DNA from: Candidatus Harrisonbacteria bacterium
GTDB taxonomy: Bacteria > Patescibacteriota > Minisyncoccia > UBA6257 > 02-FULL-45-10c
Assembly (NCBI GenBank): GCA_016192685.1
Contig: JACPTS010000001.1
Location: 1-33,411 of the forward strand
Reading direction: 5' to 3'
DNA length: 33,411 bases
Shown here: in pieces, positions 1 through 33,411 of the stretch
Position numbering within the stretch: position 1 is the stretch's first letter
Layout: every line of letters begins with the position of its first letter
Program-made: the position numbers and the translations under genes
Notes under the pieces: model-generated
Seen by the model: the letters and a program-made list of their open reading frames with translations, nothing else
What the model was told of the DNA's origin: nothing
The model's database searches: none

Positions 1-2
1 TG

Positions 3-173
3 TTTACCAACTACTTTTTTCTGACCGACAATATCACGGCAATAGGAAGTTTGCTGGGCGTTGTCTATCTTCTCTATAAATTCAAGTTCAAGCTATTTTG
101 GATTACATCATTTTTCATCGGTGCGATTATTGTCGGCTACAGCATTGCAAGGTATGTTATCACTAATTTTTAA
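3..173 (+). CDS. C-terminal end of an unidentified membrane protein (partial)
   Basis: Reading from base 3, an open frame of 56 codons enters from outside the window and ends at TAA 171-173. It encodes two hydrophobic segments separated by a short basic stretch (YKFKFK), so it is the tail of a multi-spanning membrane protein. The hydrophobic-basic-hydrophobic ending is reminiscent of the C-terminus of chromate-transporter (ChrA) proteins, but the fragment is too short to assign. It converges on nrdJ with a 34-bp gap in which I see no clear terminator hairpin. Confidence 0.6.
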   Translation, partial: FTNYFFLTDNITAIGSLLGVVYLLYKFKFKLFWITSFFIGAIIVGYSIARYVITNF

Positions 174-207
174 TTACTTAATTAGCTTCAAGTGGAGTGG
201 CTTCATT

Positions 208-2655
208 TTAAATACACCTTGAGAACCCGCAGGCCTTGCAGGACATGCAGCCCTCTGCCATCTCCAGCAAATTTCCGCATTCCGGACAGCCGGGCATCAT
301 GCCAAAATCGGCGATGGATTTTTTCTTAGAAAAAGTTTTAACAGCTGCCGGAACAGCGACCGGCATTTCTTTATTCATATGCTCTTCTAAAGTCTCTGTT
401 TTGGCTGCTTCCAATTTTGGTATCTCCCCGCGTAAATATTTCATATGTTCTTCTAAAATCTGGCCGATGGCATCCGGCAAAGATAAAACAGTCCCCTTAT
501 TGGTCATCACCGGCATCGGACCGCGAATCCCCTTCAAATCCTGAATAATATCATCCACGCTAACGCCGGCGCGAAGCGCCAAGGAAATCAAGCGGCAAAT
601 GCCCTCGCTTTGTTCCTGGAAAAATCCGCCGCTTTTTCCGATGGTCGCGAAGATTTCAAACGGCTCGCCATTCTCATCATTATTAATAGTTACATAAAGA
701 TTTCCGTAGCCGGTTTTTACTTTGTAAGTCTGGCCCGTCAGCACTTCCGGCCGGGGTTTCGGAGAAAATTTAGGGGTTTCCTTAACCAGTTTTTCCAAAG
801 CTTTAGCAGTTGCTTTTTCCATCCCTTCCCCAAGTTCCGTAGGCGAAATTATATTTTCGCCATTGCCAAGATTTAAAATCTGCACTGTCCGGCTTCCTTC
901 CCGATAAACCGTGCAGCCCTTGCAGCCGCTCTTCCAGGCCAAAATATAGCCCCTAGCGACATCTTCTCTGGTGGCGCTGTTAGGAAAATTAATAGTTTTA
1001 GAAATTGAAGTATCGACGTTTTTTTGGAACGCCGCTTGAATGCCAATATGGTCTTCCGCGGACATATCCATAGAAACTACGAAAGTGTCTTTCAGAGCTT
1101 TAGGCAGCCAATCCAAATGCTGGATACTGCCGGTTTTTACCAATTCTTCTTCTAATTTTTCTAAATTAATTCCTTGCTCTCTCAGCGCCTGCCGGAAATA
1201 TTTATTAAAATAATGATATTGGTGGCCATCTTTATCCTGCTTTGTATAAAGAAGCGCGAAATTCGGCTCAATCCCGCTGGAAGTGTCCAGCATCATGGAA
1301 ATAGAGCCGGTTGGCGCAACTGTGGTCAGCGCGGCATTGCGGCGCTTCACGCCCCTGTCGGAAAATACGCTTAAATTATAATTCGGAAATACTCCTTTTT
1401 TTTCCGCTAATTCTTCAGACATTTTTTCCGATTCTTTCTGGATAAAAGCCATTACTTTTTCCCCAAAAACAAAACCTTCCGGAGAATTATACTTAACATT
1501 TAATTGGTAGAGTAAATCGGCGAACCCCATTATTCCCAAACCAATGCGGCGATTGGCTTTCATTGTTTCAGTAACCTTGGCTACCGGAAAATTAGAGCGG
1601 TCTATCACATTGTCCAGCATCCTGATGGCCGTCCGAGTCACAAAAGCCAAGCGATTCCAATCAATCTCCCGGCCATTGGCAAGGGCGGCTAAATTAATTG
1701 AGCCGAGATTGCAGACATCGTAAGCGCCAAGCGGCTGTTCTCCGCAAGGATTCGTAGCTTTAATGTCGCTAAATCGCGGCAAGGGATTAAATCGGTTGGC
1801 AGTATCAATAAAAAAAGTGCCGGGTTCGCCATTAGTCCAGGCGGCATCAATAATTAAATCAAATAATTCTTTAGCAGTGATATCAATTTCCTCGTAGCCG
1901 GTCACCGAGCCATTTTTAGCCCGAAGAACTTTATGCGGCTTCATTTTTTCACCCCGCCAATTCGCCAGCCATAACTCATCCGGACGATTCGCTACCGCTT
2001 CCATAAATTCGTCGGTTAACGCCACGGAAATATTAAAATTTCTGATTTTCCCTTCTACGCGCTTGCAATTAATAAAATCCAAAATATCCGGATGGTCTAC
2101 CCGGAAAATCGCCATATTCGCGCCATGCCTTCCCTGCTGTTTAATCACTCCGAAAGCCTGATTATAAACTTCCAAAAAAGAAATCGGGCCGGAAGAGACC
2201 CCACGGGAACGCTTAGTCGGCATCCCGGCTGGACGAAGTTCTGAAAAAGCAAATCCTAATCCGGAGCCGGCTTGCTGAAGAAGCGCCGCGTCTTTCAAAG
2301 TTTGAAAAATGCTGTCCATGCTGTCGCGAATTGGCAAAACAATGCAGTTTGCCACAAGCGCCGTGGGAGCGCCGGCATTAGTAATGGTGCGGCCGGCTGG
2401 CGTAAATTCCTTTCTTGCCATCACTTCAAAAAAATCTTGTTCGGTTTGATGCATTGCCGCGTCGCTGGCTCCGTAGTCCCGCTCCACTTCCGCCAGCGCC
2501 CGGGAAATTCGGCGCATCATTTCTACGGGAGTTTCCTGCGAACCGTCTTCTTTTTGCAACAAAAAACGCTTCCTCATCATTTTAAGCGCGTTCTCCGAGA
2601 AGGAAGCGTTTATTTCTTGGTCGGTTAATTTGTAAGAAGAATTTTTTGCCACCAT
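208..2655 (-). CDS. nrdJ: adenosylcobalamin-dependent (class II) ribonucleoside-diphosphate reductase
   Basis: Reduces ribonucleotides to deoxyribonucleotides using a B12-derived radical, in the cytoplasm. The 815-aa protein has the class II barrel: Cys104 (VANC), the radical-site motif NPCGEQPL with Cys304 and Glu306, and the partner redox Cys315 (DVCNLGS). APTGSIS lies near residue 445. The C-terminal third contains a TSCPD-type domain ([10 protein letters not shown]...GKSGG) and ends in a zinc ribbon (CPECG...[12 protein letters not shown]) likely used to relay reducing equivalents. No N-terminal ATP-cone is obvious. The start is ATG with no good Shine-Dalgarno. No NrdA/B partner is nearby. 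Family membership is certain; the need for imported cobalamin is inference because no corrinoid synthesis genes are in view. Confidence 0.95.
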
Positions 2656-2744
2656 GATAATTCTATTTTACTACGGCGGCGTGGCGGCTCCAAATTTTTC
2701 TGTGGATATCTTCACAGCTATCCCTTCGGGACATAATGAATGAC

Positions 2745-2766
2745 AATAAACCGCCATTGCTGGCGG
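2745..2766 (-). terminator. probable intrinsic terminator after the two-gene islet
   Basis: Read on the minus strand, a 6-bp stem CCGCCA/TGGCGG closed by a GCAA tetraloop (2751-2766) is followed by TTTATT. It lies 25 nt past the stop of the 90-aa gene. The U-tract is interrupted, so strength is uncertain. Confidence 0.5.
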
Positions 2767-2791
2767 AAAATGATTTCGGGATTTATTTTCT

Positions 2792-3064
2792 TTAATCGTT
2801 GTTTGATTCCGATTTGAAATAGTAGCCGACTATGAAACCGAGTGGACCGGACAAAATGCCAGAAAGTGTAACGAGCAGGTCTTTCAAGTCATTGATTCCA
2901 AGCCACCAACCTCTTATCAAAATTATGAAAACAAGAATCAGATAACCGATGACGTAGGAAAGGGCAATACTGCTTCTCGTGTCTTCTCTTTTTTCAGCCC
3001 TACTAAGAGCAGATTTTACTTCAATAGGAGCATCTTCAAGAATTTGAGGTTCTTTTTTAGACAT
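2792..3064 (-). CDS. small two-pass membrane protein, function unknown
   Basis: The 90-aa product has a charged N-terminal ~30 residues, a hydrophobic segment at about 34-52, a short linker with GWWLGINDLKD, and a second segment at about 62-82 ending in a charged tail. I recognise no family. It starts 7 nt after the stop of the 82-aa gene and is probably co-transcribed with it. Codon choice differs from the neighbours: arginine is mainly AGA/AGG, where flanking housekeeping genes use CGG/CGC. This suggests a recently acquired islet. A membrane partner for the upstream HTH-like protein is possible but not shown. Confidence 0.7.
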   Translation of the reverse strand: MSKKEPQILEDAPIEVKSALSRAEKREDTRSSIALSYVIGYLILVFIILIRGWWLGINDLKDLLVTLSGILSGPLGFIVGYYFKSESNND

Positions 3065-3071
3065 AAATAAT

Positions 3072-3320
3072 TTAAATTTTATCTATATCTAAATTAAAAC
3101 GCCCATTACCATTCTTATCTTCTATAATAACCTTATCATCTTTTACTGTATTCAAAAGTCGTAATGCCTTAGCAATAACCGATTTCAAATCATTTTGTGG
3201 AATATTAAAACGAGTAGCTAATGATTTCAAATTAATCAATGCACCATTACGAACTACAATTTCAAGTTGTTCCTCCTTTTTTTCTTCAGGAGTAATTGGG
3301 GTATTTTTTTCTTCTGACAT
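3072..3320 (-). CDS. small HTH-like protein of unknown function
   Basis: The 82-aa protein has an acidic/lysine-rich N-terminal tail of ~20 residues, then a segment (about 30-56, containing SLATRFNIPQ and SVIAKALRLL) whose helix-turn-helix-like pattern may bind nucleic acid. It ends with a short acidic NGNGRF stretch. I do not recognise the family. The gene is AT-rich and uses CGT/CGA arginine codons, unlike ftsZ next door. It is first in a two-gene unit with a near-consensus promoter at 3341-3369. An antitoxin-like or phage-type regulator is conceivable, but this is inference only. Confidence 0.7.
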   Translation of the reverse strand: MSEEKNTPITPEEKKEEQLEIVVRNGALINLKSLATRFNIPQNDLKSVIAKALRLLNTVKDDKVIIEDKNGNGRFNLDIDKI

Positions 3321-3340
3321 TTTTTTATTTTCTTAATTAT

Positions 3341-3369
3341 ATTATAATGCATTCATGAAACAAAATCAA
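3341..3369 (-). promoter_or_regulatory. sigma70-type promoter for the 82-aa/90-aa pair
   Basis: On the minus strand TTGATT (3369-3364) and TATAAT (3346-3341) are separated by exactly 17 bp. The -10 ends 20 nt before the ATG at 3320. Confidence 0.75.
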
Positions 3370-3424
3370 TTTCTCGCTATCTTGAAGGAGTCAATGACAA
3401 CTTAAGCGAGGCTATTTTTATTAA

Positions 3425-3574
3425 ACAAAACAACCGGTATGTTTCGTAGAGAAACTACGGAGGCGCAAAAAGATTGGTTCCCGCAAAGCGGGATTTTTGC
3501 GCCGAGGCGTAGGCGCGTTCGCTCGCTGGAAGCGAACGACGCCGGTTCTCATAGAAATATACCGGTTGGTTTGT
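3425..3574 (+). repeat. structured intergenic repeat, copy A (three-way-junction fold)
   Basis: One of four related ~150-nt elements. The outer stem pairs 3426-3440 with 3559-3573 (one mismatch). Next comes GAGAA (3449-3453) with TTCTC (3546-3550). One arm has stem CTACG/CGTAG (3455-3459 with 3508-3512), an internal loop GA/GAGG, a long stem, a 7-nt 5' bulge GATTGGT and a triloop hairpin. The other arm is a stem with a bulged A and the 7-nt loop CGCTGGA (3524-3530). It sits just past the 3' end of ftsZ, between ftsZ and the AT-rich islet. I do not recognise it as a known RNA or transposon family. Confidence 0.85.
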
Positions 3575-3590
3575 AAAAATGACCGAGTGA

Positions 3591-4739
3591 CTATTTCTTT
3601 TTCTTTCTTAAAAAAGCCGGAATGTCCCAGACATCGGATTTTTTATTAAGTTCCGCTTTCGGCCTGGCTGGTTTTAATTCTTCTTCCACCGGCTCCCTTT
3701 TCACCGTTAATTCCGGTTTTTTCTCCGGCGGAGCGTTAAAAAGATTAGCCAACGCCGTACCAGAAGTTTTATAAGGCGCTCCGCTGAATCCGGTAGCTAC
3801 AATAGTCACTTTAATTTGGCCGGCTTTCATATTGCGGTCATGGTAAGCCCCGAAAATTATTTTGGCGGCCGGATCCACGGCTTCGGAAATAGTTCTCGCA
3901 ATTTCATTGATTTCATTCATTCGTAAATCCCGCGAGCCGGAAACTCCGAAAAGCACGCCTTTGGCTCCTTCAATGGAAACCTCCAAAAGCGGTGAGTTAA
4001 TTGCCTGAGCCACGGCCGTGGTGGCTCGATCCTGGCCGGAGCCAAGCCCGATGCCAACCAAGGCAGTACCGGCATTTTCCATAATTGCTTTCACGTCGGC
4101 GAAATCCACATTGACGATTCCCGGCATGGCAATAAGTTCGGCAATTCCCTGAATCGCGTAGCGCAAAATATCATCCACAATTTCAAAGGCTTTTATCAAA
4201 GTAGTGTCTTTTTCAATAACCGTAAAAATACGGTCATTAGGCACGACAATCATCGTATCCACCTTATCTTTCAATTTCACCAGCGCTTCCTGGGCAATCC
4301 GGGAACGCTGGGCGCCTTCAAAAGAAAATGGCTTGGTCACTACGGCAATAGTCAGAGCGCCGTTTTCTTTAGCTGCCTCGGCAATTACCGCGGAGGCGCC
4401 GCTGCCAGTGCCGCCCCCAAGTCCGGCGGTAATAAAAACCAAATCGGCATCCTTAATCGCTTCCACGATTTCCGCCCTGGTTTCTTCCGCGGCTTGCCGG
4501 CCGAGTTCCGGATTCATGCCGGTACCCAAACCTTTGGTCAGATTTTTGCCGATATGAATTTTAACGTCGGCATCGCAAAGCTCCAAATCCTGGGTATCCG
4601 TATTAATCGCGATAAAACCAATGCCCTTAAAAAGCTCTTTCTTCATCCGGGAAACCGCGTTGCCGCCGCCGCCGCCAACGCCGACGACTTTAATTTTTGC
4701 CATTTCATGCTTCAAATTTGAAAGGGGTTTTTTATTCAT
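3591..4739 (-). CDS. ftsZ: cell division protein FtsZ
   Basis: Tubulin-like GTPase that polymerises into the division ring at midcell. The 382-aa protein has the N-terminal glycine-rich loop (GVGGGGGNAV, about residues 20-29), the tubulin signature GGGTGSG at about 108-114, the T7-loop region (NVDFADV) and the usual C-terminal peptide DIPAFLR followed by lysines, which docks FtsA. Length and order are normal. It is last in the ybeY-ftsA-ftsZ run, 24 nt after ftsA. The ATG gives 12 residues before MAKIKVVG; that second ATG is a possible alternative start. No clear Shine-Dalgarno is present. Repeat copy A follows directly. Confidence 0.97.
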   Translation of the reverse strand: MNKKPLSNLKHEMAKIKVVGVGGGGGNAVSRMKKELFKGIGFIAINTDTQDLELCDADVKIHIGKNLTKGLGTGMNPELGRQAAEETRAEIVEAIKDADLVFITAGLGGGTGSGASAVIAEAAKENGALTIAVVTKPFSFEGAQRSRIAQEALVKLKDKVDTMIVVPNDRIFTVIEKDTTLIKAFEIVDDILRYAIQGIAELIAMPGIVNVDFADVKAIMENAGTALVGIGLGSGQDRATTAVAQAINSPLLEVSIEGAKGVLFGVSGSRDLRMNEINEIARTISEAVDPAAKIIFGAYHDRNMKAGQIKVTIVATGFSGAPYKTSGTALANLFNAPPEKKPELTVKREPVEEELKPARPKAELNKKSDVWDIPAFLRKKKK

Positions 4740-4763
4740 ATAAATGACTTCTAAACTAAAAAA

Positions 4764-5993
4764 TTAAGGCAATAAATTTTTAAATAATTCCTTTAACCAA
4801 TTTAACGAGCTACCGCCGCCTTCCGTAAACGTCCGATCCCTGCCCCAAAGCGCCAAACCGATTGCCGAAACAAATTCCGGATCCTCTGCCTGCAAACTGA
4901 CTTCGCCGCTTGGCATATCTAAAGAAGTTAAATCCGGAATGCCGATTTGAGCCGGCAAATCCAGCTCTTCCTTGGCTAAATCCACCAGGCCGGAAATTTT
5001 CGCTCCGCCGCCAACCAGCACCACGCCCACCGGCAGCTTACCGGCTCTGCCGATTAATTTAAACTCATTATTAACAAATTCAAAGATTTCCGCAAGCCGC
5101 ACGGCAATGATATCGGCAATAAACCGCCGGGAAACATTATGGCGGGCATGAGAATCTATTTTTTTAAGGTCAACATTCTCTCGGCCGGAAATCCCGCGAG
5201 TGGAAGCCGAACCAAAAGTCAGTTTCACGGCTTCCGCCGCTTCTACCGAAGTTTTAAGGCCAATCGCCAGGTCATTGGTAATATTTCCGGAGCCAACAGG
5301 AAAAACCGCCGCATGGACCAGCTTATTTTCTTCATAAACGCAAAGGCTGGTGGTGCCAAAACCGATATCTACCAGCGCCACTCCCAGCTCTTTTTGATTT
5401 TTGGAAAGAACCGCCCGGCTGGCAGCCAGCGGAGAAAAAATCAATCCGCCGATTGACGCTCCGGCCATTTCCAAGCACTTAGTCACATTTTTCACCGAAG
5501 GAGAAAAAGCGTCAATAATCAAACTATTTACCTCCAACCGATTCCCGACCATTCCCAGCGGGTCCCGGATATCGCCTACTCCATCAACTACAAATTCTTT
5601 AGTGATGGCATGAAGAACCATCCGATTGGGCGACGATAAATTAACCGCCTGGGAAGCCTGAACCGCCCGATCAACATCTTCCGGCTGAATCTCGTAATCA
5701 ACCCGGGAAACCGCCACAATGCCCTTGGAAGATTGGACATGGATATCCGTCCCGCCGACATTTACAAAAATATTCCCGATGGCATTCCGCGATACCTTTT
5801 TAATCTCGCTGAACATAATATTCAGCGCCCGGGTCATTTCCGCCAGATCATCAATAGAACCTTTCCGCATGCCTCCGGATGCTGTTTTCAAAATTTTAAT
5901 GACCGCCAATTGGCCATCATTTTTAATCTCGCCGATAACCGCTTTTAAACTATTGGTGCCGACATCCAGGCCGGTAATATATTGTTGAGACAT
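4764..5993 (-). CDS. ftsA: cell division protein FtsA
   Basis: Actin-like ATPase that ties FtsZ filaments to the membrane. The 409-aa protein begins with the phosphate-1 motif GLDVGTNSLKAVIGEI, carries the phosphate-2 region VDIGFGTTSL near residue 207 and the adenosine-site motif VVLVGGGAKI near 322. It ends in an amphipathic helix (NWLKELFKNLL) expected to be the membrane-targeting sequence. The SHS2-type 1C subdomain lies between the first two motifs. It starts 5 nt after ybeY and is followed by ftsZ, the classic pairing. No Shine-Dalgarno is visible, so translation may be coupled to ybeY. Confidence 0.96.
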   Translation of the reverse strand: MSQQYITGLDVGTNSLKAVIGEIKNDGQLAVIKILKTASGGMRKGSIDDLAEMTRALNIMFSEIKKVSRNAIGNIFVNVGGTDIHVQSSKGIVAVSRVDYEIQPEDVDRAVQASQAVNLSSPNRMVLHAITKEFVVDGVGDIRDPLGMVGNRLEVNSLIIDAFSPSVKNVTKCLEMAGASIGGLIFSPLAASRAVLSKNQKELGVALVDIGFGTTSLCVYEENKLVHAAVFPVGSGNITNDLAIGLKTSVEAAEAVKLTFGSASTRGISGRENVDLKKIDSHARHNVSRRFIADIIAVRLAEIFEFVNNEFKLIGRAGKLPVGVVLVGGGAKISGLVDLAKEELDLPAQIGIPDLTSLDMPSGEVSLQAEDPEFVSAIGLALWGRDRTFTEGGGSSLNWLKELFKNLLP

Positions 5994-5998
5994 AAAAT

Positions 5999-6394
5999 TT
6001 AAACAACCAGTTTAGAAAGCAACTGCCTTTCTTTCTTTTCCATCTTAATTCTATCACTCCTCTTCTCGTGGTCATAGCCTAAAATGTGCAAAACTCCATG
6101 CGCCAGCATTAGCTCAAGACTTTCTTTATGCTTCCGGATATACCAGGTATCCAAATACACCTCTCCGAGCTTAGTTCCGGGAAAACCTTTCGGCTTTTGA
6201 AACGACAAAACATTCGTCGCCTTATCTTGTCCGCGAAATTTCTTATTCAGCATTTTCATCCGCCGGCTGCCAATCAAATAAATCTCAATTGTCCCCTTTT
6301 TCGGCAAAAAACCCGCTAACTGGCGAGCTTTTTTAATCACTTCTTTCTTAAAATTTTTAACTTGGCCGTCCAATAAAATTACTTCGGCAATCAT
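5999..6394 (-). CDS. ybeY: endoribonuclease/rRNA maturation factor YbeY
   Basis: Single-strand-specific metal-dependent RNase involved in 16S rRNA 3' processing and ribosome quality control. The signature HGVLHILGYDH supplies the three zinc-binding histidines near the C-terminus, and the preceding NVLSFQ/GEVYLD segment is typical. I chose the ATG at 6394 (131 aa). An upstream in-frame GTG at 6409 overlaps the preceding stop and would add five residues. It opens the ybeY-ftsA-ftsZ run and lies directly after the 155-aa gene, so all four are probably one transcript. Length is near the family norm. Confidence 0.93.
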   Translation of the reverse strand: MIAEVILLDGQVKNFKKEVIKKARQLAGFLPKKGTIEIYLIGSRRMKMLNKKFRGQDKATNVLSFQKPKGFPGTKLGEVYLDTWYIRKHKESLELMLAHGVLHILGYDHEKRSDRIKMEKKERQLLSKLVV

Positions 6395-6409
6395 AAAACA
6401 GAGCCCCAC

Positions 6410-6877
6410 TCACTTTTGATATTCTAAAATTATTTGCTGGGAGTCTTTTAAAATAAACTCCGCGGGGTTCTCTATTTTTTGGCCGTCTGCGGTTGCGGTT
6501 AACCGGTAACCATTTTTATCCAGCGGCTCGCCCCGCACTTGGAAAAACTGCCCCAAAGTGAAAGTTGTGCCGGCTTCCGCTGATTCAATATGAATTGTGC
6601 CGCTCGTATCATGAGTATGCATTTCTGACATGCAAGTTTTGACTTGGCCAATGTTGGCCGGAACAGCAACCAATTGGCCATCCATACTTACAGTTAACTT
6701 GAGGTGAATATGCTGGGCTAAATTTACATGGCCTTGAGGCAGGCATTTCACGCCGATTGCTTTCCAATTTTTAACTAAAGCGCGGCTCGGGTCATTTAGA
6801 CGCCCCCAAACCAATAAAACTACTGCCAGCAAAACAGCGCCGCCAACCAGCATTGCCGTTGCTCTATTTTTTTTCAT
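6410..6877 (-). CDS. membrane-anchored His-rich extracytoplasmic protein (HTHD motif)
   Basis: The 155-aa protein has an uncleaved N-terminal anchor (about residues 7-26) and an exported domain rich in potential metal ligands: Cys45, GHVNLAQHIH (about 49-58), a Cys near 82, and MHTHDTSGTIHIES (about 86-99). Proteins with this HIH...C...HTHD.SG.IHIES pattern form a conserved but uncharacterised group in several prokaryotic phyla. Copper or other metal binding is an inference from the ligands. It is first gene of the ybeY-ftsA-ftsZ operon and has its own strong -10 box only 8 nt upstream of ATG. It ends in TGA, which shows that UGA is a stop here. Confidence 0.75.
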   Translation of the reverse strand: MKKNRATAMLVGGAVLLAVVLLVWGRLNDPSRALVKNWKAIGVKCLPQGHVNLAQHIHLKLTVSMDGQLVAVPANIGQVKTCMSEMHTHDTSGTIHIESAEAGTTFTLGQFFQVRGEPLDKNGYRLTATADGQKIENPAEFILKDSQQIILEYQK

Positions 6878-6885
6878 CAGTTAAA

Positions 6886-6914
6886 ATTATAGCACGTATG
6901 AAATTAAAATCTAA
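6886..6914 (-). promoter_or_regulatory. extended -10 promoter giving a near-leaderless mRNA
   Basis: Minus strand TGC-TATAAT (TATAAT at 6891-6886) with a weak TTAGAT at 6914-6909 (17-bp spacing). Only 8 nt separate the -10 from the ATG at 6877, so transcription should begin at or next to the start codon of the operon's first gene. Confidence 0.65.
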
Positions 6915-6993
6915 CTGGAAAAAAATAATCACCCACCTGATAGTCTGGATAATGATTATCGGCTTGCTTGGCAGTATCGCGCCGTTTTTATAA
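6898..6993 (+). CDS. possible 31-aa single-span membrane peptide
   Basis: A short ORF (ATG 6898, TAA 6991-6993) lies on the opposite strand to its neighbours. It encodes a basic N-terminus (MKLKSNWKK) followed by one hydrophobic helix (IVWIMIIGLLGSIAPFL). The positive-inside arrangement is that of a real membrane peptide, and the ORF nearly fills the gap between the divergent end of ftsX and the 155-aa gene. There is no Shine-Dalgarno, and the ORF overlaps the promoter of the opposite gene, so it could be fortuitous. Confidence 0.3.
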   Translation: MKLKSNWKKIITHLIVWIMIIGLLGSIAPFL

Positions 6994-6998
6994 CGGTT

Positions 6999-7907
6999 CT
7001 ATATTTTAAGATACTTGCCAACAGCAATTAAGCTGGAAACTGCTCCTAAAATAATTCCAAAAAGCGCCTGATAGCCAAACAAACTCAGTAAATTACCGTA
7101 AAAATAGCTTTGCAAGCCCATTTCCGGCATCAACACTTTTACATAAGCAGAGGCAAAAGAAACCAGCGGCGCCATTAAAACTAAACTAAGAACAGCGGCA
7201 ATTAAACCGTAAATAACTCCCTGCACCAAATACGGGCCGCGGATAAATTTATTGGAAGCGCCGACCAGCCGCATTAAGCCAATCTCGTCCCGGCTCGCGT
7301 AAATAGTAAGAATAATAGTGTTTAAAGTAACCAGCACGGCAATAATGGATAAAATAACAGTTAATCCTAGGCCGCTTCGCTGGACGGTTTCTATGATAGT
7401 AGTTAACCGGCTAATCACCAGCTGATTCTGATTATAAGTTACTTTATCAACCAGTTTAGAAAGATTTTCATTATTTAAATAAGAAGAAATTACCGGATAA
7501 TCATTGGGGTTCTTGGCTTTAATATTCAAAGAAGCGGAAAGCGGATTTTCTTCCAGAACATTAATTGCCTGAACGATTGTTTCGTCCTCTTGGTGGCGTT
7601 CCTGGAATAAAGCCAGGGCTTGGTCGCGAGAAATGTATTCTGCGGCTTTTACTTCCGCCAAACTTTCCAGCGACCGCTTGATTTTCAAAATTTCATCTTC
7701 CGGAACATCGCCTTGAAAATAAACACTGATGTCAATTTTATCTTTTAAAATATCAAGGGCATTGGCGGTTAAAACATTAAAAATAATCAGGCTTAAAAAA
7801 ACAAAAAGGGCTAGAACCATCACCGACAGCGTGGCAATAGAAAGCCAGCTGTTCCGCAGAAACCCATTAATCCCGTATTTAATTATGCGGTATAACGTTG
7901 TAATCAT
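6999..7907 (-). CDS. ftsX: cell division ABC transporter permease FtsX
   Basis: Membrane partner of FtsE. The complex relays ATP hydrolysis to peptidoglycan hydrolases outside the cell. The 302-aa protein shows the family topology: TM1 at about 20-45, an extracellular domain of ~120 residues (about 50-165), then three more TM helices with the FtsX-family segment (TLNTIILTIYASRDEIGLMR) near 195-215. It starts 9 nt after ftsE. An M23 peptidase that could be its target is encoded at 19194-20381, and that link is inference. No Shine-Dalgarno is seen. Confidence 0.94.
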   Translation of the reverse strand: MITTLYRIIKYGINGFLRNSWLSIATLSVMVLALFVFLSLIIFNVLTANALDILKDKIDISVYFQGDVPEDEILKIKRSLESLAEVKAAEYISRDQALALFQERHQEDETIVQAINVLEENPLSASLNIKAKNPNDYPVISSYLNNENLSKLVDKVTYNQNQLVISRLTTIIETVQRSGLGLTVILSIIAVLVTLNTIILTIYASRDEIGLMRLVGASNKFIRGPYLVQGVIYGLIAAVLSLVLMAPLVSFASAYVKVLMPEMGLQSYFYGNLLSLFGYQALFGIILGAVSSLIAVGKYLKI

Positions 7908-7916
7908 TTTTATTGA

Positions 7917-8600
7917 CTATGCCAATATGTACTTTCCCCTTTCTTCATCTCTTATAATTTTACCATTATCCAGGCTGATTACCCGCCGGTGGACGGCATT
8001 AACGATATCTTTATTGTGAGAAACCAAAATAACGGTCGTCCCAAGTTCATTAATTTTTAAAAGCAATTTTACAATTTCCGCCGCGTTAATCGGGTCTAAA
8101 TTTCCGGTCGGCTCATCCGCTACAATCACCGCCGGCCGATGAATCATCGCTCTCGCGATCGCCACCCGCTGTTTTTCTCCGCCGGAAAGTTCGCCGGGGA
8201 AATTATAGGCGCGGTTAGAAAGGCCAACCATATCCAAAACCTGCGGCACGAACTCTTCAATTTCCGACTGCGGACGGCCTTCCACTTCCAGGGCAAAAGC
8301 AATATTCTCATAAGCGTTTTTGGTCGGGAGCAGGCGGAAATCCTGGAAAACAATTCCAATCTGGCGCCGAAGCATCGGCAATTCCTGCGGTTTTAATTTG
8401 TTAACTTCGTATGGACCGAAGGTAATTCTCCCTTTAGACGGCTTTTCTTCGCCGATTAAAAGTTTGATAATAGTTGATTTACCGGCGCCGTTTCTGCCGA
8501 CGACAGAAACAAATTCATTCGGCTTAATCGTAAAACTAACGCCGTCTAAAGCAATGGAATGGCTATTATAAATTTTGGAAACGTTTTGAAAACTAATCAT
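7917..8600 (-). CDS. ftsE: cell division ATP-binding protein FtsE
   Basis: ABC ATPase that drives FtsX. The 227-aa protein has Walker A GRNGAGKST (about 36-44), a Q-loop (FQDFRLL), signature LSGGEKQR, Walker B VIVADEP and the H-loop (VSHN). The length and FQDFRLLPTKNAYENIAFAL region are typical of FtsE. It begins 9 nt after the prfB stop and is followed by ftsX. The prfB-ftsE-ftsX order is the one seen in many Gram-positive-type genomes. Confidence 0.96.
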   Translation of the reverse strand: MISFQNVSKIYNSHSIALDGVSFTIKPNEFVSVVGRNGAGKSTIIKLLIGEEKPSKGRITFGPYEVNKLKPQELPMLRRQIGIVFQDFRLLPTKNAYENIAFALEVEGRPQSEIEEFVPQVLDMVGLSNRAYNFPGELSGGEKQRVAIARAMIHRPAVIVADEPTGNLDPINAAEIVKLLLKINELGTTVILVSHNKDIVNAVHRRVISLDNGKIIRDEERGKYILA

Positions 8601-8609
8601 CTTACCATA

Positions 8610-9341
8610 CTATTGTAGTTCAGCGTTGATAAACTTATCAAGGTCGCCGTTTAAAACTTTATCCGGCTGATGGCTGACAGCGCCAGTGCGGTGGTCTTTC
8701 ACCTGCTGGTAAGGATGAAGCACATAGGAACGGATTTGATTTCCCCATTCCGGCTTTACTTGAGTGCGGAGATTTTTTAATTCTTTTTCCTGGCGAGCTT
8801 CCATCAGCTTAAAAAGCTTAGCTTTTAAAATAGAAAGGGCTTTTTCTTTATTCTGGGATTGGCCGCGTTCCGCCTGTGATGCCGCCGCCAGGCCAGTCGG
8901 CAAATGAACTACCCGAACGGCAGTTTCTCTTTTATTGACATTTTGCCCGCCTGGCCCGCTGGAGCGCGAAAGTTCTATTTTTAAATCCTCCGGCGGAATC
9001 AGGATATTTTTCGCTTCCAATTCCGGCAGTTCCGGCAAAACTTCCACTAAAGCAAAAGAGGTATGGCGGAGCTGTTTGGAATCAAAAGGAGAAATTCTCA
9101 CTAACCGATGCACTCCGGTTTCCCGCCGCAAATTTCCATAAGCATATTCTCCTTTTATATCAATTGCCCGCTCATCAATCAAAGCCACTTTCCAGCCGCG
9201 TTTTTGGGCATATTTCACATACATATTTAAAAGCATATTGGCCCAATCCTTGGCGTCTTCTCCTCCCACCCCCGGAAAAATAGAAATATGCGCGTGGCCT
9301 TTGTCATATTTATCGATTAATTCTTTAAAAGGTTTTTCCAT
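8610..9341 (-). CDS. prfB: peptide chain release factor 2 (RF2-type), lacking the N-terminal domain
   Basis: Terminates translation at UGA/UAA. The anticodon-like RF2 motif SPF (RISPFDS) and the catalytic GGQ (SGPGGQNVNKRE) are both present, followed by the normal C-terminal IRSYVLHPYQ region. The protein starts almost at domain 2: about 100 residues of domain 1, which contacts the ribosomal GTPase centre, are absent, together with the codon-26 frameshift site that autoregulates most prfB genes. The upstream space is occupied by tRNA genes, so the domain is not simply hidden upstream. I chose ATG 9341 (243 aa). An in-frame TTG at 9371 adds ten residues translated from a GC hairpin and looks unlikely. 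Confidence 0.88.
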   Translation of the reverse strand: MEKPFKELIDKYDKGHAHISIFPGVGGEDAKDWANMLLNMYVKYAQKRGWKVALIDERAIDIKGEYAYGNLRRETGVHRLVRISPFDSKQLRHTSFALVEVLPELPELEAKNILIPPEDLKIELSRSSGPGGQNVNKRETAVRVVHLPTGLAAASQAERGQSQNKEKALSILKAKLFKLMEARQEKELKNLRTQVKPEWGNQIRSYVLHPYQQVKDHRTGAVSHQPDKVLNGDLDKFINAELQ

Positions 9342-9391
9342 AAATTTGTCGCCCCGCCGTTGGCGGGGCAAATTTGCTTACCGCAAATTTG

Positions 9392-9462
9392 AGCCAGAGG
9401 CGGGAATTGAACCCACGTTTATCGCTTACGAAGCGACTGTTCTGCCACTGAACTACTCTGGC
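9392..9462 (-). tRNA. tRNA-Thr(CGT)
   Basis: A 71-nt cloverleaf: acceptor GCCAGAG/CTCTGGC, D arm GTTC...GAAC, anticodon arm GTCGC-TTCGTAA-GCGAT with anticodon CGT, T arm GTGGG-TTCAATT-CCCGC, and discriminator T. The 3' CCA is not encoded. A TATAAT box lies just upstream (minus strand, about 9471-9476). Anticodon CGT reads ACG (Thr). Confidence 0.93.
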
Positions 9463-9504
9463 ATATTTCGATTATACTTTAAACGAGAATGAGTGAGGGA
9501 CGCG

Positions 9505-9538
9505 CGAAAGCATTGCTCTGCCACTGAGCTAAGGAGGC
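9505..9538 (-). pseudogene. 5' half of a tRNA (Thr-like), truncated in the anticodon loop
   Basis: Directly after tRNA-Gly there is a perfect tRNA 5' half: acceptor GCCTCCT, TA, D arm GCTC-AGTGGCA-GAGC, A, anticodon 5' stem ATGCT, then TTCG. After TTCG the sequence diverges. No matching 3' stem (AGCAT), T arm or AGGAGGC acceptor follows. The TTCG loop start matches the neighbouring tRNA-Thr(CGT), so this is most likely a decayed second threonine tRNA. Confidence 0.75.
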
Positions 9539-9544
9539 GTTATG

Positions 9545-9615
9545 AGCGGGATACCGGAATCGAACCGGCAATTCAACCTTGGGAAGGTTGCGTATTACCA
9601 CTATACTAATCCCGC
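9545..9615 (-). tRNA. tRNA-Gly(CCC)
   Basis: A 71-nt cloverleaf: acceptor GCGGGAT/ATCCCGC, anticodon arm CAACC-TTCCCAA-GGTTG with anticodon CCC, T arm GCCGG-TTCGATT-CCGGT, and discriminator T. CCA is not encoded. It lies 17 nt past the stop of the SurA-N-like gene and may be read from the same transcript. Confidence 0.94.
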
Positions 9616-9632
9616 GCCTGCACCGTCCATTA

Positions 9633-10211
9633 TCAGCGTAATTTTACTCCATTATCTTCCCACTGTAAATCCGGAGTAAAAATAATGACTCTTGCCAATC
9701 CCCTTTTTTGGACCAGCCAATCACTGAAGTTTTCATTATTTAAAAACATCCGCCCCTCCAGAATTTCCCGGTAAGCCTGCGGCAGTAAAATCCTCTCCTT
9801 GAAATCCGGCCATTCCAAACCATACAAAAGTTTCGCGCCTTGCTCAACGTTATTATTATTTTGGACAAATTGGTTTATATTTTTTTCCGCGATGTCCCGA
9901 AACTCGTTCGGAAATTTAGATTGAAGTTCTTGATAGATTAAAGAATCAACAATTAATTTATCTAAAACAGCCCGCCGGATTTCTTTTCTGGATTCCGGCT
10001 TTTCTAATTGGCGGGGGTCGGAACCGGAAGCTAAAAGAGCATTTTGAAAATAGCGGAAAGCCGCGGCAGAATCCTTTTCTACGCTTTTCTTGGTAAGAAT
10101 ATCAAAATTAACCAGGGCAATCGGATACCAGCCATTTTGTACCGCGAAATAAGCTCCCGTCCCGAACAGCATAAAAATAACGAATAAGATAAGTGAGGTT
10201 CTAAAAGACAT
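9633..10211 (-). CDS. membrane-anchored SurA N-terminal-domain-like protein
   Basis: The protein (192 aa from ATG 10211) has one N-terminal TM helix (about 7-26) and an exported helical domain. Its pattern (RRAVLDKLIVDSLIYQELQSK... followed by FKERILLPQAYREILEGRM) resembles the N-terminal chaperone domain of SurA/PrsA-type peptidyl-prolyl isomerases. No PPIase domain follows, so it would be a chaperone-only form; this is inference from pattern. The chosen ATG falls 1 nt after the stop of the FtsB-like gene. An in-frame TTG at 10238 overlaps that gene and is less likely. Confidence 0.72.
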   Translation of the reverse strand: MSFRTSLILFVIFMLFGTGAYFAVQNGWYPIALVNFDILTKKSVEKDSAAAFRYFQNALLASGSDPRQLEKPESRKEIRRAVLDKLIVDSLIYQELQSKFPNEFRDIAEKNINQFVQNNNNVEQGAKLLYGLEWPDFKERILLPQAYREILEGRMFLNNENFSDWLVQKRGLARVIIFTPDLQWEDNGVKLR

Positions 10212-10212
10212 A

Positions 10213-10485
10213 TTATTCAGTTTTTGAGGGAACGACAATAATCAGTTTCTCGCCCGGATTTTTATAATTAAATTTGGCCCGCAGCTCTTTTTCTAAATTC
10301 TCCGGCTCTTGAAAATAATTGAAATCCGCCTGTAAATTAAGACTTTCCATTCCTAAAGACGCTACCCTAACCGATAAATCAGAAAAGGTTTTTTGAAGCT
10401 CCCCGTGGTAGCTGTACAATTGATAAAACTGATAAATTAAGGCGGCCAATACTAAAAATAAAATTATAGTAATCAGGCGCTTCAT
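10213..10485 (-). CDS. septum formation initiator (FtsB/DivIC-like) protein
   Basis: A 90-aa bitopic protein: an N-terminal TM helix (about 4-20), a short heptad-patterned helix (about 22-60), and a small C-terminal segment containing LEKELRAKFNYKNPGEKLIIV. This is the usual ending of FtsB/DivIC proteins (KF.Y..PGE..I.V). The family links early and late divisome proteins. It starts 12 nt after the lepA stop and is followed immediately by the SurA-N-like gene. The similarity is by architecture and motif, so the exact subfamily is open. Confidence 0.78.
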   Translation of the reverse strand: MKRLITIILFLVLAALIYQFYQLYSYHGELQKTFSDLSVRVASLGMESLNLQADFNYFQEPENLEKELRAKFNYKNPGEKLIIVVPSKTE

Positions 10486-10497
10486 CTTTTTATCATA

Positions 10498-12315
10498 TCA
10501 CTTCTTAAGCAATTCCTTGAACACTCGAGCCGGCACCTCAATCCTGGATTTTAAAGCCAGTTCTTTAAGCTTTTCTTTGCCGCGCCGCTGTTTTTTCCAA
10601 AGTTTCATTTTTCTGGTGCGGTCGCCACCGGTCTTTCCGAAATTACCAAGCAATTTTTTCATCGCCGGAATCGTTTCCCTGGCGATAATCCGGCCGCCAG
10701 CCACCGCCTGAATCGCTTGGGAAAATTGTTGTTTGGGCAGCAAATCTTTCAGCCGCTCAACGGTTTTCCGCGCTTCTCTTTCCATTTCTTCCCTATAGAC
10801 AATCCGGGTTAAACCGCTTACTTCTTGTTCCGCCACCAAAACAGAAAGTTTGGCTACTTCGGTTTTTTGATAATCGGAAATTTCATAGCTTAGGGAAGCG
10901 TAACCGGCAGAAATTGATTTCAGCTGGTCATCAAAATCCCTGATTAAATCCGAAAGCGGCAAATTAGCAGTTACTAATAAATTATTGCCTAAACTGGCAG
11001 TGGTAACATTGCCCAAACGAAATACATTCTGAAGCCCCATTACTGCCCCTAAATAGTTCATCGGGGTTAAAATTTCCACCTTCGCTATCGGCTCCATTGC
11101 CTCCAAATAATCATCGGGGAAATCTTTAGGGTTATTAATAATCTGCCATTCGCCATTCCTCATTTTAACTTTATAAGAAACCGAGGGAAAACTATGCACC
11201 GTGGCAACTTGAAATTCTTTTTCCAAGCGTTCGGCGGTAATTTCAAAGTGAAGTTTTCCTAAAAATCCGGTTTTAAACCCCCGGCCCAAAAACTCGTTAA
11301 AATCCGCTTCAAATTTCAGCGCGGAATCGTTTAATTTCAATTTTCCAAAAGCGCTCTTCAAATTTTCATAATCGTCCGCGTCTTCGGGATAAAAAGAAAC
11401 ATAGACCACCGGCTGGGGCTCTTTATAGCCTGGCAGGGCCAAACTTTGACTGACGACTGACGACTGACGACTGACGACGGTATCGCCTATTTTTAAAAGT
11501 TCCGGGTCTTTCAGGCCGGTGGCGATATAACCGATTTGGCCGTTTTCTAATTGGGAATCTAATTTTAATTCCGGCGCGAAATAGCCGAGCTCTTTGATTT
11601 TAAAATCCGTATTGGTAGCAATAAGATGGATGTCTTCGCTGGATTTTATTGCGCCATTAAAAACTCTTACTGCCGCCACGATTCCTTTATGTTCATGATA
11701 AAAACTATCAAAGATTAGCGCTCGGAAAATTTTCTCTTCCCTCGCTGGAGTTGGAAAATTAGGGGACGGGATTTTTTTAATAACCGCCTCTAACAATTCT
11801 GGAACGCCCTCACCGGTTTTTCCGGAAACCCGGGAGATTTCTGCTTCGCTGACTCCTAATAATTCCGCTAAACTCTTTATGACTGAATTAATCGCTTCCT
11901 GACTTAAGCCGCTAATATCAATTTTATTGACCGCGCCGATAATCGCGAGACCGGCTCTTTTTGCGGCGTTAAAATTCGCCAGCGTTTGCGCCTGGATACC
12001 TTGGGTAACATCTACTAACAAAATTGCTCCGTCTACTGCCGCCAGAGCCCGGGAAACTTCGTAAGAAAAATCTGAATGGCCGGGAGTGTCAATTAAATTT
12101 AGCATGTAACTCACAGCATTCAGCATATAACTCATTCGGACAGGGGCCATTTTAATAGTTATTCCCCGTTCCCGCTCCAATTCCAGCTGGTCCAGGTATT
12201 GCGCCTTCATATGCCGCTTATCCACCGTGCCAGTAATTTCTAAAAATCGGTCAGCCAGGGTGCTTTTCCCGTGGTCCACATGGGCAATAATGCAAAAATT
12301 ACGAATATTATCCAT
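10498..12315 (-). CDS. lepA: elongation factor 4 (LepA) with short tandem-repeat insertions
   Basis: Ribosome-associated translational GTPase. The 605-aa protein has G1 AHVDHGKST near residue 11, G2 ERERGITIK, G3 DTPGH, G4 NKID, EF-G-like domains II-V and the LepA-specific C-terminus. Two places differ from typical family members. Just before LNLIDTPGH, a 21-bp duplication encodes two copies of a seven-residue unit (SYMLN repeated). In the domain II-III linker after GDT, four GACTGAC units encode VVSRQSSVVSQS. Neither breaks the frame. It follows the GT4 gene by 15 nt. Confidence 0.95.
   Translation of the reverse strand: MDNIRNFCIIAHVDHGKSTLADRFLEITGTVDKRHMKAQYLDQLELERERGITIKMAPVRMSYMLNAVSYMLNLIDTPGHSDFSYEVSRALAAVDGAILLVDVTQGIQAQTLANFNAAKRAGLAIIGAVNKIDISGLSQEAINSVIKSLAELLGVSEAEISRVSGKTGEGVPELLEAVIKKIPSPNFPTPAREEKIFRALIFDSFYHEHKGIVAAVRVFNGAIKSSEDIHLIATNTDFKIKELGYFAPELKLDSQLENGQIGYIATGLKDPELLKIGDTVVSRQSSVVSQSLALPGYKEPQPVVYVSFYPEDADDYENLKSAFGKLKLNDSALKFEADFNEFLGRGFKTGFLGKLHFEITAERLEKEFQVATVHSFPSVSYKVKMRNGEWQIINNPKDFPDDYLEAMEPIAKVEILTPMNYLGAVMGLQNVFRLGNVTTASLGNNLLVTANLPLSDLIRDFDDQLKSISAGYASLSYEISDYQKTEVAKLSVLVAEQEVSGLTRIVYREEMEREARKTVERLKDLLPKQQFSQAIQAVAGGRIIARETIPAMKKLLGNFGKTGGDRTRKMKLWKKQRRGKEKLKELALKSRIEVPARVFKELLKK
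11448..11478 (+). repeat. heptanucleotide microsatellite in lepA (4 x GACTGAC + GAC)
   Basis: Four perfect head-to-tail copies of GACTGAC occupy 11448-11475 and a partial copy follows. The unit length is not a multiple of three, so gain or loss of one unit would shift the lepA frame. The repeat lies in the domain II-III linker. Confidence 0.9.
12101..12137 (+). repeat. 21-bp (3 x 7) imperfect tandem duplication in lepA
   Basis: On the minus strand GAGTTATATGCT and GAGTTACATGCT recur with a 21-nt offset, and internal 7-nt periodicity is visible. It encodes two copies of SYMLN(A/L) just before the G3 motif. Confidence 0.75.
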
Positions 12316-12330
12316 GGCTGGAATTCTAAT

Positions 12331-13410
12331 CTAAGCCAGATTTTTTACAATATTGAAAATTTTGGACTTAAATTTAGTTTTAGAAAACCGCTTGGCCGAT
12401 TCCCGAATGATATTAGGGTCAAAGGAAGACAACAAAAATTTTTTAACGGCGAAAGTCAGCTCATCCGCAGTTTGTTGGTGAAATAATATTCCCGTTACGC
12501 CATCCTCTATTATTTCTCTGGCCCCGCCCTGGCCATAAGCGATTACCGGCGTGCCGCACGCCTGCGCTTCCGCGGCTACCAATCCAAAATCCTCAATTTG
12601 GGGAAAAATCAGAGCTTCGGCGCCATTATATAAAGCCCGCAATTCTGATTCGCCGGCAAAAGGCAAAAAATGGATTTTGGGTGATTTGGCGATTTTCTTT
12701 AAATTTTCCAACTCCGGCCCGTCTCCGGCTATCAGAAGCGGCAAATTTAACCTATTAAAAGCTTGGATGGCTAAATCAAATTTTTTATAGTGCAAAAACC
12801 GCCCAGCCGCTAAAAAATAACCGCCCTTTTTAATTTTGGGGTCGCGATAAAATAATTTTAAATCAACTGGCGGATAAATAACTTCTGCCTGCCGGCCGTA
12901 ATAATTTTTTATTTTTCCGGCAATATAGCCGGAGTTGGCTAAAATAATTTTCGGTTTTTGGCCGGCATAACGGTCCCAAAGGCGCAGATACCAGGCGGCG
13001 GGAGAAGCTGCCAACTTTAAAATCGGGTGCCAATCCAAATATTCATCAAATTCCCAGGCGTAGCGAAGCGGCGTATGGCAATAAGCAATATGAAAAGTAT
13101 GGCCATTGTAACGTACTCCTTTGGCATATCCCGCGCTGGAAGATAAAACTAAATCATATTCCGAACCAAGATTAATCTGTGCGGCGGCCAGCGGCATTAT
13201 CGGAATAAAGGGACGATGATTTTTAATGACTGCCGGCTGATTTAAAAAAGAAGTGCTTTTTATCCTGCCCTCAAAACGGCCGAAGGTATTTTTTTTATCA
13301 TAAAAAAGCGTGTAAATGGGGGCGTCGGGAAAAATTTCCGCGAAAGTTTCTAAAACCCGCTCGGCGCCGCCATATTGATTTAAATAATCATGAACTAAAG
13401 CAACTTTCAT
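12331..13410 (-). CDS. GT4-family glycosyltransferase
   Basis: Cytoplasmic retaining GT-B transferase probably acting on a lipid-linked or surface glycan. From ATG 13410 (MKVALVHDYL) it is 359 aa. The start shows the acceptor-domain GGAERVLE, and the C-terminal half holds the donor-site E-x7-E motif (EDFGLVAAEAQACGTPV...GGARE) and the AAGRFLHYKKFD segment typical of GT4. An upstream ATG at 13440 would run into the divergent sugar-transferase gene and is unlikely. It is divergent from that gene, with an 18-bp gap, and leads into lepA. The donor sugar and acceptor cannot be deduced. Confidence 0.9.
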   Translation of the reverse strand: MKVALVHDYLNQYGGAERVLETFAEIFPDAPIYTLFYDKKNTFGRFEGRIKSTSFLNQPAVIKNHRPFIPIMPLAAAQINLGSEYDLVLSSSAGYAKGVRYNGHTFHIAYCHTPLRYAWEFDEYLDWHPILKLAASPAAWYLRLWDRYAGQKPKIILANSGYIAGKIKNYYGRQAEVIYPPVDLKLFYRDPKIKKGGYFLAAGRFLHYKKFDLAIQAFNRLNLPLLIAGDGPELENLKKIAKSPKIHFLPFAGESELRALYNGAEALIFPQIEDFGLVAAEAQACGTPVIAYGQGGAREIIEDGVTGILFHQQTADELTFAVKKFLLSSFDPNIIRESAKRFSKTKFKSKIFNIVKNLA

Positions 13411-13428
13411 TGATGTATAATAAGAAAG
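13411..13428. promoter_or_regulatory. 18-bp divergent start region with a leaderless-type -10
   Basis: On the plus strand TATAAT (13416-13421) lies exactly 7 nt before the ATG of the sugar transferase at 13429. On the minus strand TATTAT/TATACA lies 3-6 nt before the GT4 ATG. There is no room for a 5' UTR in either direction, so leaderless transcripts are expected. Confidence 0.55.
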
Positions 13429-14034
13429 ATGTACTATCAAATTATAAAGCGTTTAGTTGATATTTTAGGCACAATTTTGGGGATAACTTTTCTGCTGCCA
13501 TTCTTGCCGCTGATTGCTCTTGCCATAAAATTAGACTCCCCCGGTCCGGTTTTAGTAAAATTAGACCGGGTCAGCGCCGGAAAGCGGATAAAAATTTACA
13601 AATTCCGCACCATGAAAACCAACACCCATCATTTGAAATATTCAGAACTAGCGTTGCTGAACGAACGGAGAGACGGCCCATTTTTTAAAATCAAAAATGA
13701 CCCGCGCTTAACGCGAATAGGAAAAATTCTTCGGAAATTCCGTTTGGATGAATTTCCACAATTAATCAATGTTTTAAAAGGAGAGATATCTTTAATCGGC
13801 CCCCGGCCGCACGAACCGGAAGAAATCAAGCATTATCCTGAAGAATATAAAACTCTGCCGCTGGCAAAAGCCGGCGTCACCGGGCTTTCACAAGTAAGCG
13901 GCGCCTCCAGCTTGCCATTTTTAAAGGAGCTGAAATTAGACAGCTATTACGTCCAAAACCAATCGCTTTGGCTGGATTTTAAAATTCTTGCCAAAACTAT
14001 TTTAATTTTACTCTTTGACCCTACGGCAATATAA
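13429..14034 (+). CDS. undecaprenyl-phosphate sugar-phosphate transferase (PglC/WbaP-type core)
   Basis: Monotopic phosphoglycosyl transferase that starts glycan synthesis by moving a sugar-1-phosphate from UDP-sugar to polyprenyl phosphate at the inner membrane face. The 201-aa protein is the minimal PglC-size form: a re-entrant hydrophobic helix (about 10-34) followed by LDSPGPV, KFRTM (about 61-65), RKFRLDEFPQLINVLKGE and SLIGPRP, all standard for PF02397. It lies divergent to the GT4 gene, so the two may act in one glycan pathway. Structured repeat copy C follows its stop codon. Confidence 0.93.
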   Translation: MYYQIIKRLVDILGTILGITFLLPFLPLIALAIKLDSPGPVLVKLDRVSAGKRIKIYKFRTMKTNTHHLKYSELALLNERRDGPFFKIKNDPRLTRIGKILRKFRLDEFPQLINVLKGEISLIGPRPHEPEEIKHYPEEYKTLPLAKAGVTGLSQVSGASSLPFLKELKLDSYYVQNQSLWLDFKILAKTILILLFDPTAI

Positions 14035-14041
14035 GGTTGGA

Positions 14042-14187
14042 CTCGCTACCTATCTGCCTACCGGCACCGGCGTAGCCGATCTCCAGCGGATCGGCTCGCC
14101 TACGCCTCGGCGCTAAAACTTTTGCTTCGCAAAAGGCCGAGCTTTTAGCGCCTCCGTAGTTGCCGCACGACAGACAGGTAGCTCGCT
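14042..14187 (-). repeat. structured intergenic repeat, copy C (reverse orientation)
   Basis: On the minus strand this has the same layout as copies A, B and D. The outer stem (GCTACCT... with ...AGGTAGC) is followed by CGGCA/TGCCG, CTACG/CGTAG with internal loop GA/GAGG, a long stem with 7-nt bulge GCTCGGC and GAA triloop, and a second arm with loop CGCTGGA. The stem sequences differ from the other copies, but pairing is kept. It lies between the sugar transferase and the 100-aa gene, inverted relative to copy B. Confidence 0.8.
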
Positions 14188-14216
14188 ATACCGAATAATT
14201 ATTCCTAAACAAGCTG

Positions 14217-14245
14217 TTGACATCTTAAAATAACTAAAATAATAT
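14217..14245 (+). promoter_or_regulatory. promoter of the 100-aa gene
   Basis: A perfect TTGACA (14217-14222), a 17-bp spacer and TAATAT (14240-14245) precede the ATG at 14277 by 31 nt. It lies between repeat copy C and the gene. Confidence 0.75.
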
Positions 14246-14276
14246 CTATATTAGAATCCTTGGACTATAAGAAAAA

Positions 14277-14579
14277 ATGCCTGCCAAATTGACAAACCGT
14301 GAAATCGTTAAGCGCGTAAATCGATGGATCCAAAAACCAAAAACTAAAGTGCCTACTTGCTACCACAATGAATCTCATGGACGTTTGGAAGCACGATTAT
14401 GGGGTTATAAAATTCCTTACTCCTTGAAGCCAGATCCTGAACATCACGGAAAGTGGAAGCCAGACTATCGACGCGGATATTTTTATGAAAATGTCGAGGT
14501 GCTTCTCGTTTGTGCCAAATGCGATTTCAAATTGCTACCACGCAATCTCCCTCAAGCCGCTTTTAGAAAACCAGTATAA
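14277..14579 (+). CDS. orphan 100-aa basic protein in a repeat-flanked cassette
   Basis: I do not recognise this protein. It is basic and has no membrane segment. It carries a Cys at about residue 28 close to HNESHGR, and a CAKC pair near residues 78-81, so it may bind one zinc. It has its own promoter and a strong terminator, and sits between inverted copies C and B of the structured repeat. Codons such as CGT, CGA, GGA and CCA are more frequent than in flanking genes, which favour CGG, GGC and CCG; this hints at transfer. A mobile cassette gene is a reasonable inference, but no recombinase is encoded. Confidence 0.75.
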   Translation: MPAKLTNREIVKRVNRWIQKPKTKVPTCYHNESHGRLEARLWGYKIPYSLKPDPEHHGKWKPDYRRGYFYENVEVLLVCAKCDFKLLPRNLPQAAFRKPV

Positions 14580-14584
14580 ATACT

Positions 14585-14608
14585 GACTCGCAATTGCGAG
14601 TCTTTTTT
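14585..14608 (+). terminator. intrinsic terminator of the 100-aa gene
   Basis: Stem GACTCGC/GCGAGTC (14585-14591 with 14596-14602), loop AATT, then six T. It starts 5 nt past the stop codon. Confidence 0.9.
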
Positions 14609-14612
14609 ATTT

Positions 14613-14764
14613 TATAAACCACCAGTATGTTTCGTAGAGAAACTACGGAAGCGCCAAAAGATTGGTGTCCCGCCCTGCGGGACTTTTGGCGCTGAGGCGT
14701 AGCGGGCTCGCGCCGCTGGAGCGCGAGAACCGCGATTCTCATAGAAATATACTGGTGGTTTATA
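14613..14764 (+). repeat. structured intergenic repeat, copy B
   Basis: The outer stem is a perfect 16 bp (14613-14628 with 14749-14764). Inside are GAGAA/TTCTC, CTACG/CGTAG with internal loop GA/GAGG, a long stem with 7-nt bulge GATTGGT and CCT triloop, and a second arm closed by CGG/CCG (GCG/CGC in other copies) with loop CGCTGGA. It follows the terminator of the 100-aa gene and precedes the pilin gene promoter. Confidence 0.88.
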
Positions 14765-14789
14765 TCAAAAATATTTTTAACAGCTATGC

Positions 14790-14801
14790 TATAATAATTA
14801 C
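14790..14801 (+). promoter_or_regulatory. extended -10 promoter of the pilin-like gene (near-leaderless)
   Basis: TGC-TATAAT (TATAAT at 14790-14795) lies 6 nt before the ATG at 14802. No good -35 is seen, which is consistent with an extended -10 promoter. Confidence 0.6.
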
Positions 14802-15503
14802 ATGCGCGGGTTTTCTTTATTAGAGGTTCTTATTTATACAGCCATCATTGGCATTGTTGGTTCGCTTTTTAGCGGAATTTTATTAAGCGTCACCCGAATC
14901 CAAAACCAGCAAAACGCCGCCGCCGAAGTCAACCAACAGCTAAATTTCGTAATCAACAATATCCAGCGGTTAATCCGCGAATCCAGTTATATAGATATCG
15001 CGGCCGGCGCCGTAACTTCCACTCTGACTTTAAAAATGCGGGATTCAGCAAAAGATCCAACCATAATTACGGTTGCTAACGGAAAAGTGACGCTTCAACA
15101 AGGAGGCGCCAGTCCGCTGGAACTTACTACTTCGGCAGTAACCGTAGACAAACTGGCTTTCTTAAAAATTACCAATTATCCAGGGCATGATTCAGTGCAG
15201 ATAGATGTCACTTTAAGCCATAATACTTCCAACCCTCAAATGCAATTTACAAAATCCTTAACATCCGCCGTTGCCCGCGTCAGCGCCGCTACTTTTGATT
15301 CCGATATTGTCCCGGGGACTGACAATGCTTATGATGTCGGCCTGGGCAGCGCCCGCTGGCAGGATCTTAACTTAAGCGGCGAAATAAAAATCGGCGGCAT
15401 TTCCACAGACGGCACCGGCAAAGTCGCTTGCGTAAAATCTGACGGAAATCTGGGAACTTGTTCAACCGTGCCAAACGCCAGTGGAGTTTGCACTTGCAAC
15501 TAA
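14802..15503 (+). CDS. type IV pilin-like protein with tail-fibre-like C-terminal domain
   Basis: The N-terminus is a class III signal (MRG-FSLLEVLIYTAIIGIVGSLFSG): a prepilin-peptidase cleavage site after Gly3, Glu at mature position 5, and the hydrophobic helix that packs in pilus fibres. The middle (about 35-160) looks like a pseudopilin head. The C-terminus carries DSDIVPGTDNAYDVG...RWQDLNLSG, a short motif typical of phage tail-fibre and surface-fibre proteins, and ends with a Cys-rich CSTVPNASGVCTC. The protein could be a minor pilin tip or adhesin. No other pilus gene is in view. Its -10 box sits 6 nt before the ATG. Confidence 0.82.
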   Translation: MRGFSLLEVLIYTAIIGIVGSLFSGILLSVTRIQNQQNAAAEVNQQLNFVINNIQRLIRESSYIDIAAGAVTSTLTLKMRDSAKDPTIITVANGKVTLQQGGASPLELTTSAVTVDKLAFLKITNYPGHDSVQIDVTLSHNTSNPQMQFTKSLTSAVARVSAATFDSDIVPGTDNAYDVGLGSARWQDLNLSGEIKIGGISTDGTGKVACVKSDGNLGTCSTVPNASGVCTCN

Positions 15504-15559
15504 TCTAAAAAATGTTATCTTTTTGATAGAACCTGCTCACTAAAAATAAAGGGGTAGTA

Positions 15560-16024
15560 ATGCTAAAAAAAGTATTCACCAGAGGAGATCTCTTAAATCT
15601 TTTGGAAAAAGAAGCTGAAAAATACCGCCTGCAAGCTCTTGCCTCTATTGAACGCAACCGGCATATGAATGACCTTTCCGTAGAAGATCTCGCCCAGTTA
15701 AAGAAGAATCAACAATTAACGCAAAGAGTGATTAATGCCCTGCTTGTTGATTTTATCAATGTTGTAGGAACTAGCCAGTGTTGCGATTATGGTCTTAATA
15801 CCAAACAGCTGGAGTCTAAAGCAAAGTGGGTTCAGCACCACGATGATCGTCCCTGCACTGCTCGGCTCACCACTCAAGACGGGGGTCGGTGGTGCCCGAA
15901 GTGCAAACTGCATCCGGATATGCAAAGCACCTGCCTCTACCCTTATTGCCCTTCATGCGACCGCAGCTTAAAAAATATGAAATGTCCAAAATGCGGACAA
16001 ATTTTCCAACGCCCCAGCTCATAA
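15560..16024 (+). CDS. zinc-ribbon orphan protein (154 aa)
   Basis: I do not recognise this as a named family. The N-terminal ~70 residues are a charged, probably helical domain. The C-terminal half is Cys/His-rich: a CC pair near 74-75, then WCPKCKLH, YCPSC and KCPKCGQIF, enough for two zinc ribbons (about residues 111-148). One of the few recognisable Shine-Dalgarno sequences in the window (AAAGGGG) lies about 6 nt before the ATG. The stop codon falls inside the loop of the terminator hairpin. A nucleic-acid-binding role is plausible for such ribbons but is inference. Confidence 0.78.
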   Translation: MLKKVFTRGDLLNLLEKEAEKYRLQALASIERNRHMNDLSVEDLAQLKKNQQLTQRVINALLVDFINVVGTSQCCDYGLNTKQLESKAKWVQHHDDRPCTARLTTQDGGRWCPKCKLHPDMQSTCLYPYCPSCDRSLKNMKCPKCGQIFQRPSS

Positions 16025-16042
16025 CCAGCTGGGGATTTTTTT
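16012..16042 (+). terminator. intrinsic terminator overlapping the stop codon of the zinc-ribbon gene
   Basis: An 8-bp stem CCCCAGCT/AGCTGGGG (16012-16019 with 16027-16034), whose 7-nt loop holds the TAA stop, followed by A and seven T. On the minus strand there is no T-run, so it serves the plus-strand gene only. Confidence 0.9.
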
Positions 16043-16046
16043 ATCC

Positions 16047-18389
16047 TCACGTTCCATGGCATTTCTTGAACTTCTTTCCACTTCCACATGAGCAAGGATC
16101 GTTGCGGCCAACTTTTTTGTCTTGAAACTTGGAACTTGAAGCTTGAAACATATGATTATGTTTTGTGTTTAATGCTTCCTGCTTCATGCTCAATGTTTCA
16201 GGTTTCATGTTTAATGCCTCATGTTCTTTAATCCATTTCTCAAACTCCGCCAGCAATTGCTTAAACATCAAACTTCCTTCCCGGCGATATTCCACCAGCG
16301 GCTCATGCTGACCGTAGGCGCGCAAACGGACTGATTCCCGAAGCGCTTCCATGCTTTCCAGATGATTCATCCATAATAAATCCAGCATGGATAAAACTTG
16401 CGGCGCGGTATTTTCTTCCAGCATCTTCTGCCGTTTTTCATAAATCGTCAGCCGCTGTTTATTTAAAATATCATCATATTCCAGCAAATGCTTCCGGGCG
16501 TCAAAATTAAATCCCTCCACCCGCGATTGCGCCTGCGATACCGCTTTAGAAACCAAGCCAGATTCAATCGGCATATCTTCCGGCACATCCAACGTTTCCA
16601 TCAAACTTTTAATCCGGTCGCCGCCAAAAATCCGCATTAAATCATCTTCCAACGAAAGGAAAAATTGGGACGAGCCGGGGTCGCCTTGCCGGCCGGAACG
16701 GCCGCGCAGCTGATTATCAATACGCCGCGCGTCATGCCTCTCCGTGCCAATCACATGCAATCCTCCTAAATCTTTCACTTTTTCGCTTTCTATTATATTT
16801 GGGGGGTTGCCGCCAAGGATAATGTCCACGCCCCGTCCTGCCATATTGGTAGCGACAGTTACTGTTCCGGTTTTGCCGGCTTGAGCAATAATCGCGCCTT
16901 CCCGCTCATTATTTTTAGCATTTAAAATTTCGTGCCGCACGCCTTCCCGATTTAAATAAGCTGATAAGGTTTCATTTTTTTCAATAGAAATCGTGCCGAT
17001 TAAAACCGGCTGGCCTTTGGTCTGCCGTTCTTTTATATCTTTGGCAACCGCCCGCAATTTGGCATCAGCGGTTTTATAAATTACATCCGGCAAATTTTCC
17101 CGCATTACCGGCTTATTAGTGGGAATCGTTATTACTTGAAGCTTATAAACTTTATCAAATTCTTCCGCGGAAGTCTGCGCCGTGCCGGTCATGCCGGCCA
17201 ATTTTTTATAAAGCCGGAAATAATTTTGAATGGTAATCTGGGCGTAAGTCCGGGATTCCTGCTGAACCCGCACTCCTTCTTTGGCTTCAATCGCCTGATG
17301 AAGCCCGCCGGAATACCGGCGGCCGAGCATCAAGCGGCCGGTATTCTGGTCAACAATAATAATCTCGTTATTTTTTACCACATAATCTTTATCCATTTTA
17401 AAAAGCGCCTGCGCTTTCAAGCTCTCTTCCAGATAATGGGTCAGCCGCAGATTTTCCGGAGCATAAATATTTTTAATTTTCAGCGCTTTTTCCACTTTAT
17501 CAATTCCGGATTCTAAAATATCCACCGAATGGAATTTTTCATCCACCAAATAATCCTCATCTTTTATAAGAACCGCCACTAATTTTGAAAATAAGCGATA
17601 ATAATCGCTGGATTCGGAATCCGGAGCCGAAATAATAAGCGGCGTCCGTGCTTCGTCAATTAAAATGCTGTCAATTTCATCTACGATAGCAAAATTGTGC
17701 CCCCTTGACTGGACTTGCTGATCTTTAGAATAAACCAAGTTGTCGCGCAAATAATCAAATCCAAATTCATGGTTGGTGCCATAAGTAATATCCGCTTTGT
17801 AAGCTTCCCGCCGGGAAATCGGGCGCAGATATTCGTCTTGCACCAAAAAACTGCCGGTGGCATCTCTTTCTTTATCCAAAAGCTGGTCGGCATTTTTAGA
17901 AATATAACTGGGGTCATAAATTAAAGCTCCTTCATGCACCAAACAAGAAACAGATAATCCCAACGCCTGATAAATCTGTCCCATCCAAACAGTATCGCGT
18001 TTTGCCAAATATTCATTCACGGTTACCACGTGCACTCCCTCCCCAACCAAAGCATTCAAATAAACCGGGGCAGTGGCGGCAAGCGTTTTGCCTTCGCCGG
18101 TAGCCATCTCGGCAATTTTACCTTCGTGAAGCGCCATGCCGCCCATTAGCTGAACGTCAAAATGCCGCTGGCCGAGCGTCCGTTTGGCCGCTTCTCGAAC
18201 CAAAGCAAAAGCGCGCGGCAAAGCCTCTTCAAGTTTCAATTTAAGGTCTTGCGATGACTTTAATTTATTACTTTCCTCTTTTAATGCTTCGTCGCTTAAC
18301 GCCGAAACCTCCTTTTCCAATGCGTTTATCTCCTCTACTCGCTTTTTTAAATTTTTGGTCGGGTCAAAAAGAAAATTTAAGAATTTCAT
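16047..18389 (-). CDS. secA: preprotein translocase ATPase SecA (short form)
   Basis: Motor ATPase that pushes preproteins through SecYEG. The 780-aa protein has Walker A ATGEGKT, the DEAD-type VDEIDSILIDEART, the helicase region MAGRGVDI and the C-terminal zinc motif CSCGSGKKFKKCHG. Compared with E. coli SecA (901 aa) there are two notable changes. About 40 residues are inserted in nucleotide-binding domain 1 between LSVSCLVHEG and the DITYGTNHEFGFDYLRD motif. About 95-100 residues, the helical wing domain, are missing near residue 660, where the two-helix finger (LDLLWMNHL) follows the scaffold almost directly. The linker before the zinc motif is built of 7-nt repeats. It ends in TGA. Confidence 0.96.
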   Translation of the reverse strand: MKFLNFLFDPTKNLKKRVEEINALEKEVSALSDEALKEESNKLKSSQDLKLKLEEALPRAFALVREAAKRTLGQRHFDVQLMGGMALHEGKIAEMATGEGKTLAATAPVYLNALVGEGVHVVTVNEYLAKRDTVWMGQIYQALGLSVSCLVHEGALIYDPSYISKNADQLLDKERDATGSFLVQDEYLRPISRREAYKADITYGTNHEFGFDYLRDNLVYSKDQQVQSRGHNFAIVDEIDSILIDEARTPLIISAPDSESSDYYRLFSKLVAVLIKDEDYLVDEKFHSVDILESGIDKVEKALKIKNIYAPENLRLTHYLEESLKAQALFKMDKDYVVKNNEIIIVDQNTGRLMLGRRYSGGLHQAIEAKEGVRVQQESRTYAQITIQNYFRLYKKLAGMTGTAQTSAEEFDKVYKLQVITIPTNKPVMRENLPDVIYKTADAKLRAVAKDIKERQTKGQPVLIGTISIEKNETLSAYLNREGVRHEILNAKNNEREGAIIAQAGKTGTVTVATNMAGRGVDIILGGNPPNIIESEKVKDLGGLHVIGTERHDARRIDNQLRGRSGRQGDPGSSQFFLSLEDDLMRIFGGDRIKSLMETLDVPEDMPIESGLVSKAVSQAQSRVEGFNFDARKHLLEYDDILNKQRLTIYEKRQKMLEENTAPQVLSMLDLLWMNHLESMEALRESVRLRAYGQHEPLVEYRREGSLMFKQLLAEFEKWIKEHEALNMKPETLSMKQEALNTKHNHMFQASSSKFQDKKVGRNDPCSCGSGKKFKKCHGT
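16121..16235 (+). repeat. degenerate heptanucleotide repeat array in the secA C-terminal linker
   Basis: Read on the minus strand, about fifteen consecutive 7-nt units such as CATGAGG, CATTAAA, CATGAAA, CCTGAAA, CATGAAG, then TTTCAAG, CTTCAAG, TTCCAAG. They encode the linker between the SecA core and its zinc-binding tail (NMKPETLSMKQEALNTK...). Two sub-arrays with different unit sequence can be told apart. Confidence 0.75.
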
Positions 18390-18402
18390 AAATATTGAAA
18401 AT

Positions 18403-18550
18403 AGGCTCTATTTGTTTGCCGTGCGGCAACTACGGAGCTCCGAAATGCTTGGCTTTTTCGCGTAGCGAAAAAATTTCGGAGCGAGGCGTAGGCGCGGTCG
18501 CCCGCAGGAGGCGACCGACGCCGGTGCCGATAGGCAAATAAATAGAGCTT
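18403..18550 (+). repeat. structured intergenic repeat, copy D (hpf-secA gap)
   Basis: The outer stem pairs 18403-18420 with 18533-18550. Inside are CGGCA/TGCCG (18424-18428 with 18525-18529), CTACG/CGTAG with loop GA/GAGG, a long stem CTCCGAAAT/ATTTCGGAG with bulge GCTTGGC and GTA triloop, and a second arm with loop CGCAGGA. It begins 2 nt from the hpf stop and fills the space upstream of secA, so it is probably within the hpf-secA transcript. Confidence 0.85.
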
Positions 18551-18552
18551 AT

Positions 18553-18873
18553 TTAATGATCAGCCGATTTTTCCTTAACTTTAAGTAAATCATTTTTCAG
18601 GCGATCCTTTAATTTCTCAATCGCGGCCTGCATTTCCTCGTTAATTTCCTCAATCCGTAAAACCTTTTGCGGCAAATCCAAATTAGCTTCGGCATACCAA
18701 ACCATTCCCTTATTATGATGCTTGGTATTTTTGGCGATTTCCACCCGCAAAAGCAATTCCCGATTAGTTTCCCACTTGGCCAAAAACTTTTCTAAACTGT
18801 TAAATTTATCCTCAATTAGTTTCTGTAAAGATGGCGTAAGTTCAAAACCCGTAGCCTTAATTTGAAGTTTCAT
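18553..18873 (-). CDS. hpf: ribosome hibernation-promoting factor (short HPF/YfiA type)
   Basis: Binds the 30S decoding region and silences ribosomes under low-growth conditions. The 106-aa protein matches the short form: starting MKLQIKATGFELTPSLQKLI, with a central strand region (LLRVEIAKNTKHHNKG-MVWYAEANLDLP) and a C-terminal helix (EEMQAAIEKLKDRLKNDL), the usual beta-alpha-beta-beta-beta-alpha order. No long-form C-terminal dimerisation domain is present. The gene is preceded by an unusual two-promoter, two-terminator leader and followed by repeat copy D and secA. An intrinsic terminator only 29 nt before its ATG suggests that expression depends on read-through. Confidence 0.94.
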   Translation of the reverse strand: MKLQIKATGFELTPSLQKLIEDKFNSLEKFLAKWETNRELLLRVEIAKNTKHHNKGMVWYAEANLDLPQKVLRIEEINEEMQAAIEKLKDRLKNDLLKVKEKSADH

Positions 18874-18901
18874 ATCAATTTTAATCGCTAAATTTTTAAC
18901 T

Positions 18902-18954
18902 AAAAACTACCGCTCATTTTTGCCAACAAAAATGCGGGCAAAAATGAGCGGTAG
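18902..18954 (-). terminator. strong intrinsic terminator before hpf
   Basis: A perfect 18-bp stem with 12-nt loop (18925-18936), then five T on the minus strand. It lies 29 nt upstream of the hpf ATG, so it regulates entry into hpf and does not end a coding gene. Confidence 0.85.
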
Positions 18955-19004
18955 TGGTGACCTCCAAATGCTATTTGTATTTAGTGAGTGCTCTCCTACC
19001 GCTC
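18902..19004 (-). promoter_or_regulatory. attenuator-like leader upstream of hpf
   Basis: Predicted RNA from promoter 19011-19038. Its 5' end GAGCGGTAG (19004-18996) can pair with CTACCGCTC (18954-18946). The same CTACCGCTC is also the 5' arm of a perfect 18-bp hairpin (18907-18924 with 18937-18954) followed by TTTTT (18906-18902), a terminator. The two pairings exclude each other, the standard antiterminator/terminator layout. Between them lies a 6-bp hairpin (18964-18984) with loop ACAAATAGC. No known riboswitch consensus is recognised. Confidence 0.7.
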
Positions 19005-19010
19005 AAATAT

Positions 19011-19038
19011 ATTATAAAGTATCCACAAAAAGTGTCAA
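19011..19038 (-). promoter_or_regulatory. consensus promoter of the hpf leader
   Basis: Minus strand TTGACA (19038-19033), 16-bp spacer, TATAAT (19016-19011). Both boxes match the sigma70 consensus exactly. The start is predicted near 19004. Confidence 0.85.
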
Positions 19039-19067
19039 AAACTAAAAGCCCCCGGAGGGGCTTTTAG
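19037..19067 (-). terminator. intrinsic terminator of the small RNA
   Basis: An 11-bp stem CTAAAAGCCCC/GGGGCTTTTAG with TCCG loop (19042-19067), followed by TTTTT. Its T-run overlaps the -35 box of the next promoter. Confidence 0.9.
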
Positions 19068-19149
19068 CTACAAATAGCGGAGTAGTATTCCTTAATCGAT
19101 ATCATCGTTAAGGAATGCGGCTTCTTTTTAGGGAAGCCCTACACTCACT
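19037..19149 (-). ncRNA. predicted ~113-nt small RNA upstream of hpf
   Basis: Bounded by its own promoter (19156-19184) and intrinsic terminator (19037-19067), with no ORF. The predicted fold has a hairpin GGCTTC/GAAGCC, a longer hairpin (ATTCCTTAA... with ...TTAAGGAAT), a CTAC/GTAG hairpin whose loop contains GCTATTT, and the terminator. Its first eight bases AGTGAGTG and the loop segment GCTATTTGT are complementary to two sites in the adjacent hpf leader. It is not tmRNA, 6S, SRP or RNase P by inspection. Confidence 0.65.
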
Positions 19150-19155
19150 ATATAT

Positions 19156-19184
19156 AGTATAGCATACTTAATCTTAAAAATCAA
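19156..19184 (-). promoter_or_regulatory. promoter of the small RNA
   Basis: Minus strand TTGATT (19184-19179), 17-bp spacer, TATACT (19161-19156), with an extended TGC before the -10. The predicted start is 19149. It begins just past the stop of the M23 gene. Confidence 0.8.
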
Positions 19185-19193
19185 TAGTTTAAA

Positions 19194-20381
19194 TTAAATT
19201 TTAAAAAGCTCATTTTGATACTGCTTTTTAAGTTCTTCAAAAGCCGCTTTATCTTTTTCTTTTATCGGCTCCCCGGCTGGAATTTTCTCGGCAAAAGGAT
19301 TAACCAGCGATCCGAATTTATGCATCTCATAATGAAGATGCGGGCCGGTGGAAAGCCCGGTGGAACCGACATAACCGACTACCTGTCCCTGTTTTACCCG
19401 CGCTCCAACCCGAATCCCCTTTGCTAAACTCGTAAAATGTCCATAGACCGTGCTGTAAGTTTCGTTATGGCGAACTTTTACGGAAATCCCATAATAACCA
19501 TTCCATCCCGCCTGTATCACTGTGCCGTCGCCAACCGTTACAGCCGGAGTGCCCTGGGGCGCCGCATAATCAATGCCGCGATGGCGGGTAAAAGTCTGCA
19601 AAATCGGATTAAAGCGGCGCAAACTATAACCGGAACTGATGTATTTATATTGGAGAGGCGCTTTTAAAAATACTTTTTGCAACGACCCCCCATTTTCATC
19701 ATAATAGCCCTCTCGGCTCTCTCCGCCTTGAAAATAAAATCCCTGAAATTTCTCCTTATTATTTATAAATTCCGCCGCCAAAATCTTTCCCGGATGGTCA
19801 TATCGGCCGTCCCGATATTTTTTTTCATAAATAACCTTGAAACTGTCCCCTTTTTGGATTTGAGCGGCAAAATCAATCTGCCAGGCGAACATTTCCGCGA
19901 GCGCCAGAGCTAGCCGTTCATCCAACCCTTGATTCAAAACGGTTTCGTATAAAGAGGCCTCAATAACGCCTTTGGCTTTATCAACCAGCACTTGGTATTC
20001 AATAGGAACCTTGCTCGCCTCCCAAAATTCCAGACTGGTGGTTGATTTATTTTGAACTATTAATTGGGATTCTTTATCAATTTCATAAATTAGTTTTTTT
20101 AGCGCGCCGGAGTTTTGGTCATAAACCAAAGCCAATTCCTTGCCGGCGACAATCGTGGCAAGATCATAAACAATTTTAGCGCTTGCCAAAATTGCCTCCC
20201 GCGTTGAAGTAGCCACCCCTGATTCGGAAGCCAAAAGGCTGAAAGTGGAGCCGGGCCGGATTTCTTTTTTTACCAAGATATCCGAATTTTCCCAGCGGCT
20301 AAAACCGCCGCTTAAAAATAAAACTAGGACGCCTCCTATTCCGATAAGAAGTATTAAAATTTTCTTTAAAACCGAAGGCAT
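19194..20381 (-). CDS. membrane-anchored M23-family peptidoglycan endopeptidase
   Basis: The 395-aa protein has an N-terminal TM/signal segment (about 7-26), a long extracytoplasmic region of ~210 residues, and a C-terminal lysostaphin-type (LytM) domain. Zinc-site elements are visible: RHRGIDYAAP (H..D), YGHF and the closing GPHLHYE (HxH). All expected catalytic residues are there, so it should be active, cutting peptide cross-links outside the membrane. It is a candidate target of FtsEX, whose genes are ~11 kb away (inference). It starts 16 bp from a divergent gene, and the small-RNA region follows its stop. Confidence 0.93.
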   Translation of the reverse strand: MPSVLKKILILLIGIGGVLVLFLSGGFSRWENSDILVKKEIRPGSTFSLLASESGVATSTREAILASAKIVYDLATIVAGKELALVYDQNSGALKKLIYEIDKESQLIVQNKSTTSLEFWEASKVPIEYQVLVDKAKGVIEASLYETVLNQGLDERLALALAEMFAWQIDFAAQIQKGDSFKVIYEKKYRDGRYDHPGKILAAEFINNKEKFQGFYFQGGESREGYYDENGGSLQKVFLKAPLQYKYISSGYSLRRFNPILQTFTRHRGIDYAAPQGTPAVTVGDGTVIQAGWNGYYGISVKVRHNETYSTVYGHFTSLAKGIRVGARVKQGQVVGYVGSTGLSTGPHLHYEMHKFGSLVNPFAEKIPAGEPIKEKDKAAFEELKKQYQNELFKI

Positions 20382-20397
20382 ATTATTATAATATAGT
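20382..20397. promoter_or_regulatory. 16-bp A/T-only divergent start region
   Basis: The gap between the M23 and DUF2079 start codons is almost pure A/T and near-palindromic. TATATT on the minus strand lies 8 nt before the M23 ATG, and TATTAT on the plus strand lies 8 nt before ATG 20398 (TATAAT lies 5 nt before it). Any -35 elements must lie within the opposite gene. Leaderless transcripts are likely. Confidence 0.45.
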
Positions 20398-21832
<1,435 letters not shown>

Positions 21833-21837
<5 letters not shown>

Positions 21838-21867
21838 TAACCCCCCGCAAAGCGGGGGTTTATTATT
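21833..21867. terminator. bidirectional intrinsic terminator between convergent genes
   Basis: Inverted repeat AATAATAA-CCCCCCGC / GCGGGGG-TTTATTATT with AAA loop. The GC stem is flanked by A/T arms so that either strand gives a U-rich 3' tail. It serves the DUF2079 gene and the opposing zinc-ribbon gene. Confidence 0.88.
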
Positions 21868-21877
21868 GGCTCATTTC

Positions 21878-22096
21878 TTATCTTCCAAAACCGCCACGGC
21901 CGCCACGGCCGCCGCCTCCAAAGGCTGGCCGGCGCTTTTTGTTACAATCGTAACAATACAAGCGTCCGTAAGTGCCATCATCTCGCTGTGTCGGTTGGAA
22001 TGGCAATTCCTTTATAGCAGTGCCGCATTCAGTGCAGGTCAGGTTTAATCCTGACACATCATACATCTGACGCTGCGGCCTATTTTGCATTTCCAT
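21878..22096 (-). CDS. zinc-ribbon protein with C-terminal RGG tail (zf-trcl-like)
   Basis: A 72-aa cytoplasmic protein with two CxxC knuckles (CTEC near residue 21 and CYDC near 48) around the conserved core KELPFQPTQRDDGTYGRL, as in the small zf-trcl/CxxC-CxxC proteins. It ends in a glycine/arginine tail (GGGGRGGRGGFGR), a typical RNA-binding RGG box. RNA binding is therefore likely but not shown. It has a strong promoter (22198-22226) and a ~95-nt leader that can fold in two ways, with the AGGCG just before ATG inside one hairpin. Two ATGs (codons 1 and 3) are possible. Confidence 0.85.
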   Translation of the reverse strand: MEMQNRPQRQMYDVSGLNLTCTECGTAIKELPFQPTQRDDGTYGRLYCYDCNKKRRPAFGGGGRGGRGGFGR

Positions 22097-22192
22097 TTCG
22101 TTCGCCTAATTTTTAATTCTAAAACTCGTTTTTTAGGCGAACGACTAATATTAAAGCTAAAAACTTCTATCGCCTAACTTAACTAACGATAG
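22097..22192 (-). promoter_or_regulatory. two-state structured 5' leader of the zinc-ribbon/RGG gene
   Basis: Hairpin 1 closes CTATCG/CGATAG (22167-22192). Hairpin 2 is a perfect 12-bp stem (22098-22109 with 22133-22144) ending one base before the ATG and covering the AGGCG ribosome-binding-like segment. The 3' arm of hairpin 1 contains TTAGGCGA, which is complementary to TCGCCTAA in the 5' arm of hairpin 2. An alternative pairing would thus free the start region. Confidence 0.6.
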
Positions 22193-22197
22193 CTTAA

Positions 22198-22226
22198 AGT
22201 ATAGCAAATTATAAACGTGGAGTCAA
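22198..22226 (-). promoter_or_regulatory. promoter of the zinc-ribbon/RGG gene
   Basis: Minus strand TTGACT (22226-22221), 17-bp spacer, TATACT (22203-22198), with extended TGC. It overlaps the last codons of the upstream flavoprotein gene. Confidence 0.8.
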
Positions 22227-23845
22227 GATTTTACCAAATGCCTGAAAGCATACTCAAGATTGGCGCCAACTTTTTTACCGGGATTAAAAATATTTTTCGG
22301 GTCAAAAATTCTCTTAGTTTCCTCAAAAATCTTATAAACTTCTTTCCCGTACATTTTTTCCAAATACGGACTCCGAATCAAGCCATCATTATGTTCAGCG
22401 GTGATAGAGCCTTTAAATTCCAGCACCAAATTATATACCTCATCTGAAAGTTCCTTGATAATCTCAGGCGATTTCGGATCGCTTAAGTCCATCAGCGGGA
22501 TAATGTGAAAATTAGCATCGCCGACATGGCCGGCAATGGTATAAGTCAGGTCGTATTTATCCAAAATAGCGTTTAAACGCGGCAAAAATTCCGGCAGCTG
22601 CTCCACCCGAACTATAAAATCGTCAATAAACGGCGCGGTGCGTTTGCCTTTAATATGCCGGCGGAGCAGGTTAAAGCTTTCCCGGCGGATAGTCCAATAC
22701 TTTTTTGCCTCTTCTTCATCTTTTGAGATTCTAAAATTGAAATTACTAATCGCCAATTCTTTTTTTAAATTTTCCAATCGGGCATTCAATTCTCCCTCGC
22801 TATCATCCGTGAATTCCGCCAAAAGTATCAGCTTAGGCGCTCCTCCGCTTAAAATCATCCAAAATTCCGGCAAAAAACTCCAGCCGAGTTTCAAAAGATT
22901 TTTCGGCTTTAAAATCTTGATTAAACCGGGCAGAAATCGAATGGCCAATTTTAAAGTATGGTCATCAAACGACTCAAAACTTTCCGGCTGATATCCCATC
23001 ACTAAATGCGTCACTTCAACAAGCGGCTTCAAATCCTTTAAAAAAATTACCGCTAAACGGGAATATTTTTTCGGCCTGATTAACCGGAATTTAATTTCCG
23101 TAATAATGCCGAGAGTCCCCTGCGAACCGACTAATAATTTGGTCAAATCAAAATACTGGCCATTCCAGACATTCCATAAATAATAGCCGGCGGAGTTTTT
23201 GGAAACCTTCGGCTTGGCATTTTTTAGAATTTCCGCATTTTTAGTGATTAACTTATAAACTTTTTGATAAATTTTCCCTTCAAAATTTTCTTGCTTCAAT
23301 TTCTGGCTTAATTCGCCTTTGGTCAAAGGTTTTATAAGATATTCCTGGCCGTCGCTTAAAACTGCTTTTAATTCCATCACATAATCCTCGGTTTTTCCGT
23401 AAGCTAAAGTTTTTTCGCCGCCGGAATTATTAGCCGCCATTCCGCCGACCGTACAAATATCCTTGGAAGCCGGATAAGATGGCAATAATAAATTATGCTT
23501 TAAAATTTCTTTTTCAAAATCCCGATAATAAACTCCCGGCTCAACCATCGCGTTATCCTTGCCAATCGCTTTAATTTTATTTAAGTGCTTAGTCATATCT
23601 ACCACTACTGATTCGGTCAATCCCCCGCCGGTCATGTCCGTGCCGCCGGCCCGTGCCGTCAAGAAAATGCCATTTTTATCGGCAAAATTAACTAAATTCT
23701 TTATATCTTCAACGTTTTTGGGAAATACTACCGCTTCCGGCTCAACCTCAAATAAACTCGCGTCGCGGCTGTATTTTATCCTAGTTTCCTCATCTCCCAA
23801 TGCCTCTCCCTTAATAACTTTCTTAAGTTCGTTGGCTAAATTCAT
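22223..23845 (-). CDS. FAD-binding GlcD/D-lactate-dehydrogenase-type oxidoreductase
   Basis: The 540-aa protein has an N-terminal PCMH-type FAD domain: VVFPKNVEDIKNLV, TARAGGTDMTGGG for pyrophosphate binding, and CTVGGMAANNSGGEKTLAYG. A FAD-oxidase_C substrate domain follows with GHVGDANFHIIPLMD and the C-terminal EHNDGLIRSPYLEKMYG motif. It belongs to the D-2-hydroxyacid dehydrogenase (D-lactate/glycolate/2-hydroxyglutarate) group. There is no fused iron-sulphur domain. The exact substrate is unknown. Its ATG overlaps the stop of the DUF5667/cupredoxin gene (ATGA), so translation is coupled. Confidence 0.92.
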   Translation of the reverse strand: MNLANELKKVIKGEALGDEETRIKYSRDASLFEVEPEAVVFPKNVEDIKNLVNFADKNGIFLTARAGGTDMTGGGLTESVVVDMTKHLNKIKAIGKDNAMVEPGVYYRDFEKEILKHNLLLPSYPASKDICTVGGMAANNSGGEKTLAYGKTEDYVMELKAVLSDGQEYLIKPLTKGELSQKLKQENFEGKIYQKVYKLITKNAEILKNAKPKVSKNSAGYYLWNVWNGQYFDLTKLLVGSQGTLGIITEIKFRLIRPKKYSRLAVIFLKDLKPLVEVTHLVMGYQPESFESFDDHTLKLAIRFLPGLIKILKPKNLLKLGWSFLPEFWMILSGGAPKLILLAEFTDDSEGELNARLENLKKELAISNFNFRISKDEEEAKKYWTIRRESFNLLRRHIKGKRTAPFIDDFIVRVEQLPEFLPRLNAILDKYDLTYTIAGHVGDANFHIIPLMDLSDPKSPEIIKELSDEVYNLVLEFKGSITAEHNDGLIRSPYLEKMYGKEVYKIFEETKRIFDPKNIFNPGKKVGANLEYAFRHLVKS

Positions 23846-25971
23846 TGCACCGCCACTTTGCCGGTTGATTTTAAGACGCCGGAAGCTGGCCAGTAAGAAC
23901 TAAATTCAAAAGATTCGTCGGCGGTAAATTCCACTGACGTTATCCCGCCAGGCTTCACTGATTCAGTTTTAAATTTCGGACTGCGAAAATCCAAACCGCC
24001 ATAATAAACGTTGGAGATCCGGACAATAAAATGAATTTTTACTTTGGAACCCTTGGGCACGGTTAAAATTCCGCTCGGATAAAATCCGGAATCATCAGCT
24101 TCCAATTTAAACTCATTCAAAACAGGTTCGGAAGCAGCAGGTTCTTTAACCGGTTCGAGAGGCGCCGGTTCCACTGAAGTAGCTGGCATAGGCTGGGGCA
24201 ATGGTTTTTCCTCTAGGCGGCCGCACTCTCCCCGATATTTCACCGCGACGCCGGCCACTTTCGCAGTGCACTCATTAGAGTAAGTTTTGCCGTTTTCGGC
24301 GCAAACCGGTTCGTATTGCTGGGTGCAATAAATCGGTTCTTTTGACGGTACTGGCGCTAACACTGGTAGTGACGCCGGAACCGGCCGAGCTTGCAATTCT
24401 TCCGACGTGGAAGCGTCGGCATTTATGCGAGAACCTGATCGTAAGATTGGTGCCGGGGATGGCTTAGATACTGCCGCCGGGGCTGGCGCCGGCCTTGCAC
24501 TCCTCAACTCCAAAGCCCTAAGCTCGGTTTCCGCTCTGACCTCGTCTTCAATAATCCGGGAAAGATTGCTTAAAAATCCTTTTACGTGACTAATGTGCAA
24601 TTTCGTTCCGGCCGCGTCGCCTTTGGCAAACGCGTCTCTTGCAAACCCAAGATGCTGGCGGGCATTTTCCAAAAGCTTATACGCCTCTGGATTCTTTTCC
24701 GGCGTCAAACCGCGGGACTTTATCAGTTCTTCGTATTTAGCGAGTTTCGCTTCTAATTCTCCCAATTTTTCTTTCAATTCTTCGGGGTTTTCCTTTTTTT
24801 CTTCCCGCTCTTCCAACATTCGGAGGCCGTTTCTTGCCAGCACTTCCGCGGACCGCGCTTGCCCAAAGGCCTCCCCGTATTTTTCTTCTTCAAATGCCGC
24901 TTTGGCTTCTTTTAAGTTTTCTTGCGCTTCTATTAAAAGATTTTTCACGACAGCCGGCGCTTCTTTTGCTTCAGCTAACTTCATTTCTAATTTCTGCACC
25001 CTCTCTTCGGCATGCCTAATTTGCTCCGCGGCTTTTTCCGCAGTATACTTTTCTTCGGCTGCCGATTTTTCTAATTTTTCCGCTGCTTTTTCCAATACTT
25101 CTCTCACTCTCGCTTCGGCGCTGGCTTTTATTTCTTCAAGCAGAATGGAGCGGCGCGGCGCGTCTCCCGGCAATTCTTCTATCGCGGCGCGAACTTTTGC
25201 TGAACCATCTTTTTCTAAAGCTTTTTCAATATCTTCTTCCAAACGCTCGGAAAAATCCCGCTTCAAACGCTCCAATGACTCCCGGGTCTTTTCTGATGTT
25301 TTTTCCTGCAAACGGTCAATCAATTCCACTGACTGGACATGTTTTAAATCTCCTCCTTTGGAAGATATTAAGGCGCTTTCTAATTTGGCGGCAAATTTAG
25401 CGGGGTCATCTTTAAGGGCGCCAGCGGCTGTTGCTTCTCCCAGCCTGTCTTTCGCCGACTCCACCGCCGTTTTCACCTCTCCGGCATTTTCGAATTTTTT
25501 TGCTAATTCATCAAAAAGTTTTTGGTGTTTAACTGTCCGGTCCGTAAGCTCATTTAAAAGCCGGTCCACATTAGGATTTTTAGAAGTTTCTTTTAACGAT
25601 TCCAGCCGCTCCCTAAGCCGGATTTGAGCTTCTTCGTAATTTTGGACTGCCTCGGCAACCGCCCCGGCATTTTCCGGAGCAGTTTCTTCTACCTGTTTTG
25701 CCTCCGCTGCTTTTTCATTGGCGATCCTAAGTTCCAATTCCGCTTTAGTCACCGGATTAAAAGTAAAAACGCGGCGCACTCCTCTTCCCCACTCCTTTAA
25801 GAAATAAAATGGGTTAGTGGGCAGAAGGCCGGGATTCTCAATGCCCAAGTCAGATACCGTAACCGTGTCTGCTTCCGCCGCATCTGCCGTATGCGCCAAA
25901 GCCGTCAGCGGACCACAACTGCCTGCCCAAAGACCGGTTAATAATAAAAACGGAAATAAGTATTTATTCAT
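23842..25971 (-). CDS. secreted DUF5667-coiled-coil-Kazal-cupredoxin-like protein
   Basis: A large exported protein (709 aa from ATG 25971). It begins with a signal peptide (YLFPFLLLTGLWAGSCGPL), then a DUF5667-like segment (GLLPTNPFYFLKEWGRGVRR). About 380 residues of Glu/Lys/Ala-rich helix, probably coiled coil, and a Pro-rich linker follow. Next is a Kazal-like module (YCTQQYEPVCAENGKTYSNEC...YRGECG) and finally a cupredoxin-like beta domain (GFYPSGILTVPKGSKV...YWPASGVLKSTG). The usual copper ligand set (H, C, H, M) is not evident in the last domain. An ATG two codons upstream (25977) is possible, but the -10 box lies 7 nt before the chosen one. Function is unknown; surface adhesion or protease inhibition are options. 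Confidence 0.82.
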   Translation of the reverse strand: MNKYLFPFLLLTGLWAGSCGPLTALAHTADAAEADTVTVSDLGIENPGLLPTNPFYFLKEWGRGVRRVFTFNPVTKAELELRIANEKAAEAKQVEETAPENAGAVAEAVQNYEEAQIRLRERLESLKETSKNPNVDRLLNELTDRTVKHQKLFDELAKKFENAGEVKTAVESAKDRLGEATAAGALKDDPAKFAAKLESALISSKGGDLKHVQSVELIDRLQEKTSEKTRESLERLKRDFSERLEEDIEKALEKDGSAKVRAAIEELPGDAPRRSILLEEIKASAEARVREVLEKAAEKLEKSAAEEKYTAEKAAEQIRHAEERVQKLEMKLAEAKEAPAVVKNLLIEAQENLKEAKAAFEEEKYGEAFGQARSAEVLARNGLRMLEEREEKKENPEELKEKLGELEAKLAKYEELIKSRGLTPEKNPEAYKLLENARQHLGFARDAFAKGDAAGTKLHISHVKGFLSNLSRIIEDEVRAETELRALELRSARPAPAPAAVSKPSPAPILRSGSRINADASTSEELQARPVPASLPVLAPVPSKEPIYCTQQYEPVCAENGKTYSNECTAKVAGVAVKYRGECGRLEEKPLPQPMPATSVEPAPLEPVKEPAASEPVLNEFKLEADDSGFYPSGILTVPKGSKVKIHFIVRISNVYYGGLDFRSPKFKTESVKPGGITSVEFTADESFEFSSYWPASGVLKSTGKVAVQ

Positions 25972-25978
25972 ACTCATT

Positions 25979-25984
25979 ATTATA
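25979..25984 (-). promoter_or_regulatory. -10 box 7 nt before the DUF5667 gene start
   Basis: Minus strand TATAAT (25984-25979), within the end of the GNAT gene region. It predicts an mRNA beginning at or next to ATG 25971, supporting that codon over the ATG at 25977. Confidence 0.5.
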
Positions 25985-25987
25985 CCA

Positions 25988-26452
25988 TTATTTTAAATCA
26001 AGCCGCATTCTTAATTTATATTCCCCAAACCCATGCTTTCGCCAAAATTTTATTGCCGCCTCATTTCTGGCATCAACGTTAAGCTCTATATTTTTAATTT
26101 TCTTCATCTGAAACCATTTTAATGCTTCACCAAAAAGCATCTCCGCAATTCCTTGCTGGCGATACGGCTTCAAAACAAAAACATCGTAAACAATGCCGAT
26201 TTTATCGCGATCCACATAAACTGGCGCCCTTTCCACGCCCGCCCGAAAATAACCCACTAAGGCCTCGCCTTCTTCCGCGACTAAAATCAAATTATTTTTA
26301 TCATCCAACCAAGATTCAATTTCATTTCTTAAATTTTTATATTTAGAAAATGGCTTATAATAACGGTCTAAGCCGCGATGATACTCAACTATTTTCGCCA
26401 AAAATTTCATTAAATCGGCGAGGTCGGATTTTTTAAGTATTCTTATAAACAT
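25988..26452 (-). CDS. GNAT-family N-acetyltransferase
   Basis: The 154-aa protein has the GNAT fold: LVAEEGEALVGYFRA (beta4 region), the acetyl-CoA loop VLKPYRQQGIAEMLFGEAL (Q/RxxGxG/A type, about residues 92-110) and the final NEAAIKFWRKHGFGEYKLRMRLDL. The substrate cannot be predicted. It starts 9 nt after the VanW gene and probably belongs to that transcript. Confidence 0.9.
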   Translation of the reverse strand: MFIRILKKSDLADLMKFLAKIVEYHRGLDRYYKPFSKYKNLRNEIESWLDDKNNLILVAEEGEALVGYFRAGVERAPVYVDRDKIGIVYDVFVLKPYRQQGIAEMLFGEALKWFQMKKIKNIELNVDARNEAAIKFWRKHGFGEYKLRMRLDLK

Positions 26453-26461
26453 AAAGATATT

Positions 26462-28303
26462 CTAATTGGCGGTTAATTGGCTGATAGAACCGACTAGGCA
26501 AACTTTTTGCCACGGCTGATAGATACTCTTAAAAGTTTGGGCATTAGTTTTGCCATTGGGATAAGTGACTTGATATTCTACTTCCGCATTCATTCCAAAC
26601 CGCGCCTGTTCCGTGCATTTTTCTTCTCCCGGCTTCAAATCCGCGCTTAAAATATACTTAGGCGCTGGCGGCGGAATCCGGTTAAAAATTTTCGGCTCGG
26701 AAATAGCGACTTGCCGGCTGTCTTTCTGGCCGTAAAACTCAAAAACTACCTCTTCCCTCTCCACCCTTCCCTGTAAAAGAAGATAATGCCCCGTATCATT
26801 AATGAATTTCAAATCTTTTCTTGGTCCATAAACCGTGGCGTCCAGCCCGGGGCCATAGTAAGAAACAACATAGCGATGATTGCTTCTATCGGTAATCGGC
26901 AAACCGGTATTAATCGCCAACCGGAAAAGAGTCGTCGCAATCTGGCACAAACCGCCGCCAGACTCTTTAACGCTTCGATCCCCTTTAATGACAAATTCTT
27001 TTACAAAACCATCTTCTTCTCTAGTGAGACCAATCCCCTCAACAGCTGAAAATTCTTCTCCCGGCGCAATCAGCCGGCCGTTTAGTTTGGCCACACCGAT
27101 AGTAATATTGCTCTTCCGGCCGGGACTGCTGCCTTTAAAACTGGTTCTGACTGTAGTTACTAATTCTCTGATATCGTAATGATTTAAGGTTTCTTTGGTA
27201 ATTTTCGGCGGTTCCCGAACAATCACCAGCGGCACTTTAATAACCTGCTGTCCCAGCTTAAAATCTGCCGGAGAACCGGCGGCTAAAAATTTATCCTGTG
27301 CTTCCTTAATTTTTCCATTAAGAATTTTTTCAATCTGCTTAACCGAAACGTTATTGCCGCTTTTGCCTTTAAAAATTTCCACCAACCGGCCATTTTTAAT
27401 TTCAAAACGGCTGTTTTGAGGCGGGTCATAAACCACCGGCCCGACTTTTTTATCTAAAAATTGAACCAATTGCCGCGAATCAATCCCAACCGAACCGTCT
27501 TCCTTGACAGCCAGCCAGCTGATTAAATCATTGCCGGAAAGATTCCATTGGTAGCCGCCGTAAGAAAATTCCGCCCTGGCTGATTTTGCCAAAGCTCGAG
27601 CTAAATCCAGATACGGTTCCAATTTTTCTTTAGTTACCGGCGGCAGAGAAAGTTTAGCGCTAAAAAACAGCATTCCCCCGCTTAAAGAAGATAATGATTC
27701 GGAAATAGCGCGAGCAATCCTTTCTCGGTCTATTCCTTCTCCAATAGTTTCCGGAACAATAATTATTTCACCGTCTTGAACCGAAAAAACGGCAGGGATT
27801 GGCTCTTCAAAAAAATTTTTTAATTCCCGAGTAAGTAAAGACTGAATAGCCTCCTGGTAAATATCATTCGGAAATTGAAAACTCCGGCCCCGCACCGCTA
27901 AAATCAGCTGCTCCCAGAATCTTCGCAATACTGAGCCTTGGCGGCCCATTTGATACGCATCGGCCAAAGTTTTTTCTGCCTCTGCCAAGGAAAAATATTC
28001 CACTACGGTATCCGCGGTTAATCCCTGCCTGGCAAGAGGAAGATTAATCTCTTTGGAATTGCCGTTTCGGAAAAAAACCAGAGCTAATCCCTCTTCTTGA
28101 AGGCGATCGCGGGTCTTTTGGAATTTTTCTAATACCTCGCCATAGCTTTTCCCGCCCACGGATTCTTTGCCAATAATAATATTTGGGTAAAAACGATTAT
28201 AATATGTAATCTCAAACAAACCTACAAAAATAGCCAGCAAAACCAAAATTTCGGCCAGCGGCATCCGTTTCAGCCAAAGTAATTTAACGATTTTCCAAAA
28301 CAT
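26462..28303 (-). CDS. VanW-family protein with peptidoglycan-binding-4-like domains
   Basis: The 613-aa protein has an N-terminal membrane anchor (about 15-35), two tandem regions resembling PG_binding_4/YoaR modules (about 40-330), then a VanW domain starting near SNITIGVAKLNGRLIAPGEEFSAVEG and including GGGLCQIATTLFRLAINTGLPITDRSNH. A short beta-rich tail follows. The family is extracytoplasmic and cell-wall linked, but its activity is not established. The start overlaps the end of the tsaC-like gene by 20 nt, so translation is probably coupled. Confidence 0.93.
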   Translation of the reverse strand: MFWKIVKLLWLKRMPLAEILVLLAIFVGLFEITYYNRFYPNIIIGKESVGGKSYGEVLEKFQKTRDRLQEEGLALVFFRNGNSKEINLPLARQGLTADTVVEYFSLAEAEKTLADAYQMGRQGSVLRRFWEQLILAVRGRSFQFPNDIYQEAIQSLLTRELKNFFEEPIPAVFSVQDGEIIIVPETIGEGIDRERIARAISESLSSLSGGMLFFSAKLSLPPVTKEKLEPYLDLARALAKSARAEFSYGGYQWNLSGNDLISWLAVKEDGSVGIDSRQLVQFLDKKVGPVVYDPPQNSRFEIKNGRLVEIFKGKSGNNVSVKQIEKILNGKIKEAQDKFLAAGSPADFKLGQQVIKVPLVIVREPPKITKETLNHYDIRELVTTVRTSFKGSSPGRKSNITIGVAKLNGRLIAPGEEFSAVEGIGLTREEDGFVKEFVIKGDRSVKESGGGLCQIATTLFRLAINTGLPITDRSNHRYVVSYYGPGLDATVYGPRKDLKFINDTGHYLLLQGRVEREEVVFEFYGQKDSRQVAISEPKIFNRIPPPAPKYILSADLKPGEEKCTEQARFGMNAEVEYQVTYPNGKTNAQTFKSIYQPWQKVCLVGSISQLTAN

Positions 28304-28880
28304 TCTTATTTTTTAACCATAAATTTTTTCCGGCCCCTTCTCTGATTATCTTTATTTTACCATGTTTTAAAGAGATAATCGTGGATGGCGGAGATTTCAA
28401 CTTTCCGGCGCCTGAATAAAAATCCGCTCTTGAACCAAAATATCTTTTAGCCTCTTTAATAGTTTTGGCCGGCGGGAAGCCTTCGGGATTGGCGCTGGGC
28501 GCGACCAGCGGCCCGGTTTTTTTAATAAGCCTACGGAGCCATTGCGGCTTAGGCAATCTAAAAGCCAGCGAATTAGTGCCACGATGAAGATAGGAAAATT
28601 TTGACTGCGGACAGGACAAAATTACACTAATCGGCCCAGGCCACAGATTTTCTAAAATCTTTTTAGTTTTAACATCTAGTTTAATGCTAAAACGCGATAA
28701 ATTCCTAAAAGAACTAATTAAAATAATCAGCGGTTTTTTCGGATTCCGGCGCCGGACTTTATAAATCCGCGCCACTGCCTTTTTATCCAAAGCTTGCCCG
28801 ACTAAACCATACAGAGTATCCGTTGGCAAAACTCCGATTCCGCCATTCTTTAAAATCACAATAAAATTGCGGCTTGGCAT
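28284..28880 (-). CDS. L-threonylcarbamoyladenylate synthase (TsaC/Sua5/YrdC family)
   Basis: Makes threonylcarbamoyl-AMP from threonine, bicarbonate and ATP for the t6A37 modification of ANN-reading tRNAs. The 198-aa protein is the short YrdC-domain form: VLPTDTLYGLVG near residue 17, KVRRRNPKKPL (the K-x-R substrate motif), LWPGPISVIL and APSANPEGFPP. There is no Sua5 C-terminal domain, so TsaC-like is the better fit. It begins a run leading into the VanW gene, just after the terminator of the queuosine hydrolase gene. Confidence 0.92.
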   Translation of the reverse strand: MPSRNFIVILKNGGIGVLPTDTLYGLVGQALDKKAVARIYKVRRRNPKKPLIILISSFRNLSRFSIKLDVKTKKILENLWPGPISVILSCPQSKFSYLHRGTNSLAFRLPKPQWLRRLIKKTGPLVAPSANPEGFPPAKTIKEAKRYFGSRADFYSGAGKLKSPPSTIISLKHGKIKIIREGAGKNLWLKNKNVLENR

Positions 28881-28895
28881 TGTATAATCTTATCA

Positions 28896-28919
28896 TAAAA
28901 ATAACCCCGCTTAGCGGGG
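28896..28919 (-). terminator. intrinsic terminator of the tgt-queuosine hydrolase unit
   Basis: A 6-bp GC stem CCCCGC/GCGGGG (28905-28910 with 28914-28919) with a 3-nt loop, followed on the minus strand by TTATTTTTAT. Confidence 0.82.
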
Positions 28920-28923
28920 CATT

Positions 28924-29889
28924 TTAATAAAAAATAGTTTCGGTCCGATGATGCGGTAAATTCATTTTTGCCTTCTGGCTTTTTTCCCATAAAATCCAGT
29001 CCAGTTCAAATGAATGATATTGCCCGCCATATTTTTGGAGCGCTTCTTTTAAATATTCTACGGCCCAGACAGTGGCAGAACGGATTTTTATTTCTTCTTT
29101 AGACATAGGATAAATAAGGCAGCGGTTTTTGATTAAAGCCTCTAATGCCGGTGAATATTCCATAATGCCGTAATGGTTTAAAATTTGCGGCAATTTATAA
29201 TCCGGAAAAGCGGTCGGGTAATCCAAATCTTTAAAATATCCCAATCCCCTGCCGGCAAACGCCCCATAAATATCCATTGCTAAAATCTGCGCCCGTTTCC
29301 AAAAATAAATTCTTTGCCCGTTATGCCAAAAATGGTCGCTAAAAGAGAAAAGTTCCATGGCAATTTTCGGTATTAAAACGGAAAGCTTTTGGTCGGAAGA
29401 TAAAATAAAATTTCTGGCACTGCCATATTTTTTAAGAATATGACAGCTTACCCGCCTTGCAATTTGCCACCGCTCTTCCAAATATAAAAGATTTTTGCCC
29501 CATTGCAGAATTCTGGAAAATTCTTTAAAGCTGACTTCCTCAAAATAATGCAAATTAGCTTTATCTGGATTTTTTTCAAAAAATTCTTTCAGGGATAGGG
29601 AGAGAGCAAAATAACCGCTGTAAGGCCGGCCCTCAAGATTGACGGCCCATTTCTCCGCGCCATGATTCCAAAAACAAAAATTCAAGCTGTCTAAAAGAAT
29701 TAAATAGGTTAAAAGCTGTTCTTCATTTTCAGATTGAAAATGCTTGGCGCAGTCCCACCAAGCAACCGGCAATCCCTCTTGATTCCATCTTGCCGCCAAT
29801 TCCTCAACTTTTTCCTTATTAATCCTTACCTCCGAGGCCTTTTTTAATACTTCCAGCGTTGTCTGCCGGACTGGATTTTCATCCGCCAT
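28924..29889 (-). CDS. probable queuosine 5'-phosphate N-glycosylase/hydrolase (DUF2419, Qng1-like)
   Basis: Predicted to release queuine from queuosine 5'-monophosphate so that the base can be reused. The 321-aa protein matches the DUF2419 pattern: VAWWDCAKHF, LLDSLNFCFW (about 85-94), GYFALSLSLKEFF, FWHNGQRIYFWKRAQILAMDIY, FPDYKLPQILNHYG, KIRSATVWAVEYL and a closing LDWILWEKSQ. It is one of few genes here with a textbook Shine-Dalgarno (AAAGGAGG at 29895-29902, 5 nt before ATG). The neighbour tgt inserts the same base into tRNA, which strongly supports the role. Activity is inferred from family and context. Confidence 0.88.
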   Translation of the reverse strand: MADENPVRQTTLEVLKKASEVRINKEKVEELAARWNQEGLPVAWWDCAKHFQSENEEQLLTYLILLDSLNFCFWNHGAEKWAVNLEGRPYSGYFALSLSLKEFFEKNPDKANLHYFEEVSFKEFSRILQWGKNLLYLEERWQIARRVSCHILKKYGSARNFILSSDQKLSVLIPKIAMELFSFSDHFWHNGQRIYFWKRAQILAMDIYGAFAGRGLGYFKDLDYPTAFPDYKLPQILNHYGIMEYSPALEALIKNRCLIYPMSKEEIKIRSATVWAVEYLKEALQKYGGQYHSFELDWILWEKSQKAKMNLPHHRTETIFY

Positions 29890-29894
29890 ACGCG

Positions 29895-29902
29895 CCTCCT
29901 TT
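29895..29902 (-). promoter_or_regulatory. strong Shine-Dalgarno of the queuosine hydrolase gene
   Basis: AAAGGAGG on the minus strand, 5 nt before the ATG. It stands out because most other genes in the window lack a recognisable ribosome-binding site. Confidence 0.85.
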
Positions 29903-29943
29903 AAAGCAGCTATTCTAGATTTTAGCCGGAAATTGCCGATTTT

Positions 29944-31092
29944 TCAAATCCGGCCTTGTTTTATTTTCTCCCTGATTTTTTCCACAAAAGTGTTGAAAAA
30001 ATAAAGATTGTGGAAGGTGAGCAGCTTAAGCGGCGTAATTTCATTGGCACGCAAAAGATGGCAAAGATAATTTCGTTTATAAACTTGGCAAACCGGACAG
30101 CCGCAGTTTTTATCAAGCGCGCCCTTATCCTTCAAAAAAATAGTTTTCCGAAGATCCAGCCGGCCGAAACTAGTAAAGGCAATCCCCCGCCGGCCGTAGT
30201 GGGTTGGCACAGTGCAGTCAAAAGTATCAATGCCGGCTTTTATGATATTTTCCATATCTTCCAGATAGCCGATGCCTAAAAGGTGCCGCGGCTTTTTCTC
30301 ATCCAGATACGGAACAGTCCAATCCAAAATTTTATTCATAATTTCCTTGTTTTCCCCCAAATCGCCGCCGATTCCAAAACCGGGGAAATCCAGAGAATTA
30401 ATGAATTCCGCGCCTTCCCGGCGTAAATCTTTAAATTTAGAACCCTGCACAATGCCAAAAAGCGCTTGCCTGGTTTTCTGCGCCTTAACGCAAATTTTTG
30501 CCCATTTATGAGTTCGCTTCATTGATTCTTTGACGTATTCATAAGTGGAGAACGGCGGCGTGCATTCATCAAAAGCAAAAATAATATCCGCCCCAAGCGC
30601 TTCCTGTATCCGGATTGATTCTTTTGGCCCGATAAAAATCTCTTTGCCGTCCAGCGGCGACCGGAAATGCACTCCCTCGCTGGTTATCTTAATCTGCTTA
30701 GGCTGAGATTTTGCCTCAATCGCTTTTTCAATTTTAGTCTCGCCGGGAAAATATTTTATAACCTTTCCGACACCAAGATCGTGGCCGAATCCCAGACTGA
30801 AAACCTGAAATCCTCCGGAATCAGTCATTAGCGGCTTCGGCCAGTTCATAAATTTGTGGAGCCCGCCGGCCGATTTTACAATTTTTTCTCCCGGCTTTAA
30901 ATGGAGATGGAAAGTATTGGAAATTAAAATCTGGCTTCCGGCCATTGAAACCTCTTCGCTAGTAAGCGTTTTTACTACCGCTTGAGTGGCGACGGTTACG
31001 AGCGCCGGCGTTTCCACCTCGCCGTGCGCTGTTTTTAAAATTCCCAACCGCGCCCGGCTTTTTTTGGATTTTTTTAGAATTTTAAATTCCAT
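29944..31092 (-). CDS. tgt: tRNA-guanine(34) transglycosylase
   Basis: Swaps G34 of GUN-anticodon tRNAs for a deazaguanine base. The 382-aa protein has the catalytic aspartates (Asp91 in MTDSGGFQVF and Asp292 in DTFDCTVPTHYGRRG) and the zinc site Cys330, Cys332, Cys335, His361. Two oddities appear. About 25-30 residues are inserted after FQVFSL (around 101-135). The pocket loop, GGLAVGE in typical preQ1-using enzymes, is shortened to GGDLGE (242-247). With a DUF2419 hydrolase next door and no preQ1 genes in view, queuine may be the substrate. Its ATG overlaps the stop of the GT-C gene by one base, so it is translationally coupled. Confidence 0.95.
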   Translation of the reverse strand: MEFKILKKSKKSRARLGILKTAHGEVETPALVTVATQAVVKTLTSEEVSMAGSQILISNTFHLHLKPGEKIVKSAGGLHKFMNWPKPLMTDSGGFQVFSLGFGHDLGVGKVIKYFPGETKIEKAIEAKSQPKQIKITSEGVHFRSPLDGKEIFIGPKESIRIQEALGADIIFAFDECTPPFSTYEYVKESMKRTHKWAKICVKAQKTRQALFGIVQGSKFKDLRREGAEFINSLDFPGFGIGGDLGENKEIMNKILDWTVPYLDEKKPRHLLGIGYLEDMENIIKAGIDTFDCTVPTHYGRRGIAFTSFGRLDLRKTIFLKDKGALDKNCGCPVCQVYKRNYLCHLLRANEITPLKLLTFHNLYFFNTFVEKIREKIKQGRI

Positions 31093-32723
31093 TAAAATTT
31101 ATATATACCAAATACTTCATCCCCGCGTTTATTTTTAATAATGGTTGGTAGGCCGCGGCTTAAAACTTGAATTTCCGGTGACAGAGCCATATTAGTTTGC
31201 AGAATAAAATATTTTTCTTTAAATCCGACGCGGTCATAATAATCAAATTCTTTTTCCCGCAAGGTTTGGTAATAAGTTTCCAGGCTGATAATCGGCCAGG
31301 CATGATAAATATGAAAACGATCCAGTATCCAAAGTTTGGCGCCGCCGTCAAAATTTCCGGCATAAACAAATAAAGCCGGGTATAATTCCAGGCCTTGGCG
31401 ATTGCCTTCAGCTAAGGCCCGCTCGCGCAATCGCTCTAAAAACTGATATTTCAAATCAAAAGTAATGGCCGGCATTTTCCCATTCAGTTTATTTTCCAGC
31501 CAATCATTTAATTCGTTGTAACCCCAATTATAATTTTCAAACCGGACTTTAGAAGAAAGCCACGGCGTCGGCCCAACCGGATAATAAGCAATTTGATTAT
31601 TCCAGGAATAAAAAATTTCAAAGCCGAAAATTAAAATTAAAGCGCCGATAGCCAATTTAGAATGGTTTAAACGGTTGATTATAAATATCGCCGCGGCCAA
31701 AGCCAAAAATGGCGTTAGCATGGTCAGAAAACGATAAGAGGGGCCAATCAACAATAACAACAATAACAAATAACTAATAACTAATAACAAAAATTTATTA
31801 TTTTCCAGCGTATTTTTAAAATTTTTAAAAAGCGAAACGAGAAAAGCAATGAAAGATAAGACCGTTAAGGATAGAAAAATCCAAGAATGAGAAGCAATGA
31901 GCCTCGGAACAAAATTTTGAATCCGAGCGGTAAACGAGCCGATTTCTTTACCGGGCTGGATTTTCCAGACTTCCGGCCGCTCGCCAAAAATATTGGAGAA
32001 TTGAAAATCTAAATGGCCGACCGTCCGATAAAGCATCAGGTTATAAATAATCGTCGGGCTGACTAATAAAAGAAAAATTGTTGCCCCTTGCCAGAAATAT
32101 TTGTTTTTAAAATAATCGCGTTGCCAGACTGCGAGATAAGTCAAAAAAATCGGCGCTAAAATTAAGACATTGTATTTAGCTTCCGCGCCCAAGCCAATGG
32201 CCGCGCCAACCCAAAAAAGATAGCGCGGCTCTTTTAGAGATTTTATAAAAAGATAAGACGCCAGCAAAAGGAAAAAAATCACGTACGGCTCCTGCAGGCC
32301 GGTTCGGGATATGTAAACATTATTTAAAGTAACCCCCAATAAACCCGCTGAAATCAGCCCGACCTTTTCCGAATATAAAGCCGCGCCAATTAAATAAATC
32401 AGATAAACCGAGACTACTCCTAAAATCGCCGATGGCAAACGGAAAGCAAAATTATTCTCGCCAAAAACTTTCATAAATAAATTTTGAGCCGCCGGCACTA
32501 ACAGCGGATGGTCGTGAAAAGATAAATTCGTCCACCAAGGAATATTCGGGTCCCACCATTCCAGCGGCGTTGTCTGGGCGGCGGCTTCGTCAAAATCCAG
32601 CATCCCGATCCCCCGAAAAGCCATAAAAACCTCATCATTAACCGTATCGCCGCGCGAAAGACCATAAAGGCGCAATATTGCCGAAATAACCAAAATTAAA
32701 ATAAGAATATTTTTCCTTGCCAT
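31092..32723 (-). CDS. GT39/ArnT-type GT-C membrane glycosyltransferase
   Basis: Polytopic transferase expected to move sugar from a polyprenyl-phosphate carrier to an extracytoplasmic acceptor. The protein (543 aa from ATG 32723) has TM1, then an acidic first loop (GDTVNDEVF, catalytic-type Asp/Glu), WWTNLSFHDHPLL with FRLPSAILG, and about ten further TM helices before a soluble C-terminal domain. An in-frame TTG at 32741 would start inside the terminator of the previous gene, so I prefer the ATG. A 7-nt repeat array lies in one TM helix. Donor and acceptor are unknown. Confidence 0.87.
   Translation of the reverse strand: MARKNILILILVISAILRLYGLSRGDTVNDEVFMAFRGIGMLDFDEAAAQTTPLEWWDPNIPWWTNLSFHDHPLLVPAAQNLFMKVFGENNFAFRLPSAILGVVSVYLIYLIGAALYSEKVGLISAGLLGVTLNNVYISRTGLQEPYVIFFLLLASYLFIKSLKEPRYLFWVGAAIGLGAEAKYNVLILAPIFLTYLAVWQRDYFKNKYFWQGATIFLLLVSPTIIYNLMLYRTVGHLDFQFSNIFGERPEVWKIQPGKEIGSFTARIQNFVPRLIASHSWIFLSLTVLSFIAFLVSLFKNFKNTLENNKFLLLVISYLLLLLLLIGPSYRFLTMLTPFLALAAAIFIINRLNHSKLAIGALILIFGFEIFYSWNNQIAYYPVGPTPWLSSKVRFENYNWGYNELNDWLENKLNGKMPAITFDLKYQFLERLRERALAEGNRQGLELYPALFVYAGNFDGGAKLWILDRFHIYHAWPIISLETYYQTLREKEFDYYDRVGFKEKYFILQTNMALSPEIQVLSRGLPTIIKNKRGDEVFGIYKF
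31762..31789 (+). repeat. heptanucleotide repeat (AATAACT) in the GT-C gene
   Basis: Four head-to-tail units AATAACA, AATAACT, AATAACT, AATAACA, preceded by a related AACAATAACAAC stretch. They encode the leucine-rich helix LLLVISYLLLLLLL and keep the frame. Confidence 0.8.
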
Positions 32724-32739
32724 TGAGTTTATTTTAAAC

Positions 32740-32764
32740 AAAAAACCGGCCTTTGATAAGGCCG
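32740..32764 (-). terminator. intrinsic terminator of the SIMPL-domain gene
   Basis: A 7-bp stem CGGCCTT/AAGGCCG (32747-32764) followed on the minus strand by six T, 10 nt past the stop codon. Confidence 0.88.
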
Positions 32765-32774
32765 ATTTTTAAAA

Positions 32775-33411
32775 TTACCTAATTTCGTATCGGAGGGTAA
32801 TTGTAACTCGCACTTCTTGTGAACCAGGCTCAATGCTTGGCGCCACAGCCGGAACAGCTCCACTAAAAGCCTCCGCTCCTAAAGATTTATAAAAAACCGG
32901 GATCGGTCCGCCCCCCTCCTCAATAGACAATAATTTTCCCAAACGAAATCCGCCGGCTTTGGCAATCGTTTTCGCTTTGGCTTTGGCTTTTTGAATTGCT
33001 TCGGCCCTTGCTTGATTTTGAATCTCCGTCTGGTCGTCAACCGTAAAAGACAGCTGGGAAACCGTGTTAGCGCCGCTTTCCACCGCATCACGCAAAAGAT
33101 CGCCGATTTTAGCAAAGTCCCGGACTTTCACCGAAACAGTTTGGCTAACCGTGTAGCCGACAATTTCCGGCGGCGGGCAAGGCTTTCCGCTCTCCAACAA
33201 AACTGGTCCGCAGTTAAAATACTGGTAACGTGGCTCAACGCTGTAAGATTCAGTTTTTACATCTTTATCTTGAACGCCGGCGGCTTTTATGACACCAATC
33301 GCTCGGTTTATTTTAGTGGTATTCTCCTTCTGAAGCTCGCCTAAATTTTTACCGCCTTGAGTTAAAACGCTAAAAGTAAATTGCGCCACATCCGGAATCG
33401 CCACTGCTTTC
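32775..33411 (-). CDS. SIMPL-domain (DUF541) protein, N-terminus outside window
   Basis: The frame is open through the right edge (the codons before GTG 33404 read Lys-Ala), so the gene continues beyond the window and at least 212 residues are seen. The SIMPL pattern is clear: PDVAQFTFSV..., VIKAAGVQDKDVKTESYSVEPRY, a VGYTVSQTVSVKVRD strand pair, and QARAEAIQKAKAKAKTIAKAGGFRLGKLLSIEE, ending in VRVTITLRYEI. These proteins are usually exported or periplasmic oligomers of unclear function. A signal peptide would lie outside the window. A terminator separates it from the downstream GT-C gene. Confidence 0.9.
   Translation of the reverse strand, partial: KAVAIPDVAQFTFSVLTQGGKNLGELQKENTTKINRAIGVIKAAGVQDKDVKTESYSVEPRYQYFNCGPVLLESGKPCPPPEIVGYTVSQTVSVKVRDFAKIGDLLRDAVESGANTVSQLSFTVDDQTEIQNQARAEAIQKAKAKAKTIAKAGGFRLGKLLSIEEGGGPIPVFYKSLGAEAFSGAVPAVAPSIEPGSQEVRVTITLRYEIR

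Follow-up and report, generated by a model that had tools for sequence, protein, structure and literature searches.

REP sequences are moved by RAYTs, and the attC sites of integrons are folded DNA strands with covarying stems and conserved extrahelical or unpaired bases. Gene-invading palindromic elements were previously known from Rickettsia, where the Rickettsia palindromic elements (RPEs) are about 150 bp long, palindromic, present in many copies and inserted in frame in unrelated metabolic genes (PMC10969869). Here we analysed a stretch of 33,411 nucleotides (the window) from a Candidatus Harrisonbacteria bacterium, a host of the CPR type, as had been judged beforehand from the sequence. 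Four repeats in the window are very probably copies of a non-autonomous, mobile, palindromic selfish element of about 150 bp, which resembles the RPEs in its action, with no relatedness to them implied. As far as we searched, the family was previously undescribed, and among open-licence papers dealing with MITEs or palindromic repeats of Patescibacteria/Parcubacteria we found none that describes it.

An earlier note on this DNA had reported four copies with one common fold, and reading of the sequence together with folding bore out both the fold and the boundaries (Table 1). The copies share an outer stem (P1), an inner stem and a three-way junction, with a 7-nt bulge GMTYGGY and a heptaloop CGCWGGA. 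The unpaired parts singled out in that note (the 7-nt bulge, the triloop, the bulged A and the heptaloop) proved to be real and conserved; constant features of the family are the bulge, the CGCWGGA loop, the GA that follows arm P2 and, in arm P3, the bulged A. Both reported variants of the inner stem exist; as a detail of labelling, GAGAA/TTCTC belongs to copies A and C and CGGCA/TGCCG to copies B and D. The stem CTACG/CGTAG is invariant in 15 aligned copies from the same genome (5/5 pairs) but varies in other taxa. Copy A is flanked by an ftsZ-like gene (3591-4739, minus strand) and an 82-aa ORF (3072-3320, minus strand), and copy B comes immediately after a sugar-transferase gene (gene end 14034). 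Copy D has an hpf-like ORF (18553-18873, minus strand) and a secA-like gene (16047-18389, minus strand) as neighbours, and its outer stem abuts a stop codon. We also noticed small ORFs with cysteine-pair motifs and without a Pfam match beside element copies (14277-14579 and 15560-16024 in the window).

Table 1. Element copies in the window and the parts of copy C
Feature	Position	Strand	Basis and details
Copy C, whole unit (outer stem P1 + core)	14613..14764	+	covariance-model match C1:14623-14752, 139 bits; outer stem by folding
Copy C, P1 5' arm TATAAACCACCAGTATGTTTC	14613..14633	+	partner 14744-14764; sequence variable between copies, pairing kept, recurrent G.T
Copy C, inner stem, 5' side GAGAA	14637..14641	+	partner TTCTC 14736-14740
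Copy C, P2a, CTACG	14643..14647	+	partner CGTAG 14698-14702; followed by internal loop GA / GAGG
Copy C, arm P2	14650..14693	+	10-bp stem; 7-nt bulge GATTGGT 14660-14666; distal stem, triloop 14674-14676
Copy C, arm P3	14702..14733	+	conserved heptaloop CGCTGGA 14714-14720; bulged A on 3' side
Copy C, P1 3' arm	14744..14764	+	folding
Copy A	3425..3574	+	covariance-model match C1:3435-3562, 135.4 bits
Copy B	14042..14187	-	covariance-model match C1:14050-14179 (-), 140.6 bits
Copy D	18403..18550	+	covariance-model match C1:18410-18541, 135.9 bits

The folding energy of copy C is -53.1 kcal/mol with DNA parameters (z = -11.5) and -86.2 kcal/mol with RNA parameters (z = -9.6), and in neither case was any of 200 shuffled sequences as stable. 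When the 15 copies from the same genome were aligned, paired cells amounted to 97.4 % against 72.4 % in shuffles and two-sided changes were present in 35 of the 47 pairs; none of 500 shuffles reached the observed value in any measure. In the alignment of 59 copies from many lineages, all 47 pairs display two-sided (compensatory) changes and paired cells make up 92.9 % compared with 56.8 % in shuffles, but these pairing figures lean towards structure because the alignment was fitted to the covariance model. The conserved loops with covarying stems described in the earlier note thus hold, and covariation rose with the number of copies instead of being lost. The absence of an Rfam match was also confirmed at both gathering and permissive thresholds (best weak match E = 0.89, 22 of 54 bits), and neither a known transposon end nor an Rfam family was found among Rfam and the transposon systems tested.

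The outer stem contains 106 G.T pairs against 8 A.C pairs, which indicates that the folding strand is the one read in the earlier note. This folded strand could be either RNA or single-stranded DNA, as originally suggested. In the arms, G.T (~1.5 %) and A.C (~0.8 %) are both rare; so few G.T pairs would be low for a structural RNA and may rather suit folding at the DNA level or hairpin-templated repair of the arms. The local GC skew in element orientation is negative at 94 of 139 loci, so the copies favour one replication strand, and in the window's own genome the elements change strand around 310-326 kb, with dnaA (285 kb) not far away. Median distances to genes are 44-55 nt for stop codons versus 85-136 nt for starts.

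The rest of the genome and related CPR genomes, which had been proposed as the place to look for further copies, were searched with a covariance model built from the 15 copies of the own genome. This genome (G000; 724,852 bp, 99.94 % complete) contains 31 copies, including a divergent one at 60.9 bits. Matches were found in 77 of 151 relatives, with the highest density in the own family, and these counts are lower bounds since few candidates were scored per genome. At least 15 of 380 genomes had a match in a phylum-wide sample. A wider scan, in which a consensus pattern was run over 85,000 named species and followed by the covariance-model filter, recovered Colwell-, Lipton-, Wolfe-, Harrison-, Jorgensen-, Azam-, Kerfeld-, Brenner-, Kaiser- and Peregrinibacteria as well as three contigs of Omnitrophota, one of them weak. 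No pattern hit tested from the remaining phyla passed the model. The distribution is patchy, with copies scattered over many lineages of Patescibacteria and also present in Omnitrophota. Phage and plasmid records gave no match to the element, and five viral contigs fitting the consensus pattern all failed the covariance model (0/5).

Several genomes carry traces of recent movement, in the form of near-identical copies (96-99 %) set in different flanks. Two copies in G022, which lie in unrelated flanks and in opposite orientation, share 98.7 % identity across 151 bp, and the unit common to both comprises the complete outer stem and the three-way-junction core. Pairs or groups with 93-99 % identity are located at different places in G144, G001 and G040, and further near-identical cores occupy separate places in G002. 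At orthologous loci of species from the same genus, a copy of G040 is absent from G059 and two copies of G002 are absent from G014. Presence/absence together with the near-identical pairs indicates a mobile element and not a fixed RNA gene. We therefore consider it very improbable that the repeats represent a functional non-coding or cis-acting RNA (a 3'-UTR element, bidirectional terminator or regulator) that was duplicated and kept by selection. Such an RNA would agree with the strong RNA fold, with stop codons lying nearer than starts, with the A/T tracts that end some outer stems and with P1 tolerating G.T, not A.C, on one strand, but not with non-orthologous positions, presence/absence between sister species, in-frame copies on either strand of mnmA, iscS and tgt, or the low share of G.U in the arms.

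The copy in mnmA of the own genome is 96.2 % identical to a copy located elsewhere in G005, a member of another genus, while the two MnmA proteins share only 67 %, which points to transfer of the element between genera. In G001 the core is inverted within one and the same flank, as the palindromic nature of the element permits, and a number of copies sit within the stem of an older copy that has lost its arms. Near-identical cores sometimes have quite different outer stems, a situation unexplained by simple copy-and-paste; the two arms of the outer stem change together even between such cores. The idea that the outer stem is a pre-existing hairpin serving as target was unsupported, as at one clean empty site the outer stem had arrived with the insert. 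No consistent target-site duplication was observed in the flanks of near-identical pairs or at filled and empty loci.

Regarding the mobilising enzyme, a REP-like or IS200-IS605-derived MITE, in which a Y1 (HUH) transposase would mobilise a foldback element in trans, would fit the folded palindrome, the lack of an obvious target duplication and the ssDNA-type hairpin with triloop and bulge, and Y1 proteins (mostly 230-270 aa) are present in 39 of the 151 relatives. However, this explanation is unlikely, as the own genome has no match to the Y1 family PF01797 despite its 31 copies, Y1 was not found in the recently active G001, G040 and G144, and co-occurrence is absent (22/77 element-positive vs 17/74 element-negative genomes, Fisher p = 0.46). 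Moreover, the folding strand is the C-rich strand, the reverse of the expectation for insertion into the lagging-strand template. Less probable still is an RNA-mediated retro-element, with a host or DGR-type reverse transcriptase copying the folded transcript: 6 of the 12 element-rich genomes, the own one among them, have reverse transcriptase (RVT_1) matches, and G.U is tolerated in P1 on the folding strand, but recent copies exist in G022 (100 % complete) and G144 (97 %), where RVT_1 was not matched. The RVT_1 gene of the own genome (G000:C1:249686-250297), possibly of the diversity-generating kind, had no tie to the element. TnpB-type proteins were found in 0 of the 12 element-rich genomes. 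None of the three, Y1 transposase, TnpB or reverse transcriptase, tracks the element. A partner gene between close-set copies was also considered and rejected, as the intervening genes are ordinary or unrelated.

The repeats had been described as intergenic, which is true for many copies, but others lie in frame within conserved, even essential, genes of the own genome and of relatives. Among ~135 examined copies, 15 are inside protein genes and every one of them is in frame and open, with no frame-breaking case. They occupy five of the six frames on both strands, whereas any single frame is open in just 16-44 % of the copies outside genes. Three of them belong to the own genome (phosphomannomutase-like, mnmA and cysteine desulfurase genes) and the others were found in mnmA (four genera), cysteine desulfurase, tgt (two), a membrane glycosyltransferase-like gene, parB and comF of relatives. 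The identity of the host genes was derived from family matches (MnmA, NifS/IscS, Tgt, phosphomannomutase, ParB, ComF), and three more candidates were dropped, each being a gap between two different genes. An intron-like element, removed from the mRNA or bypassed so that the protein is unchanged, might be suspected from the housekeeping genes that carry it and from its elaborate conserved fold. This is extremely unlikely, given that 15/15 in-gene copies are open against the per-frame share of intergenic ones and that genes carry the element on both strands, an arrangement incompatible with a splicing RNA.

Compared with solved structures, a short loop of 9 residues in MnmA is replaced by 57 residues, and the cysteine desulfurase (IscS) has ~50 residues where the loop has 10. 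An AlphaFold model of MnmA with the insert was set aside (mean pLDDT 49.9, five sequences only). Compared between genera, the copies in mnmA are only 51-78 % alike and both orientations are represented, so this loop has most likely been invaded more than once, although they may also stem from a single old insertion followed by divergence and inversion. That genes tolerate the copies might alternatively reflect selection for a function. In the mnmA gene of L035 (904-2313), a second extra block, STRSSATADSLVLARFADRGFAKTIGPGKAAARVS, is present besides the element at residues ~140-195 and resembles another inserted repeat. The tgt gene of the window (29944-31092) has, by eye, ~25 extra residues in the loop that holds an in-frame element in relatives L061 and L204, possibly a decayed copy.

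Other palindromic families were met during the search. A shorter sister family agrees with the element in the inner stem and in the arrangement of two arms (GGAACATCTCGGAGGCGGC..GCGCCG..GCAAATTTTTACGGAAGTAAAAATTATGCTGTTTCC) but has no 7-nt bulge; it was seen in G002 (L261:14592-14696) and similarly in G011, G014, G015 and G016, with several copies per genome. A near-perfect palindrome of 45-52 bp is located in G040 (L260:6254-6305) and at about ten places in G059. One intergenic site is occupied by three palindromic families, namely the element in G002, the sister family in G015 and a GTCATTGCGAGCGAAGCGAAGCAATC-type repeat in G011 (L305, G011:C11:3700-4600). In G002 (L254/L255) and G015 (L242), copies are part of a larger repeated structure (GCTGCGCAGCCGAGCGGGC ... 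CCGCTGGGATGAGCGAAACGGC), with a tandem 866-bp duplication in G015.

For the selfish element that we favour, we suppose that an enzyme supplied in trans would recognise the folded single strand via the 7-nt bulge, the heptaloop and the junction, and would copy or insert this strand. Selection would then act on the pairing and on those loops that the enzyme recognises, leaving the stem sequence free to drift by compensatory or hairpin-templated change, and the surviving copies would be those in intergenic gaps or those frame-open within surface loops of proteins. More tentatively, and with some doubt, the family may represent a new class of mobile elements, in which the selected unit is a folded single strand with loops read by an enzyme system unlike the usual transposases, the outer stem is either rebuilt or templates itself, and new protein segments arise recurrently across Patescibacteria via loops of essential enzymes. 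That Rickettsia and the CPR radiation, whose genomes are reduced, have this habit in common suggests repeated acquisition of such elements by reduced genomes. The family also explains odd insertions in CPR housekeeping proteins, otherwise readable as lineage-specific domains. The conserved fold and the recently active genomes without a usual transposase provide a handle on the long-standing question of how such elements move.

With the RPEs the element shares dispersed palindromic copies of ~150 bp in small genomes, both intergenic and in frame in unrelated housekeeping genes. Its hosts are Patescibacteria and Omnitrophota, and its fold is a three-way junction in which the bulge and the heptaloop are conserved and the stems diverge. 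Each RPE family encodes one conserved peptide, whereas the element uses five of six frames on both strands; we do not file it as an RPE because this single-peptide feature is missing and the host phylum is another. REP/BIME sequences with RAYT (Y1) are likewise short, dispersed, mostly intergenic foldback DNA with conserved unpaired features, but the fold of the element is much larger than a simple hairpin, and the absence of RAYT (no Y1 in the own genome) and the in-frame gene copies argue against a REP. Classical MITEs are also small, non-autonomous and mobile with inverted-repeat ends, but here the outer inverted repeat differs from copy to copy, which sets the element apart from them, and no parent IS was found. 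HEARO and omega RNAs and TnpB-IscB elements also involve structured sequences of ~150 nt that mobile elements spread, from which the element differs in having no Rfam match and no TnpB-type protein in the 12 element-rich genomes. Unlike integron attC sites, the copies form no cassette arrays, are spread chromosome-wide and have motifs that by eye do not resemble R boxes, but the element has in common with attC the covarying stems and the conserved unpaired bases.
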